Positions 1 to 58,364 of a stretch of 58,364 bases of DNA are shown here, in pieces. This DNA comes from Bacteroidia bacterium (GTDB lineage Bacteria > Bacteroidota > Bacteroidia > UKL13-3): positions 1-58,364 of the forward strand of contig JAGVLJ010000018.1 in the NCBI GenBank assembly GCA_020049855.1, in the 5' to 3' direction. A program made the translations under genes and the position numbers. Under the pieces are notes generated by a model that worked only from the letters and a program-made list of their open reading frames with translations, ran no database searches and was not told the DNA's origin. Position 1 is the first letter of the stretch. Each line of letters begins with the position of its first letter.

Positions 1-10
1 CTCCTTCATG

Positions 11-272
11 TTAAAACTGCGGCATACCGGGATAGTGAGCAATGCCCCGGCTCAGTACAGAGTCGGGGGTGGGCAGGTGCCAGGTGGTATCGGTTTGGGC
101 GGTGTACAGCTCATCATATAGTACATTCCAGCGCACACTGCTCATTGCTGAATCATGATCGTACTCGGAGTTGTACACACCTGCTTGCGGCAAATATATT
201 TTTAGTTTCAAAGGGGTCATCGTCTCGCGGGCTTACATCCCATAATTCGGCCCCTTGTATTTCAAGTAATTC
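11..272 (-). pseudogene. Remnant of the 3' part of a repeat-module secreted protein
   Basis: The frame of the gene at 273-716 continues past its TAA as plausible protein (ELLEIQGAELWDVSPRDDD) to about position 185. It then has to shift frame to stay coding (VYNSEYDHDSAMSSVRW and onward) until a stop at 11. The piece VRWNVLYDELYTAQTD followed by PTPDSVLSRGIAH resembles FLWRRLYGTMVRAMVD followed by PRIDSLLAAAH of the upstream piece. This suggests two copies of one module in a single ancestral protein. What is seen: one in-frame stop and one frameshift. What is inferred: a long Bacteroidota exported protein, now broken. The remnant has no start codon of its own worth trusting. The original gene may have extended beyond the window edge. 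Confidence 0.45.
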
Positions 273-716
273 TTAATCAATCGCGTCCGCTTGTATCTGG
301 TCATAGTTCATATCCAACATCATCAGCGCAATTTTTCCGGTTTGTTCAATAGTATGCGCTGCGGCTAAAAGGGAATCGATCCGTGGTATTGTATCCGTCA
401 ATGTATCTACCATAGCCCTCACCATGGTTCCGTATAACCTTCTCCATAAAAAATGGTCAACATGGTTGCTATCATTCAGTGTGCCGTCATAAATAGTGGG
501 ATCGGATGTTTTCAAGGCTTTGTCCAAAAAGTAGTTTGATTTTAACGAATCAAGGCTTACATGCTTGAAAACAGAATCGACCATATCATCAAAATCAATT
601 CCCGGCATCGAATCTACATAAACGCTATCTGTTTCAAAGGTAAGGCTATCAAGTTGCGCATATCCCATTTGAGTAAATGCTAAAATGGAAGCGAGAAGTA
701 ACAGTGTTTTTTTCAT
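273..716 (-). CDS. Secreted repeat-module protein, N-terminal piece of a probably broken gene
   Basis: The 147-residue product starts at the ATG at 716, chosen because it opens a clean signal peptide (MKKTLLLLASILAFTQMGYAQ, cleavage after GYA). An upstream in-frame start would add a Lys/Ile-rich stretch ahead of it. The mature part is acidic (DSLTFETDSVYVDSMPGID) and contains a W-LY-A-D-PxxDSLL-A-H pattern followed by a helical GKIALMMLDMNYDQI segment. From memory this resembles modules of large exported Bacteroidota proteins. Coding-like sequence continues in the same frame after the TAA at 273-275, so the stop is probably a nonsense mutation. The product would be a truncated periplasmic or secreted protein. 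Function unknown. Confidence 0.55.
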   Translation of the reverse strand: MKKTLLLLASILAFTQMGYAQLDSLTFETDSVYVDSMPGIDFDDMVDSVFKHVSLDSLKSNYFLDKALKTSDPTIYDGTLNDSNHVDHFLWRRLYGTMVRAMVDTLTDTIPRIDSLLAAAHTIEQTGKIALMMLDMNYDQIQADAID

Positions 717-759
717 AAAAAATTTGATTAAAAGGTTTACATACTTTTTCGTGATATAT

Positions 760-1287
760 TTAGTTATATTTATTATCAAATCGGCCTTCTGTAACATTAA
801 CCACTTCCCCGGTGTTTACATCCTTCCCCATAAAGGAGAATGTGCCTGAAATGATTGAATTTACTGAATCAAGACGCGAAATATTAAGCCAACCCTCATA
901 AGTGCTGTCTGTATAATACCGACTACCGTTGTATCTGTATAATCCCTTAGATAAATAGGTTGTGCTTGAGCCAAATTTGTAGCTTCCGTTTCCTGTTATT
1001 GTATAGTTGCCAATAGTAATAATAATTGTTGATTCTGGAGAATACAGATTTTTAGCATCTATAACCATTCCTCCATTTTGGTAATCAACCCACACCGTGG
1101 TAGGTAGCCACACTTGTCCGTTTACTTTACACCCAAAAGTATTAGCTCCTGTTTGCGTAATAGGAGGGAGAGTGTTTGAGGGTGGTATAGGTTTAAGCCA
1201 TGCATCATCGGGTTCAAAAAGCGAACACCCACTTAAAAAAGGGAAGAAAGAAATACTAGTAATAAAAATCAGCGTTTTTGTTTTCAT
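760..1287 (-). CDS. DUF6252-like lipoprotein
   Basis: The 175-residue protein has a lipoprotein signal (MKTKTLIFITSISFFPFLSGC; lipobox LSGC, Cys at about residue 21). A short acidic/proline linker follows, then a domain opening with NTFGCKVNGQVWLPTT. That FxCxVNGxxWxP opening is typical of small Bacteroidota lipoproteins classed as DUF6252. The rest is beta-rich (IIITIGNYTITGNGSYKFG) and ends in EGRFDNKYN, consistent with a small lipid-anchored beta-sandwich. It lies 43 nt upstream of the broken secreted-protein gene on the same strand. Biochemical role unknown. Confidence 0.7.
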   Translation of the reverse strand: MKTKTLIFITSISFFPFLSGCSLFEPDDAWLKPIPPSNTLPPITQTGANTFGCKVNGQVWLPTTVWVDYQNGGMVIDAKNLYSPESTIIITIGNYTITGNGSYKFGSSTTYLSKGLYRYNGSRYYTDSTYEGWLNISRLDSVNSIISGTFSFMGKDVNTGEVVNVTEGRFDNKYN

Positions 1288-1360
1288 AACAAATAGTTAT
1301 TAGATAACAAAGCTAACGGCTAATTTTGGTGAAAACAAATTTTTGCTAAACTTAAAGTGA

Positions 1361-1382
1361 AAATTACCCTTTAGGGTAATTT
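1361..1382 (-). terminator. Palindromic hairpin downstream of the DUF3109 gene
   Basis: A perfect inverted repeat, AAATTACCCT/AGGGTAATTT with a 2-nt centre, lies about 30 nt past the stop of the minus-strand DUF3109 gene. Read on the minus strand it is followed by TTCACTTT, a weak U-rich tail. It is a plausible intrinsic terminator and could equally be an operator-like palindrome. It also lies between this gene and the lipoprotein gene at 760-1287. Confidence 0.4.
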
Positions 1383-1410
1383 GTTTTGGGCGTAACAATG
1401 GGAATTTGCA

Positions 1411-1989
1411 TTACCCCTGTTTCAAATACTCCTCCGCAATCTCCTCTAGTTCCCTGTACCATTTTTTACCAAACCGCCTTACTAAAGCATCTTTCAAAAA
1501 TTTGTATACAGGCACCTGGTGTGCATCGCCCAGTTTGCAGGCGGGCTTGCAAATGCTCCATTTGTTGTAGTTAATTCCGGTGTATTCGCCCACGGTTTTA
1601 AGGCGAATAGGATAGAGGTGGCACGAGATGGGTTTACGAAATTTTGTTTTTCCTTCTTTCCAGGCTTTTTCAATACCGCAGCCCAGTATACCCTGCTCAT
1701 CACGAATGGCAAAATTGCATTCGCCCGTAGGCAGGCAGGTGGTTTGCAGTTCTCCGTCTTTTTTGTCTTTTTCCCAATAGCCTTTTTTCTCTATGGCTTT
1801 AAGTGATTTTGGGGTGAGGTAGGGTTTAATATGTTTCAGGTCTTTACCTATTTGTTCAATTTCCGCTTCAGTAAGGGGGGCACCCGAATCGCCTTCAATG
1901 CAACAGGCACCTTTGCATTTTTCGAGATTGCAAATGAAATTTTTCTCCAGAATATCTTCCGAAATCAGTGTCTCGCCATGTAAAATCAT
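1411..1989 (-). CDS. DUF3109 family cysteine-cluster protein
   Basis: The 192-residue cytosolic protein belongs to the DUF3109 / YkgJ-like cysteine-cluster group. Visible cysteine motifs are CNLEKCKGACC near residue 20, TTCLPTGEC near residue 85, GCGIEKAW, SCHLYPIR and CKPACKLG near residue 148. Together these could ligate zinc or an iron-sulfur centre. The length is normal for the family and the ATG opens directly into the conserved MILHGETLISEDILE segment. The gene is monocistronic, divergent from korA. The substrate of these proteins is not established. Confidence 0.85.
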   Translation of the reverse strand: MILHGETLISEDILEKNFICNLEKCKGACCIEGDSGAPLTEAEIEQIGKDLKHIKPYLTPKSLKAIEKKGYWEKDKKDGELQTTCLPTGECNFAIRDEQGILGCGIEKAWKEGKTKFRKPISCHLYPIRLKTVGEYTGINYNKWSICKPACKLGDAHQVPVYKFLKDALVRRFGKKWYRELEEIAEEYLKQG

Positions 1990-2192
1990 GCAGGCGAAGA
2001 TAAGGTTTGCCCGTCAAAAGTGCCTGTTGGCCCAGGTGCTGATCATTTTACCCTTATCCGCTGAAACAGCGAAAAGAAGCGGAATAGTAACAGGGGAAAA
2101 GGGACATAAATTACCCGAACCGCCTAAATTTGAGACCTAAAATCATGATTTTTGAGGGGTAAATCGCCTGAGAACTATCATATATTCTCTGC

Positions 2193-2223
2193 TTGTTTCG
2201 TCAGGTTGAAAAAACTAATTTTG
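2193..2223 (+). promoter_or_regulatory. Bacteroidota-type promoter for korA
   Basis: TTG at 2193-2195, then 20 nt, then TAATTTTG at 2216-2223, matches the Bacteroidota sigma-70 pattern (TTTG near -33, TAnnTTTG near -7). Transcription would begin near 2230, giving a leader of about 28 nt before the korA ATG at 2258. The same spacing occurs upstream of the PpiD-like gene at 35294. Confidence 0.55.
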
Positions 2224-2257
2224 GCTTTTTATACATTCATAAAATATAACTTATTAA

Positions 2258-4111
2258 ATGCTCGCAGCAGTTAACGAAACAGTAGAATCTGTGGTGATCA
2301 GATTTGCCGGAGACTCAGGAGATGGAATGCAGCTTACCGGCTCCCAATTCACTAATACGTCAGCTTTGTTAGGTAACGACTTAGCTACTTTCCCCGATTT
2401 TCCCGCTGAAATTCGTGCCCCTATAGGTACAGTGGCCGGTGTTTCCGGTTTTCAGGTTCATATTGGGTCTTCACGCATCTATACTCCGGGCGACAGTTGT
2501 GACGTACTGGTGGTGATGAACGTAGCTGCTTTAAAAAGCAACCTGCGTCACCTGAAAAAAGGTGGAACCATCATTGCCAACACCGATGGGTTTGATGCCA
2601 AAAACATGCGGTTAGCCGGTGTGGCTGACGATAAAAACCCGCTGGAAGATGGTTCACTGGAAGGATATGATGTAAAGAAACTGGATGTAACCAAAATTAC
2701 CCGTGCGGCTCTTACCGATTCAGGTTTGGGCGTGAAGGAAATTGACCGTTGCAAAAATATGTTTGTATTGGGCCTTATCTACTGGATGTATCATCGTCCT
2801 ATTGAGAACACAGTGAATTTTATTGAAAGTAAATTCAAGAAAAATCCAGCGGTGGCCGAAGCAAACGTTAAAGTACTGAAAGCCGGATGGAACTATGGCG
2901 AAACCACTGAGGCTTTTGCTTCGCGTTATGAAGTAAACAAAGCTAAAATGGATGCCGGGGTTTACCGCGGTATTACCGGAAATGTGGCCGCTACCTATGG
3001 GCTGATTGCGGCTTCGGTTAAATCAGAACTGCCGTTGTTTCTGGGGTCATATCCTATCACACCGGCTTCTGATATTTTACATGAACTTTCAAAGTACAAA
3101 AATTTTGGTATAAAAACATTTCAGGCCGAAGATGAAATTGCCGCGATTACCTCGGCCATTGGGGCAGCCTTTGGTGGAAGTCTGGCCATAACCACTTCAT
3201 CGGGTCCAGGCATTGCGTTAAAAACGGAAGCCATTGGGTTGGCCACCGTGCTTGAACTGCCCATTGTGATTGTAAACGTACAGCGTGGTGGCCCTTCAAC
3301 CGGGTTGCCTACCAAAACCGAGCAAGCCGACTTATTACAGGCTATGTATGGCCGTAATGGCGAATGCCCGGTAGCCATTGTAGCAGCTCAATCTCCAACA
3401 GATTGTTTTGATGCAGCCTTTGAAGCCTGCCGCATTGCTGTTGAACATATGGTACCTGTGTTTTTATTAACTGACGGATATATTGCCAACGGTTCTGAAC
3501 CATGGAAGTTTCCTACTACAGCCGATTTGCCAACTATCAAAGCGGCCTACAGCAAACCCGAAGATAAAAAAGACGGTAAATTCCTCCCTTACGAACGAGA
3601 TGAAAAACTCTCACGTCCATGGGCAATTCCCGGAACACCAGGATTGGAACACCGCATTGGCGGATTGGAAAAGCAAAATGGTACAGGCAATATTTCCTAC
3701 GATCCGGCTAACCACGAGTTCATGATTCACCTACGGGCCGAAAAAATAGAACGCATTGCAGATTATATTCCTGATCAGGCACTGGATAATGGTCCTGAAA
3801 AAGGAGACCTGCTTATTCTGGGCTGGGGCGGAACTTACGGAGCGTTAAAAACTGCTACCCGCGATTTACTGGCCGAAGGATACAGTGTAGCACATGCACA
3901 TTTACGCCACCTCAATCCGATGCCGAAAAACCTGGGAAATATGTTAAAGAATTACAAGCAGGTTTTAATTCCTGAACTGAACAGCGGTCAACTTATTAAG
4001 ATCATCCGTGATAAATATTTCATTGATGCCAAAGGGTTGAACAAAGTGCAGGGACTTCCATTCACCACCATTGAAGTTAAGAATAAAGTAAAAGAACTTA
4101 TCAGCAAATAA
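2258..4111 (+). CDS. korA: 2-oxoacid:ferredoxin oxidoreductase, fused gamma-alpha subunit
   Basis: The 617-residue subunit belongs to the TPP-dependent enzyme that oxidatively decarboxylates a 2-oxoacid (most likely 2-oxoglutarate) to acyl-CoA and reduces ferredoxin. The N-terminal gamma-type domain (about residues 12-190) starts IRFAGDSGDGMQLTGSQF. The alpha domain (about 240-480) contains GSYPITPASDILHEL, AEDEIAAITSAIGAAF and QRGGPSTGLPTKTEQADLL. The C-terminal part (LLILGWGGTYGALKTA) is the transketolase-C-like domain. The gamma-alpha fusion without a ferredoxin domain is the common two-subunit layout, with korB downstream at 4570. Substrate choice between 2-oxoglutarate and pyruvate is inferred, not proven. 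Start ATG at 2258 is about 28 nt behind the predicted transcription start. Confidence 0.9.
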   Translation: MLAAVNETVESVVIRFAGDSGDGMQLTGSQFTNTSALLGNDLATFPDFPAEIRAPIGTVAGVSGFQVHIGSSRIYTPGDSCDVLVVMNVAALKSNLRHLKKGGTIIANTDGFDAKNMRLAGVADDKNPLEDGSLEGYDVKKLDVTKITRAALTDSGLGVKEIDRCKNMFVLGLIYWMYHRPIENTVNFIESKFKKNPAVAEANVKVLKAGWNYGETTEAFASRYEVNKAKMDAGVYRGITGNVAATYGLIAASVKSELPLFLGSYPITPASDILHELSKYKNFGIKTFQAEDEIAAITSAIGAAFGGSLAITTSSGPGIALKTEAIGLATVLELPIVIVNVQRGGPSTGLPTKTEQADLLQAMYGRNGECPVAIVAAQSPTDCFDAAFEACRIAVEHMVPVFLLTDGYIANGSEPWKFPTTADLPTIKAAYSKPEDKKDGKFLPYERDEKLSRPWAIPGTPGLEHRIGGLEKQNGTGNISYDPANHEFMIHLRAEKIERIADYIPDQALDNGPEKGDLLILGWGGTYGALKTATRDLLAEGYSVAHAHLRHLNPMPKNLGNMLKNYKQVLIPELNSGQLIKIIRDKYFIDAKGLNKVQGLPFTTIEVKNKVKELISK

Positions 4112-4146
4112 GTTTAAATGACTAGTGCTTAATTTTTAATAAGGGT

Positions 4147-4512
4147 ATGACAACAACGGTCAAAAGCAATACTATTCTCGATAGATCATTTGATTTTGCA
4201 CTCGTCATTATTGAAATATATAAAAAAATGAGAAAAGAAAATGAATTTGTCCTTTCAAAGCAATTACTGAAAAGTGGGACGAGTATCGGGGCTAATGTTA
4301 ATGAAGCAACTGCCGGGCAAAGCAAAAAGGATTTCATAGCTAAAATGGCCATTGCTTCCAAGGAAGCCCGTGAGACGAACTATTGGCTGCGACTCATTCA
4401 AAAAAGTGAAATTGTATCAGTTGATGTTCGTAAAGGGTTAAAGGAGTCAGATGAGATATTAAAAATTCTTACCGCAATCGTAAAAACAGCTCAATTAAGT
4501 TTAAAAAAATGA
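4147..4512 (+). CDS. Four-helix-bundle protein (23S rRNA intervening-sequence protein family)
   Basis: The 121-residue, Lys-rich all-helical protein carries the family signature: LDRSFDFALVIIEIYKKM, LSKQLLKSGTSIGANVNEA, KKDFIAKMAIASKEARETNYWLRLI. These proteins were first noticed inside intervening sequences of 23S rRNA genes and also occur free-standing in Bacteroidota genomes; function is unknown and they may be selfish or RNA-binding. Here it sits between korA (36 nt upstream) and korB (57 nt downstream), subunits that are normally adjacent. It is followed by a short tandem repeat. An insertion into a pre-existing korAB operon is the simplest reading. Confidence 0.85.
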   Translation: MTTTVKSNTILDRSFDFALVIIEIYKKMRKENEFVLSKQLLKSGTSIGANVNEATAGQSKKDFIAKMAIASKEARETNYWLRLIQKSEIVSVDVRKGLKESDEILKILTAIVKTAQLSLKK

Positions 4513-4525
4513 GTAATAATTAAGC

Positions 4526-4569
4526 ATTCAACATTAATTAATTCAACATTCAACAAAGCATTCAACATT
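4526..4569. repeat. Four irregular copies of ATTCAACA(TT) upstream of korB
   Basis: ATTCAACATT occurs at 4526-4535, 4541-4550 and 4560-4569, and ATTCAACA at 4548-4555. The last copy abuts the korB ATG. The repeats follow directly after the inserted four-helix-bundle gene. They may be part of that insertion, and they replace whatever leader korB originally had. No Shine-Dalgarno sequence is visible in this stretch. Confidence 0.7.
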
Positions 4570-5604
4570 ATGACGATATTAGAAACAAGCGTTAATGAGA
4601 AAAAATTAACATCGAAAGATTTTGTCAGCGATCAGGAAGTACGCTGGTGCCCCGGTTGTGGCGACTATTCTATATTGAAGCAGGTGCAAACCGTGATGCC
4701 TGACCTGGGCAGAGCCCGTGAAGAGTTTGTATTTATTTCCGGTATTGGATGCTCCTCACGCTTCCCTTATTATATGGAAACATTCGGGATGCACTCCATT
4801 CACGGACGTGCAACGGCTATTGCTTCGGGGTTGAAAGCTGCACGACCTGATTTAAGCGTGTGGATTGTGAGCGGAGATGGTGATTCGCTTTCTATCGGAG
4901 GAAATCATACCATTCATTTGCTACGCAGAAATTTTGATGTGAATATGCTGGTGTTTAATAACCAGATTTACGGACTGACCAAAGGCCAGTATTCTCCTAC
5001 TTCCGAAGCCGGAAAGATTACCAAATCCACCCCTATGGGTTCCATTGACCATCCGTTTAATCCGGCTGCTTTGGCATTAGGTGCCGATGGTACTTTTGTG
5101 GCACGTAGTATGGATCGTGACCCGAAACATTTGCAGGCTATTCTTAAAAGAGCCTACCAACATAAAGGAACTTCGTTTGTAGAGATTTATCAGAATTGCA
5201 ACGTTTTTAACGATGGGGCGTTTGAAATTTTCACAGAGAAAAGCAGCAAAAAATTAGAAACCCTTTTTGTTGAACAAGGCAAGCCGCTCATCTTTGGCGA
5301 AAACAATGATAAAGGAATTAAGCTGGATGGCTTTAAACCGGTTATTGTAAACCTGAATGAAGGGCATTCGGCCAATGACCTGTGGATACACGATGAAACC
5401 GATCAGGTAAAAGCCAATATCCTTGCCCGTTTCTTTGATAGTCCGGAGAAGGAAGGTCACCTGCCTCGTCCGTTTGGTGTTTTTTATACCGAAGACAGGC
5501 CATGTTATGAAGACATGATGACCCATCAGTTGGAAGAGGCTGCTTCTAAAGGAGCAGACCTGGATAAACTGATAGCCGGAAGAGAAACCTGGATTGTGAA
5601 TTGA
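4570..5604 (+). CDS. korB: 2-oxoacid:ferredoxin oxidoreductase, beta subunit
   Basis: The 344-residue thiamine-diphosphate-binding beta subunit pairs with KorA. Visible motifs are VRWCPGCGDYSILKQVQ near residue 25, GIGCSSRFPYYM, and the TPP/Mg motif VSGDGDSLSIGGNHTI, continued by NQIYGLTKGQYSPTS. Cysteines in CPGCGD and GIGCSS are the usual iron-sulfur/TPP-site cysteines. The C-terminal part (about 290-344; PFGVFYTEDRPCYEDMM) is the usual extension. Downstream of korA in the same direction, so probably co-transcribed through the inserted gene. Followed by a bidirectional terminator. Confidence 0.9.
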   Translation: MTILETSVNEKKLTSKDFVSDQEVRWCPGCGDYSILKQVQTVMPDLGRAREEFVFISGIGCSSRFPYYMETFGMHSIHGRATAIASGLKAARPDLSVWIVSGDGDSLSIGGNHTIHLLRRNFDVNMLVFNNQIYGLTKGQYSPTSEAGKITKSTPMGSIDHPFNPAALALGADGTFVARSMDRDPKHLQAILKRAYQHKGTSFVEIYQNCNVFNDGAFEIFTEKSSKKLETLFVEQGKPLIFGENNDKGIKLDGFKPVIVNLNEGHSANDLWIHDETDQVKANILARFFDSPEKEGHLPRPFGVFYTEDRPCYEDMMTHQLEEAASKGADLDKLIAGRETWIVN

Positions 5605-5624
5605 AGTAGATTCATGCTTATAAT

Positions 5625-5655
5625 AAAAAGGCCGCGATACTATCGCGGTCTTTTT
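5625..5655. terminator. Bidirectional intrinsic terminator between korB and the FKBP operon
   Basis: CCGCGAT (5632-5638), loop ACT, ATCGCGG (5642-5648), flanked by AAAAAG on the left and TCTTTTT on the right. It gives a GC-rich stem with a U tract in both directions and ends both korB and the convergent FKBP gene at 5682. Confidence 0.85.
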
Positions 5656-5681
5656 ATTATATAAATTTACGGTTAAAATTT

Positions 5682-6911
5682 CTATTTCACACTTATCAGT
5701 TCTATATCAAAAGTTAGAGTAGCATTTGGCGGAATTGTACTTCCGGCTCCGCGGTCGCCATAGGCAAGTTCGGACGGAATAATCAAGCGGAATTTTTCAC
5801 CGGTACGCATCAGGTACATTCCTTCTACCCATCCTTTAATCAATCCGTCAACTCCTAATTTGAATTTGAAAGTTTCTCCCCGTTCTACCGATGAATCAAA
5901 AATATCAGTACTGGTTTGGTAAGTTGCCTGATGCACGCACGGAGTATAACAACCCTGTGGGCATTTGGCCGGTAAATAGCCGGTATAATGTACCTCAACA
6001 GTTTTTCCGCTATCGGCTTTTATACCTTTTGGATTTTTCTTTACTATAATGTATTGCAGGCCACTGGCCGTTTTTAGAGGAGTTGTTTTTTTCTTGCTGT
6101 CTACAAACGGAACCGGCTTTGAATGGACCGCTATAAGTTCCACATCAAAAATGAGTGTGGAATTGGGGGCAATTACATTTCCTGCTCCTTTGTCACCATA
6201 AGCCAGTTGAGGAGGAATAATGAAGCGGTACTTTTCACCTACACGCATCATGCGCACGCCTTCCACCCATCCGGGTATTAGCGGATCTAAAGCTAGTTTA
6301 AAAGGAAATGGTTTGCCCCGTTCAATGGAGGAGTCAAATATTTTTCCATTCGTAAGGTATCCGGTGTAATGTACCTCCACCATCAAACCGCTGTCGGCTT
6401 TAATGCCTTTTTTATTGGTCTTAATTTGAATGTATTCTAAACCACTTAGAGTTTTTTTCTTAGTTACCTTCATGGTTGAATCTACATAAGGTGTCGGATG
6501 TTCGGTTGCGGTAATATCTACTAGTTCTACATCAAAAATCAACACCGAATTAGGCGGAATTGAGCCTGTCGGCCTGTCGCCATATCCAAGATGTGCAGGG
6601 ATAACCAAAGTGGCTTTTTCTCCTTTGCGAAGCAATGCGATTCCTTCGTCCCATCCGGGAATAACCTGCCCTTTCCCTAAGGGAAATTCATAAGGTTGAC
6701 CACGTTCGCGCGAACTGTCAAATACTTTACCTGTGGTGAGCGTTCCGGTGTAGTGTACTTTTACCAAGTCGCCATTTTGAGGTTGAATCCCATTAGGAAC
6801 CGATACTGTTCTAATCAATTTTAATCCGGAGGCCATCGTTAGGGTATCGACAGGTGCGGCAAATAACCTAAATGTACCGATCAGAAAAAGAAGGAGCAGT
6901 ATTTTTTTCAT
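5682..6911 (-). CDS. Exported FKBP-type peptidyl-prolyl isomerase with three FKBP domains
   Basis: The 409-residue protein has a signal peptide (MKKILLLLFLIGTFRLFAAP) and three tandem FKBP domains, about 25-135, 150-262 and 280-409. Each shows VxVHYTGxLxxGxxFDSS, PxxFxLGxxxxIxGWxEG and a YGD...IPPNxxLxFDxEL end. It would catalyse prolyl isomerisation or chaperone substrates in the periplasm. The third domain carries an insert of about 17 residues in the loop after VHYTGYL with C317, C321, C325 and H327. The start ATG overlaps the upstream gene stop (TAATG), so translation is probably coupled. Last gene of the cluster, followed by the shared terminator. Confidence 0.9.
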   Translation of the reverse strand: MKKILLLLFLIGTFRLFAAPVDTLTMASGLKLIRTVSVPNGIQPQNGDLVKVHYTGTLTTGKVFDSSRERGQPYEFPLGKGQVIPGWDEGIALLRKGEKATLVIPAHLGYGDRPTGSIPPNSVLIFDVELVDITATEHPTPYVDSTMKVTKKKTLSGLEYIQIKTNKKGIKADSGLMVEVHYTGYLTNGKIFDSSIERGKPFPFKLALDPLIPGWVEGVRMMRVGEKYRFIIPPQLAYGDKGAGNVIAPNSTLIFDVELIAVHSKPVPFVDSKKKTTPLKTASGLQYIIVKKNPKGIKADSGKTVEVHYTGYLPAKCPQGCYTPCVHQATYQTSTDIFDSSVERGETFKFKLGVDGLIKGWVEGMYLMRTGEKFRLIIPSELAYGDRGAGSTIPPNATLTFDIELISVK

Positions 6912-7768
6912 TAGTGCTTATGTACTTTAATCAATTCCATTTCAAAAACGAGGGTTGAGAAAGGTTTAATTACGGGTCCGCGTTCCTGCTCGCCATAGGC
7001 AAGCCATGAAGGAATGACCACCCGAATTTTCTCGCCCTCATGCATTTTCATCAGTGCAATTTCCCATCCCTGAATGACGTATCCGTTGCCTACCGGAAAA
7101 CTAATAGGTTCTCCTCGATCGTACGAGCCATCAAATTTAGTTCCATCTATTAAGGTGCCAAGATAATGTACATACACCGAGTCACCCTTTTGCGGCATAT
7201 AACCCGAAGGATTTGCCTTGAGGGTTTCGATATAAATACCACTGGCATCTTTCGCAAAATTTTTGCCTGTTACAAACTTGCTTATTACTTCATTTTCCTG
7301 CGCTTTGATTATTTCAGCTTCAGCTTTTGCTTTGGCTTCAAGTTCGGCACGAGTAGTTATATCTATCATTTTAATGGTGAAAGTTACTTTGCTTCCCGGT
7401 TTAATAAATGTGGGCAAAGGTTGTCTGAAAGTTTTGGCAAACAAAGAGTCGGCATTTACAAGAAAAATTGCGCTATCTCCTTTCGCCATCATAACAAATC
7501 CTTCTTCAAGAGAGCCCCGGAATGTGGAAGGGTTTAAACTAATGCTGATGGGCTTCCCTCCATCGCGATAAGTGTGTATAAAGGCCGAGTCGGTGTTTGA
7601 TTTGGCAATCATGTGCAATACGATAATGTCGCTAATTGCCGGTTTCTTCCCTTTTACATCGTGCTTAAAAAAATGGTACTTTAAACCGGTGGCCGTAGAG
7701 TCGAATTTGATTTTTGCGAATACCTGCGAGCAGATAAACAATGAAAGTATTAATAATAGTTGTTTCAA
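6911..7768 (-). CDS. Exported FKBP-type isomerase, degenerate plus canonical domain
   Basis: The 285-residue protein has a signal peptide (KQLLLILSLFICSQVFA). The first half (about 25-135) has FKBP-like spacing but lacks the HYTG and FDSS core (IVLHMIAKSNTDSAFIHTY), so it is probably non-catalytic. A helical Ala/Glu/Lys linker (ELEAKAKAEAEIIKAQ) follows. The C-terminal domain is canonical (VYVHYLGTLIDGTKFDGS, VIQGWEIALMKMHEGEK, WLAYGEQ). Start is TTG at 7766-7768, overlapping the TGA of the upstream gene (TTGA), which suggests re-initiation. The paralogue upstream has the same two-domain plan. Confidence 0.85.
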   Translation of the reverse strand: MKQLLLILSLFICSQVFAKIKFDSTATGLKYHFFKHDVKGKKPAISDIIVLHMIAKSNTDSAFIHTYRDGGKPISISLNPSTFRGSLEEGFVMMAKGDSAIFLVNADSLFAKTFRQPLPTFIKPGSKVTFTIKMIDITTRAELEAKAKAEAEIIKAQENEVISKFVTGKNFAKDASGIYIETLKANPSGYMPQKGDSVYVHYLGTLIDGTKFDGSYDRGEPISFPVGNGYVIQGWEIALMKMHEGEKIRVVIPSWLAYGEQERGPVIKPFSTLVFEMELIKVHKH

Positions 7769-8640
7769 TGCTTTTTAATTTTTAAGAGTTCCATTTCAAA
7801 AACAAGTGTAGAGTAGGGTTTAATCTTTTCACCTCTTCCGCGTGGTCCATAGGCCATCCACGAAGGAATGATTACTTTGTACTTTTCTCCCACATGCATT
7901 AACTTCAGTGCTTTTTCCCATCCATCAATCACCATTTGTTTTCCGGTAGGGAAACTAATAGGCTCACCTCGCTCAAGTGACGAATCAAAGGTAGTTCCGT
8001 CAAGCAGGGTGCCTGTGTAATGAATCTCTACGGTATCGCCTTCTGAAGCCTGAGCCCCTTTTTCATTTCGGGTAAGCACTTCATATAGTAAACCATCGGA
8101 GGTTTCTTCCAGTTTGGTTGGGTACGATGATTTAAAGTTTTTCAGAATATCCAATTCAAGATTTTTCATTTCTTCCGATTCTTTATCCATCTTTTTTTGC
8201 ATCTCATCTTGAGTCATGATATCAACCATTTTAATGGTAAAGGTCATGCTGCTTCCTTTTTCAATAAATTCAGGAAGCGGAGTTTGAAATGTGCGTAAAA
8301 ACAGGGAGTCGGCACTTACCACAAAGGAAGCACTGTCTCCTTCTGCCATCATCATAAATCCTTCTTCGAGGGCACCTTTGAATGTAGGCTCAATTACACT
8401 GATGGTAAAAGGTTTTTTATCGCGGTAGGTATCAAAAAATGCCGAGTCTTTGCTGGTAAGCCCTACCATGTGCACTACAATAAAATCTCCCAAACGTGGT
8501 TTCAATCCTTTTTCATTCTGGGTGAAAAATTTGTATTTGAGTCCGGTTGGGGTGGTTTCAAAGTCTTTCTTTTTACCACATGAAATGATGGTGAGAATAG
8601 CCATTCCCAAAATCATTGAATTGATGAGTTGTTTTTTCAT
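7765..8640 (-). CDS. FKBP-type peptidyl-prolyl isomerase lipoprotein, two domains
   Basis: The 291-residue lipoprotein (lipobox ISCGKKK, Cys at about residue 21) has the same plan as its neighbour: a degenerate FKBP-like half (FIVVHMVGLTSKDSAFFDTY), a charged coiled-coil linker (QKKMDKESEEMKNLELDIL) and a canonical C-terminal FKBP domain (VEIHYTGTLLDGTTFDSS, WMAYGPRGRGEKI). FKBP lipoproteins of this kind include GldI of gliding flavobacteria, and gldAFG occur elsewhere in this window, but a gliding role here is inference only. It lies 6 nt after the NrnA-type gene, so the four genes likely form one transcript. Confidence 0.85.
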   Translation of the reverse strand: MKKQLINSMILGMAILTIISCGKKKDFETTPTGLKYKFFTQNEKGLKPRLGDFIVVHMVGLTSKDSAFFDTYRDKKPFTISVIEPTFKGALEEGFMMMAEGDSASFVVSADSLFLRTFQTPLPEFIEKGSSMTFTIKMVDIMTQDEMQKKMDKESEEMKNLELDILKNFKSSYPTKLEETSDGLLYEVLTRNEKGAQASEGDTVEIHYTGTLLDGTTFDSSLERGEPISFPTGKQMVIDGWEKALKLMHVGEKYKVIIPSWMAYGPRGRGEKIKPYSTLVFEMELLKIKKH

Positions 8641-8646
8641 TTATAC

Positions 8647-9663
8647 TTATTGCAAATATTGTTTAAATTCAGGAAGTACCTGTTTAAATTTTTTTATTAC
8701 TTCGTCAAGGCTGTCTTCTGATTCGCCCCCGGCTGCATGAAAATGGCCGCCTCCGTTAAAATATTTTCGGGCAAATTCGTTAGCTGGAAACCCATTTTTG
8801 GATCGGAACGACATTTTTACACGAACGGTACGATCAATGATTAATACGGCAAGTTCAGCATCAGCAATGCTTAATCCGTAATTTACCAATCCTTCGGTAT
8901 CACCCGTTATTACGTCAAAACGTTTTATTTCTTCGCGGTTAATAGTGATAAGGGTTGTTTTGTATTCGGGCAGGTATTCCATTTTTTTGTAAAGAGCATA
9001 CCCAATGAATTGCATGCGGTCGATAGAGTAACTATCGTAAATAAGACTGTGAATTTTTGAACTGTCAACACCTTTTTCTATCAAATCAGCGGCTATCCGG
9101 TGCGTATTCGGTGTAGTGGAGTCATGTTTAAATGAGGCGGTATCGGTCATAATCCCAGCATAGATACATGAGGCGATGTCTTTATCAATAAATTTTTCTC
9201 CGTTCCACAGGTGAATAAATGTATAAATGAGTTCACAGGTAGAACTTGCTTTAGTGGTCCACAAGCGATAATCTTCAAAACATTCGGGATCTAAGTGATG
9301 GTCAATCATTACCTTTTTAGCCTTGGAAATCTTTACCAGTTCGCCCAGTTTGTGGATGCGTTTAAGGGCATTAAAGTCAAGGCAAAAAATATAATCTGCT
9401 TCTGCTACCAATTTTTCTGCCAGGGTTGTTTTTTCTTCGTAGTTTATAACAGTGCTATTGCCTGGCATCCAATGCAAAAATGCCCCATAATCCGTGGGGC
9501 TTAACACTGTTACGTTGGCAATGCCGTACGCTTTAAAGAAGTTGTACAAACCAAGAGACGAGCCCAGCGCATCTGCATCGGGCTTGTGGTGAGTGGTAAT
9601 AACAATTTTTTCACTCGCTCCCGGTTTTAGTATTTCCCGTAATTCGGTAATCTCTCTCAACAC
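8647..9663 (-). CDS. DHH-family phosphoesterase (NrnA-type nanoRNase/pAp phosphatase)
   Basis: The 338-residue cytosolic enzyme has an N-terminal DHH domain with TTHHKPDADALGSSL near residue 23, FCLDFN and the signature MIDHHLDPECFEDY near residue 120. A DHHA1 domain ends with the nucleotide-binding GGGHFHAAGG near residue 315. Family members remove nucleotides from 2-5-mer RNAs and dephosphorylate 3'-phosphoadenosine 5'-phosphate. Length matches the family. The start is GTG at 9663, directly before LREITELREIL; no better ATG exists nearby. First gene of the minus-strand FKBP operon. Confidence 0.9.
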   Translation of the reverse strand: MLREITELREILKPGASEKIVITTHHKPDADALGSSLGLYNFFKAYGIANVTVLSPTDYGAFLHWMPGNSTVINYEEKTTLAEKLVAEADYIFCLDFNALKRIHKLGELVKISKAKKVMIDHHLDPECFEDYRLWTTKASSTCELIYTFIHLWNGEKFIDKDIASCIYAGIMTDTASFKHDSTTPNTHRIAADLIEKGVDSSKIHSLIYDSYSIDRMQFIGYALYKKMEYLPEYKTTLITINREEIKRFDVITGDTEGLVNYGLSIADAELAVLIIDRTVRVKMSFRSKNGFPANEFARKYFNGGGHFHAAGGESEDSLDEVIKKFKQVLPEFKQYLQ

Positions 9664-9776
9664 GTTTTGATTAGAACGGGTGCAAAGGTCGTCAAAAAGT
9701 GGTCATTTGCAAATAATTCAACAGGAGCAAACCTCCTTATTTTGAATCTTCTGTGGATTTATTTCCAGTTAACCCC

Positions 9777-9784
9777 TACTTTTG
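9777..9784 (+). promoter_or_regulatory. -7 promoter element of ndk
   Basis: TACTTTTG matches TAnnTTTG and is followed by CGCC. The ndk ATG lies 19 nt after it, implying a leader of roughly a dozen nucleotides. No clear TTTG at the -33 position is present. Confidence 0.5.
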
Positions 9785-9803
9785 CGCCAAAATTTAGCAT
9801 ACC

Positions 9804-10220
9804 ATGTCAAACATAACGTTCACCATGATTAAGCCCGATGCAGTAGGCAACGGACACACAGGAAAGATTATAGACCAAATTATTAGTAATGGTTTTAGGA
9901 TTGTGGCAATGAAATATACCTGCCTATCGGAAGAAACGGCTGGAAGGTTTTATGATGTTCACCGCACAAGACCCTTCTTTAAAGATCTGGTTGATTTTAT
10001 GTCTTCGGGGCCTATTGTTGCTGCCGTGTTAGAAAAAAATAATGCGGTAGAAGATTTTCGAAAATTAATTGGAGCTACCGATCCTAAAAAGGCTGAGCCC
10101 GGAACTATTCGTAACCTTTTTGCCAAAAGTATTGAGGCAAATGCCGTTCACGGATCTGACAGCGATGAAAATGCAGCCATTGAGGCTAACTTTTTCTTCA
10201 ATCAGTTTGAGAGATTTTAA
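9804..10220 (+). CDS. ndk: Nucleoside diphosphate kinase
   Basis: The 138-residue enzyme exchanges the gamma phosphate between nucleoside di- and triphosphates through a phosphohistidine. [10 protein letters not shown] at the N-terminus and the active-site NAVHGSDS (His near residue 117) are intact. Arg, Lys and Asn positions of the nucleotide site ([15 protein letters not shown]) are present. Length is normal for bacterial Ndk. A lone gene with its own promoter, convergent with a broken Fic gene. Confidence 0.95.
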
Positions 10221-10239
10221 TATAGAAAATCTTATAATA

Positions 10240-11315
10240 ATATAAAAAGCGGTCAAAATGCTGCTTTTTCTATTCCCAATAATTTTTGCGTATCGGTTAA
10301 GGGCATCAAGTTCTGTTTGTACAATCAATTCGGTAAAATTCGATTTTGATGGTTGGGTTTGTGCCTGTTCTAATGCCAAGTAATAAGCCATACGGTTTTT
10401 GGCGTCTCCCTTTATATCTAGCAATAACATACCATTGCTTCAGTAAAATCAGGTTCATCACCAGCCGGGAGATGGAGTCATTGCCATCAATAAACGGATG
10501 GATGGTTGCTTAATCTCTCATGCATTTCAGCGGCCAGCACAATGGGATGTAATTTACTTTGCTGTTGCCGAAACAGATAAAATAATCTTCCATTTGTTTA
10601 GCTACCAGCTAAGGAGGAGGGGGAACATGTTTACGACCTTTAATCATCACCTACACCTGTCGGTATTTGCCTGCATTAGGTTGAATAATGTATCTCAAAA
10701 TAAGGTGGTGAACAGCTAAAAGCGTATGCTCATTAAACACCTCCTTTTTCTCAATCAGGTATTTCACATAGGCAATTGCTTGCTGATGGTCGATTGCTTT
10801 CAGGTGTTCGCGCATACTTTTCCCCGAGATAGTGAGCCCATCATTAATAACTAAATCAGTTTCCTTTAACGTGAGGGTGTTCTTTCATAGGTGAATTCCA
10901 ACTCCAGTGCCTGTGCAATTCGGCAGCTATCATATTGACATAACTTTTGCAGTTTTGATTTTACTTTATCAATTTCCTTCAGAAAGAATTATTTTTTTTA
11001 GGAAGTGCTGATGTTTTGGGGGACGTAGGTGTTTTTTAATTCCTGCTCAGCAGCTACTATAGCTTGAAAGGCCAACGCATAATCGCTTACCTCAGAAAGA
11101 ATTTTTCTTTTAACCCAGCCACCATTAGGTTATTGGCCTCTATGTTCAGCAAGTCTGCCAGTTTTACTACCTGAGTTTTGGTAGGTTTGCGTGTACCATT
11201 TCAAATTTACTTAACAGAGCCTGATCCAAACCCAGAGCATGTGCCACCTTGTGCAACTTCATTCCTTTCTGCTCTCTGGATGTTTTAATGATGGATTTTA
11301 TTTGTTACCGTATTT
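10240..11315 (-). pseudogene. Broken XRE-HTH plus Fic family protein
   Basis: Three-frame reading of the minus strand recovers an HTH N-terminus (REQKGMKLHKVAHALGLDQ, then ALLSKFEMV; KLADLLNIEANNL) and, in changing frames, EKILSEVSDYALAFQAIVAA. A Fic region follows: KETDLVINDGLTISGKSM, HHLILRYIIQPNAGKYR, VMIKGRKHVPPPP and the catalytic-loop relic HPFIDGNDSISRLVMNLILL. The intact motif would be HPFxxGNGR. The end is ALEQAQTQPSKSNFTELI and ALNRYAKIIG. At least five frameshifts or stops interrupt it (for example near 11170, 11105, 11000, 10885, 10645 and 10430). Intact relatives transfer AMP or act as toxins; this copy cannot. It explains the whole 1.1 kb between ndk and pnp. Confidence 0.85.
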
Positions 11316-11342
11316 AACAAGACATAAGTAGTTGTTTTTTCA

Positions 11343-11376
11343 AAAAAAAACCAACCGTTTCGGGTTGGCTTTTTTA
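11343..11376 (-). terminator. Intrinsic terminator of pnp
   Basis: On the minus strand GCCAACC, loop, GGTTGG is followed by a run of T (stem CCAACC 11351-11356 with GGTTGG 11363-11368, loop GTTTCG). The A tract on the far side of the plus strand provides the U tail, 20-40 nt after the pnp stop. Confidence 0.8.
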
Positions 11377-11387
11377 TTTGAAAAAAA

Positions 11388-13721
11388 TTATTCTCCTGTT
11401 GGTTGTTCCGGTGTATTGCTTTCTGTGTTATTGTTCTGGTCGGGCTTGCGGTGATGATCGCGTGGTCCGCGGTCCCGGTTATCGCGTCTGTCGCCATCCG
11501 GCCTTCTTGGTCCGCGGTTTCCGCCTTCAGGACGTGGTCCGCGCGGAGGACGTGGTGATTCTTCCGGCATTCCCTCAGGTTTTGGCAATAATACCTTACG
11601 TGATAAACGGTATTTACCGGTTTTTTTGTCAACCTCAATCAACTTCACTTTTATTTCTTCACCGGTTTGTAATACCCCTTCCATGCTTGGTAAACGTTGC
11701 CATGAAATTTCAGAGATATGAAGCAACCCTTCTTTACCGGGAAGGAATTCGATGAAGGCACCAAAATCAGTAATGGATTTTACTTTACCCACGTATTCCA
11801 GTCCGGGCTCAGGCACTACTACAATGCCTTTGATGATAGCAATGGCCTTATCCATATTCTCTCTGTTGGCCGAGGCTACTTCAATAATGCCGTGTTCGCC
11901 TTCTTCGGTAATTGATACAATGGTGTTAGTATCCCGCTGAATTCCCTGAATAACTTTTCCACCGGGCCCAATGACAGCACCGATAAATTCTTTATCAATG
12001 ATGAGTTTTTCGATGCGCGGAGCGTGTGGTTTGTAATCGGCACGTGGTTCAGCAAGGGTTTTGTTCATTTCATTCATGATATGGGTGCGGCCGGCTTTTG
12101 CCTGGTTCAGGGCTTCTTCTACCACTTCCCATTTCAGTCCGTTTATTTTAATATCCATCTGACAGGCCACAATACCTTTGGAGGTACCTACTACTTTAAA
12201 GTCCATATCGCCCAGATGATCTTCATCACCAAGAATATCTGAAAGCACTGCATACTTACCGGTTTTTTCATCTGTAATAAGGCCCATGGCAATACCTGAA
12301 ACGGCACCACGCATTTTTATTCCGGCATCCATTAAGGCAAGCGAACCTGCACACACGGTAGCCATAGATGATGAACCGTTTGATTCAAGAATATCTGATA
12401 CCACACGAATGGTGTACGGATTTTCCATGCTGTCGGGGAGCATACGTTTTAATCCGCGTAGTGCAAGATTTCCATGCCCAATTTCCCTGCGACCTGGTCC
12501 ACGGTTTGGTTTTACTTCACCGGTAGAGAAAGAAGGGAAATTATAGTGTAATAGAAATTTACTGTAACCAAACACCATTGGGCTATCCAACAACTGCTCA
12601 TCCATTTTGGTTCCCAGCGTTACTGAAGTGAGTGATTGTGTTTCGCCACGGGTAAACACAGCCGAACCATGTGCTGATGGAAGGTAATCTACTTCAGACC
12701 AGATAGGACGAACCTGATCGAGCGCACGGCCATCTAAACGGCTGCGGTCATTTAAAATGAGGTTACGCACGGCATCATACTGCACGTCATGAAAATATTT
12801 TTTTACTAGGGTGATGTCTTCCGGATTCTCAATGGTATCCGGATCAACTCCCTCCTGATTTTGCGGAAGGGCGGCCAGATAATCATCCACTAATTTTTTG
12901 AATGCATCGCTGCGATCCTGTTTAGGAAGTGCTGACTTGGCAATGGTATAAACCGGCTCGTAAAATGTTTTATAAATTTTTTCACGAAGGGTTTCATCAT
13001 GTACATCCGGTGCATAAGCGCGGGGAGCTTTTTTGCCACCTGCTGCTTCTGCCAGTTCCAGTTGCCATTGGCATTGTTTCTTGATGGCCTCATGGGCAAA
13101 TTTCAATGCTTCGAGCATATCTGCTTCTGATACTTCAGCCATTTCGCCTTCAACCATATTAATATCGTGGGCGGTTCCGGCAACGATTAGATCAATATCC
13201 GCTTTATCTAATTCTGATTTGTATGGATTGATAACAAATTTTCCGTCAATACGACCTACGCGTACTTCAGAGATAGGGCCATTGAAAGGTATATCACTTA
13301 AGGTAAGGGCTGCTGAAGCGGCCAATCCTACAAAGGCTTCAGGTAATACTTCCGGTTCGCCACTGTGTAGGGTAATAATTACCTGCGTGTCGGCATGATA
13401 GTCATCGGGAAATAAAGGACGCAGTGCGCGGTCAACAATACGGCTGATGAGTACTTCATAATCGCTTAGTTTAGCTTCACGCTTGTGAAAACTGCCAGGG
13501 ATGCGTCCTACTGCAGCAAATTTCTCCTGATAATCTACCGACAGGGGCATAAAATCTACCCCGGGCTTAGCTTCTTTGGCTGATACTACTGTGGCCAAAA
13601 TCATGGTGTTGTTGTGACGTAACATTACGGCACCGTCAGCCTGACGGGCAAGTTTTCCGGTCTCGAGAGTAACGACTTTGCCGTCTCCCAGATCGAATGA
13701 TTTTGAAATTCCGATTGTCAT
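11388..13721 (-). CDS. pnp: Polyribonucleotide nucleotidyltransferase (PNPase)
   Basis: The 777-residue phosphorolytic 3'-5' exoribonuclease of RNA decay contains two RNase PH domains (about 10-230 and 330-560; FFRS-type loops, [16 protein letters not shown]), with a linking alpha domain between them. A KH domain ([18 protein letters not shown] near 605) and an S1 domain ([16 protein letters not shown] near 650) follow. After S1 comes a strongly basic, low-complexity tail of about 55 residues rich in RGPR, RPPRGP and RRD motifs. Such tails usually bind RNA or partners. Lies after rpsO in the same direction, with two hairpins in the 130-nt gap. The rpsO-pnp order is the same as in E. coli. Confidence 0.95.
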
Positions 13722-13748
13722 TTTTTAATCGTTTAATTTTTAATTATT

Positions 13749-13772
13749 TGCAGGCAGTCCAAGGGTCCTGCA
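13749..13772 (-). promoter_or_regulatory. Leader hairpin immediately upstream of pnp
   Basis: TGCAGG (13749-13754) pairs with CCTGCA (13767-13772) around a 12-nt loop, about 30 nt upstream of the pnp ATG. With the larger hairpin at 13795-13829 it could be a processing or autoregulatory element. The pairing is visible; the role is inference from PNPase autoregulation in other bacteria. Confidence 0.4.
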
Positions 13773-13794
13773 ATACCCCTATTTCGTAAACAGC

Positions 13795-13829
13795 AACGGC
13801 TTGACCCTGTTTTAAAAGGCCAAGCCGTT
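13795..13829 (-). promoter_or_regulatory. Strong stem-loop in the rpsO-pnp intergenic region
   Basis: AACGGCTTG (13795-13803) pairs with CAAGCCGTT (13821-13829), extended inward by wobble and G-C pairs to about 12 bp around an A/T-rich loop. On the transcribed strand it is not followed by a U tract. It therefore looks more like an RNase processing site or decay barrier after rpsO than an intrinsic terminator. Confidence 0.55.
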
Positions 13830-13855
13830 AACGTTATCCATGAGTGTAAAAAAAA

Positions 13856-14125
13856 TTACTTACGTAAGTTTAATTCCTTGATAATTGCCCGGTAGCGGAA
13901 CACATCCACTTTAGCAAGGTAATCAAGTAATGAACGTCTTTTACCTACCAACTTAATGAGGCTTAATTCAGCCGAGTGGTCTTTTTTGTTTTCTTTTAAG
14001 TGATCAGTAAGGTGATTTATGCGATGGGTAAATAACGCAATTTGTCCTTCGGCCGATCCGGTATCCGCTGCACTTTTTCCGTGCTTAGCAAAGATCTCTT
14101 TCTTGGTTTCTGAAGTTAATAACAT
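13856..14125 (-). CDS. rpsO: 30S ribosomal protein S15
   Basis: The 89-residue protein binds the central domain of 16S rRNA early in 30S assembly. Family motifs are complete: DTGSAEGQIALFTHRINHLT, LKENKKDHSAE, LVGKRRSLLDYL and the C-terminal FRYRAIIKELNLRK. Length is exactly that of bacterial S15. Upstream of pnp on the same strand and probably co-transcribed, separated by two RNA hairpins. Confidence 0.97.
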   Translation of the reverse strand: MLLTSETKKEIFAKHGKSAADTGSAEGQIALFTHRINHLTDHLKENKKDHSAELSLIKLVGKRRSLLDYLAKVDVFRYRAIIKELNLRK

Positions 14126-14245
14126 GGGTAAACTTTTTTATTAAATGGACGGCAAAGATACCGCAAGTTTTTAGAATAACAAACCCCCTGATGATTTTGA
14201 GAGATACTCTATGCTACTGGAATTCAGGTGTGCAGGATTGTTTAA

Positions 14246-15232
14246 TCAGGACAGGGACGCCTTAACGCTCTTTTTCCAGATACCCTTTTCCCAGGCATAT
14301 TTTAAGGTGGAGGGCAAACTGTGCCACAGGTATTTACTTAACTCCACATGAAAGGAGGGCATAAAGTAGCAGTTTACAGTGCAGCCTTCGCAAGCATTGT
14401 GTCGTCCCTCTAAAGCTATTTGTTCTTTTACTTTTTCTGAGTGGTACAGGTCAAATAACCGTCCCTCCACCGCAAGTTCCTCAAGCCCCAGGTGGTAGCA
14501 GGGGAGTACCAATTTATTTTCGGGTGAAATGACGATGGTAGTACTGCCTGCCTTGCACAATGGATTATCAGAGTGGTTGCCCCCGTTTTTTCTGAGAGTT
14601 AAAAAAGCCTTGTTCAGGTACACTAATTTTTTCCCTCCCCAATGGTATAATTTCTCCAAATCTGAGGCACTTAACTCGGAGCCAACTTGCTTATAAGAGA
14701 AAATAGGATTTAGAATAAGCATGAGGTTATTGGGTTGGCTTATTTCCCGGTACACTTGTTCAATCTGATGGATATTGCCGGAGTGAACGGTAAATAAAAT
14801 ATCAGGCCGTTCGCCCAGTTGTGTAGCTATTTGTATCGATTCGAGTAAATGCTCAAAACAATTTACTCCACGCGAGGCATTATGTTCTTCGGCTATGGGC
14901 GAATCGAGGGAGAAGTGCAGCATGTCAATCAAGCCTTTTAGCTTCTTTGCACTTTTAGGATACAAAAGCGTGTTGGTGGTAACGGTGGTAATAAATCCGG
15001 ATTTTTTGGCCAGAGATAAAAACTCGGGCAATTGCTGATGCAGTAAAGGTTCTCCCCCGGTAAAATCAATAACCTGCACACCCAGTTTTTTCAAATCGCG
15101 CAGGTTTTCTGTTACCTGCTCAATGGTGACATACGGTGAAGGTTTTTCCCATATATCGCAAAACCCGCAACTGGCATTGCAGCGGTAGGTGATGTAATAA
15201 TTGCATAACACCGGATGTTTGATAAAGCGCAC
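14246..15232 (-). CDS. Radical SAM / SPASM-type protein
   Basis: The 328-residue protein has an N-terminal radical SAM core. The Fe-S motif is CNASCGFC (Cys near residues 18, 22, 25), followed by TGGEPLLHQQL (SAM-binding GGE) and LHFSLDSP. A C-terminal cysteine region (NPLCKAG, LVLPCYHLG, CEGCTVNC) resembles a SPASM-like domain holding an auxiliary cluster. Start is GTG at 15232, next to RFIKHPVLCNYYITYRC. No precursor peptide gene or recognisable substrate enzyme lies adjacent, so the reaction is unknown; peptide or cofactor modification is the usual role for this architecture. Confidence 0.8.
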   Translation of the reverse strand: MRFIKHPVLCNYYITYRCNASCGFCDIWEKPSPYVTIEQVTENLRDLKKLGVQVIDFTGGEPLLHQQLPEFLSLAKKSGFITTVTTNTLLYPKSAKKLKGLIDMLHFSLDSPIAEEHNASRGVNCFEHLLESIQIATQLGERPDILFTVHSGNIHQIEQVYREISQPNNLMLILNPIFSYKQVGSELSASDLEKLYHWGGKKLVYLNKAFLTLRKNGGNHSDNPLCKAGSTTIVISPENKLVLPCYHLGLEELAVEGRLFDLYHSEKVKEQIALEGRHNACEGCTVNCYFMPSFHVELSKYLWHSLPSTLKYAWEKGIWKKSVKASLS

Positions 15233-15462
15233 AGGGCAAAGATAAGTGAATGAAGGGGTGTTACGGTAAGGCGGCCTGCGGATGCAGGATTTGAAAAACT
15301 TTTGGTTAATTTAGCGGGGTAGGTGGGAAAATTCAAAATAGCGAAGCGATATGTCCTGTTAAAATGGAGAGGCAATAGACAAAACAAGTAGATGGGTACT
15401 TATTGGATTTAGTAATCTCTTAATCTGCGGTACGTGAGCGATCGGGTCAGTATTTAATCATC

Positions 15463-15503
15463 AACCCTGACAGGGCTTTAATCTTTACAGCCCTGTCAGG
15501 GTT
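15463..15503. repeat. REP-like double palindrome
   Basis: AACCCTGACAGGGCT (15463-15477) and AGCCCTGTCAGGGTT (15489-15503) are perfect inverted copies around an 11-nt spacer. Each arm is itself nearly palindromic (CCCTGACAGGG). It sits in the 285-nt gap between the MscS gene, which ends at 15518 on the minus strand, and the radical SAM gene. It may act as terminator or decay barrier, or belong to a dispersed repeat family. There is no U tract on either side. Confidence 0.75.
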
Positions 15504-15517
15504 ATGCTCCGCTTCTA

Positions 15518-16624
15518 TTATTTTGGGTTTTCTATATACACCGATGAGGTAGGGAAGGCAAAACGGCAGCCGTTCTTTTCTACAATTTTCATAATGTCGA
15601 GGTTGATGAACTCTTTCACCTTAATCATAATATCCCAGTCGTTGGTATTTACGAAATAAATGATGGTAATATCGAGGTTGGAGTCTTTAAAATCGGAAAA
15701 GGCCACAATAGATTCTTCAATTGTTTGTTCGTGGTTATCAATCATACGTTTGATGTCGTGGACCACATCAACTAACTGCTGCCTGCTGCTTGTGTAAGTA
15801 AGGGCGATGGTAAATTTTACCCTGCGTTGCGTGCTGCGGGTAATATTGTTCAAAAAAGTGTCAACCAATTTTTTGTTTGGCACAATCAGCAGGCTTCGGT
15901 CAAGGGTGCGTATTTTGGTGCTGCGAAAACCTACACTTTCTACTACGCCTTTAAAATCGGGGGTTTCAATAATATCGCCTGTAGTAAAAGGTTTGTCGAG
16001 AAAAATAATAAACGACCCTAACAAGTTGGCAATGGTTTCTTGTGCGGCTAAGGCCACCGCCAAACCGCCAATACCCAAAGAGGTGACAATAGCTGTAATG
16101 TTCAGTTCATATACATTGCTTAGTATGGAGAATAAACCGATGGTGGCCAGTGCTACTTTAGAGAGTTCACGCAAAAAACTAATCAGTTGTGCATCGGCTT
16201 TTATTTCTCCCAGTTTAGCGCGTTCGGTTTGCACAAAAGCAATAAAATCAGTGATGCGTAAAAAAATCCAAGTTATAAAAGCCCCCAATAACGTTTCAAA
16301 TATGCGTGTTACAATCATTTTTACCCCGAATTTATAATCGGGTCCCAGATGCCATTCTTTAGGGTACTCCAAATGGGTGCATGCTAAGTAGAGAATGAGC
16401 AGGGCAAAAAATATTTCAAAGGGTTTGCGCAGCAGTTCTACAAACTCATCGGCATAGGCATTTTTTGAAAACCGTTTAAAGAAGCGAAACAGGAGTCGAC
16501 TTACCAGCCGCGAGCCCCTGCGTTTTACAATCCATCCAAATAAAATAATGGTGAAGAACAGCAGGTACGAAAGGTACGTGTTGCCTAAAAAGGTACGCTG
16601 CAAAAATTCTTCGGAGAATAACAT
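15518..16624 (-). CDS. MscS-family mechanosensitive ion channel
   Basis: The 368-residue inner-membrane protein has several hydrophobic segments (about 15-35, 70-90, 110-130 and 155-175). The pore helix and adjacent hinge read GIGGLAVALAAQETIANLLG near residue 185. The MscS beta domain follows (DIIETPDFKGVVESVGFRST, LLIVPNKKLVD), then a C-terminal domain. Family members open under membrane tension and release osmolytes. The gene begins immediately after the dehydrogenase stop, so both are likely co-transcribed. Confidence 0.9.
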   Translation of the reverse strand: MLFSEEFLQRTFLGNTYLSYLLFFTIILFGWIVKRRGSRLVSRLLFRFFKRFSKNAYADEFVELLRKPFEIFFALLILYLACTHLEYPKEWHLGPDYKFGVKMIVTRIFETLLGAFITWIFLRITDFIAFVQTERAKLGEIKADAQLISFLRELSKVALATIGLFSILSNVYELNITAIVTSLGIGGLAVALAAQETIANLLGSFIIFLDKPFTTGDIIETPDFKGVVESVGFRSTKIRTLDRSLLIVPNKKLVDTFLNNITRSTQRRVKFTIALTYTSSRQQLVDVVHDIKRMIDNHEQTIEESIVAFSDFKDSNLDITIIYFVNTNDWDIMIKVKEFINLDIMKIVEKNGCRFAFPTSSVYIENPK

Positions 16625-16625
16625 A

Positions 16626-17855
16626 TTATCTCAATAAGGTGGTTAACGACATTTCGAGGGCTTTGGCGCTGATACCCGTTTTACGAGGGTGAAACTGCTG
16701 CACACGCATTAATGTTTTACGAATGATGTTGGATGTGTCTTTAAAAATGGCAGTATCTTCCAGTTGTGCTTCCTTACTCATCAGGTAGGCAAACACGCGA
16801 GCCATGCCACAGTTGGCAATAAAATCAGGAATCACGCTTACATGTTTATCGGCAAAGGTTGCAATGGGGCCCATAAAAATCTGTTCATCGGCAAAGGGTA
16901 CATTGGCACCACAGCTTATTACTTCCAGTTCATTATCAATCATGCGTTGCAGTTGGTCTTGTGTAAGCAGGCGCGAGGCAGCAGCCGGAATCATAATCTC
17001 GGCACCCATGCTCCATAATTTTTCATTCACTTCATCAAAACTTAGCAGGTTTTGTGCTACCAGTTTGTTGCCATCTTTATGAATGAACAGTTGACGTACT
17101 TCTTCGAGGGTGTATCCGTTTGGGTTCATCAGTCCGCCCGAGCGGTCAATGATGCCGACTATTTTGGCACCAAAACCGGCTAAGTAATAGGCAGCGGCAC
17201 TGGCCACATTTCCCCATCCCTGTATGATGACCCGTTTGTTAACGATGTTGCCATTCCAGAATTCGTAGTAATTACGTACCGCTTCGGCAACTCCAAATCC
17301 GGTGATCATGTCGGCAACCAAATATTTTCTTTCAACCGAAGGCGAGAGTTGCTCATGCGTAATCACTTTCGAAACACCTTCGCGCAGGTTGTTAATCATT
17401 CGTTTTTTGGTTGCTTCATCCGGTTTGTGATGTCCGGTTACGGTTCCTTCCTGCGGATGTTGCAATCCGTATTTTTCCGTAATCGGAATCACTTCATGTA
17501 TTTCATCTACATTCAAGTCGCCACCCGTACCGTAGTAAGTTTTAAGCAGGGGCATCACTGCTTTATACCAGCGTTCAAGTACACCTTGTTTGCGTGGGTC
17601 GGCCGGATCAAAATTTATTCCTGATTTGGCTCCGCCAATGGGTGGCCCCGAAATGGTAAATTTTACTTCCATGGTTTTGGCCAGCGAGAGCACCTCATGT
17701 TTATTTAACCCTTTGCGCATGCGGGTACCGCCTCCGGCCGACCCTCCGCGCAGGGAGTTAATCACTACCCAGCCTTCGGCTTCGGTTTCGGGGTCTTTCC
17801 ATTCAAAAACTATTTCCGGTTGTTTTTCTTCAAAGCGTTTTAAAAGATTCTGCAT
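16626..17855 (-). CDS. Glu/Leu/Phe/Val dehydrogenase family enzyme
   Basis: The 409-residue NAD(P)-dependent amino-acid dehydrogenase has the dimerisation domain motif GPPIGGAKSGINFDP with the catalytic Lys near residue 85, and YGTGGDLNVDEI. The Rossmann domain shows VIIQGWGNVASAAAYYLAG (GxGNVA) near residue 220 and ANCGMARVFAY. I start it at the ATG at 17855 (MQNLLKRFEEKQPEIVF). A longer in-frame version would overlap anmK and begin with atypical sequence. Glutamate is the most likely substrate, but leucine or phenylalanine is not excluded. Between anmK and the MscS gene in one minus-strand run. Confidence 0.88.
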   Translation of the reverse strand: MQNLLKRFEEKQPEIVFEWKDPETEAEGWVVINSLRGGSAGGGTRMRKGLNKHEVLSLAKTMEVKFTISGPPIGGAKSGINFDPADPRKQGVLERWYKAVMPLLKTYYGTGGDLNVDEIHEVIPITEKYGLQHPQEGTVTGHHKPDEATKKRMINNLREGVSKVITHEQLSPSVERKYLVADMITGFGVAEAVRNYYEFWNGNIVNKRVIIQGWGNVASAAAYYLAGFGAKIVGIIDRSGGLMNPNGYTLEEVRQLFIHKDGNKLVAQNLLSFDEVNEKLWSMGAEIMIPAAASRLLTQDQLQRMIDNELEVISCGANVPFADEQIFMGPIATFADKHVSVIPDFIANCGMARVFAYLMSKEAQLEDTAIFKDTSNIIRKTLMRVQQFHPRKTGISAKALEMSLTTLLR

Positions 17856-17880
17856 GTATCGTGTTTTATGTAAATGTAGT

Positions 17881-18978
17881 TTATTGAAAAAGGAGTTGGT
17901 TAAATTTTCCATACATGCTACCGCCAGTGTTGTCTTCTTCGGCTCCGGTAACACTGCTCAGGCAATTGTTTTTTTGCAACACACGCAGCACGCCCAGAAA
18001 AGCAAAGATGAGTGCTTCTTTAAAATTTACGGTGGTCTCTTCAGGAATATGTACTTCCAATGTGCAATGTTCGCGTAGTTTGTCGGCAAGATACTGGTTA
18101 AAAGCACCGCCACCTGTTACCAGCAGGCGGTTGTTGTTTATGTTGTAATGTTCTTTAATAACCTTAGCACTTTGCGCCACCTGCATGGCTATATGTTCGC
18201 ACAGGGTAGCAAGCTTATCCTGCGGGGCAATGCGGTAATTTTTGGCTACCGGCCAAAATACCTTGTTGATCCATTCGCGGTTTAATGATTTTGGCCAGGG
18301 CTGTGTGTAAAATTCAATGGCATTTAAATCGGTCAGCAGGTTGGCATCAACTGTTCCTTTGGCCGCTTCATTTCCGTTTTCGTCATATTCTAATTCGAGC
18401 AAACGCGCGGTGCGGTTCAGCACAATATTGCAGGGTGCTATGTCAAACGCGTGCATGGTTCCGCTGCTGTTGGCCGTGATATTGGCAAATCCACCCAAAT
18501 TTAAACAAAAGCCGTAATCTCCAAAGAGGTATTTGTCGCCAATAGGAACCAACGGTGCCCCCTCGCCACCCATGGCTACATCAGTGGTTCTAAAATCACT
18601 AATTACCGGAAGTCCGGTTATGGCGTGTATAAATGCCCCGTGTCCTATTTGTGTCGTGTACCCTTCAGTGGGCGAATGAAAAACGGTATGCCCATGTGAG
18701 GCAATAAAATCGGCATGGATACGGTGTTTGTTGATGAAGCCATTTACCAGTTCGCCCAAGTAACGCCCGTAATAGGCATCGGTTTTGGCGTAAACCATAG
18801 CTGTTTGTTTGTAGAGTTGTGAAAGACGGTTGCGCCATTTCATTTCATACGCAATGGTTTCGGCTGCCTGAATGGTATAACTCCACGTTCCGTTGCTTTC
18901 GGAGAGTTCACAAAAAGCCAGATCCACACCATCCATGGAAGAGCCTGACATAATACCTATTACCCGATACACTCCCAT
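17881..18978 (-). CDS. anmK: Anhydro-N-acetylmuramic acid kinase
   Basis: The 365-residue cell-wall recycling enzyme opens and phosphorylates 1,6-anhydro-MurNAc to MurNAc-6-phosphate. The ATP-binding signature GIMSGSSMDGVDLA is at residue 8. FIASHGHTVFHSP, QIGHGAFIH, DFRTTDVAMGGEGAPLVP and the C-terminal LLVTGGGAFN are all present. Length matches the family. The ATG opens straight into the conserved VYRVIGIMSG. First gene of the run with the dehydrogenase (25-nt gap) and MscS. Confidence 0.95.
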   Translation of the reverse strand: MGVYRVIGIMSGSSMDGVDLAFCELSESNGTWSYTIQAAETIAYEMKWRNRLSQLYKQTAMVYAKTDAYYGRYLGELVNGFINKHRIHADFIASHGHTVFHSPTEGYTTQIGHGAFIHAITGLPVISDFRTTDVAMGGEGAPLVPIGDKYLFGDYGFCLNLGGFANITANSSGTMHAFDIAPCNIVLNRTARLLELEYDENGNEAAKGTVDANLLTDLNAIEFYTQPWPKSLNREWINKVFWPVAKNYRIAPQDKLATLCEHIAMQVAQSAKVIKEHYNINNNRLLVTGGGAFNQYLADKLREHCTLEVHIPEETTVNFKEALIFAFLGVLRVLQKNNCLSSVTGAEEDNTGGSMYGKFNQLLFQ

Positions 18979-19039
18979 ACGCTAACCTTTTTGTACATTG
19001 GTGGCAAAGGTAGAAATTACCTTCAAATGAAAAAACAGG

Positions 19040-19192
19040 AAGTTGCCTGTAAAAATTACTATTCCATACAAGTCGGAGTACCTGCTTTTGGATATTGCCT
19101 TCGTGGGTAATAAAATAAACACCTGAAGTCAATTCATAGATGAGCACAACGGAGAATTCATTGACTATGGTAAAGGCAATGTATATCACCAA
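19040..19192 (-). pseudogene. Possible remnant of a GIY-YIG endonuclease-like gene
   Basis: The minus-strand reading VIYIAFTIVNEFSVVLIYEL then TSGVYFITHEGN recalls the N-terminal pattern of small GIY-YIG proteins (YVYI-TN-xxxVLYxGxTSxLxxRxxEHK). The Gly after Tyr and the Arg/His-Lys pair are not intact, and there is no proper start. The match is by eye only and may be chance. Nothing better explains this part of the 620-nt gap upstream of anmK. Confidence 0.25.
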
Positions 19193-19253
19193 TGTTTTCC
19201 ATCTGGATTAGAAGGAAGCCTATTGCTAATGGTGAGTTTCTTAGCTACCGAAT

Positions 19254-19595
19254 TTGTTTGAGCTATATCCCGAACAGAAGCCTTACTGCCTGCTAAAAAG
19301 GATAAGCCTGCAAAGTAACCGTTATTTCATTCAGTGGTTTTTCTTCCAAAATGATTTTTTTGGCGGATTGTTCGGGTTAACAGAGTTACTATTGCAACTA
19401 TTATACACTACTGTGCCTCAACGAAACTTGCTGCGTGATAGTTTTGGAAGGTGTAAAATCCCTGCTTTTGAAAATACAAGTAGGGAATGTACATGTGAGG
19501 TTGTGATTAGTGCTAAAGGAATTAGTGCTGAAAATTTTCATTTAATGGGAATATCAATTGGTAACAAAAAGAAAGAGTTGACCGATAATCTATAA
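19254..19595 (+). CDS. Unrecognised small ORF, doubtful gene
   Basis: An open frame of 113 codons begins at TTG (no ATG until near the 3' end). It encodes an aromatic, hydrophobic N-terminal half (FIQWFFFQNDFFGGLFGLTE) and a Cys-containing C-terminal half (FGRCKIPAF, ECTCEVVISAKGIS). I recognise no family. It lies in a patch without other genes, next to a possible decayed gene, and may itself be a remnant. No ribosome-binding site or promoter is evident. Confidence 0.25.
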   Translation: MFELYPEQKPYCLLKRISLQSNRYFIQWFFFQNDFFGGLFGLTELLLQLLYTTVPQRNLLRDSFGRCKIPAFENTSRECTCEVVISAKGISAENFHLMGISIGNKKKELTDNL

Positions 19596-19601
19596 TGAAA
19601 C

Positions 19602-19814
19602 TCAGGCTTTTTTTACAAACTCGGTGCGTAGCACCATTTCTGTTTTGTTTACGCGGCAGTCAATTTCGGCCGGGTCATCGGTGAGGCGAATGTTTTTAAC
19701 CATGGTTCCTCTTTTTAATACCGTGGATGAACCTTTTACTTTTAAATCTTTGATAAGGGTTACCGAATCCCCGTCCTGCAACAGGTTTCCGTTGCTGTCT
19801 TTTACATCTGTCAT
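19602..19814 (-). CDS. PhnA/YjdM C-terminal-domain protein
   Basis: The 70-residue protein consists only of the PhnA/YjdM C-terminal SH3-like domain: [48 protein letters not shown]. Longer homologues add an N-terminal zinc ribbon, which is absent here. I start it at the ATG at 19814 (MTDVKDSNG); an in-frame GTG at 19841 would add nine residues of unlike sequence. The family name comes from phosphonate gene context in E. coli, but no phosphonate gene is near, so no such role should be assumed. Confidence 0.8.
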
Positions 19815-20104
19815 GGGGACAAAATTACCAATTAATTCCACATAAAACCATGAAAGAAATTAAGTGCCGAACGGTATTAGTAGTTTTTAAAGTACAAAGG
19901 GTGTTTTTGTTTTATGGGAGCAGTATTTAAAATGCCAGAAAAGAAAGCGAGTGCTTGAAAACGAAAAAAGATGATGCTCGTTACAAACGAGTATCATCTT
20001 CAATACTTCTTAATTGATGACGAATACTCAGTTTTTATTATATCAGTACTTAAAGGTTGCACAGGCATTAGTTTTAAACTTGTGACGGGAAATAACAACC
20101 TTTA

Positions 20105-20707
20105 TTATATCAAATCTGCACGTTTTCTGTTTTCAAACTGTAGCCATTTTCCATCATCAGGTGACTTGTATTTTTTCATTTTCTCAAGCAGGGATTCAAT
20201 TTTCTCATCCACCAACAGTAAATTCCGGTGAGTCGGTTTTAAAAATCTCTGATCGCTCATGGTTTTAATCATGTCCATAAGCGGTGAGTAAAATCCGGAA
20301 ATGTTGAGCAATCCTACAGGTTTATCATGTAATCCAAGCTGCGACCAGGTAAGCATTTCAAATAATTCTTCCATAGTGCCAAAACCACCCGGAAGGGCAA
20401 TGGCACCGTCACTCAGTTCATTCATTTTTGCTTTGCGCTGGTGCATGGTATCCACCACGATCATTTGGGTAAGCGAGGGGTGTGCAATTTCTACAGTTTT
20501 TAAAAATGCAGGAATTACCCCAATAACTTCTCCGCCATGTTGCAAAGCTGCATTCGCAACTGTTCCCATTAGCCCAATACCTGCACCTCCATATACTACT
20601 CCGATATTTTGTTCAGCAAGTACTTCGCCTGTTTTACGGGCTTCTTGTGCAAACACGGGAGACAATCCTACATCGGAGCCGCAAAAAATAGTTAGTCGTT
20701 TTATCAT
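20105..20707 (-). CDS. LOG family protein (TIGR00730-type Rossmann fold)
   Basis: The 200-residue protein has the LOG signature: a Rossmann start (IFCGSDVGLSPVFAQEA), VYGGAGIGLMGTVANAAL and the catalytic ALPGGFGTMEELFEMLTW. Relatives are cytokinin riboside 5'-monophosphate phosphoribohydrolases or nucleotide 5'-monophosphate nucleosidases. In bacteria the physiological substrate is mostly unknown. Monocistronic, 29 nt from the pseudouridine synthase stop upstream. Confidence 0.88.
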   Translation of the reverse strand: MIKRLTIFCGSDVGLSPVFAQEARKTGEVLAEQNIGVVYGGAGIGLMGTVANAALQHGGEVIGVIPAFLKTVEIAHPSLTQMIVVDTMHQRKAKMNELSDGAIALPGGFGTMEELFEMLTWSQLGLHDKPVGLLNISGFYSPLMDMIKTMSDQRFLKPTHRNLLLVDEKIESLLEKMKKYKSPDDGKWLQFENRKRADLI

Positions 20708-20736
20708 GGATGCTTGAAAATGTCAAATGACTAAAA

Positions 20737-21420
20737 TTAAAAAATATCCTCTCGTTTTACCCACCGATATTGTGACGCTTGCAGGTTGCCAAGCTCCAGG
20801 TTGCCCAATTGAATGCGGGTGAGTTTGGTTACGTAGTTCCCTAATTTAAAACACACACGTCTTATCTGCCGATTCATTCCCTGGGTAAGCACAATTCGGA
20901 AAGCGTAATCCGACAGGTATTGCACCTCTTTGGCAAATGCTATTTTTCCGTTCAATTCTACACCGTTTTTCATCCCGTTAAGTAATTCTGAGGTAATTGG
21001 CTGTTCGGTTTCTACCAGATATATTTTTTGAATATGCGCTTCGGGGAGCATCAATTTATTATGCAGGTTTCCATCATTGGTAAACAATAGCAACCCTTCC
21101 GAGTTTTTGTCCAGTCGGCCTACATGATACATTCCCTTCAAATGCTTGGGCAATTGTGCAGCAAGGTTATTTGGAATAGTGAGGTTAAATGTGCATTCAA
21201 CACCCCGGGGTTTGTAATACATAGCGTATGTAAAGAGGTGTGCTTTGCTTACTAAGGTATCATCTGCTTTTATTTCGCAGTACGGGGTGTAATTTTCATT
21301 ATGCCGGGTTGTTTTTCCATTAAGTTTCACGCGTCCCTCGCTTAGCATTTGCCGCGCTTGTGTATGGCTTATTTTAAGCCGATGGGCTAAAAAATAGGTA
21401 AGGCGGCTACGAAAACTCAT
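20737..21420 (-). CDS. RluB/RsuA-family pseudouridine synthase
   Basis: The 227-residue protein has an N-terminal S4 RNA-binding domain (about 1-60; RLTYFLAHRLKISHTQARQM, GRVKLNGKT). The catalytic domain has the Asp motif VGRLDKNSEGLLLFTNDG near residue 100 and GMNRQIRRVCFKLGN. It isomerises uridine to pseudouridine in rRNA (RluB/E/F or RsuA branch; which one cannot be told). I start at the ATG at 21420 (MSFRSRLTYF); a longer in-frame start at 21450 adds ten residues lacking similarity. Divergent from the aminotransferase gene. Confidence 0.88.
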   Translation of the reverse strand: MSFRSRLTYFLAHRLKISHTQARQMLSEGRVKLNGKTTRHNENYTPYCEIKADDTLVSKAHLFTYAMYYKPRGVECTFNLTIPNNLAAQLPKHLKGMYHVGRLDKNSEGLLLFTNDGNLHNKLMLPEAHIQKIYLVETEQPITSELLNGMKNGVELNGKIAFAKEVQYLSDYAFRIVLTQGMNRQIRRVCFKLGNYVTKLTRIQLGNLELGNLQASQYRWVKREDIF

Positions 21421-21508
21421 CGGTGCAAGTATAAGGTTTTCTATCGGCACCTGGCAAATTCATCATTTGTAAGTACGAAAAAAAAGGTAACTTGCCAGAA
21501 CTTACTTT

Positions 21509-22786
21509 ATGACCAACCGCAGACAATTTATCAAATTGAGTACATCAGCCTTAGGAGCTATAGTTGTTCCGTCATTTCCTGAAGTAATTATTCCCAATCA
21601 ACTAAGAACAAACGGGAAAAACATAACCGCCAACGATGAAACCTACTGGAGACTGGTGCGTGATCAGTTTCCTTTGGCTAAGGACAAGATCTACCTGAAC
21701 AACGGAACCATGGGTCCATCGCCCTATCCGGTAATTGAGGCCGTGAAAAATACCATGATGGATGTAGATGTAAACGGAAATTATGGAGGCTGGGCGCAAG
21801 CTGCTGCGCGCCTAGAAAAATTTCTGAAGGTGAACGAAGGCGAAATTGCGCTCACTCATAATGTAACAGACGGAATTAATATTGTAGCGCAGGGATTGCC
21901 GCTGAAAAAGGGCGATGAAATAATTCTTACCACACATGAGCATGTGGGTAATGCTTTCCCGTGGCTTAACCGAGCCAGGCAGGATGGGTTGGTAATTCGC
22001 ACTTTTACCCCGGCTTTTACTGCGGATGAAACACTAAAACGAATAGAAATACTTATCAATAAAAAAACAAAAGTTATTGCTGTGCCGCATATTCTATGCA
22101 CAACAGGACAGATTTTACCGGCCAAAGAAATTGCCACATTGGGTAAGAGTAAAGGGTTGTTTGTATTTTTAGACGGAGCTCACGGACCCGGGATGATTGA
22201 TTTGAATTTGAAACATATTGACTGCGATTTTTATGCAAGTTGCACACATAAGTGGATGCTTGGGCCTAAAGGAACAGGATTTCTTTATGTGAAAAAAGAA
22301 ATGCTTGACACTTTGCGGGTTGCCTTTACCGGAGGAGAAGCAGATAACGGAAAGTGGAATATGACGACAGATCCGCCTATGATGGGGGATTATGCCCCCA
22401 CGGCACATCGGTTTTATTACGGCACACAAAGTTCAGCTTTGTATGCCGGGGTGGTGGCAGCCATTGAATTTGTAGAGAGTATCGGTATTCAAAATATTAA
22501 TGAACGTATTACTTCATTAGCGGGTTATTTTCAGCAGGAAGTGATGCAACTGGACGATAAAACGGAAATGCTGACACCGACAGAGCAAAAATCAAGGGGA
22601 GCTGTGGTAGCTTTTAAATTTAAAAATATTGCGTACGATAAGTTTTATAGTATAGCTGCCGACAATAGAATCCGAATTCGTATGGTGCCTGAAAACGGGA
22701 TTAATTGTGTACGGGTATCAAGCCATATTTATAACAATAAAGAAGAATTAAACAAATTGATTGAACTGGTGAAAAGGTACGCCTGA
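21509..22786 (+). CDS. Exported aminotransferase class V-fold PLP enzyme
   Basis: The 425-residue PLP enzyme has the isopenicillin-N-epimerase / cysteine-desulfurase fold. The PLP region includes THNVTDGINIVAQGLP, FLDGAHGPGMIDL and the Schiff-base lysine context ASCTHKWMLGPKGTGFLY. The N-terminus reads MTNRRQFIKLSTSALGAIV, a twin-arginine (Tat) signal with RRxFIK. This implies export of the folded, cofactor-loaded enzyme. Tat-exported class V aminotransferases occur in Bacteroidota but their substrates are unknown. Single gene, divergent from the pseudouridine synthase. Confidence 0.85.
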   Translation: MTNRRQFIKLSTSALGAIVVPSFPEVIIPNQLRTNGKNITANDETYWRLVRDQFPLAKDKIYLNNGTMGPSPYPVIEAVKNTMMDVDVNGNYGGWAQAAARLEKFLKVNEGEIALTHNVTDGINIVAQGLPLKKGDEIILTTHEHVGNAFPWLNRARQDGLVIRTFTPAFTADETLKRIEILINKKTKVIAVPHILCTTGQILPAKEIATLGKSKGLFVFLDGAHGPGMIDLNLKHIDCDFYASCTHKWMLGPKGTGFLYVKKEMLDTLRVAFTGGEADNGKWNMTTDPPMMGDYAPTAHRFYYGTQSSALYAGVVAAIEFVESIGIQNINERITSLAGYFQQEVMQLDDKTEMLTPTEQKSRGAVVAFKFKNIAYDKFYSIAADNRIRIRMVPENGINCVRVSSHIYNNKEELNKLIELVKRYA

Positions 22787-22790
22787 TTGC

Positions 22791-23381
22791 TTATTTGCTC
22801 GTTTCTTTTATTTTGATGATAATATCGTGTGGAGCATTTTCGGTACCTCCAAAAAAAGGGAATAATCTGCTGCGAATACCTGTGGTAACATCACAACCTC
22901 TTTCGAGAGTATCCACTTTGCCGTTCAGTGTAAAAATATAATTGGAGCCATCAATCAGAATGGAGCAATCTTGTTCTTTTCCTATTTCAATGGTTGAAAG
23001 CTCTTTAAACGTCATAACGGCATTTTTATAGCAATAGGCAAAAAGACGCAGGGAGTCATTTGACCACCTCCAGCCAAAACGGGCACTGTTTGTTTGATGG
23101 TCTTTCCCGCAATCTGAAAATCCGTAGAGTTTATTAATGTCAACTTGATTATCGGGGTCTATTGTAGTATATATGGCCGAGCTGTCGAAAATTACTTTAA
23201 ACTTCATCTCGGTGTCAACAAATTTACTTGTAATTGAGTTGGAGTATTGCTCTCCCTTTTTGATGGTGTACGTTCTGTAACCGTCCTTTTGTGGTGGATT
23301 GAGAATATCTTCAACGGTTTTATCGCAGGCGGCACATATTGTTAAAAGCGAAATGATTAAAATGAAAAATTTTCTTTTCAT
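22791..23381 (-). CDS. Hypothetical lipoprotein
   Basis: The 196-residue protein starts at the ATG at 23381, giving the lipoprotein signal MKRKFFILIISLLTICAAC (lipobox CAAC). A more upstream start only adds VANKITPL. The mature protein is beta-rich, with KDGYRTYTIKKGEQYS and a pair of cysteine-containing segments (FSDCGKDHQ, RGCDVTTGIRS). The C-terminal part recalls periplasmic beta-sandwiches but no family is recognised. Stop lies 8 nt before the convergent aminotransferase stop region; the gene follows the methyltransferase by 8 nt and is probably co-transcribed with it. Confidence 0.65.
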   Translation of the reverse strand: MKRKFFILIISLLTICAACDKTVEDILNPPQKDGYRTYTIKKGEQYSNSITSKFVDTEMKFKVIFDSSAIYTTIDPDNQVDINKLYGFSDCGKDHQTNSARFGWRWSNDSLRLFAYCYKNAVMTFKELSTIEIGKEQDCSILIDGSNYIFTLNGKVDTLERGCDVTTGIRSRLFPFFGGTENAPHDIIIKIKETSK

Positions 23382-23389
23382 AAGGGGAG

Positions 23390-24241
23390 TTATTTTATTT
23401 GCAACCAATACGACCCCCCATGGGTTTCAACCCCGCTAAGATGGGGATTATTCCATATTTCCGCAAATATTTTTGCCAGATCTTTGTCCTGGCTTATGAA
23501 ATAGTTGGGTAAAATGGATTTGTATGTTGAGTGATTAGCCAGAATAAAGCAGGCTAATAAGTATTGTTCATTGTACAGCCTGTCGCACATATTCTGCGGG
23601 TAATCATAAGGCAGGTAGATATCATGAATATGCACTACTACTCCTTTTTTCAAACGAGGTAGTACTTCCAAAAAAAATACAGTAGCATCGGAATTAGGTA
23701 AGCTTCGGTGCGAATTATCGATAAAAAGAATATCATTTTTTTCAAGCGTGTCAATTACGGCCAAATCAATTTCTTCAAAAGGCTTTCGAATAATCTCATC
23801 GCTCAGTTTGTCAATAGTAGCACGCGGAAAAGGATCGATAGAAGTAATTTTTGTAGCCAGCTTTTGTTCTATGATGGCCTTATGGGCTACTTTAGTAGAG
23901 TTTCCCGATCCTACTTCAATGTATTTTTTAGGTTTTAATTCGGCAAGAAAACCATAGAGGCTTACTATATCAAGCCCGGGTAGAAAGTTATTATTCCAGA
24001 AAGGTTCATAGTCATCCGGTTGTTGATCGGCTCGTTTTATGGTGAGAAAGTTTTCTTTGTAGCTAAGAAAACGGTTTAGAAAGTCTTCGTATGTTTTTCT
24101 GTTCTCATTAATCAACGAATAAAGTTGGGGTTGGGGCGGTAATCCGTATCCGTAGCGTGGGGTTAGTTTTACCGGGTAATCCAAAAAAGCATTCTGATAC
24201 CTTGGCGAAAGAAAACGGTAAAGGTTCTTTAGTAAACTCAT
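23390..24241 (-). CDS. Class I SAM-dependent methyltransferase-like protein
   Basis: The 283-residue protein has motif I KKYIEVGSGNSTKVAHKAI near residue 110, a following acidic strand (ITSIDPFPRATIDKL) and DILFIDNSHRSLPNSD with VVVHIHDIYLPYDYP. This pattern fits the family of class I methyltransferases with a DxxH-type metal or catalytic site often linked to sugar or surface polymer modification. The substrate is not known. Upstream of the lipoprotein gene, divergent from polA. Confidence 0.75.
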   Translation of the reverse strand: MSLLKNLYRFLSPRYQNAFLDYPVKLTPRYGYGLPPQPQLYSLINENRKTYEDFLNRFLSYKENFLTIKRADQQPDDYEPFWNNNFLPGLDIVSLYGFLAELKPKKYIEVGSGNSTKVAHKAIIEQKLATKITSIDPFPRATIDKLSDEIIRKPFEEIDLAVIDTLEKNDILFIDNSHRSLPNSDATVFFLEVLPRLKKGVVVHIHDIYLPYDYPQNMCDRLYNEQYLLACFILANHSTYKSILPNYFISQDKDLAKIFAEIWNNPHLSGVETHGGSYWLQIK

Positions 24242-24355
24242 GGGTGGCTAATAAAGTTCCAAATTAAAGCATTTAATGCAAGCCTAAAAATGAATTTTAC
24301 ACCAATCTTTGTTCAAATTGCGCTAATTTTACCCCTTATACTACACCTTACGCAA

Positions 24356-27199
24356 ATGAACAACTCTCCCGATAAACGACTATTTCTGATAGATGCCATG
24401 GCACTGGTGTACAGAGCCTACTATGCATTAATACGTAATCCTCGACTTACCTCCAAGGGAAGGAACACCAATGCTCAATTTGGTTTTACCAATACATTGG
24501 TTGAGCTTATTAACAAAGAAAAACCTTCTCATTTAGCCGTGGCCTTTGATACCCATGCCCCCACCGAGCGTCATACTGATTTTGTCGATTACAAAGCAAA
24601 CCGTGAAGAAGCTCCAGAAGATTTACTTGCCTCTTTACCCGATATCAAACGTATAATTGAGGGATTCAACCTTCCGGTAATGGAAATGGACGGTTTTGAA
24701 GCAGATGATGTGATAGGTACTTTAGCCAAACAGGCCGCTGCGCAAGGATATGAAGTGTATATGGTTACTCCTGATAAAGATTACGGTCAGTTGGTAAGCG
24801 ACAATATTTTTATTTATAAACCACCGGCATTCGGAAATAAGGAAGAAATACTTGGCCCCAAAGAAGTATGCGCAAAGTGGAATATCAAACATGTGAATCA
24901 GGTAGTAGATATTCTCGGATTAATGGGGGATGCCGTAGATAATATTCCTGGAATTTCGGGCGTTGGTGAAAAAACTGCAGCTAAATTGCTGGCTGAGTAC
25001 GGAACCCTTGAAGCGGTATTTGAAAATGCAGAAAAAATAAAAGGGGTATTGGGAGAAAAAGTAAGAGCGGGTAAAGAGTTAGCCGTGCTATCGAAAAAAC
25101 TGGCCACCATTATTACGCACGTACCCATCAATTTTCACGAAGACAGTTTCAGAATAAAAGAATATAACAAGGAGCTGCTGGAGGAGGTATTTGCCGAACT
25201 GGAATTTAAAACATTAGGCAAACGAATTCTTGGAGAAACTTTTAACGTGTATGGAGGAGACGAAATATCTGCCAGTTCATCAGGGCAAACCGATTTATTT
25301 GGGAATGCAGTGCAGAAGTCTGCTTCATCAAAAGTAATTCGTGAAGCGATTATCGAAGAGAACGATGCCGGATTGAAAGCGGAAAGAAATATATCCAACA
25401 GTCCTCATTCGTATTTGGCGGTTCAAACGGAAGGGGAGCTAACCGATTTATTAGGTAGGCTGATGAATGCTTCCGAAATTTGTTTTGATACCGAAACTAC
25501 CGGCATTGATGCCAATAATGCGGAACTGGTGGGATTAAGTTTTTCGATAAAAGCGAATGAAGCATATTATATACCGGTAAGTGCAAATCAGGCCGAAGCC
25601 AAAAAACTGTTGCAAAAATTTTCATCATTGTTTTTGCGCGAAAACGTATTGTGGATTGGACAAAATATCAAGTATGATTTATTGGTGCTTAAGTGGTATG
25701 AAGTTGAATTAAAAGGTAACCTGTTTGATACTATGCTGGCGCATTATGTGATAGAGCCGGAAGGCAGGCGAAGCATGGATTTATTGAGTGTTCAATATTT
25801 AGGTTATGAACCGGTGCACATTGACGAACTTATTGGAAAGAAGGGCAAAAATCAAGGTACCATGCGGGATGTGGAGCTAGAAAAAATTAAAGATTACGCA
25901 GCCGAGGATGCCGACATTACGCTTCAGTTGAAACAGGTTTTTGAACCCATTGTAAAGGCTAAAGAGGTAGAACAGGTATTTAATGAAATTGAAAATCCAT
26001 TGGTCAAAGTACTTGCCGACATGGAATACGAAGGGGTTAAAATTGATATAGCTTTTCTAAACGATTATTCTGTTCAGTTAGACAAGGAGGCAAGGGAAAG
26101 TGAGCAGCGTGTTTATGAACAAGCCGGATTAAAATTTAATTTGGCATCCCCCAAGCAATTGGGCGATGTGCTGTTTGAACATTTAAAGCTAGACCCTAAA
26201 GCAAAGAAAACAAAAACAGGTCAATACGCCACAGGAGAGGAAGTGCTGATTAAACTGAGTCATCAGCATAAAATTGTGGATGATATTCTTGCTTTCCGGG
26301 AACTTACCAAGTTAAAATCTACCTACGTTGATGCGCTTCCGCAAATGATTAATCCACGCACTGGTCGGGTACATACATCATTTAATCAGGCGGTGGCAGT
26401 AACCGGCAGGCTAAGTTCCAATAATCCTAACCTGCAAAACATACCCATACGCACCGAGCGTGGAAGAGAAATTCGAAAAGCATTTGTTCCTCGTGGAGAT
26501 GAATTTATGTTGATGAGTGCTGATTATTCGCAGATAGAATTACGTATTGTGGCCGCCATTAGCAAAGACCCGAATATGGTGGAAGCTTTTAAACAACACA
26601 AGGATATTCATACCGCAACTGCTTCAAAAGTATATGGGGTGCCCGAAGCAGAGGTAACCAAGGAAATGCGCTATAAGGCAAAAAGTGTAAACTTCGGCAT
26701 CATATACGGCCAAGGGGCTTTTGGCCTGGCTGAAAATCTGGGAATTTCCCGAACGGAAGCCAAAGAAATTATTGAGAACTACAAAAAGCAGTTTGTTAAT
26801 GTGCAGCAATACATGGACGATATGATGAACTTTGCCCGTGAACACGGCTATGTACAAACCCTGATGGGACGTAAACGCTGGTTGCGTGATATCAATTCAG
26901 GAAATGCCGTGGTAAGGGGATATGCCGAGCGAAATGCTATTAACATGCCCATACAGGGAACCGCTGCCGATATGATTAAACTTGCCATGATAAAATTGCA
27001 GAGCGAGTTCAAAAGGCAAAACTTTAAATCGAAAATGATTTTGCAGGTGCATGACGAATTGGTTTTTGATGCCCACAAAGATGAAATTGACTTGATACGC
27101 CCCGTGGTGATTGAGTGCATGCAAAATGCCATGAGCCTTGGTGAGGTGCCCGTAATTGCCGAAGTAGGAACCGGATTAAATTGGCTCGAAGCTCACTAA
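24356..27199 (+). CDS. polA: DNA polymerase I
   Basis: The 947-residue polymerase contains all three activities. The 5'-3' exonuclease (about 1-290) shows LFLIDAMALVYRAYYA, DGFEADDVIGTLA and GDAVDNIPGISGVG. The 3'-5' exonuclease domain (about 350-550) keeps the metal-binding FDTETTG and YAAEDADITLQL, so proofreading is probably active. The polymerase has motif A SADYSQIELRIVAAIS, motif B RYKAKSVNFGIIYGQG and motif C QVHDELVFD. I start at the ATG at 24356 (MNNSPDKRLF); an earlier in-frame ATG adds a hydrophobic extension unlike any PolA. Its TAA overlaps the convergent metallohydrolase stop by 3 nt. Confidence 0.96.
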   Translation: MNNSPDKRLFLIDAMALVYRAYYALIRNPRLTSKGRNTNAQFGFTNTLVELINKEKPSHLAVAFDTHAPTERHTDFVDYKANREEAPEDLLASLPDIKRIIEGFNLPVMEMDGFEADDVIGTLAKQAAAQGYEVYMVTPDKDYGQLVSDNIFIYKPPAFGNKEEILGPKEVCAKWNIKHVNQVVDILGLMGDAVDNIPGISGVGEKTAAKLLAEYGTLEAVFENAEKIKGVLGEKVRAGKELAVLSKKLATIITHVPINFHEDSFRIKEYNKELLEEVFAELEFKTLGKRILGETFNVYGGDEISASSSGQTDLFGNAVQKSASSKVIREAIIEENDAGLKAERNISNSPHSYLAVQTEGELTDLLGRLMNASEICFDTETTGIDANNAELVGLSFSIKANEAYYIPVSANQAEAKKLLQKFSSLFLRENVLWIGQNIKYDLLVLKWYEVELKGNLFDTMLAHYVIEPEGRRSMDLLSVQYLGYEPVHIDELIGKKGKNQGTMRDVELEKIKDYAAEDADITLQLKQVFEPIVKAKEVEQVFNEIENPLVKVLADMEYEGVKIDIAFLNDYSVQLDKEARESEQRVYEQAGLKFNLASPKQLGDVLFEHLKLDPKAKKTKTGQYATGEEVLIKLSHQHKIVDDILAFRELTKLKSTYVDALPQMINPRTGRVHTSFNQAVAVTGRLSSNNPNLQNIPIRTERGREIRKAFVPRGDEFMLMSADYSQIELRIVAAISKDPNMVEAFKQHKDIHTATASKVYGVPEAEVTKEMRYKAKSVNFGIIYGQGAFGLAENLGISRTEAKEIIENYKKQFVNVQQYMDDMMNFAREHGYVQTLMGRKRWLRDINSGNAVVRGYAERNAINMPIQGTAADMIKLAMIKLQSEFKRQNFKSKMILQVHDELVFDAHKDEIDLIRPVVIECMQNAMSLGEVPVIAEVGTGLNWLEAH

Positions 27200-28140
27200 T
27201 GCAGTATCATCAATTCGGTGGCAAAGCTGAAGGAGGATATGGGCTTTGAAGTTAAAACAGGATTGGTGTGGTTAAAGTGAATAAAGTAAATACGCTTTTT
27301 TGTATCGGCAGGGAGCGCATCAAGCAGGCGTATGGTTTCTTCAATAAAGGGATGAGGAATATCGCTCATATCGCGTCCGGGTAATTCTCCGTTTTTATAA
27401 AAGGTTCCGTCAACCAGTACATAAGAGTAAGTGGTAATTAATTTCTGAAATTTTACCGGAAAAGAGTCGTTGAGATAAAGCTGATTCAGGTAATCCCATT
27501 TTTCCCATTTATCAATATCAGGGATAAATAATACTTTTTTATTTCCATAGTGAATTTCAAACCCAACTGTTTCACTAAATTCATCCCGATGTGGTACTTG
27601 AATGGGTTTTACAGCAAAGTTTTCCATAATGCGAATGAAAGAAAGGTTCGACAACTCGGTTAAAGCGATATTATGTTGTACTACCAACTGACTCCATGGC
27701 CCGTTGTTTTTCAAAAATGAATTCATTCGGGGCATTACATAAACTGGAATGTTTTGTGTGCCCATCACCTCCTTGCCTAGCAGCATTAATCCGCCATAGT
27801 GTCCAATATGTGCATGGGTAATAAAAATACCGGAAGGCAAATGGGTAGAATCGTGAAGATGCCCTCTAAGTAATTGCAGTTGTTCCCTAAAATCGGGGGT
27901 GCACTCAAATATCCAGCTTTTTTTTGTTTGTGGGTCAATAAGTGCTACACAGGTTATATGCTTTTTTGGTAATTCGCCCAAATAAAATTTATGGCAGCAT
28001 GATTTGTTACATCCTGCCTGTGGGTATCCTCCGTCCTGTGTTATGCCTAATATAATGAGATAAGGAGTGTTTGCGGTTGCAAATGAAGGTACGGAAAATA
28101 AAAGTAAAAATATGGCTGCTATTATAGATACCCGTTTCAT
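27196..28140 (-). CDS. Exported PqqB-like metallo-beta-lactamase-fold hydrolase
   Basis: The 314-residue protein has a signal peptide (KRVSIIAAIFLLLFSVPSFA). The fold begins with PYLIILGITQDGGYPQAGC, and Cys pairs (GCNKSCCHKF) lie near residue 45. The metal motif is THAHIGHYGGL near residue 110, where the usual HxHxDH has Gly in the Asp position. VPHRDEFSETVGF and FIPDIDKWEKWD supply further ligands, and FIHFNHTNP closes the domain. Similar proteins are often called PqqB, but no PQQ genes are near and export is atypical for PqqB. Start ATG overlaps the stop of the upstream DUF6427-like gene (TAATG). Confidence 0.8.
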   Translation of the reverse strand: MKRVSIIAAIFLLLFSVPSFATANTPYLIILGITQDGGYPQAGCNKSCCHKFYLGELPKKHITCVALIDPQTKKSWIFECTPDFREQLQLLRGHLHDSTHLPSGIFITHAHIGHYGGLMLLGKEVMGTQNIPVYVMPRMNSFLKNNGPWSQLVVQHNIALTELSNLSFIRIMENFAVKPIQVPHRDEFSETVGFEIHYGNKKVLFIPDIDKWEKWDYLNQLYLNDSFPVKFQKLITTYSYVLVDGTFYKNGELPGRDMSDIPHPFIEETIRLLDALPADTKKRIYFIHFNHTNPVLTSKPISSFSFATELMILH

Positions 28141-29132
28141 TACTTTATAATAATTTGAAGCGCGATGATTAGTATGCAGAGAGCCGCAAACGAAAGTTCC
28201 TTAAAAAGTTCTCCTTTCCGTTTTTCCAGTTGGAACCAATAGGATAAAATTATGCTGCACGGAATTGCGTAATACGGTAAACTGTATTCAAAACCAGGCT
28301 TGGCAAATAGTGCTGCTGCTACACAAAACGGAAGCATAAACAGGATCACGTTTTGTATTTTTCGGGTTTTCACATTGTTCCGACTTATGTCGCCCTGATA
28401 AGTAAATCCGGCTAAAATCATTAATGGTAACGCAATAATAATGGGTAACATGATTTCATAGTTAAATGCGATAGAATTAATTTGACTTACCTGCTCACGT
28501 AGCGCAAATCCGTTTTTTACCGTATTTATATCTCCTTTTAATAAGTAAACCACAGCCAACAGATAAAAGGGCAATACTAAACCAAAAAAGGAGAGCAGTG
28601 TTTCTCTGATACTAAATGGCCGTATGGCCGAAATAGAGTAAATAATAAAGGGGAAAAAGGTAAGCGCATCGAAACTGAAGAGGGAGGCTATTCCGCAAAA
28701 AATTCCGGCATCAATAATTTTTGTAACTGCATTCTCATTATCATACATTGAAAAAAGCTTATCAATGGCAATGATGATAAAAAACGAGGCAAAAAGCTGT
28801 GATGAGTATCCCAGCATGGTAGGATAAAGACTGTTCACTACTAAATACATGAGTGCAGGCATGTAGGAGTTGCGCGCAAAAAAATTGTGTTTGCTCAGAA
28901 TAAAATTCAGGTAAATTCCATTTAGTAAAATGAGCACAAACGATGCAACTTTATAAAAAGAATCAGCTAACGGATAATACCTAAGTAAATTATTTAGGTC
29001 GTTGGCCAACGGTGCCGCCAGCCACAGCACATCGGGTTTTACCCGTATAAACACAGAACCTCTTAAAATAAAAGCAACAACCAAAATGATGATGAGGTTG
29101 AGCGGTTGATTATTTCTAAAAAGTTTAATCAA
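28140..29132 (-). CDS. DUF6427-like integral membrane protein
   Basis: The 330-residue protein has about nine hydrophobic segments (for example LIIILVVAFILRGSVFI, FVLILLNGIYLNFIL, FFGLVLPFYLLAVVYLL and a C-terminal FAALCILIIALQIIIK). The start MIKLFRNNQPLNLIIIL is typical of DUF6427 membrane proteins of Bacteroidota. No catalytic motif is evident and its function is unknown. It sits between the unrecognised secreted protein (2 nt gap) and the PqqB-like hydrolase (overlapping), so the three are likely one operon. Confidence 0.7.
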   Translation of the reverse strand: MIKLFRNNQPLNLIIILVVAFILRGSVFIRVKPDVLWLAAPLANDLNNLLRYYPLADSFYKVASFVLILLNGIYLNFILSKHNFFARNSYMPALMYLVVNSLYPTMLGYSSQLFASFFIIIAIDKLFSMYDNENAVTKIIDAGIFCGIASLFSFDALTFFPFIIYSISAIRPFSIRETLLSFFGLVLPFYLLAVVYLLKGDINTVKNGFALREQVSQINSIAFNYEIMLPIIIALPLMILAGFTYQGDISRNNVKTRKIQNVILFMLPFCVAAALFAKPGFEYSLPYYAIPCSIILSYWFQLEKRKGELFKELSFAALCILIIALQIIIK

Positions 29133-29134
29133 GG

Positions 29135-30619
29135 CTAAAAAGTTATCTTAAGAAAGCAATAATTTTTTTCTTTCAGGGTCGTAATCAGAAGCGTATTGTA
29201 AGCTATCATACGAGCTTCGCTTGGTACAATAACAGCAAAGGTAGTTTTAGCATTTAACAGAACATTTTTTTCAAGTTCTCCTTTATTGTTAATTACTACA
29301 TCAAGCACGTCTCCGTTGTTTCGGCTGTTATCGTTATATAAAAAATGAATTTTATTGTCGTAGGCCGCAGCAAAAAAGGAAGAAAAGTAGCCTTGGTCAT
29401 TCATGGTAGATTGTTTTTTTCTTATCAGGTTATGCCACTCTTCATTGCCATCGGGATCTAAGGAGATTACCAGTATATCGTCATAATTATAAATGTTTCT
29501 ATAGGAGTATTGAGGCATCCCGCTTACATAATAGGTATAAGTTTGTTGGGTAACATACGTGTTTTCAGCAGCCATTATCATTCCGCCATCGCTTCTTAGT
29601 ATGAGTTTTCTCATTTCAATATTTGAAAGTTCTCCGCTTCGAGATGCCTCTTTCTCGCCTATTAGCCTTGCTACAAATTCCTGACTAAGCCCCTGGTACT
29701 TGGAATAAAAAACAAATCCGCTGTCAAGATCAATATTGCAGAGAAAAGTGCCCCCAACATTTGCTTCGGAAATATTGGAATAGAAGCCACAAACCGTAAG
29801 GCATTTTTTTACGTAGTTTACCCCAAAACTGAATGTATTAATAAATCGGCCTTTTTCATCAAGCGGATAATATTTCAGTTCATCGGTATGTTTGAACCAA
29901 GCATACATAAGGTGCTTGTTTCGTTCACTGGTTTGTTTTTTCTTATCCGTGTCGGTATAAATAACAGAAAAAAACACATTGCTGTTATTGTCAATCTGGA
30001 GCTCATTAAATTGAATATTTTCAACCGGAAATTCCAGTTCAAGTTTTTTTCCTGCCTGTTTTACTAGTTGCCGGTTTACGATGGTGATGCTTAATACTGC
30101 CTGATTTTTTTGGTTTGTTTCTGAATGGGAACATACAAGTAAATCTTTGTTGCTGCTGCTTACAATAGTATAATCTCCTTTATCGCCATTGCTTCGTTTA
30201 GGGCATTCATCAATTTTTAGCCAGGTATTAGCGTTCACCACTCCGCTTGCATCGGCCTTGTTGGCTTGCAATTCTATGGTGTTTGAGGCAGGGTTTTCAA
30301 CTGAACGAAAAATGAGTAAACCGTCTTCATACAGTAGCACATTTTCAAAACGCGATCGGCTACTGCCGGGAAGTTCCTTCACTAAATCAAGCGATAGGGA
30401 AGCCTTGTACCTTTCAATATAAACATCGCGCGAAAAATCCTGATGCCTGCTGCGAAGTATATAATGGCCGTCAGAATTTACACCCAATATGCGCATATAG
30501 TTTGATTTGCTGCGAATACGCAGTGGAGGCGACCATTCCAGTGTTTGCCCAAAGGCATACCCTGTGGCCTCTGCTAACAAAAGAACCAAAACGAACCGTA
30601 TGAAAGTAGCGCGAGTCAA
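29135..30619 (-). CDS. Hypothetical secreted protein
   Basis: The protein is about 494 residues from a TTG at 30619, chosen because it directly precedes a signal-like segment (TRATFIRFVLVLLLAEATGY, then AFGQ). The longer in-frame start at 30730 would run into the divergent hflX start. The mature part repeats short beta-strand stretches with polar turns (HYILRSRHQDFSRDVYIER, IVISLDPDGNEEWHN, IHFLYNDNSRN). This resembles a beta-propeller-like sequence, comparable to secreted Bacteroidota proteins without a named family. No catalytic motif or T9SS sorting domain was seen. Likely co-transcribed with the two downstream genes. Confidence 0.6.
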   Translation of the reverse strand: MTRATFIRFVLVLLLAEATGYAFGQTLEWSPPLRIRSKSNYMRILGVNSDGHYILRSRHQDFSRDVYIERYKASLSLDLVKELPGSSRSRFENVLLYEDGLLIFRSVENPASNTIELQANKADASGVVNANTWLKIDECPKRSNGDKGDYTIVSSSNKDLLVCSHSETNQKNQAVLSITIVNRQLVKQAGKKLELEFPVENIQFNELQIDNNSNVFFSVIYTDTDKKKQTSERNKHLMYAWFKHTDELKYYPLDEKGRFINTFSFGVNYVKKCLTVCGFYSNISEANVGGTFLCNIDLDSGFVFYSKYQGLSQEFVARLIGEKEASRSGELSNIEMRKLILRSDGGMIMAAENTYVTQQTYTYYVSGMPQYSYRNIYNYDDILVISLDPDGNEEWHNLIRKKQSTMNDQGYFSSFFAAAYDNKIHFLYNDNSRNNGDVLDVVINNKGELEKNVLLNAKTTFAVIVPSEARMIAYNTLLITTLKEKNYCFLKITF

Positions 30620-30708
30620 TTTGTCAAAAATAAAGTTATTTACGCTACCTTCATAACAATGGTGCAAATGGCTTGATGTTTTTACCGAAATTCGCCTCAA
30701 GGAATAAT

Positions 30709-31884
30709 ATGGGTAAAGGCAAAAAAACACTTCACAGTACCGAGAAGAAACAAGAGAAAGCTGTTTTAGTAGGGGTAATAACGCGCGAACAGACAGAGGA
30801 GCAGGCTAAGGAATACCTTGACGAGTTAAAATTTCTTGCCGAAACCGCAGGAGCCAAAACCGATATGATATTTACGCAACGGTTACAGTTTCCTAATCCT
30901 CGTACGTTTATAGGTGAAGGGAAAATGAATGAAATTGCCATATATCTGAAAGAACACGAGATTGATCTGGTGATATTTGATGACGAACTTTCTCCTTCTC
31001 AAATCCGAAATATAGAAAAAGCCTTTAGCTGCAAACTGTTAGACAGAAGTAATCTGATACTCGATATTTTTGCTGCAAGAGCCCGTACAGCACAGGCTAA
31101 AACACAGGTAGAATTGGCTCAACTGCAATATTTGTTGCCCCGACTCACACGCATGTGGACCCATCTTCAAAAACAAAAAGGAGGTATTGGGATGAAAGGA
31201 CCTGGCGAGACAGAAATTGAAACCGACCGTAGGGATATTCGTACTAAAATTGCCCGACTGAAGGAACAACTCGCAGAAATTGACCGTCAAAATGCTACCC
31301 GGAGAAGCAATCGCGATACTAAGGTGCGTGTAACTTTGGTAGGGTATACCAATGTAGGCAAATCAACAATTATGAATCTATTGAGTAAGTCTGACGTGGT
31401 GGCTGAAAATAAATTGTTTGCCACCCTCGATTCAACTGTTCGCAAGGTGGTGATTGAGAATACGCCTTTTTTACTTTCAGATACCGTTGGGTTTATACGC
31501 AAATTACCACACCAACTGGTAGAGTGTTTTAAATCTACCCTTGACGAAGTACGGGAGGCCAATTTATTGGTGCATGTGGTTGATGTGTCGCATCCAAATT
31601 TTGAAGAGCAAATGGAGGTTGTAAAACAAACACTTCAGGAAATTGGAGCCCAAAACACACCAGTGATGATGGTATTTAATAAAATAGACTGTTTGCAAAC
31701 GGGAAATAAATCTCAATATACAGATTATAAAGTAGATAAAATAAAAATTGACCAGCTAAAACGTACCTGGATGGCAAAAAATAATGCACCAATGCTTTTT
31801 ATATCGGCAGCTCGAAAAATTAACTTGGATGAATTTAGCAAGGAGCTTGTAAATCAGGTTAAAAAGCTCATTCGACCTTATTAA
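30709..31884 (+). CDS. hflX: GTPase HflX
   Basis: The 391-residue ribosome-associated GTPase rescues or splits ribosomes. The N-terminal HflX domain has FPNPRTFIGEGKMNEIAIYL and DLVIFDDELSPSQIRNIEKA. The linker contains KGGIGMKGPGETEIETDRR. The G domain has G1 GYTNVGKSTIMNLL, G3 DTVGFIRKLPHQL and G4 NKID. I use the ATG at 30709; a start 12 codons earlier is possible but overlaps the upstream regulatory space. Followed after 75 nt by the coiled-coil gene at 31960. Confidence 0.93.
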   Translation: MGKGKKTLHSTEKKQEKAVLVGVITREQTEEQAKEYLDELKFLAETAGAKTDMIFTQRLQFPNPRTFIGEGKMNEIAIYLKEHEIDLVIFDDELSPSQIRNIEKAFSCKLLDRSNLILDIFAARARTAQAKTQVELAQLQYLLPRLTRMWTHLQKQKGGIGMKGPGETEIETDRRDIRTKIARLKEQLAEIDRQNATRRSNRDTKVRVTLVGYTNVGKSTIMNLLSKSDVVAENKLFATLDSTVRKVVIENTPFLLSDTVGFIRKLPHQLVECFKSTLDEVREANLLVHVVDVSHPNFEEQMEVVKQTLQEIGAQNTPVMMVFNKIDCLQTGNKSQYTDYKVDKIKIDQLKRTWMAKNNAPMLFISAARKINLDEFSKELVNQVKKLIRPY

Positions 31885-31959
31885 AGAGCATGTTAAGATA
31901 CCAAACTTTTGTTTTTCACCTCTTTTTGATTATTTTTATAACCCCTAAGAGGTATCTTT

Positions 31960-32346
31960 ATGCGTACACAACAAAAACATATTTCATACCTGCATACCGA
32001 ACATATAGATTGGTTGAAGCAGCTACAATTCTACAAGGATGATTTAGGTGTTTTACAAAAACACTTGGAGGAGGCAGCCGCAAAAAATTCGTCCTATGAA
32101 ACGCGGGCACATGTTGAACGGTTTCAAAATCAATTTATCAGGCAAAATGAAGTGATAGATGAACTAAGACACGAGATTAAACAGCATGAAAACGAATTGG
32201 AGCGCACTATAAAAACAAATCCGGTGGCCACCGAACATAAACTGGTTATTGACCATGTTGCCAAGCGGCAAAATTTTCATCGTTTTGTGGAACTTTACGA
32301 TAGTATGCGTGAAGACTTCAACAGGTTTCTTTCGCGGGTTTTATAA
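31960..32346 (+). CDS. Hypothetical coiled-coil protein
   Basis: The 128-residue, highly charged, all-helical protein (QLQFYKDDLGVLQKHLEEAA, RQNEVIDELRHEIKQHENEL) looks like an antiparallel coiled coil. Proteins of this size and composition are common hypothetical proteins in Bacteroidota. It has no signal peptide or Cys, so it is probably cytosolic. The ATG at 31960 follows a short A/T-rich leader. It converges with the hydrolase gene and the two stop codons overlap within TTATAA (32341-32346). Confidence 0.7.
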   Translation: MRTQQKHISYLHTEHIDWLKQLQFYKDDLGVLQKHLEEAAAKNSSYETRAHVERFQNQFIRQNEVIDELRHEIKQHENELERTIKTNPVATEHKLVIDHVAKRQNFHRFVELYDSMREDFNRFLSRVL

Positions 32347-33177
32347 TTTTAACCTGCGTTCGCAGTAATCCATAAATTGAGTGAAAGCCTCAGCAGTTTC
32401 TTCAGGTTTTTCTATCATAGCCATATGTCCGCAGCCGGATAGCAGATGTATCATGCTGGTGGCTGAAAGAGTAGCCTGATGAATGGAGGTTGCATACGGA
32501 AATACCGGATCAAGTTTTCCTATTATCCATTGTACCGGAACCCCGATTGTGGAAAGTATATGAGTTAAATCTTCCCTGTTTTTCATGGCATTTACCGCAG
32601 CAATAAGCCCTTGGGTGGTACAATCTGCCGCCCAATGCTTCAGTTTTTTCAGTTCATATTCGTTTGCATAACCGGGAGCAAATGGGTCGGGAATAAATGC
32701 AGTAGCAAATGGTACAGCTCCCTGTTCTTTTAGAAAAGTGATTACCTGATCACGCTTTTGCCTGCGTTCGGCATCATCGGCTTGTGCAGTAGTATGTACT
32801 AAACTTAATCCGGCCAGTTTATCGGGGTATTTTTGAGCAAATGCAAGGGCGACATAACCACCCATGGAGTGACCTGCAATCACACACTTTTCAACTTGTT
32901 CTTTTTTTAATATTGCGGCAATACACTCCGCATAATCAGCCATAGTGCATGTAGGTTGAAGTAGGGGTGAATTACCTACTCCAGGTAAATCGGGAATAAT
33001 AATACTAATGTTCTCTAATTCAGTAATAATATTGTACCATAATCTACGGTCAAAAGGAAATCCATGAATTAAAACGAGTGGAATTTTGCCGTTTCCGGTA
33101 CATTCATAAAAAACAGAACCGAGTGTGGTTAACTCGGTTCTGTTTTCATATAAACAAAATAATTTATCTGATTTCAA
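32341..33177 (-). CDS. Alpha/beta hydrolase
   Basis: The 278-residue hydrolase has the oxyanion segment LVLIHGFPFDRRLW, nucleophile elbow VIAGHSMGGYVALAFA (Ser in GHSMGG), and the late His of SGCGHMAMIEKPEE. The acid is probably Asp in GKLDPVFP. Family members cleave esters, lactones or similar; the substrate is unknown. The only long in-frame start is TTG at 33177, 11 nt after the PpiD-like stop. The codons for ENRTELTTLGSVFYE lie inside a strong terminator-like hairpin, so the true start may be different. Confidence 0.85.
   Translation of the reverse strand: MKSDKLFCLYENRTELTTLGSVFYECTGNGKIPLVLIHGFPFDRRLWYNIITELENISIIIPDLPGVGNSPLLQPTCTMADYAECIAAILKKEQVEKCVIAGHSMGGYVALAFAQKYPDKLAGLSLVHTTAQADDAERRQKRDQVITFLKEQGAVPFATAFIPDPFAPGYANEYELKKLKHWAADCTTQGLIAAVNAMKNREDLTHILSTIGVPVQWIIGKLDPVFPYATSIHQATLSATSMIHLLSGCGHMAMIEKPEETAEAFTQFMDYCERRLKL
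33108..33146 (-). terminator. Strong terminator-like hairpin within the hydrolase 5' end
   Basis: CAGAACCGAGT (33114-33124) and ACTCGGTTCTG (33132-33142) form a perfect 11-bp stem around loop GTGGTTA. The stem is extended by A/T pairs on both sides and ends in TTTTTT on the minus strand. It lies 43 nt after the PpiD-like stop and looks like its intrinsic terminator, yet the hydrolase frame runs through it. It could act as an attenuator controlling read-through into the hydrolase gene. Confidence 0.75.
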
Positions 33178-33188
33178 TAAGTAACCTG

Positions 33189-35294
33189 TTAAAAGAATTG
33201 CACCCTATTATCAACTACATTGGCTTCGTCTTTTAATCCGGCAGGAGCTTCGTATTCGGCACGTGAACGCAATGGAGCTAATGCTTCGTCACGGAATTGC
33301 TTTAAATCTTTTGGAAGAGTGACCTCGTTTATTTTGGTTACCATAATAACAAACACGCCATTCTCTCCTTTAAGAGGCTCGGAGAGTTTGTTTAATTTCA
33401 TACCAAAGGCAGTGCCCAAAATGGTTCGCTCCATGCCCATATATGGAATGTTGGGATTTTCGAAAGTTTGATTTTGAGCATCGCTGGCTACCGAGCCTAA
33501 TTTAAGCGCAATGGCTACCGGATCTTTTGCTTCAACCATAGCTTTGGTCAATTTTTCAATAATCATTTCAGCCTTTTTATCCTTTTTGGCATCATCGGCC
33601 ACTTGCATTTTAACATCATCAAAATTGGCTTTTTCTTTTTCTCTAACCTCTTTTAAAATAGCTACTATTAATTTTTCCCCTATTTCAAAAACGGTAGATA
33701 CGTCTCCTTTTTTCGCGTTAAAAGCCCAGTGTACAATTTCTCTCGAGTTTTCAACTCCTGGAATACTGCGGTCGCTTTCTTTTATTGGATCGGCCACTAA
33801 TTTAGGTAGGTTGGCAGCAGCGGCATTTTTATCAAATGCTTCGGCATCGCGGCTGTCAGCTGCAAATTTACCGGCAACAGCATAGACGCTTTGCTCGGTG
33901 GCATTGCTTGCACTTATAGCATGCTCAACTGTGGCTACCTGAATTTTTTTGCGTGTTTTGTTATCGGTTACTTTAACGATATGCGGCCCGAATTGAGTTT
34001 TTACATAGAATAAATCCCCTTTATTTCCGCGTTTTACAGCTTCATTAAATTCTTTTACCATTTGTCCTTCGGCAAACCAGCCTAAATCACCGCCACGGTC
34101 TTTTGTTCCGTCAGAACCAAATTCAGCGGCTTTCGCTTCAAAATTGGCTCCATTTCTAATTTCACCAAGTACCTGCTTTGCCTTTTTAATGGCAGCAGCA
34201 GTATCTCCGTTTTCAATGCGAAATAAAATATGGCTGGCGCGCATACTGTAAATGGAATCTTCTTTGATTTTTGCTACTTTATACAATTTGTACGAACCGT
34301 TATCCATAAAAGGGCCTACAACCGTTCCTATTGGTGCATTCCAAAGCAATTCTTCAACACCCGGAGGTAATTGTCCGTGTCCTTTAAAAGTTGAATCAAA
34401 TGGGGCATCGCTATTGGCGCTAACATAAGCTGAATCATTTTCTGCAGTACGGAAACGATCAGTTTGCTCGGTAGCCCATTTCATGGCAGCGATGCTGTCA
34501 TCAGCCGAGGGTTTAATATCAAATGTTACATATTCAAGTTTGCGGCTGTTTTCTTTGCTTTTGTATTTGGCAATGTTTTTATCAAAATATTTTTTCAGTT
34601 CATCATCACTCAGCACTACTGATGAATCGGCAATGGCAGCGTAATTTAATCCGGCAAATTTGATATCAATGGTTTTGTTTCTTGCTAGGTAAAGCTCTTT
34701 CGCTTCCAGCGAATTGGAGAAAACTCCGCCTTTAATCATCGCATTAAATTTTTGATTCATGCGTTCTTTTTGAATGCCACTCTCAAATGAGAGCCACATT
34801 TTCCAGGCCTTACCGTCAGGGTCTTGTTTAATGCTGTTATAATATTGGGCAAACATGTTGCGGTCAAACTGGTGTGTTTGCTGATTTTGAAATTGCTGAG
34901 CTCCTTTAATGGACGGATGGGGGTCGTTGCCCTGAACCATATCGGCTACTTCGCTGGGGGTTACACTAATTCCCAGTTTTTCGTATTCGGCAGTTACAAT
35001 TATTTCCTGAACCATGCTGTTCCAAGTTTGTTCTTTTAGCATCTCCATGGTATTCGGGTCAAGCGTTTCGGTTTGCGAGTTGAGTTTTTGATTTTCAACC
35101 ATTCGTTCGTATTCTGCCTGAAATACATTGTAAGGAATTTTTTCACCCCTAACTTCGCCTATATCGGTTGATTGGCGACCGAACCAACCTTTACGGGTTC
35201 CAAGTAAATCTGAAATTACAAACAGTGCCAGTGCAATACCAACAAAGCCCACCAGCAAACCTGAACGTTTTCTAATTCTCTCTAAAATTGACAT
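33189..35294 (-). CDS. PpiD/SurA-like periplasmic foldase
   Basis: The 701-residue membrane-anchored peptidyl-prolyl isomerase has an N-terminal anchor (LLVGFVGIALALFVISDLL near residue 18), a SurA-N-like helical domain (about 50-250), and a parvulin/PpiC rotamase domain around residues 340-440 (RASHILFRIENGDTAAAI, GSDGTKDRGGDLGWFAEGQM, KTQFGPHIVKV). A long C-terminal helical segment follows. Family members assist folding of exported outer-membrane proteins. I start at the ATG at 35294 (MSILERIRKRSGLL); an upstream in-frame start adds MPSYKSSI. A Bacteroidota promoter lies 22 nt upstream. Confidence 0.9.
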   Translation of the reverse strand: MSILERIRKRSGLLVGFVGIALALFVISDLLGTRKGWFGRQSTDIGEVRGEKIPYNVFQAEYERMVENQKLNSQTETLDPNTMEMLKEQTWNSMVQEIIVTAEYEKLGISVTPSEVADMVQGNDPHPSIKGAQQFQNQQTHQFDRNMFAQYYNSIKQDPDGKAWKMWLSFESGIQKERMNQKFNAMIKGGVFSNSLEAKELYLARNKTIDIKFAGLNYAAIADSSVVLSDDELKKYFDKNIAKYKSKENSRKLEYVTFDIKPSADDSIAAMKWATEQTDRFRTAENDSAYVSANSDAPFDSTFKGHGQLPPGVEELLWNAPIGTVVGPFMDNGSYKLYKVAKIKEDSIYSMRASHILFRIENGDTAAAIKKAKQVLGEIRNGANFEAKAAEFGSDGTKDRGGDLGWFAEGQMVKEFNEAVKRGNKGDLFYVKTQFGPHIVKVTDNKTRKKIQVATVEHAISASNATEQSVYAVAGKFAADSRDAEAFDKNAAAANLPKLVADPIKESDRSIPGVENSREIVHWAFNAKKGDVSTVFEIGEKLIVAILKEVREKEKANFDDVKMQVADDAKKDKKAEMIIEKLTKAMVEAKDPVAIALKLGSVASDAQNQTFENPNIPYMGMERTILGTAFGMKLNKLSEPLKGENGVFVIMVTKINEVTLPKDLKQFRDEALAPLRSRAEYEAPAGLKDEANVVDNRVQFF

Positions 35295-35315
35295 AATTGA
35301 ACTTTTGTAAGACGG

Positions 35316-35346
35316 CAAAAATAAGGGGGGAGCGCGTCAATTTCAA
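35316..35346 (-). promoter_or_regulatory. Promoter of the PpiD-like gene
   Basis: On the minus strand TTG (35346-35344), 20 nt, TATTTTTG (35323-35316). The same spacing as the korA promoter. Predicted transcription start near 35309, 15 nt before the ATG at 35294. It is divergent from the promoter at 35367. Confidence 0.55.
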
Positions 35347-35366
35347 TATCTTTCTTGCAAGCTGCC

Positions 35367-35374
35367 TATATTTG
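35367..35374 (+). promoter_or_regulatory. -7 promoter element of the RsmI-like gene
   Basis: TATATTTG at 35367-35374 fits TAnnTTTG; the RsmI-like ATG lies 12 nt beyond it at 35387, so the leader would be very short. No clear -33 TTTG at the matching distance. Confidence 0.4.
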
Positions 35375-35386
35375 AGGCATTATTTT

Positions 35387-36100
35387 ATGAGCGAACAAAA
35401 GAAAGGCAAACTTTTTCTGATTCCCAGTGCATTGGGAGAGTACCAGATGCGGCACATGTTAGCTCCATACGTATTGGAACAGGTGCATCAGCTTCGTTTT
35501 TTTTTGGTAGAAAGTGAAAAATCGGGGAGGGGAGCCATTAAAAACCTTCAGATTGCTCACCCTCAATCGGAGTTAGAAGTTTTTTTAGTAAATGAACATA
35601 CCAAAAATGAGGAGTTTGCAACGTTGCTAAAAGCCATTGAAGATGGAAATAATGTGGGGTTAATTTCAGATGCGGGTCTGCCTTGTGTGGCCGATCCGGG
35701 CAGCGAAGTGGTGGCATTGGCTCACCAAAAGCGAATTGAAGTTATTCCTTTGCCCGGCCCCTCCTCAGTGATGTTGGCTTTAATGGCCTCGGGGTTTAGC
35801 GGGCAGGGTTTTACTTTTCATGGATATATTGCTATTGAAAAGACGGCCAGAATCAAAAAAATTCGTGCAATGGAGCAGGATGCTCTACGCAAAAAGCAGA
35901 CACAAATTTTTATTGAAACACCTTACCGGAATAACCAATTGTTGCAGGATTTGCTTAAGGGCTGTCAGGCATCAACTAAACTTTGCTTAGCCGTAAATTT
36001 GTTACAACCCGACCAGTTTATTTTTTCAGACACGATTGGCGAATGGCGAAAAAATATTTTCGATTTTCATAAGAAACCAGCAGTGTTTTTGCTTGGGTAA
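35387..36100 (+). CDS. RsmI-like tetrapyrrole-methylase-fold methyltransferase
   Basis: The 237-residue SAM-dependent methyltransferase has the RsmI/tetrapyrrole methylase fold. Visible are GNNVGLISDAGLPCVADPG, VIPLPGPSSVMLALMASGF and QIFIETPYRNNQLL. RsmI methylates the 2'-O of C1402 in 16S rRNA; Bacteroidota often carry a second shorter paralogue like this one, so the exact target is uncertain. I start at the ATG at 35387 (MSEQKKGKLFLIP); an upstream in-frame start would enter the promoter region. Confidence 0.85.
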   Translation: MSEQKKGKLFLIPSALGEYQMRHMLAPYVLEQVHQLRFFLVESEKSGRGAIKNLQIAHPQSELEVFLVNEHTKNEEFATLLKAIEDGNNVGLISDAGLPCVADPGSEVVALAHQKRIEVIPLPGPSSVMLALMASGFSGQGFTFHGYIAIEKTARIKKIRAMEQDALRKKQTQIFIETPYRNNQLLQDLLKGCQASTKLCLAVNLLQPDQFIFSDTIGEWRKNIFDFHKKPAVFLLG

Positions 36101-36162
36101 ATAAAAAATTTGCAAAATGCCTTTTCTAAAACTATCTTGCCTAACAATTGTTTGGTAGGATT

Positions 36163-36771
36163 ATGGCAGAAATTATACGAGGCCGAAAAGAGCAAATCAT
36201 TGATGCAGCGGCCAAATTATTCAAAGAGAAAGGCTACAATGCGAGCAGCATGCGCGATTTGGCTCAAACAATGGGAATGGAAGCATCCAGTTTATACAGT
36301 CATATCAAATCAAAAGAAGAGATACTCGAAAGCATTTGCTTTGGCATGGCCGATAAATTTTTAACGGCTATTAAAGAAGTAAATGATATTTATTTCAATG
36401 CGGAGGAGAAATTGCGCATGGCAATTCGCAATCACGTGCAAATTATCACCTCGCATCCCGACCATTCAGCCATGTTTATCAAGGAATGGCGGGGATTAAC
36501 CGAACCAAAACTAAGTAAGTTTAAGGAATTGCGTGATAAATACGAGCACGAATTTCGGGTAATATTGGAAGACGGAGAAAATGAAGACGTTTTTGATCGG
36601 GTAGATAAAAAATTTGCCACCCTCACCATTCTTTCGGCCGTTAATTGGATTAACGAGTGGTATCATTCAGACGGAGCTATGACACCGGATGAAATTGCTA
36701 AAAAACTCAGTGATTTTATTATGGGAGGCCTGTGCAAAAAATTTGTTACTGACCCGAACTACAAACCATAA
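36163..36771 (+). CDS. TetR/AcrR-family transcriptional regulator
   Basis: The 202-residue repressor-type protein has an N-terminal TetR HTH (KEKGYNASSMRDLAQTMG, ASSLYSHIKSKEEILE) and an unclassified helical ligand domain. The ATG at 36163 is preferred over the TTG 15 nt upstream. It lies 31 nt before paaA, same direction, which makes it a candidate local regulator of the phenylacetyl-CoA genes (the role of PaaR in other bacteria), probably responding to phenylacetyl-CoA. That link is inference from position. Confidence 0.85.
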   Translation: MAEIIRGRKEQIIDAAAKLFKEKGYNASSMRDLAQTMGMEASSLYSHIKSKEEILESICFGMADKFLTAIKEVNDIYFNAEEKLRMAIRNHVQIITSHPDHSAMFIKEWRGLTEPKLSKFKELRDKYEHEFRVILEDGENEDVFDRVDKKFATLTILSAVNWINEWYHSDGAMTPDEIAKKLSDFIMGGLCKKFVTDPNYKP

Positions 36772-36802
36772 TCAACGCATATTAATCAAACATCATCTTT
36801 AT

Positions 36803-37792
36803 ATGTACGGAAACGCTTACATCGATCCGAATGAGAAAGCCAACAGTATTGTGGCCGGAGAGGATCCAGAAAAATTAACCGAGTTTGAAACGCGCATAAG
36901 CAAAGGCGAAAAAATTGAGCCTAAAGATTGGATGCCCAAAGAATACCGCAAACAGCTTATTCGAATGATAGAGCAGCATGCACACTCGGAAATTATTGGG
37001 GCACTACCTGAAGGTACTTGGATTACCCGCGCTCCTGGATTTCAACGCAAATTAGCTTTAATGGCTAAGGTGCAGGACGAAGTGGGACATGCACAATTGC
37101 TTTACAGTGCTGCCGAAACGCTGGGCAAAAGCAGGGAAGCCATGATCAATGATTTGATAACAGGCAAATCAAAATATTCCAATGTGTTTAATTATCCCGC
37201 ATTTGAGTGGGCCGATGCCTGCATTATTGCCTGGCTTATTGATGCCGGAGCTATCATCAATCAGGTGGCTAATGCCAAAGGAAGTTATGGCCCATATTGC
37301 CGCGCTTTAGACCGGATTTGCACTGAAGAGTCATTTCACCTAAAATACGGACACGATGCAGTAGTAACACTTGCTACCGGAACTCCTTATCAGCGCAATA
37401 TGGTACAAGAAGCATTAACCCGCTGGTGGCCTCCCATCATGCATTTTTTTGGGCCAAGCGATAAAATTTCGCAGCACACCGAAATACTTATGAAGTGGAA
37501 GGTGAAAATGGCCTCGAATGATGACATGCGCCAACAGTATCTGAATATGTATGTTCCAAAAATCTGGGATCTTGGATTAACTCTTCCCGACCCGAATCTG
37601 AAAAAGAATGAAGAAACAGGTAAATGGGAATATACCGAACCCGACTGGGACGAATTTAAAAGGGTTATTAATGGCGATGGCCCCTGCAATGCCGAACGAC
37701 TTGCCGTACGCAGGAATTCAGAAGAGCGCGGACGCTGGGTGCGCGAAGCTTTAAAAACTGCCGATACAAAATATATTGTACCTTTAGCTTAA
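36803..37792 (+). CDS. paaA: 1,2-phenylacetyl-CoA epoxidase, catalytic subunit A
   Basis: The 329-residue di-iron oxygenase subunit inserts one O atom of O2 into the aromatic ring of phenylacetyl-CoA. Both iron half-sites are visible: ExxH in MAKVQDEVGHAQLLY near residue 90 with the preceding Glu in HSEIIGALPEG, and CTEESFHLKYGHDAV near residue 175. The family signature IVAGEDPEKLTEFETRI is at the N-terminus. The start ATG at 36803 gives the normal length; the longer frame upstream overlaps the TetR gene. First of four paa genes, 7 nt before paaB. Confidence 0.95.
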   Translation: MYGNAYIDPNEKANSIVAGEDPEKLTEFETRISKGEKIEPKDWMPKEYRKQLIRMIEQHAHSEIIGALPEGTWITRAPGFQRKLALMAKVQDEVGHAQLLYSAAETLGKSREAMINDLITGKSKYSNVFNYPAFEWADACIIAWLIDAGAIINQVANAKGSYGPYCRALDRICTEESFHLKYGHDAVVTLATGTPYQRNMVQEALTRWWPPIMHFFGPSDKISQHTEILMKWKVKMASNDDMRQQYLNMYVPKIWDLGLTLPDPNLKKNEETGKWEYTEPDWDEFKRVINGDGPCNAERLAVRRNSEERGRWVREALKTADTKYIVPLA

Positions 37793-37799
37793 CAGTTCC

Positions 37800-38171
37800 A
37801 TGATAAAATCATTAGACCCGCGCATTACCCGCGCTGAAATAGAACTAACTAATACCATTGCCCCGTTAGAAGAAAATGATCAATGGGAGACGTATGAAGT
37901 TTTTCATCAGAAAAAAAGGGGCGACCAGCACATGCACGTGGGAATTGTACATGCCGCTCATCCTGAAATGGCTTTACTTTTCGCCAAAGAGCAATACGGA
38001 CGCAGGGGGCAAAGTGTAAATATATGGGTGGTAAAAACGCGTGACGTCTACACTACCGATTATGAAGACTCGGATATTTTTGATACCGTTCCCGAAAAAA
38101 TGTTTCGCGAAGCAGGCGGGTATAAAGTGATGGAGAAAATTAACAGGTACAAAAAGGAACACAAAATTTAA
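37800..38171 (+). CDS. paaB: 1,2-phenylacetyl-CoA epoxidase, small subunit B
   Basis: The 123-residue subunit belongs to the PaaABCE complex. The conserved core QWETYEVFHQKKRGDQHMHV, HAAHPEMALLFAKEQYGRRG, and WVVKTRDVYTTD is present. It has an N-terminal extension of about 25 residues (SLDPRITRAEIELTNT) relative to short PaaB proteins. PaaB probably bridges the catalytic dimers. Seven nucleotides after paaA, 20 nt before paaC. Confidence 0.93.
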   Translation: MIKSLDPRITRAEIELTNTIAPLEENDQWETYEVFHQKKRGDQHMHVGIVHAAHPEMALLFAKEQYGRRGQSVNIWVVKTRDVYTTDYEDSDIFDTVPEKMFREAGGYKVMEKINRYKKEHKI

Positions 38172-38191
38172 TTACCCTAACAATTACCTCA

Positions 38192-38947
38192 ATGAATACA
38201 GCGACAATAAAAGAATTACTATATAAAGTGGCTGACGATTTACTTATCATCGGTCACCGACACAGCGAGTGGACAGGTCTGGGGCCTATACTGGAAGAAG
38301 ATATCTCTTTTTCTTCGATGGCGCAGGATAAAATAGGCCAGTCACAGGCATTGTTTCAATTGTTGTATAAGCTTGGAGAACCTGAAGCCGATACCAACGC
38401 ATTTACCCGCAATGCCAATCAGTTTTGCAATGCCCAGTTTGTTGAATTACCCAATGACGAATATGATTTCAGTACCGTTCGCCACTTTTTATACGACCAT
38501 GCCGACCAATTGCGGTTTGAAATGCTCGCCCATTCGTCATACGAACCGCTGGCCAAACTGGCTCGAAAGGTAAAGGGTGAATTAAAGTATCATGTATTTC
38601 ATGCCAACACCTGGATGGTAAAATTATCGCAGGGAACAGAAGAAAGCAGGGCTCGGATGCAATCTGCGCTCAATGCCTCATGGAATTATGCCTTAGGCTT
38701 GTTTGAGGAAAGTAAGTTTGAAAAAGAACTGATAGCCGCAAAGGTATTTGAAGGCGAAGTTGCCTTGAAATCAAAGTGGCTAAGTGCCATCATACCGTTT
38801 ATTGAAAAAGCCGGATTAAAACTACCACCCGAGAAAGAATGGAACCCTGTGAATGGCGGACGCAAAAATTTTCATACCGAACATCTGGAACTCTTGGTGA
38901 AGGAAATGGGCGAGGTGTTCAGGGTTGAGCCTCATTCACAATGGTAG
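38192..38947 (+). CDS. paaC: 1,2-phenylacetyl-CoA epoxidase, structural subunit C
   Basis: The 251-residue ferritin-like subunit partners PaaA. Family features: LLIIGHRHSEWTGLGPILEED, ISFSSMAQDKIGQSQALFQL, a central DEYDFSTVRHFLYD and KVKGELKYHVFHA. It lacks the complete iron ligand set of PaaA and serves as scaffold. Stop overlaps the paaD start by 7 nt (ATGGTAG), suggesting coupled translation. Confidence 0.93.
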   Translation: MNTATIKELLYKVADDLLIIGHRHSEWTGLGPILEEDISFSSMAQDKIGQSQALFQLLYKLGEPEADTNAFTRNANQFCNAQFVELPNDEYDFSTVRHFLYDHADQLRFEMLAHSSYEPLAKLARKVKGELKYHVFHANTWMVKLSQGTEESRARMQSALNASWNYALGLFEESKFEKELIAAKVFEGEVALKSKWLSAIIPFIEKAGLKLPPEKEWNPVNGGRKNFHTEHLELLVKEMGEVFRVEPHSQW

Positions 38948-39465
38948 ATGCTGGCACTATCTTTAATTTACAGGGAGCGATGCTGACTGAAAAAGAGGTT
39001 TGGGAAAAATTAGAAGTGGTGAAAGACCCAGAGATACCCACGCTAAGTATGGTGGACATGGGTATTATTACCAAAGTAGAAGTAAATGACGACCTAAGCG
39101 TGGCCATTGAGATGACACCAACTTTTGTGGGCTGCCCTGCCATAAAAATGATGGAGCAAATGGTGTACAATTGTTTAAAAGAAGCCGGCATTGAAAAAGT
39201 TTCCGTTTCAACCAACCTGGATGTTGCCTGGAACAGCAATAAAATTACCGAACGCGGACTACTTTGTTTAAAAAAACACGGACTGGCTCCACCTCCTAAA
39301 CATGAGGGAGAAATTACTCAGGAATTACTGGAGCATGTAGCCTGTCCGTTTTGCGGAAGCAAAAACACCGAAACCAAATCGCCTTTTGGTCCTACCCTGT
39401 GCCGCAGCCTGCACTATTGCCACAACTGCCTGCAGGCCTTTGAGCAGTTTAAGCCGGTAGTATAA
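38941..39465 (+). CDS. paaD: PaaD, MIP18-type iron-sulfur assembly protein of the Paa oxygenase
   Basis: The 174-residue protein has an MIP18/DUF59 domain (VKDPEIPTLSMVDMGIITKV, and FVGCPAIKMMEQMV) and a C-terminal zinc ribbon (HVACPFCGSKNTET with SLHYCHNCLQAFEQF). PaaD matures the iron-sulfur centre of the PaaE reductase, so a PaaE must exist elsewhere. The start overlaps paaC; a second ATG 13 codons in is possible. No paaE follows it. Confidence 0.9.
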   Translation: MVDAGTIFNLQGAMLTEKEVWEKLEVVKDPEIPTLSMVDMGIITKVEVNDDLSVAIEMTPTFVGCPAIKMMEQMVYNCLKEAGIEKVSVSTNLDVAWNSNKITERGLLCLKKHGLAPPPKHEGEITQELLEHVACPFCGSKNTETKSPFGPTLCRSLHYCHNCLQAFEQFKPVV

Positions 39466-39476
39466 ACACCCGTGTA

Positions 39477-39484
39477 TATTTTTG
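39477..39484 (+). promoter_or_regulatory. -7 promoter element upstream of the NlpC/P60 gene
   Basis: TATTTTTG in the 56-nt gap after paaD fits TAnnTTTG; 37 nt remain to the NlpC/P60 ATG at 39522. It suggests independent transcription of that gene from the paa operon. The -33 element is not clear. Confidence 0.35.
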
Positions 39485-39521
39485 CATGGCTTATCTGCCA
39501 TCCATCAGCGAATATTGAGTC

Positions 39522-40040
39522 GTGATGCAAAGGCTCTTTTTCGTTTTTTTACTCGGTACTTTTTTAACGGTGTCCTGCAAGGAACCGTTAAAAAAAAGTG
39601 GGATGACTTCATCTGCCGAGCGAAAAAAATATGCAGCCCTTTCGGAGCAATTAGGCATTGTGGTAGATGAACACAGCAATATCAAACTGCTGGAGGTGGT
39701 GGTTGGCTGGCTGGGCGTTCCGTACAGGGATAATGGCTGCAGCAAAGAGGGAACCGATTGCTCGGGGTTTGTGCAAGCTGTGTACAAAGAAGTATATGGG
39801 AAAACCATTAGCCGCAACACGCAGGGCATGCTGAAAGAAGTGAAAACCATTAACCGCTCCCAATTGAAAGAAGGCGATCTGGTTTTCTTTTCCATTCAAA
39901 GTAAAAAGGTGAGCCACGTGGGTATTTACCTCAGGGATCATAAATTTGTGCATGCCTCTACCAAAAGGGGGGTGATGGTGAACGACCTTACGGAAACGTA
40001 TTATGCCAATAGCTTTACCACAGCCGGACGCTATCCGTAG
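39522..40040 (+). CDS. NlpC/P60 (C40) peptidase lipoprotein
   Basis: The 172-residue cell-wall peptidase has a lipoprotein signal (LFFVFLLGTFLTVSC; Cys near residue 20). Catalytic residues: Cys in GTDCSGFVQAVYKEVYG near residue 85, His in KKVSHVGIYL near residue 135, and a following polar residue in FVHASTKRGVM. C40 enzymes cleave peptide cross-bridges of peptidoglycan; this protein would act in the periplasm or at the outer membrane. Start may be the second ATG (39525). Not obviously functionally linked to paa. Confidence 0.88.
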   Translation: MMQRLFFVFLLGTFLTVSCKEPLKKSGMTSSAERKKYAALSEQLGIVVDEHSNIKLLEVVVGWLGVPYRDNGCSKEGTDCSGFVQAVYKEVYGKTISRNTQGMLKEVKTINRSQLKEGDLVFFSIQSKKVSHVGIYLRDHKFVHASTKRGVMVNDLTETYYANSFTTAGRYP

Positions 40041-40071
40041 TTTACACTAATACCCCCCTGTATTGTCAAAG

Positions 40072-40781
40072 TTAAAACAAAACACCTAACCGTGGATGAA
40101 ATACAAGAACATCCCGGTTAGGTTTATAGGCTTTAATGTAGTAGGTTGAATTAGGATTCATTCTTGATTTCTCAAAATAGTAAGTATATCCCACACTACC
40201 CCCAAGATACAATCGGTTTCTTAAAACAATATCCATACTTCCGGTGCTACCTAATCCAATGCTTTTATAATCACACGTGCAAATGGCTATCACATCGTGA
40301 TAATCATTTTCACCCATATAAACCAATTCTGTTCCCCATCGATAAGAAATTCCCGGGGAAAAGGTATATTTCAACTCTGCAAACCGATTTAAGTTTAGGA
40401 TAAAACTACGGCCAACCGAAATTGTCACAGCATTAACAGATCTTATCCAAATGTCCCATTTCTGTTCAGTTATTGAACTCAGCGCAAAATTGTAACTTTT
40501 TGCATATGAAAATGTGGACAAACCTAACTCGGTGTTTTTGTTAAGCATTCTTGAATATTTCACAAAAGAAGGAATCAGTGGGGGAGCAGTCATTGGCGAT
40601 AGCCAACTAAGACCTCCTTCTTTGTAAAATGTCATATGGTGCTTATCGAAAAACCAGGCTGCATTGTATCCCACTTCAATAAAATTTTTGTACTGTTTTT
40701 ATGTTGTAGGCTGTCTGTGGTAAGGCTAGCCTGTACCCGAATAGTCGAAAAAAATGTAATAAAAAGCAGTAACCATTTCAT
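40072..40781 (-). pseudogene. Frameshifted exported barrel-like protein, paralogue of its neighbour
   Basis: An ATG at 40781 starts a signal peptide (MKWLLLFITFFSTIRVQA) and SLTTDSLQHKNSTK in one frame. The main body continues in another frame, reached only by a shift at the ACAAAAATTTTATTG run near 40685, as NFIEVGYNAAWFFDKHH and onward to the stop at 40072. The end YKPNRDVLVFHPRLGVLF is nearly the same as YKPNRNLVVFHPKIGILF of the gene at 40886. The body has alternating beta strands (TEQKWDIWIRSVNAV, LYLGGSVGYTYYFEKS) like an 8-10 strand outer-membrane barrel. Either a real frameshift mutation or a homopolymer sequencing error. Confidence 0.8.
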
Positions 40782-40885
40782 TGTTTTATAAACTTACATG
40801 CAACATTTTTAAATTTGGGTTCACCAGTCTGTTTGTAAGTATAAACGAAAAGACATTGTTGAATCGCATTGTTTGCCAAATTAGT

Positions 40886-41572
40886 CTAAAATAAAATCCC
40901 AATTTTGGGGTGAAATACCACCAAGTTTCGATTCGGCTTATATCGTTTGTAAAATGCAGAATTAGGACTCTCTACCGACAATCCGTTTTTCTGGAAATAG
41001 TGAACGTAGGATACCTCACTTCCAATAAAAAAATGCTTTTTTACAATTACATCCAAATTGAACTCTATTCCTGCTCCAAAACTTTTCAATATGGTTCCGT
41101 CTCTTACGATTTCGGTAGGAGAATTTCTTTTGAGAAATATTTCCTCCGTACCATTATACCTGTAATTTAATCCTATGCATATGGATGGAATTAAGTCAAT
41201 ACTCTTGATAGGGTTGTTTTTTGCCAAATCATATCGAACGTACAATAGACTGTTTTTGTAATATCTCTTTAATACGGCACCTTTTGCCAATGAATCATCC
41301 GGATTTTGGAAGGTTTGACCAAACCAATACCGAGATATTCCAATTTCAATTTTTTTTGAGACCTTGTAACCATACTTCATATACATTGCATCAACTAAAG
41401 ACACCTGATTTTTCTGTCTCAGATATTTAAATCCTTCTTGCTCAAAAAAATTGACAAAAGATGTCCCTATTTCGACTCTGTTTTTAAGATGCAGAATAAT
41501 GCAACTGTCACTAGTGCCTGAAAACACCTGAATTGGCACAAACAAAGAAAATATGATTACATACTTATTCAT
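40886..41572 (-). CDS. Hypothetical exported beta-barrel-like protein
   Basis: The 228-residue protein has a signal peptide (MNKYVIIFSLFVPIQVFS) and a beta-strand-rich body (KIEIGISRYWFGQTFQN, NSLLYVRYDLAKNN, HFFIGSEVSYVHYFQKNG) ending in FHPKIGILF, with a terminal Phe as usual for outer-membrane barrels. The start ATG overlaps the TGA of the metallopeptidase reading frame (ATGA), indicating translational coupling. Clear paralogue of the frameshifted gene downstream. Function unknown; association with the secreted peptidase is inferred. Confidence 0.7.
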   Translation of the reverse strand: MNKYVIIFSLFVPIQVFSGTSDSCIILHLKNRVEIGTSFVNFFEQEGFKYLRQKNQVSLVDAMYMKYGYKVSKKIEIGISRYWFGQTFQNPDDSLAKGAVLKRYYKNSLLYVRYDLAKNNPIKSIDLIPSICIGLNYRYNGTEEIFLKRNSPTEIVRDGTILKSFGAGIEFNLDVIVKKHFFIGSEVSYVHYFQKNGLSVESPNSAFYKRYKPNRNLVVFHPKIGILF

Positions 41573-43623
41573 TCTTTAATAAACCTAATGGAATTATTGT
41601 ATAAATAACCATTAATCCTTAATAAATAAATGCCGGGAACCAGTTTTGAAACCTCTAATCGCACTTCAACATCATTCACATCAGGAATTTTACTTACTAA
41701 TAATTTTCCGTTGACATCAAAGATTTCAATTGCTAAATTTAAATTTTGTCTGTCCCCTAGGGTTAATTCTCCAAAATTTACGAATAACTCGCTTTTCGTT
41801 GGATTAGGATAAACTTTCATAGTTCGTTTCTTAAACTCCAAGTCTTCAACATTTGTAGGATTACTCCTAACTTGTGCATCACAGCCCCATGCAATTGGGA
41901 CAAATTCACAAGGCTCGCAATATTGCCCAATGTTACAAGCAGACCACGCCTTACAGGTTTGATTTTCTTCAAAAGAACAAATTCCATATAACTTGCGCGC
42001 GGCAGCTATTGTTAGTTCTCTGGCTTCTGGATATTTTGTAAACTCTCCCACAAGATTTGTGTATGCGTAGTAAGTTATTATAGCGGCTTTGTTAATTCCA
42101 ATTCCTGCAACATATTTGTTTAGTTGGGTTCCTCCCATACTTAATAAATAAAACCACCTATTTTGAACGGAACTATTAAAATGTACTCCTCCTGCATCAC
42201 ATCCATTTGGATCATTCCACCAATTCGGACCTTTATACCAGTCGGGGTATGAATATGGGAATTGGCAATCGCCTCAAGCAAAAGTATTTATTTGATTACT
42301 TGGTAGCTGCATATTTCTTGGCTGCGGGTTAAGGAAATCCTCTCCAATCATCCAATCCCAAGTGCTTGGTTGTGCAAATCTTTCCGTCATAAAGCCACAA
42401 ATATCTGAAAACGATTCGTCTAGAGCGCCACTCTCGCCTTCATAATCTAACCCACTCGTATAGAGCGTTATTCCATGCGCGAATTCATGCCCGCCTATGT
42501 CATAAGTTGCAGGATAATAAAGTAATGAGTTATATGAACCATCTGCAAATATAAAATAATCATATTTAGAACTTGACCAATAATCGCGAAACTCTGCGCT
42601 TTGAGGTTCATCTGGGTCATTTGCCATAATACGAATTTCTTTTCCCGTATTATCCAAACCATTACGTCCAGCTAAATTACTAAACATATCCCAAGCTGTT
42701 TGAATTACATAATGTGCTGAAGTAGCTGCCTTGTGATCCGTTGACCAAACATCATCTTGGTCATCAGGTAAATCTTTAAAATTCCATTTTTGATTTTGAA
42801 ATTTGTCATCTTTAGTTTTAATGTTTTTTGTACCATCGTTAGCGATTAGGAAGTATTTATTTTTTAGACCACCATACCATCGTGTATCGAGGTATTGACT
42901 TCCGTAAAAAATATGGGTAAATACACCCTCCTTTGATGAATTCACTTCCCTTAAGATTTCTCCATTCGAGGCATCAACATAAACAGTTTTTGCATAGTAA
43001 GGGTCTATCGCCCAAATTGTAAATTTCCAAGCTAACTTGTAATTTTCCTCCTTTATTGTTTTATCACCCAATAAAGCATAAATCAATTCCCCTTTGGGGT
43101 AAAAGGTAGTTTTTTCAGGAATGGAATCTTCCCTTAGATAATATTCTAAACTATCATCCTCCCAAGCATAAGTTATTGCTCCGATATGATTTAAAGCATA
43201 ATTTAGTGCCCCTTCTTCACTTACAGGCGTATCAGCAGAAAGACTTAATGTTTCAGCAATGTGACCATTGGATAAAACAACGTAATCGTCAGTAAAGTGT
43301 TCTCGATATTCAGCACCTTGTACCCTTATCCCATTATGGTACTGCTGGTAGCGCCTGTGATGTAGGCATACAAAAGAATCATTCCATTCGTTTGTGATGT
43401 GCATAGAATCATTTTCAGCCAAGCCAGTAAATGATTTATAAGTCGTGAAGAGTTGACCAGCTTGCATAGAATCAGTCTTCCACCAAAGCAATCCCAATGT
43501 GTCGTTTTCCCACGTTTTTAAGTAAATAGTAGTATTTGTTGAATCATGAAGAAAGTTTTGCGAAAAAACTTGTTGTGAAGTCAATATGCAAATAAGCGAT
43601 AAGTAGAAAAATTTTGTTTTCAT
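41569..43623 (-). pseudogene. M4-type (thermolysin-like) metallopeptidase with T9SS sorting domain, split by an in-frame TGA
   Basis: One reading frame of 685 codons is interrupted only by TGA at 42274-42276 (codon 450). It has a signal peptide (MKTKFFYLSLICILTSQQVF), an FTP-like propeptide, the catalytic zinc motif HEFAH (H379, E380, H383) and the third ligand E403 in GALDESFSD. After the TGA comes GDCQFPYSYPDWYKGPN and GGVHFNSSVQNRWFYLL with the catalytic His481. It ends with a T9SS type A sorting domain (VYPNPTKSELFVNF ... LVPGIYLLRI). Truncation at 450 would remove the catalytic His and the sorting domain. Because both sides match the family in one frame, this is a nonsense mutation (CGA or TGG to TGA would suffice), a sequencing error, or unlikely recoding. 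Shares an ATGA overlap with the downstream barrel gene. Confidence 0.88.
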
Positions 43624-43782
43624 GTTGTTGGGTTTTTAAATAAAAGGTTCTTAATATTGTATGCGACAAAATTTAGAAAAACTAAAATGAGTTACCTCAA
43701 AAAAGCCAATAGATTTGATTATTATTTTGTTAATCTTTAGTGGATTTCAAATAAATTATTATAAAAATAAAGTTGATATAGA

Positions 43783-44157
43783 ATGACAATTGGCAGTAAC
43801 ATTAAAAAGTGGAGAGAGGAAAGACGATTTTCTCAAGGAGAATTAGTTCAATTGCTTGATGTTTCCCAAGCCGTTATATCTTCATGGGAAAGCGATCATA
43901 CTAGTCCTAAATCAAGTCAAATTCCAGAGTTGGCTAATGTTCTGGGTATAGAAATACTTGATCTTTTCAAAGGAGTTGAATCGATAAACTATGTTCAGAA
44001 TACAGATAATAAAGATAGTTCTGTAAACGGTTTCGAAATACATGTAGATGCAAAGTCTCTGTATGATGATCTAGTTAAAACCTTAAAGGGGTTTAATCAA
44101 AAACTCATGGAAGAAAATCAACATCTTATCGAAGAACTTAAGAAACTGAAAAAGTAA
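43783..44157 (+). CDS. XRE-family HTH transcriptional regulator
   Basis: The 124-residue protein has an N-terminal XRE HTH (about 5-60; IKKWREERRFSQGELVQLLD, SQAVISSWESDHTSPKSS) and a C-terminal coiled coil (LVKTLKGFNQKLMEENQHLI) probably for dimerisation. The target is unknown. It is divergent from the broken metallopeptidase operon and its 160-nt upstream region could carry the operator of that operon. No toxin or phage gene is adjacent. Confidence 0.85.
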   Translation: MTIGSNIKKWREERRFSQGELVQLLDVSQAVISSWESDHTSPKSSQIPELANVLGIEILDLFKGVESINYVQNTDNKDSSVNGFEIHVDAKSLYDDLVKTLKGFNQKLMEENQHLIEELKKLKK

Positions 44158-44165
44158 ATTAGTTG

Positions 44166-44173
44166 TACTTTTG
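44166..44173 (+). promoter_or_regulatory. -7 promoter element five nucleotides before the glycosyltransferase ATG
   Basis: TACTTTTG at 44166-44173 is followed by CCCCA and the ATG at 44179. With transcription starting about 7 nt after the element the mRNA would begin at or next to the ATG, i.e. leaderless. No -33 TTTG is obvious. Confidence 0.5.
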
Positions 44174-44178
44174 CCCCA

Positions 44179-44898
44179 ATGCAGGTCAAAAAACTTTCCA
44201 TTGTAATACCGGCTTATAACGAAGGCCGCACCATTCACCTGATACTGGATAAGGTGAAAGCCGTGACTCTGATGAACGGCATTCAGAAGGAAGTGATTAT
44301 TGTAAACGACTTCTCGAAAGACAATACCGAAGAAGCTATCCTTTCGTATCAAAAAGCCAACCCCGATTTGCCCATCAGCTATTACAAACACGAGTACAAT
44401 CAGGGGAAAGGGGCTGCCCTGCACACAGGCATTAAGAAGGCTACCGGAGAATACCTCATTATTCAGGATGCCGATTTGGAATACGACCCACAGGAATACA
44501 ACCTGATGCTACAGCCCGTGCTTGACGGATTTGCCGATGTGGTCTATGGTTCCCGTTTTACGGGAGGAAAACCACACCGTATTCTTTTCTTTTGGCATAC
44601 CATAGGTAATAAAATGCTCACCTTTGCCAACAATATGTTTTCTAATTTAAACCTTACCGATATGGAAACCTGTTACAAACTTTTCCGTACCGATATGATT
44701 CAAAAAATTGAGTTAAAGGAAAAACGTTTTGGTTTTGAACCCGAAGTAACTCAAAAAATTTCGCGCATCAAAGGCATACGTATTTACGAAGTTGGCATAT
44801 CCTATTATGGCCGCACCTACGAAGAGGGCAAGAAAATAGGAATGAAAGATGCCTTCCGTGCCCTGTACTGCATTATTAAATACAGTCTATTCGGATAG
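44179..44898 (+). CDS. Family 2 glycosyltransferase (DPM1-like)
   Basis: The 239-residue cytosolic or membrane-surface glycosyltransferase starts KLSIVIPAYNEGRTIHLIL, continues with IQDADLEYDPQEYNLML (the DAD nucleotide/metal motif) and VVYGSRFTGGKPHR, and ends with FGFEPEVTQKISRIKGIRIY. No transmembrane domain is present. Relatives use GDP-mannose or UDP-sugars to load polyprenyl phosphate. The acceptor here is not known. Predicted leaderless transcript. Confidence 0.88.
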   Translation: MQVKKLSIVIPAYNEGRTIHLILDKVKAVTLMNGIQKEVIIVNDFSKDNTEEAILSYQKANPDLPISYYKHEYNQGKGAALHTGIKKATGEYLIIQDADLEYDPQEYNLMLQPVLDGFADVVYGSRFTGGKPHRILFFWHTIGNKMLTFANNMFSNLNLTDMETCYKLFRTDMIQKIELKEKRFGFEPEVTQKISRIKGIRIYEVGISYYGRTYEEGKKIGMKDAFRALYCIIKYSLFG

Positions 44899-44979
44899 AC
44901 GTGCAGCCTTTTGTGTGGGTTTGTTTACTCACCAATAAGCGGTATTTGTATTATTTTCGTCCCGCAAAACAGGTAATCA

Positions 44980-45882
44980 TTGGCAGTAGAGGTTCATAAT
45001 CTGGTAAAAATTTACGGGCAACAGCGTGCTGTTGATGGAATTAGTTTTTCAGCCCGGCCCGGTGATATTTTAGGATTCCTTGGCCCTAACGGAGCCGGAA
45101 AATCTACCACCATGAAAATAATCACCTGCTACCTGCCGCAAACCGAAGGGAAGGTAAATGTGTGTGGGTATGATGTGGTTCATCAGAGCATAGAAGTAAA
45201 AAAGTGTATTGGCTATTTGCCCGAGCACAACCCGCTGTATCTGGATATGTACGTGAAGGAGTATTTGGAATTTATTGCAGGCGTACATCAATTGGGTAAC
45301 AAAACAAAACAGGCCGTAGATACCATGATTGAACACACCGGCCTTACCCGAGAGTACAAAAAACGGATTGGGGAATTATCAAAAGGATACCGGCAGCGGG
45401 TAGGATTGGCTCAGGCCATGATTCATGATCCACAGGTGTTGATACTAGACGAACCCACCTCGGGGCTCGACCCCAATCAGATTACGGAGATACGTGAGTT
45501 GATACGTGAAATAGGGAAAAGCAAAACGGTTATTCTCTCTACCCATATTATGCAGGAGGTAAAAGCACTATGCAACCGGGTGGTGATTATTAATAAGGGA
45601 AAACTGGTGGCCGATGAAACGCCCGAGAATTTGCAACACGGCACCGATAGTAAATTTGTTTTTGTGGCCGAGTTTAAAGGGGAGTTTTCGCCAAAGAACT
45701 TACATACCATAAGCGGAGTTGAGAAAACGGTTTCATTAGGACAAAACAGGTTTCGCATTATAGCCAACCGTGATATACGGGAGGATTTATTTTCCTTTGC
45801 CGTAAAAAATAAATTAATTTTACTTTCAGTAGCCATGGAAGACCAGTCGCTGGAGGATGTATTCAGAAAACTGACAAGCTGA
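44980..45882 (+). CDS. gldA: Gliding-type ABC transporter ATP-binding protein
   Basis: The 300-residue ATPase has Walker A GPNGAGKSTTMKI, signature LSKGYRQRVGLAQAM, Walker B VLILDEPTSGLDP, His-loop STHIMQEV. It fits GldA in length and in being followed by gldF and gldG. GldAFG form an ABC complex needed for gliding in flavobacteria but the genes also occur in non-gliding Bacteroidota. The start is TTG at 44980 (followed by AVEVHNLVKIYGQQR); no in-frame ATG precedes it. Two nucleotides separate it from gldF. Confidence 0.85.
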   Translation: MAVEVHNLVKIYGQQRAVDGISFSARPGDILGFLGPNGAGKSTTMKIITCYLPQTEGKVNVCGYDVVHQSIEVKKCIGYLPEHNPLYLDMYVKEYLEFIAGVHQLGNKTKQAVDTMIEHTGLTREYKKRIGELSKGYRQRVGLAQAMIHDPQVLILDEPTSGLDPNQITEIRELIREIGKSKTVILSTHIMQEVKALCNRVVIINKGKLVADETPENLQHGTDSKFVFVAEFKGEFSPKNLHTISGVEKTVSLGQNRFRIIANRDIREDLFSFAVKNKLILLSVAMEDQSLEDVFRKLTS

Positions 45883-45883
45883 T

Positions 45884-46612
45884 ATGCTAAGTGTATTGAA
45901 AAAAGAAATAAACGGATTTCTGAGTTCGCTCATTGCCTATATTGTTATGACGGTGTTTCTTGTTGCCATAGGTCTATTTATGTGGGTGGTGCCCGGTATG
46001 AATGTATTTGATAACGGATATGCCAATATAGACACCTTGTTTTCAATGGGTCCTTGGGTATTCATGTTTCTGGTTTCAGCCATTACCATGCGTTTTTTTT
46101 CGGAAGAAAAACGAAGCGGAACTATTGAATTGCTAACAACAAAACCGCTTACCGACTGGGATATTATACTGGGGAAATACTTTGCAGGAATGTTTCTGGT
46201 ACTATTTTCAATTGTACCTACTTTTTTATACTTCTATACGGTATATGTTTTGGGGGCGCCCCCAGGTAATATGGATATAGGTGCTACCTGGGGTTCTTAT
46301 TTGGGGTTGTTTATGTTGGCATCGTGTTTTGTCTCTATTGGTATTTTTGCTTCTACCATCACCTCCAATCAAATTGTATCTTTCATTGCTTCCATGTTTT
46401 TGTGTTTCTTCTTTTTCATTGTGTTTGATTTATTCAGCGACTTTAAATTGCTCGGTACTTTTGATACTGTGATTCAGTACCTCAGTATGAATACGCACTA
46501 CGACTCTATCAGCCGTGGGGTGCTCGACTCGAGGGATGTGGTGTATTTTGTAAGTTTTAATATGGCTTTTCTTTGGTTTACCTGTATAAGTTTTGCAAGC
46601 AGAAAATGGTAG
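45884..46612 (+). CDS. gldF: Gliding-type ABC transporter permease
   Basis: The 242-residue permease has six hydrophobic segments, beginning LIAYIVMTVFLVAIGLFMWVV (split over residues 15-35) and including WVFMFLVSAITMRFFSEEK. The central motif RFFSEEKRSGTIELLTTKPL is the coupling loop typical of GldF/ABC-2 permeases. It overlaps gldG by 7 nt (ATGGTAG). Part of the operon gldA-gldF-gldG-DUF4340. Confidence 0.88.
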   Translation: MLSVLKKEINGFLSSLIAYIVMTVFLVAIGLFMWVVPGMNVFDNGYANIDTLFSMGPWVFMFLVSAITMRFFSEEKRSGTIELLTTKPLTDWDIILGKYFAGMFLVLFSIVPTFLYFYTVYVLGAPPGNMDIGATWGSYLGLFMLASCFVSIGIFASTITSNQIVSFIASMFLCFFFFIVFDLFSDFKLLGTFDTVIQYLSMNTHYDSISRGVLDSRDVVYFVSFNMAFLWFTCISFASRKW

Positions 46613-48306
46613 GCAAACACACGCAAAAGTATTCTTCGTATATCAGGCTGTTGCTTGTGATAGGAATTATTATTCTGGTAAACGTGCTTTCGGATGTCTG
46701 GTTTTTCAGAATAGACTTGACTAAGGAAAAACGATTCACCTTGTCAAAAGCATCAACGAGCCTGGCCGCAAAGCTCGATGATGTGCTGTATGTAAAAGTG
46801 TACCTGGAAGGCGATTTCCCGGCCGGGTTTAAACGTCTCCGCAATGCCACCCGCGAGTTGCTTGATGAATACCGCATAGCATCCGGTAATAAAATAGAAT
46901 ACGAATTTATTGACCCCTTTGAAGGCAAGGATAAAAAACAAATAAGTGAAATCATAGAGCAATTGGGCGCAAATGGATTATTTCCAACCAATGTGCAGGT
47001 TAAACAAGATGATGAACTCTCGCAAAAAATTGTAATCCCCGGAGCCATTTTTTATTATAAGGGAAAAGAATATCCGCTCAATTTATTAAAGGGGCAATTT
47101 GGCAAAGGGGGAGAGGAAACCATTAACGAATCTATTGAATTATTAGAATATCAGGTATCAAATGTGCTGCGCAAATGCACCGTTCAAAAGAAAAAGAAAA
47201 TTGCCTTTTTGGTGGGTAATGGGGAATTGAAAAGTATTCAGGTGGCCGATTTTGGAAGGGAACTAAGCGAATTTTATGAATTGGCTCGACTGGATATTCA
47301 TAAAAATCCGCCACAAAAATTTAATGAATTTGACGGGCTGGTGATTGCAAAACCGGATTCGGTCTTTAGCGAATACGATAAGTTTAAAATTGACCAGTAC
47401 ATTATGCACGGGGGCAAAGTAATCTGGATGCTGGATATGCTTTTTGCCGATATGGACAGTGCTCGTAATGCTGCAGGTGAGTTTATGGCTTACAACTATG
47501 ATTTAAACTTGGATGATATTCCTTTCAGGTACGGTGTTCGTGTAAATCCAGTGCTGGTGCAAGATTTACAATGCAACCGAATTCCCATTATGTCGGGGTA
47601 TACCGGTGGGCAACAGCAAACCAAATTATTACCCTGGTTATATTATCCTATTTTAGGCAGCACAGCCGACCATCCCATTGTAAAAAATTTAGATTACGTA
47701 TGGGCGCAGTTTTGCAACACCATCGATACGCTGCCAACAAAAAACATACGGAAAACAGTATTGCTGCATACCTCGGATTATACTCGTGTGGTGGGTGCCC
47801 CTGCCCGAGTAAATATTAATATGACCCGCTTGCAGCCCAACCCAATGGGCTTTCCTCAGCGAAGGTTGCCGGTTGCCGTATTGCTCGAGGGTGATTTTAC
47901 CTCGGTATTTAAAGACCGTGTGCGCAGTGTTACCGATTCCTCTTTTGCACAACTCCATTTTGCCCCCTCGGTAAGCAACAATAAAATGATTGTAATTGCT
48001 GATGGAGATATTGCCCGCAACCAAGTGAGCAAAAGCGGAGATATTTACCCGCTTGGGTTTGATAAATTTACTAACCAAAATTTCGGCAACAAGAACTTTA
48101 TGGTAAATTGTGTTGACTACCTCTGTGACGACTCGGGATTGATAGAAGTGCGTATGAAAGAAATTAAACTCAGATTGCTTGACCGCCAACGTATGAAAGA
48201 TGAAAAACTACAGTGGCAATTAGTAAACATGGTGCTACCGGTGGTACTCATTGTGCTGTTCGGGATTAACAATGCCCGCTTGCGTAAACGTAAATTTACC
48301 CGTTGA
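46606..48306 (+). CDS. gldG: GldG-type auxiliary protein
   Basis: The 566-residue membrane protein has an N-terminal segment (IRLLLVIGIIILVNVLSDV), a large periplasmic domain starting FRIDLTKEKRFTLSKAS and a C-terminal TM (LQWQLVNMVLPVVLIVLFG). IVIPGAIFYYKGKEYPLNLL and HGGKVIWMLDMLFADMDS are typical GldG segments. GldG works with GldA and GldF. I start at the ATG at 46606 (MVGKHTQKYSS) overlapping the gldF stop; a longer in-frame start reads gldF codons. Confidence 0.87.
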   Translation: MVGKHTQKYSSYIRLLLVIGIIILVNVLSDVWFFRIDLTKEKRFTLSKASTSLAAKLDDVLYVKVYLEGDFPAGFKRLRNATRELLDEYRIASGNKIEYEFIDPFEGKDKKQISEIIEQLGANGLFPTNVQVKQDDELSQKIVIPGAIFYYKGKEYPLNLLKGQFGKGGEETINESIELLEYQVSNVLRKCTVQKKKKIAFLVGNGELKSIQVADFGRELSEFYELARLDIHKNPPQKFNEFDGLVIAKPDSVFSEYDKFKIDQYIMHGGKVIWMLDMLFADMDSARNAAGEFMAYNYDLNLDDIPFRYGVRVNPVLVQDLQCNRIPIMSGYTGGQQQTKLLPWLYYPILGSTADHPIVKNLDYVWAQFCNTIDTLPTKNIRKTVLLHTSDYTRVVGAPARVNINMTRLQPNPMGFPQRRLPVAVLLEGDFTSVFKDRVRSVTDSSFAQLHFAPSVSNNKMIVIADGDIARNQVSKSGDIYPLGFDKFTNQNFGNKNFMVNCVDYLCDDSGLIEVRMKEIKLRLLDRQRMKDEKLQWQLVNMVLPVVLIVLFGINNARLRKRKFTR

Positions 48307-49337
48307 TGAAAAAGAATTTCTTATATATACTGTTGTTTATATTACTGGCTGTAGCCACCGTGTGGATGTTGCAAAATGGGGAGATATCTACCCTTAAGTC
48401 TGATTTAAAAAATTTCGCACTGACCGATACGGGCATTGTTACTAAAATTATGCTGGTTGATAAAGACGGAAATAAAGTAATTCTTGAGCGTAAAGGCTCA
48501 AACAGTTGGCGTGTAAATAATAAATACGAGGTGAATCAGGCCAAAATGAATACCCTACTTGAAACCATGAAAACACTGGAAGTAAAAAGTCCGGTGCCCA
48601 GTAAAGATGTAAACAGCGTGGTAATTGATTTGGCTACCCGCCACATATTGGTAAGAATTTTTAAGGGAGAGGATATGATAAAATCCTATTTTGTGGGCGT
48701 GCAAACTGCCGACCAACTGGGGACATACATGCTGATGGAAAATTCCAAATCACCTTTTATTATGCACGTACCCGGATTTAACGGGTATTTAAATGTACGA
48801 TATTTTACCGATGAACTGGATTGGAAAACCCGAAAGGTATTTGACAGTAAACCGGAAGAGATAGAATTCATCAAGGTGGACTATCCCGCCATGCCTCATC
48901 GTTCTTTTATCATTAATAATGACGGAGGCCAACTTTCTTTGATACCCCTGGCAGAAAAAGAAATGCAAGCACCGGTGGATAGGCGACTATTAACCTTTTA
49001 TGTTGCTTCTTTTCGCAGCATTATGTACGAGGGGTACGATCGGGCATTTGATATGCATAAAGCCGACTCGGTAGCCGCCATGCCGCCATATTGCATAATG
49101 ACCGTAAAGAACAAAAACGGGGTAAAAAATACTCTGCGTATTTTTTACAAAGGCATTGATGAGCGCACCATGCAGCAGTTTGATGAAAAAACCATGAAGC
49201 CCCTCAGTGTTGACCCCGAGCGGTATTTTGCCTTGTTGAATGACGAGAAAAATCTGGTGATTATTCAGCAATTTGTATTTGGTAACCTCCTTCGCGGTTA
49301 TGATGATTTTTTGCTGAACGATAAGGCGAAAAAGTAA
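48306..49337 (+). CDS. DUF4340 domain protein, operon partner of gldAFG
   Basis: The 343-residue protein has an N-terminal membrane anchor or signal (LYILLFILLAVATVWML) and a DUF4340 domain with NKVILERKGSNSWRVNNKYE and repeated ancillary beta segments (KSYFVGVQTADQLGTYML, SPFIMHVPGFNGYLNV). ATG at 48306 overlaps the gldG TGA (TGATG). Members accompany GldG-type ABC operons but have no proven role. The operon likely ends at the hairpin near 49350. Confidence 0.8.
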   Translation: MKKNFLYILLFILLAVATVWMLQNGEISTLKSDLKNFALTDTGIVTKIMLVDKDGNKVILERKGSNSWRVNNKYEVNQAKMNTLLETMKTLEVKSPVPSKDVNSVVIDLATRHILVRIFKGEDMIKSYFVGVQTADQLGTYMLMENSKSPFIMHVPGFNGYLNVRYFTDELDWKTRKVFDSKPEEIEFIKVDYPAMPHRSFIINNDGGQLSLIPLAEKEMQAPVDRRLLTFYVASFRSIMYEGYDRAFDMHKADSVAAMPPYCIMTVKNKNGVKNTLRIFYKGIDERTMQQFDEKTMKPLSVDPERYFALLNDEKNLVIIQQFVFGNLLRGYDDFLLNDKAKK

Positions 49338-49343
49338 TTAATA

Positions 49344-49358
49344 GTGGGAATGTATCCC
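49344..49358 (+). terminator. Possible terminator after the gldAFG-DUF4340 operon
   Basis: TGGGA, loop ATGTA, TCCCA, followed a few bases later by AATTTTTTGG. Short stem with a moderate T run, 7 nt past the stop at 49337. Reasonable but weak. Confidence 0.4.
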
Positions 49359-49668
49359 CATAATTTTTTGGATTTTTGGCAGTACATACTACGGGGCAGG
49401 ACGCGTTATGAAACCGAATACAAATTACTTGTGCGTTAACTTCGGTGAACTTGTATGTATTGCAGTTATACAGAGATTTAGTATATATATAATTCAGTTA
49501 CAGGTAACTGTAAAACGAGCAACATCACAACAGCCTGCCACGGATTTAAAACGGAAGGAGTAAACCATTTTTCAAAATTTTGTCTGCCGAAACACAATGC
49601 CGCCCGAAGGCAAATTTAAAGTATGCCCCCCTTATTCCGTTTCTGGAAAATTATCTCAAATATTTAGT
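49359..49668. other. Gene-free stretch upstream of the metal-efflux operon
   Basis: About 310 nt without a credible gene between the gld operon terminator and the metal-efflux promoter. It contains a 7-bp palindrome at 49495-49510 (operator candidate) and an A/T-rich run GTATATATATAATTCAG next to it. I saw no tRNA, ArsR/MerR-type regulator or integrase remnant. Confidence 0.6.
49495..49510. promoter_or_regulatory. Palindrome CAGTTAC-AG-GTAACTG, possible operator
   Basis: A perfect 7-bp inverted repeat with a 2-nt centre, preceded by a TATATATATA tract, lies about 170 nt upstream of the first gene of the metal-efflux operon. Metal-responsive repressors bind palindromes of this size, but no repressor gene is in the window. 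It could also be a decoy. Low confidence. Confidence 0.3.
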
Positions 49669-49676
49669 TACCTTTG
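49669..49676 (+). promoter_or_regulatory. -7 promoter element of the metal-efflux operon
   Basis: TACCTTTG is followed by CCAAA and a GTG codon (49682) that opens the signal peptide of the DUF6660-like protein. The predicted transcript would start at about the GTG, i.e. leaderless, as for the glycosyltransferase gene at 44179. Confidence 0.45.
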
Positions 49677-49681
49677 CCAAA

Positions 49682-49999
49682 GTGAAAATCAGAAATTACA
49701 TCGCAGCCCTTCTATCAGTGTTTTTGCTCGCACTGACGCTTATGCCATGTAACGACACCTGTAACACACTGAGGGAAGGCACATCAACAACTTTTCATCC
49801 AATACAAGACCACCAAACCTACAATGACATTTGCAGTCCGTTTTGTTTTTGCATCTGTTGTTCAACCGTAATGACTGTTCACAATTTTCCAAACTTCGAG
49901 TTCATACAGCACTTATCTGTTCGGAGTTTTTCAATGCTTGAACAAATGTTTCTTTTAAAGAAGCAAGCAACTATTTGGCAACCGCCAAAAATCAGTTAA
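49682..49999 (+). CDS. DUF6660-like small exported protein of the metal-efflux operon
   Basis: The 105-residue protein, started at the GTG at 49682, opens with a signal-like VKIRNYIAALLSVFLLALTL followed by MPCNDTCNT. The Cys-rich central part (DICSPFCFCICCSTVMTV) suggests metal or redox chemistry and matches the DUF6660 type that precedes CusA-family genes in Bacteroidota. A longer in-frame version (from 49580) would add 34 residues without signal character. It lies 93 nt before the RND gene. Confidence 0.65.
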   Translation: MKIRNYIAALLSVFLLALTLMPCNDTCNTLREGTSTTFHPIQDHQTYNDICSPFCFCICCSTVMTVHNFPNFEFIQHLSVRSFSMLEQMFLLKKQATIWQPPKIS

Positions 50000-50092
50000 T
50001 GAATTTTATGAGTGCCCGCTTGCGGTCACAATTAAAATGGTTACAGTGCTGAGGCATCCTAACCATTTATTTATTTCATTAACTTATAAATC

Positions 50093-53000
50093 ATGCTCAA
50101 TAAAATAATTGCGTTCTCTATAAAGAACAAACTCATCATAGGGCTTTTTCTTTTTGCCCTCATTGGTTATGGCAGTTACCAAATCACTAAACTGCCTATT
50201 GATGCCGTGCCCGACATCACAAACAATCAGGTGCAGGTAATCACAGTTACACCTTCGTTGGGTGCTCCCGATGTGGAACGCCTCATTACTTTTCCCATTG
50301 AACAAGCCAACAGTAATATACCCGGACTGAAAGAAATCCGAAGCTTCTCACGGTTCGGACTTTCACTTATCACCATTGTTTTTGATGATGATGTAGATAT
50401 TTACTGGGCAAGGCAGCAAGTAACTGAACGGCTAAAGTTAGCACAGGACCAAATTCCTAATGGTGTTGGTTCGCCTGAGTTAGCTCCCGTTACAACAGGC
50501 TTGGGAGAAATTTATCAATATGTGATCCGTGCCAAACAAGGTTACGAAACCAAATACGATGCAACCGAATTACGAACTATTCAAGACTGGATTGTTCGCA
50601 GACAATTGTTAGGAGTGAAAGGTGTTGCCGATGTAAGCAGTTTTGGCGGCAAGTTAAAACAATACGAAATTGCCGTTAATGCAAACAAGTTAAAATCTTA
50701 TGGCATTACCATAAGCGATGTATTCACCGCTTTGGAAAAGAACAACGAAAACACAGGCGGTGCATACATTGAAAAAAAATCAACAGTCCTTTATATCCGA
50801 AGTGAGGGTTTAATTGGAAACACAGACGATATAAAAAACATTGTTGTCAGAAACACCGCCAACGGCACACCGCTTTTGATAAATGATGTTGCTGATGTCC
50901 GCATTGGTGCAGCCATTCGTTACGGTGCTATGACCTACAATGATGAAGGTGAAGCAGCAGGCGGTGTGGTGCTGATGCTTAAAGGTGCAAACAGCAATCT
51001 CACAATTAAAAATGTAAAAGAACGCATTGAACAAATTGCAAAAACATTACCCGAAGGAGTAGAAATAGAACCTTTCATTGATAGAACAAAAATGGTGAAC
51101 AACGCTATCACCACAGTTTCAAAAAACTTAATGGAAGGTGCATTAATTGTAATTTTGGTTTTGGTTTTATTCTTAGGAAATTTCAGGGCAGGAATTTTAG
51201 TTGCCTCTGTAATTCCGTTGGCAATGTTGTTTGCAGTAATCATGATGAACCTTTTCGGAGTTAGCGGAAACCTCATGAGTTTAGGGGCTTTGGATTTCGG
51301 GTTGATTGTGGACGGGGCAGTAATTATTGTAGAAGCCGTGATGCACGGCTTAACACATAGTAGAAAATTAGGAGTTCATCACAGGGTTACGCAAAACGAA
51401 ATGGACACCGAAGTAAATCATTCGGCAAGCCGAATGATGAACAGTGCAGTATTCGGGCAAATCATTATTCTGATTGTTTACTTACCCATCTTTACACTTG
51501 AAGGAATTGAAGGAAAAATGTTTAAGCCAATGGCTCAAACCGTTGCTTTCGCTTTGTTGGGTGCATTCATTCTTTCCATCACTTACATACCTATGATGAG
51601 TGCTTTTTTCCTGAGCAAAAAGATTTCTCACAAAAAAAATATCAGTGATAGAATGATGGACTTTTTTATAAATGTCCATCAGAAATATCTAGGTAGGGTT
51701 TTGAATTTCCCAAAAACGATTGTAGGAATTTCAGTTGGCTTGTTACTGATTGCTTCTTTCGTATTCTCAAAAATGGGAGGCGAATTTATCCCTGCATTGG
51801 AAGAAGGCGACTTTGCAGTAGAAACAAGAGTGCTTACAGGAAGCAACATCAACACAAGTGTTGATGCCTGTTTGAGAGCAGCACATATCTTAAAAAAAGA
51901 ATTTCCCGAAGTAATTAGAGTGGTGGGCAAAGTTGGTAGCGGAGAAATCCCCACCGACCCAATGCCAATGGAAGCAACCGATTTGATGGTAATATTAAAA
52001 GACAAAAAGGAATGGACATCAGCAGAAACATTTGATGAATTAAAAAACAAAATGGCAGAAGCATTGGAAGATGTTCCCGGAGTTACTTATGGCTTTCAAT
52101 ATCCCGTGCAAATGCGTTTCAATGAATTGATGGCAGGTTCAAAGCAAGATATAGTTTGTAAAATTTACGGTGAAAACTTAGACACACTTGCAAAGTATTC
52201 TCAACTATTGGGTGATGTAACAGGTCACATTGAAGGAGCAAAAGATATTTATGTAGAACGCATCACAGGTTTGCCGCAGGTAATTATTCAATACAAACGC
52301 AACATCATTGCTCAATATGGTTTAAACATTGACGACATAAATAAAGTAGTGAACACCGCCTTTGCAGGACAAAGCAGCGGAAAAGTTTATGAAGATGAAA
52401 AGCGTTTTGATTTGGTGGTTCGCCTTGCAGGTGAAAACCGCAAAGAGTTGGAGGATGTGCAGAACCTTTTAATCCCAACTTCGCAGGGAACACAAATTCC
52501 TTTGTATCAGGTTGCCGATGTTGCCATTCAGGAAAGTATAAATCAAATTCAGCGTGATGATGCAAAACGAAGAATTATTGTTGGATTTAATGTTCGGGGC
52601 AGAGATGTTCAAAGCATTGTAAAAGAATTACAGGATAAAGTAGATAAGCAACTAAAACTGCCAACAGGCTACTATATTAAATACGGTGGAACTTTTGAAA
52701 ATTTAGTGGCTGCAAAAAACCGGTTGTCCATTGCAGTTCCCGTTTCATTGCTTCTGATTTTTCTTCTACTCTACTTTGCTTTCGGTTCAGTAAAACAAGG
52801 GTTGCTAATTTATTCAGCAATTCCACTTTCTGCCATTGGCGGAATTTTATTTTTAGCCCTGAGAGGAATGCCCTTCAGCATCAGTGCCGGTGTGGGTTTC
52901 ATTGCTTTGTTTGGTGTAGCAGTGCTGAATGGAATTGTTTTGATTGCTGAATTTAACCGAATAAAAGCAGAAGGGGAAACCGACACCCAGCAAATTGTAC

Positions 53001-54445
53001 TGAAGGGAACAAAGCTTCGTTTGCGGCCCGTGTTAATGACTGCCTTTGTTGCTTCGCTCGGCTTTTTACCAATGGCTATTAGCAACGGTTCGGGTGCAGA
53101 AGTGCAACGGCCTTTGGCAACCGTTGTAATTGGGGGTCTCTTATTGGCTACATTCCTAACACTTTTTGTTCTACCTGTTCTCTACATTATTTTTGAAAAA
53201 GGTTTTTCCTTAAAACTGAAAAGGAAAATCACCATCACAACAACCATTCTTTTACTGTTCGCGAATTGTCAACTTTCTTTTGCACAAACACCAATCACTT
53301 TGCAAACTGCAATAGATACCGCTTTAAAAAATAACCTGACTGTAAAGAATGAAAAACTAAATGCAGCATATCAAAAAATGCTGAAAGCTGCAGCCGTTGA
53401 TATTCCGCAAACAAACTTAACAAGCGAATACGGGCAATTCAATTCATTTTATAAAGATACCAAGTTTGGAATTTCGCAAGGTATTAGCTTTCCTGCAGTT
53501 TATGCAAAACAAAAATTGCTACAGGACGAATACTATAAAAGCAGTTTATTAAATGTTGCATTAAAAGAGGCTGAACTAAAAAAGCAGGTAAGCGAAATTT
53601 TTTACTTACTGATTTATTTGCAGCAAAAGCAAAAAATTCTGTTGCAAAACGATAGTGTATATGCCTCATTTCTTGAAAAAGCAAACTTGCGTTTCTCCAA
53701 AGGTGAAAGTAATGTGTTGGAAAAGACCACTGCCGAAACACAGCGGGGACAAATTGCAATTCAACTTACCCAGTTAAAGAGCAGTATTGAAATTTTCCAG
53801 CTTCAGTTTCAATTGTTGTTAAACACTACCACCATTTTCATTCCTTCAAGTGAAAACCTGAAATTGATTTTTGCAGCTTCACTTGACTCCTCTTTAGTGA
53901 GCAACCATCCTAAAATAAATATTTTGCAGCAGCAAAAAAATATTTCCTTGGCGAATAGACAATTAGAAAAATTCAAACTGTTACCCAACTTAAATTTAGG
54001 TTACAGTAATCAAAGTATTCAGGGAACCGGTAACGATAATAAGTTTTATTTGCCTGCTAGTCGTTTTCAGTCCATTCAGTTGGGTGTGGGCGTGCCGTTA
54101 TTTTTTGGTTCTCAAAAAGCAAAAATTAATTCGAGCAAAATACTTCAGTTCATTTCAGAAAATAATTATCAGTTAGGGTTACAAATCCTAAAAACCGAAT
54201 ATCACGCTGCATTTAAACAATATCAAACGCAATTGCAAACGGTAAAATATTTTGAGGACACCGCCTTACAAAATGCAAGCATCATTACCAAAACTGCCAA
54301 TAATCAGTTTGCAAATGGCGACATAAATTATCTGGAATGGGCTATGCTTATCAACAACGCAATTTCTATTCAAAACAATTACACCGATGCGGTAAAAGAC
54401 CTTAATCAAACTATTATTCAACTCAATTTCTTAACTTCTAAATAA
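50093..54445 (+). CDS. CusA/CzcA heavy-metal RND pump fused to a TolC-type outer-membrane component
   Basis: The 1450-residue fusion has an RND part (1 to about 1035) with N-terminal IIAFSIKNKLIIGLFLFALI, two large periplasmic loops, and the heavy-metal signature LDFGLIVDGAVIIVEAV (D401, D407, E414). This signature is of the Zn/Co/Cd/Ni subgroup (DFGxxxDGAxxxVE), not the Cu/Ag subgroup. After the last RND TM comes KRKITITTTILLLFANCQLS and FAQ (about 1043-1065), which looks like an embedded signal sequence. Then a TolC/CzcC outer-membrane efflux domain (ITLQTAIDTALKNNLTVKNE; AELKKQVSEIFYLLIYLQQK). Such RND-OMF fusions are known in Bacteroidota. The second part may be cleaved after FAQ. Its adaptor follows 9 nt downstream. 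Confidence 0.92.
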   Translation: MLNKIIAFSIKNKLIIGLFLFALIGYGSYQITKLPIDAVPDITNNQVQVITVTPSLGAPDVERLITFPIEQANSNIPGLKEIRSFSRFGLSLITIVFDDDVDIYWARQQVTERLKLAQDQIPNGVGSPELAPVTTGLGEIYQYVIRAKQGYETKYDATELRTIQDWIVRRQLLGVKGVADVSSFGGKLKQYEIAVNANKLKSYGITISDVFTALEKNNENTGGAYIEKKSTVLYIRSEGLIGNTDDIKNIVVRNTANGTPLLINDVADVRIGAAIRYGAMTYNDEGEAAGGVVLMLKGANSNLTIKNVKERIEQIAKTLPEGVEIEPFIDRTKMVNNAITTVSKNLMEGALIVILVLVLFLGNFRAGILVASVIPLAMLFAVIMMNLFGVSGNLMSLGALDFGLIVDGAVIIVEAVMHGLTHSRKLGVHHRVTQNEMDTEVNHSASRMMNSAVFGQIIILIVYLPIFTLEGIEGKMFKPMAQTVAFALLGAFILSITYIPMMSAFFLSKKISHKKNISDRMMDFFINVHQKYLGRVLNFPKTIVGISVGLLLIASFVFSKMGGEFIPALEEGDFAVETRVLTGSNINTSVDACLRAAHILKKEFPEVIRVVGKVGSGEIPTDPMPMEATDLMVILKDKKEWTSAETFDELKNKMAEALEDVPGVTYGFQYPVQMRFNELMAGSKQDIVCKIYGENLDTLAKYSQLLGDVTGHIEGAKDIYVERITGLPQVIIQYKRNIIAQYGLNIDDINKVVNTAFAGQSSGKVYEDEKRFDLVVRLAGENRKELEDVQNLLIPTSQGTQIPLYQVADVAIQESINQIQRDDAKRRIIVGFNVRGRDVQSIVKELQDKVDKQLKLPTGYYIKYGGTFENLVAAKNRLSIAVPVSLLLIFLLLYFAFGSVKQGLLIYSAIPLSAIGGILFLALRGMPFSISAGVGFIALFGVAVLNGIVLIAEFNRIKAEGETDTQQIVLKGTKLRLRPVLMTAFVASLGFLPMAISNGSGAEVQRPLATVVIGGLLLATFLTLFVLPVLYIIFEKGFSLKLKRKITITTTILLLFANCQLSFAQTPITLQTAIDTALKNNLTVKNEKLNAAYQKMLKAAAVDIPQTNLTSEYGQFNSFYKDTKFGISQGISFPAVYAKQKLLQDEYYKSSLLNVALKEAELKKQVSEIFYLLIYLQQKQKILLQNDSVYASFLEKANLRFSKGESNVLEKTTAETQRGQIAIQLTQLKSSIEIFQLQFQLLLNTTTIFIPSSENLKLIFAASLDSSLVSNHPKINILQQQKNISLANRQLEKFKLLPNLNLGYSNQSIQGTGNDNKFYLPASRFQSIQLGVGVPLFFGSQKAKINSSKILQFISENNYQLGLQILKTEYHAAFKQYQTQLQTVKYFEDTALQNASIITKTANNQFANGDINYLEWAMLINNAISIQNNYTDAVKDLNQTIIQLNFLTSK

Positions 54446-54454
54446 ATTTCAATC

Positions 54455-55594
54455 ATGACAAAATACGTCATTATAGCAATAGCATTTTCAATTCTTTCGT
54501 CTTGTGGGGGCAAAAATACAGTAGATGGAAGCACCGAAGAAGCAGCAAGCGAAATCACAGTTAAACTCACCGATGCACAATTAAAAAACTCCGAAATACA
54601 AACAGGAAAAATTGAGCAACGCAATATTTCTTCACTTTTAAAAGTGAATGGAAAAATTGAAGTGCCTCCGCAAAATATGGTTTCCGTTAGTGTGCCAATG
54701 GGTGGATACTTAAAGTCAACCAAATTACTTGCCGGTATGCACATCAGCAAAGGCGAAGTGATTGCCCTAATGGAAGACCAACAATATATTCAGTTGCAAC
54801 AAGATTATTTAACTGCGAAAGCAAGGTTCACTTCTATTGAAGCTGAATATTTTCGGCAAATGGAATTGAACCAAAGCAAAGCCAGCAGCGACAAAGTTTT
54901 TCAAAATGCACAAACGGAATACGTCTCGCAAAAAGTGTTGATTAAATCTTTAGAGGAAAAATTAAAACTCATCAGCATTAACCCAGAAAAATTAACTGAA
55001 AACTCCATTTCAAAAAGCCTAAACGTCTATTCACCTATTGATGGTTTTGTTTCACAGGTAAAACAGAATATTGGAAAATATGTAATGCCAACTGATGTAC
55101 TGTTTGAACTGGTAAATCCGGCCGACATTCATTTAACGCTCACCATTTTTGAAAAAGATTTGTATAAAATCTCCATCGGACAAAAAATATTTGCTTACAA
55201 CAATACGAACCCCGACAAAAAATACATCTGCGAAATTATTTTGATTGGCAAAGATGTTACACCCGAAAGAACCATTCAAGTGCAATGCCATTTTGAGCAA
55301 TACGACAAAGCCCTCATTCCCGGAATGTATATGAATGCTGAAGTGGAAGTAGCCACCAACAACGCTTTTGTAATCCCAAACGATGGCTTGGTTCGCTTTG
55401 AAAACAAGCAATATGTTTTTATCGAAACCGGAAACAAAAAATATGAAATGCAGGAAGTACTTACACAAAATACCGAAAACGGGTTTACACAAATCACTTT
55501 CCCCGATAGCACCGATATGAGCAATAAAACTTTTGTTATCAAAGGTGCATACACCCTTTTAATGAAAATGAAAAACGCGGAGGAAGAAGAATAA
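54455..55594 (+). CDS. Periplasmic adaptor (CusB/CzcB-type membrane-fusion protein)
   Basis: The 379-residue lipoprotein (signal TKYVIIAIAFSILSSCGG, Cys near residue 17) contains barrel-sandwich, helical hairpin and beta-barrel parts: NGKIEVPPQNMVSVSVPMGG, LQQDYLTAKARFTSIEAEYF, YSPIDGFVSQVKQNIGKYV and a C-terminal FVIPNDGLVRFENKQYVFIE. It links the RND pump to the outer-membrane component. No CusB-specific Met triad is evident, consistent with divalent rather than Cu(I) substrates. Between the pump and the ATPase in one operon. Confidence 0.9.
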   Translation: MTKYVIIAIAFSILSSCGGKNTVDGSTEEAASEITVKLTDAQLKNSEIQTGKIEQRNISSLLKVNGKIEVPPQNMVSVSVPMGGYLKSTKLLAGMHISKGEVIALMEDQQYIQLQQDYLTAKARFTSIEAEYFRQMELNQSKASSDKVFQNAQTEYVSQKVLIKSLEEKLKLISINPEKLTENSISKSLNVYSPIDGFVSQVKQNIGKYVMPTDVLFELVNPADIHLTLTIFEKDLYKISIGQKIFAYNNTNPDKKYICEIILIGKDVTPERTIQVQCHFEQYDKALIPGMYMNAEVEVATNNAFVIPNDGLVRFENKQYVFIETGNKKYEMQEVLTQNTENGFTQITFPDSTDMSNKTFVIKGAYTLLMKMKNAEEEE

Positions 55595-55623
55595 ATTAAT
55601 TCACCCAAAAAAGTATTTCAAAA

Positions 55624-57528
55624 ATGAAACTACCAATCAACGACAAAAAATTTCTCTTTCTTCTTTTCGCAATCACAATAGTTGTTGCCTTAGAAGTTTT
55701 ATCCATTATCGGCATTCATATACCAATGCCTTATGCACCTTTCGTTTTCGCCACATTCATTCTGGGAATTGGCTACAATGTTTTATGGAACGGGGTAAAA
55801 GCAATCTTCAAACTCAAATTCAGCAACATCAATTTACTTATGCTCATTGCAGTTATCGGAGCATTTTATTTAAAAGAATTTCCCGAAGCAGCAGTTTTGG
55901 TTGTGCTATTTGTTTTGGGAGAACGATTGGAAGAAATCGGAATTGCCAACAGCAAATCTGCTTTAGATGAATTAGTAAGCAAAGCACCGAAAACAGCTTT
56001 TGTAAAATCAGAAAATGCAAATGTGGCTATTGATAAAATTGCAGTCGGGACAATTATACAAGTGAAAGCAGGTGAAATGATACCCCTTGATGGAAAAATT
56101 ATTTCAGGAGAAACCACTGTTGACGAAGCAGCCATTACCGGTGAACCCATCCCAAAAGACAAATATATTGGTGATACTTTATTTGCAGGAACCCTAAACA
56201 AAAATGGTTTTATTGAAGTGAAGACAACCAAACTTTCTGTTGACACTACTTTTTCAAAAATTGTTCGACTCACTTTTGAAGCACAAGCAAACAAAAGCGA
56301 AACGCAAAAATTCATTCAGCAATTTGCCAGATATTACACTCCCGCCATGCTTGCACTTTCCGTTCTTCTGTTTGTTGTTCCTGTTTTCATTTTTCATTTA
56401 GATTTTAACCATTGGTTACAGCAAGCCATTACATTGCTTGTTATCGCTTGTCCATGTGCATTAGTTATATCAACACCGGTAGCCATTTATGCAGCTATCG
56501 GAAACGCATCTTCAAAAGGGGCATTGGTAAAAGGCGGAAAATATCTGGAAGCATTGGCAACTATCAAAGCGATTGCATTAGACAAAACACGAACAATAAC
56601 TTTTGGCAATCCTATTGTCTCAGATATTTTTCCTTTGAACGGCACAAGCCGTGAAGAACTTTTGGCTTGCACAGCAGGAGCAGAAATATTTTCCGAACAT
56701 CCATTGGCACAAGCCATCGTTGATGCAAGCAACAAAGAAGGATTTGAACCGCACAAAACCGAAGCATTCAAAAGCATCATGGGCAAAGGTGCAACAGCAA
56801 AATGTTTGGTATGTGAGGACGAAACAATTTATGTAGGCAAATTGGAATTTATAAAAGAGCATCAGCACACCGATAACGAAACCGAAAAAATTGTAGAGCA
56901 ACTTTCAGCACAAGGAAAAACAAGCGTAGTAGTAAGTTTTGGTGATGGAGTGGCGGGAGTAATTGGTTTGATGGATCAAATAAAACCCGACAGTGCGGCA
57001 GCATTAAAAGAAATTGAAACTATGGGCATTGAACCTGTAATGCTCACAGGCGACAGTGAAAAAGCAGCAAACTACATAGCACAACAAGTAGGCATAAAAA
57101 AAATATTTGGAAATATGTTACCCGAAAACAAATCCGAAAAAATCAAAGAACTACTGCAACAGTATGGTAAAGTGGCAATGGTAGGCGATGGAATAAACGA
57201 TGCACCTGCATTAGCACAAAGCACCGTAGGCATAGCAATGGGAGCAGCAGGAAGCGACACTGCAATAGAAACCGCAAACATTGCATTGATGAACGACAAA
57301 CTTTCACTCATTCCGTTTTTAATTCGGCTCTCACAAAAAACATTACGCAGAATAAAATTCAACACCATTGGAGCAATAGGAGTAAAACTAATTTTTATCA
57401 CATTGGCTTTCGTTGGTTACAGCAATTTAGTTTTCGCCATAGCCGCAGATGTTGGAGTAACGCTTGTAGTCATCCTCACAAGTTTGCAATTGATGAAATT
57501 TGAAAATCACACTCCTGAAAATGTTTGA
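55624..57528 (+). CDS. P1B-type heavy-metal-transporting ATPase (Zn/Cd/Pb type) with unusual DKTRT site
   Basis: The 634-residue ATPase has no N-terminal heavy-metal-associated domain. It contains the actuator VDEAAITGEPIPKD, the intramembrane CPC (C276, P277, C278) in LLVIACPCALVIS, the HP locus SEHPLAQAIV, and the GDGINDAPALAQSTVGIAMG hinge. A C-terminal DVGVTLVVI in the last TM fits the Zn/Cd/Pb (P1B-2) group. The phosphorylation motif reads DKTRTITFG (D320) instead of the almost universal DKTGT. A CxxC pair (C394, C397) lies in the nucleotide-binding domain. The reading frame is intact. It would export metal from the cytoplasm for hand-off to the RND pump. Confidence 0.9.
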   Translation: MKLPINDKKFLFLLFAITIVVALEVLSIIGIHIPMPYAPFVFATFILGIGYNVLWNGVKAIFKLKFSNINLLMLIAVIGAFYLKEFPEAAVLVVLFVLGERLEEIGIANSKSALDELVSKAPKTAFVKSENANVAIDKIAVGTIIQVKAGEMIPLDGKIISGETTVDEAAITGEPIPKDKYIGDTLFAGTLNKNGFIEVKTTKLSVDTTFSKIVRLTFEAQANKSETQKFIQQFARYYTPAMLALSVLLFVVPVFIFHLDFNHWLQQAITLLVIACPCALVISTPVAIYAAIGNASSKGALVKGGKYLEALATIKAIALDKTRTITFGNPIVSDIFPLNGTSREELLACTAGAEIFSEHPLAQAIVDASNKEGFEPHKTEAFKSIMGKGATAKCLVCEDETIYVGKLEFIKEHQHTDNETEKIVEQLSAQGKTSVVVSFGDGVAGVIGLMDQIKPDSAAALKEIETMGIEPVMLTGDSEKAANYIAQQVGIKKIFGNMLPENKSEKIKELLQQYGKVAMVGDGINDAPALAQSTVGIAMGAAGSDTAIETANIALMNDKLSLIPFLIRLSQKTLRRIKFNTIGAIGVKLIFITLAFVGYSNLVFAIAADVGVTLVVILTSLQLMKFENHTPENV

Positions 57529-57559
57529 CCGAAACTTTTTTCATTTAGAAAAACTCATT

Positions 57560-57567
57560 TATCTTTG
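57560..57567 (+). promoter_or_regulatory. -7 promoter element of the MASSS-family pseudogene
   Basis: TATCTTTG at 57560-57567 fits TAnnTTTG and lies 48 nt before the ATG at 57616. Confidence 0.4.
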
Positions 57568-57615
57568 CGAAATATAATTTAAGCCACTTTTCAATAACTA
57601 AAAACCTTTTCACTC

Positions 57616-57772
57616 ATGGCATCATCATCAGAAACAGGACATGCAAATAAAGAGTCCAACTTTGAAGATTTAACTTACTACTGCATTGGGCTACCCAGCA
57701 ACTTATAACCTATCAAAGGTATCCATTAACCAAATACGGTTATTCAATCCGGTGCATTGCACAGAAGGGTAG
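57616..57772 (+). pseudogene. Truncated MASSS-family hypothetical gene
   Basis: ATG at 57616 starts MASSSETGHANKESNFEDL, then a stop. A one-base shift at about 57698 lets it continue as ATYNLSKVSINQIRLFN to a TAG at 57770. I recognise the MASSS-TGHA-x-x-ANFE-L start and the TYNxSK segment as the first 40 or so residues of a common hypothetical Bacteroidota protein usually several times longer. The remainder is missing. The following 160 nt hold no recognisable gene. Confidence 0.6.
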
Positions 57773-57932
57773 CTGCTCGGTACGAACCGGCTAACAAACC
57801 AGTTCTCCATGGCCAAAATTGTCTACTGGGAGTATATCTTTTGCGGGTGTCCCCCAGCGGGATTGACGCCAGCCGATAGGTGAGAGGTAATTGGAGGTTG
57901 TTTATGTTTTTTTGATTTTGTGTTAATCTTGT

Positions 57933-57959
57933 GGTAGGTTGGTTCTCATCCAATCTACC
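57933..57959 (-). terminator. Hairpin downstream of alr
   Basis: GGTAGGTTGG (57933-57942), loop TTCTCAT, CCAATCTACC (57950-57959), a 10-bp stem with one wobble pair, just past the alr stop. No U tract on the minus strand, so its terminator role is uncertain. Confidence 0.45.
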
Positions 57960-57960
57960 G

Positions 57961-58364
57961 TTACTCTTGAAAATACACCCGTTTTACCCGTTGCGAAATG
58001 CCGGTGACTAATTCATAGGGGATGGTATCGGCAGCAAGGGCGAGTTCGTTAATGTCTAATCCTTTTCCGAATATAACCACTTCATCCCCTTCACGGCAAT
58101 CAATTTGGCTTACATCCAGCATGGTCATATCCATACAAATATTACCAACTATCGGGGACTTTTTCCCCTTTACCAGCATATACCCTTTACCATTGCTCAG
58201 CCCCCTGTCCAATCCATCGGCATAGCCAATAGCAACCACGGCAATGCGGGCATCCTTTTGCACTTTTCCTTTTCGGCTGTAGCCAATGCTTTCTCCGGCT
58301 TTCACTTCGCGGATCTGTGAAATGATAGTTTTTAATGTGCCCACGGTTTCCAATTGGTTTTTTA
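57961..58364 (-). CDS. alr: Alanine racemase, C-terminal part (runs off the window)
   Basis: The last 134 or so residues are visible; the frame is open to the window edge. The C-terminal Alr domain includes AGESIGYSRKGKV with the catalytic Tyr, VVAIGYADGLDRGLSNGKG, VGNICMDMTMLDV and ELVTGISQRVKRVYF. Alr converts L-Ala to D-Ala for peptidoglycan with PLP. In Bacteroidota this domain may also be the end of a MurF-Alr fusion; the N-terminal part lies outside the window so this cannot be decided. Confidence 0.85.
   Translation of the reverse strand, partial: KNQLETVGTLKTIISQIREVKAGESIGYSRKGKVQKDARIAVVAIGYADGLDRGLSNGKGYMLVKGKKSPIVGNICMDMTMLDVSQIDCREGDEVVIFGKGLDINELALAADTIPYELVTGISQRVKRVYFQE

Follow-up and report, generated by a model that had tools for sequence, protein, structure and literature searches.

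An arginine in place of the phosphorylation-loop glycine in a subfamily of P1B metal-transporting P-type ATPases

The DNA analyzed here (the window) is a stretch of 58,364 nucleotides from the genome of a Bacteroidia bacterium (contig JAGVLJ010000018.1; genome of 2.9 Mb in 84 contigs, with six P-type ATPase places). It carries the gene of a metal-transporting P-type ATPase, with the genes of an RND pump and its adaptor both upstream:

50093..54445, + strand: CusA/CzcA RND metal-efflux pump fused to a TolC-type outer-membrane factor (TIGR00914 1169 bits, cut-off 701; ACR_tran, OEP)
54455..55594, + strand: CzcB/CusB-type periplasmic adaptor (TIGR01730 123.5 bits, cut-off 94.9; HlyD_D23)
55624..57528, + strand: DKTRT-type P1B (CadA/ZntA-like) metal-transporting P-type ATPase, 634 amino acids (open reading frame and translation, Pfam, NCBIfam, AlphaFold2)
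56581..56601, + strand: phosphorylation loop D320-K-T-R323-T-I-T of this ATPase (sequence; DKTRT in 45 of 118 distinct rows)

With the CzcB/NccB model TIGR00999, the adaptor scores 101.7, below the cut-off of 319.3. The ATPase scores above the cut-offs of both NCBIfam TIGR01525 and TIGR01512 (heavy-metal P-type ATPase model, 569 bits, cut-off 346; cadmium-family P-type ATPase model, 492 bits, cut-off 314). Pfam identifies an actuator domain (E1-E2_ATPase, PF00122) and a hydrolase domain (PF00702), and no HMA domain; the first helix of the AlphaFold2 model begins at residue 8. Five other members of the subfamily described below have more than 20 residues (24 to 82) ahead of window residue 10, judged from length alone. 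The model, built from a 30-row alignment (mean pLDDT 80.5, pTM 0.72), has its best PDB match in zinc-transporting ZntA (4umw; Z 37.7, rmsd 3.0, 601 residues aligned, 35% identity) and also matches the fold of ATP7B over the whole chain (7si7; Z 35.5). The remaining P-type motifs are TGE at 172-174, CPC at 276-278, HP at 359-360, TGD at 475-477 and GDGIND at 521-526. The protein thus has the TGE, TGD, GDGxND and A/P/N domain fold of P-type ATPases (by conservation, fold match and Pfam), as well as the membrane CPx and N-domain HP of P1B pumps. The P1B-2 group is marked by T(X)5QN(X)7K within TM7 and by DXG(X)7N within TM8 (PMC4932525). Among these residues, T573, N580, K588, D609 and G611 are present in the window pump, with F579 standing for Q and T619 for the last N. 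The pump resembles CadA/ZntA (P1B-2) in fold, TIGR01512 match, CPC, TGE, HP, GDGxND, TM7 Lys 588 and TM8 DxG, but differs in its DKTRT loop, in C349, H377, C394 and C397 of the N domain, in Thr for Val at 217 and in the absence of an N-terminal HMA domain. It shares the P1B architecture, CPC and whole-chain fold of CopA/ATP7B (P1B-1), but falls below the cut-off of the NCBIfam Cu-ATPase model (383 bits, cut-off 397).

Bases 56581-56601 read GAC AAA ACA CGA ACA ATA ACT in the frame of the ATPase, giving D K T R T I T with R323 encoded by CGA at 56590-56592. A sequence-only reading of the window had reported this motif and codon, and both are borne out. The protein departs from the DKTGT[LI]T consensus in one letter, Arg for Gly, with the Asp, the Lys and both Thr retained. 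Given that its other motifs and the whole-protein models are satisfied despite R323, it is classed as a variant of the P-type ATPase family rather than a standard member. The Arg variant itself is confirmed, and is well delimited within a known pump family.

The Arg is shared by all close relatives. It is present in 24 of 24 genome_contigs loci found at 78-92% identity, in a second copy within the window's own genome (G000:C23, 90% identical) and in two genomes from the same family, so that the alignment with close homologues proposed in the sequence-only reading comes out in favor of a common residue. Relatives at 78-92% include Flavobacterium hiemivividum TSA-D2, a strain record rather than a metagenome-assembled genome (MAG). 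More distant DKTRT members occur in Bacteroidota genomes (65%, 53% and 54% identity) and on a complete plasmid of Criblamydia sequanensis (Chlamydiota; 52%). Overall, DKTRT rows range from 91% down to 48% identity, and most are from Bacteroidota; one from Bdellovibrionota (L050) derives from a MAG and may reflect a binning error. Arg is encoded by CGA in 21 of 29 distinct genes, by AGA in 5, by CGC in 2 and by CGG in 1 (four duplicate genes, L062, L063, L064 and L132, were removed from this set, which was also used for dN/dS). Being common to independent genomes and encoded by four codons, the Arg is not an error. An altered code at CGA was also considered and rejected, as relatives specify Arg via CGC, CGG and AGA.

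The searches by taxonomic rank covered Bacteroidota. At the set thresholds, a phylum-wide draw of 395 genomes gave matches in 7, and a class-wide draw of 395 gave matches in 15. New loci from the class search comprise ten DKTRT loci at 58-91% identity (L133-L142), an NKTGT locus at 51% (L143) and three DKTGT loci at 38-42% (L144-L146). Order-level searches matched 2 of 149, 9 of 44, 3 of 45 and 4 of 123 genomes, in part through known or non-member loci. A DNA pattern for DKTR-T-I-T, which admits only Ile after the motif and misses DKTRTLT members (L061, L140, L142), matched 10 of 395 Bacteroidota genomes: seven belong to the DKTRT clade, and three are unrelated frames with a Ser codon. The same pattern reversed, as a control, matched six genomes (counted by eye). 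A search of viral_contigs with the window protein gave no close relative, while one with the Criblamydia protein gave 38 loci, all DKTGT among the matches listed. In open-access full text, the string DKTRT was found only in unrelated epitopes, and no description of such pumps was found under DKTRT pumps, motif Gly substitution, N-domain cysteines or P1B subgroups in those portions of the open-access literature that were available.

A set of 118 distinct P1B-type rows contains 45 DKTRT, 71 DKTGT, one DKTLT and one NKTGT. These are open frames of at least 300 amino acids matching [DN]KTx[TS], from which motifs altered at other letters escape; they were gathered by likeness to the window pump or its relatives, and the 71 DKTGT rows are hence no census of P-type ATPases. 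Outside the DKTRT family, the closest proteins are 42-44% identical, with DKTGT in all those whose motif was read, and Gly occupies column 323 in 62 of 62 other aligned P1B pumps. In a tree inferred from 91 P1B proteins with column 323 excluded, the 29 DKTRT rows form one side of one branch (100 SH-aLRT), which adjoins CadA-type pumps and implies a single change at this column. The suggestion of a lineage-specific variant, likewise made from the sequence alone, accords with this result. A second tree of 56 rows unites 38 DKTRT rows and L143 on one branch (100 SH-aLRT). Both trees are quick searches supported by SH-aLRT alone, with no bootstrap; of the 45 DKTRT rows, the first took in 29 and the second 38. 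Purifying selection acts on the DKTRT pump genes: dN/dS against the window gene is 0.055-0.128 in 24 unsaturated pairs, with a further four pairs saturated. Catalytic and transport motifs are well kept, with TGE, CPC, D320, K321, T322 and T324 each present in 45 of 45 DKTRT rows, HP and GxG in 44 of 44, and GDGxND, the PxxK Lys and TM7 K588 each in 43 of 43; exceptions are T475, replaced by Ser in 2 of 44, and D609, replaced by Tyr in 1 of 42. It is most likely, from the trees and counts, that the subfamily arose once and that the change from Gly to Arg was then retained with few exceptions, the Arg being present in 45 of the 46 members that still possess the catalytic Asp.

Two members depart from DKTRT. 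L155 (G913:C2:1114233-1116110, from the order of G325) reads DKTLT, with Leu replacing Arg; it shares 64% identity with L066, a DKTRT protein, and retains the other motifs read as well as all four N-domain Cys/His residues. Given that L155 has Leu with the rest kept, Arg is not the sole residue allowed, and may itself be non-essential at position 323. L143 (G657:C5:935182-937104; L148 8183-10114) reads NKTGT, thereby lacking both the catalytic Asp, replaced by Asn, and the Arg. Its HP, GxG, TGD and GDGxND are also altered, and it has Val at 217 like other pumps. The 643-codon frame is open, in a 1.2-Mb genome rated 99% complete, and is flanked by genes whose starts, by eye, resemble those of pssA and dnaN. 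As the Asp is lost and several motifs are changed together, L143 looks like a catalytically dead pump, and as a single case it fits a pattern in which Arg is retained where catalysis is retained. In the tree, L143 sits within the clade next to a DKTRT protein (support of 99 SH-aLRT), but its branch is long and its placement is flagged as unsure; an intermediate that predates the Arg was considered and rejected, since this nesting makes a decayed member likelier. The L143 pump is perhaps preserved for another task.

The Arg is accompanied by other residues particular to the clade. A comparison of 29 DKTRT with 62 DKTGT proteins (at least 560 amino acids, with CPx-like and HP motifs; L001, L005 and L006 left out) yielded 21 columns that are invariant in DKTRT proteins and have the same residue in fewer than 10% of DKTGT proteins. 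Clade-specific residues of the window pump include:

56272..56274, + strand: T217, usually Val in other P1B pumps (Thr in 29 of 29; Val in 57 of 62 others)
56668..56670, + strand: C349, N-domain Cys in the helix ahead of HP (DKTRT 44 of 44, DKTGT 0 of 71)
56752..56754, + strand: H377, His just ahead of N-domain strand 379-385 (DKTRT 44 of 44; His in 3 of 71 DKTGT)
56803..56814, + strand: C394-x-x-C397, CxxC in the N-domain hairpin between strands 389-394 and 400-405 (DKTRT 44 of 44, DKTGT 0 of 71)

The full set of C349, H377, C394 and C397 is present in 44 of 44 DKTRT rows that reach the region and in 0 of 71 DKTGT rows; one of the latter (L097) contains a CxxC, but at another place within the stretch that was searched. 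This set had gone unmentioned in the sequence-only reading. Together with the CPC and HP residues, these are the only Cys and His conserved in more than 90% of DKTRT rows. In the AlphaFold2 model, C349 lies within helix 343-354, C394 ends strand 389-394 and C397 occupies the turn before strand 400-405; H377 would come beside C394 and C397 should the first two strands form a hairpin about G387-x-G389. Together, the four residues may constitute an N-domain metal or redox site, and are treated here as a candidate. Two further clade columns have lost a basic residue, namely N294 (Arg in 17 and Lys in 11 of the 62 others) and F10 at the start of the first helix (Arg in 13 and Lys in 8).

An association with RND efflux genes recurs, though not universally. 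A homologue of the window adaptor lies near the pump gene in 23 of 31 loci, a set that includes copies (L132 and L043 are the same gene), and a homologue of the RND part accompanies it in 22 of those 23. No adaptor was found in the other eight, for some of which (e.g. L039) the stretch compared includes little upstream DNA, and no RND genes lie within the stretch compared in L053, L054, L056, L057 and L128. L149 and L150 have the same gene order as the window, judged by ORF starts. Pumps 88-92% identical to the window pump are nevertheless accompanied by RND parts of 58-66% identity and adaptors of 29-36%; with pump identity this far above that of the RND genes, the two have not simply travelled together, and the mismatch could reflect transfer or a different RND paralogue.

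The Gly of DKTGT seems to matter in a standard pump, judging from a recorded variant of ATP7B. ATP7A reads DKTGT, and ATP7B D1027 corresponds to its phosphorylated Asp (PMC3489546), which makes ATP7B Gly1030 the Gly of the motif. In one table of ATP7B variants, p.Gly1030Asp is recorded with a value of 5 of 2604 in one column and with 0 in another, apparently that of the study's own patients (PMC8411542). The DKTGT loop of P4-ATPases contacts the ATP phosphate in E1, through its Asp and Thr, and the TGE-type loop in E2P, where the A and P domains meet (PMC11460456). In HAD phosphatases, a second Asp replaces the first Thr of DKTGT, and neither an N domain nor a membrane part of the kind seen in the pump is present. 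HAD phosphatases and the window pump share the same catalytic loop, and motif I of the former, DxDxT/V, admits any residue three places past the nucleophile (PMC8069645); a side chain at position 323 should therefore fit the fold.

We favor, with a probability of about 0.7, the reading that the window protein is an active Zn/Cd-type pump from a separate subfamily, in which the phosphorylation loop has been rebuilt and the N domain perhaps holds a metal site. Pump activity, the role of R323 and metal binding by the N domain are all inferred. The substrate is probably Zn, Cd and similar divalent ions, in view of the family models and operon context. The pump would work in the inner membrane beside the CzcA-OMF/CzcB-type system, which would take metal onward from the periplasm. 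Its cycle would be the usual one, with ATP held between the N and P domains, phosphate transferred to D320, and the resulting E2P state relieved of it through the TGE loop. R323 may face the mouth of the P-domain pocket, at a position left unconstrained in HAD phosphatases. As the DKTGT loop of P4-ATPases meets both ATP phosphate and the TGE-type loop (PMC11460456), R323 could touch either the ATP phosphates or the TGE loop, and in this way tune phosphorylation or dephosphorylation. C349, H377, C394 and C397 would form a metal or redox site, possibly substituting for the N-terminal HMA domain that the window pump lacks. In a bolder version, which we offer tentatively and rate as doubtful, the metal sensor has moved from an N-terminal HMA domain to the N domain, where the Cys/His set binds the substrate metal and, by way of that domain, influences ATP held against the loop rebuilt around R323, metal thereby gating phosphorylation directly.

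Alternatively, the Arg might block entry of ATP or phosphate, leaving a pump-shaped sensor or regulator that does not cycle, and whose N-domain Cys and His bind metal and signal to the Czc system. Points in favor of such a protein are the Gly found in 62 of 62 other aligned P1B pumps, the recorded variant at the same Gly of ATP7B (PMC8411542), the new N-domain Cys/His and the efflux genes of another exporter near 23 of 31 loci. We regard it as unlikely, however, given the invariance in DKTRT rows of D320, K321, T322, T324, TGE, HP, GDGxND, CPC and K588; the Asp-less L143 altered several motifs together, as expected once a protein is freed from catalysis. A further view is that this lineage needs no Gly, and that Arg was fixed by chance and persists mainly through shared descent. 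Leu in L155 and the freedom of the corresponding place in HAD phosphatases (PMC8069645) agree with chance fixation, but Arg stands in 45 of 46 Asp-bearing members across divergence that saturates synonymous sites, and survived at least three synonymous codon switches (codons read against the 91-row tree), which makes it quite improbable.

The pump could also use another phosphate donor or bind ATP differently, with R323 assuming a phosphate-binding task. R323 does sit between two motif Thr, in a loop whose Asp and Thr bind ATP phosphate in P4-ATPases (PMC11460456), and common basic residues are lost at N294 and F10, two of the 21 clade-specific columns. Nevertheless, the ATP-binding HP, GxG and G at 405 are retained, and no near-universal basic residue is lost among the clade-specific columns compared (29 vs 62), so we give this possibility very little weight. 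Sequencing error and loss-of-function mutation had both been raised in the sequence-only reading. There is strong evidence against an error, whether of sequencing or of assembly, and against a recent loss of function in the window's genome. While a single base turns Gly GGA into Arg CGA, and the genome is an 84-contig assembly, the Arg recurs in unrelated assemblies, a cultured Flavobacterium, a complete plasmid and the second genomic copy, encoded by CGA, CGC, CGG or AGA. Plain loss of function finds no support in the low dN/dS or in the near-invariance of the other catalytic residues counted; the probability of either explanation is negligible.

An old, natural and selectively maintained Arg subfamily offers a direct test of what the motif Gly is for, as R/G exchanges could be made in both directions between working pumps. 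If relocation of the metal sensor to the N domain proves true, the Gly of DKTGT would be a replaceable part rather than a requirement of P-type catalysis. The linked Cys/His set in turn makes a putative metal or redox site within a metal pump's nucleotide-binding domain open to a clear experimental test.

Several observations concern the surroundings of the DKTRT genes. Rfam and tRNA scans of the window gave no match. After the pump gene, positions 57529-57960 contain no + strand ORF of at least 80 amino acids and no Rfam match, and match only themselves in the window's own genome; the start of this stretch resembles a small broken gene. Directly before the czcA-type gene, positions 49580-49999 encode a small Cys-rich DUF6660 protein, and similar proteins, which contain the sequence DLCSPxCxCxCC, were seen by eye ahead of the RND gene in both L129 and L150; this protein may be part of the metal system. 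The second-copy pump (L127 6783-8675) is separated from another RND-type operon by MgtC-like and SulP-like genes (by eye). On the Criblamydia plasmid (L061 2262-16526), the DKTRT pump is flanked by an RND efflux set on one side and another TolC gene on the other, and the annotation nearby includes a copper oxidase, a four-helix copper-binding protein and another metal ATPase; with such genes around it, copper is a conceivable substrate of the Criblamydia pump.
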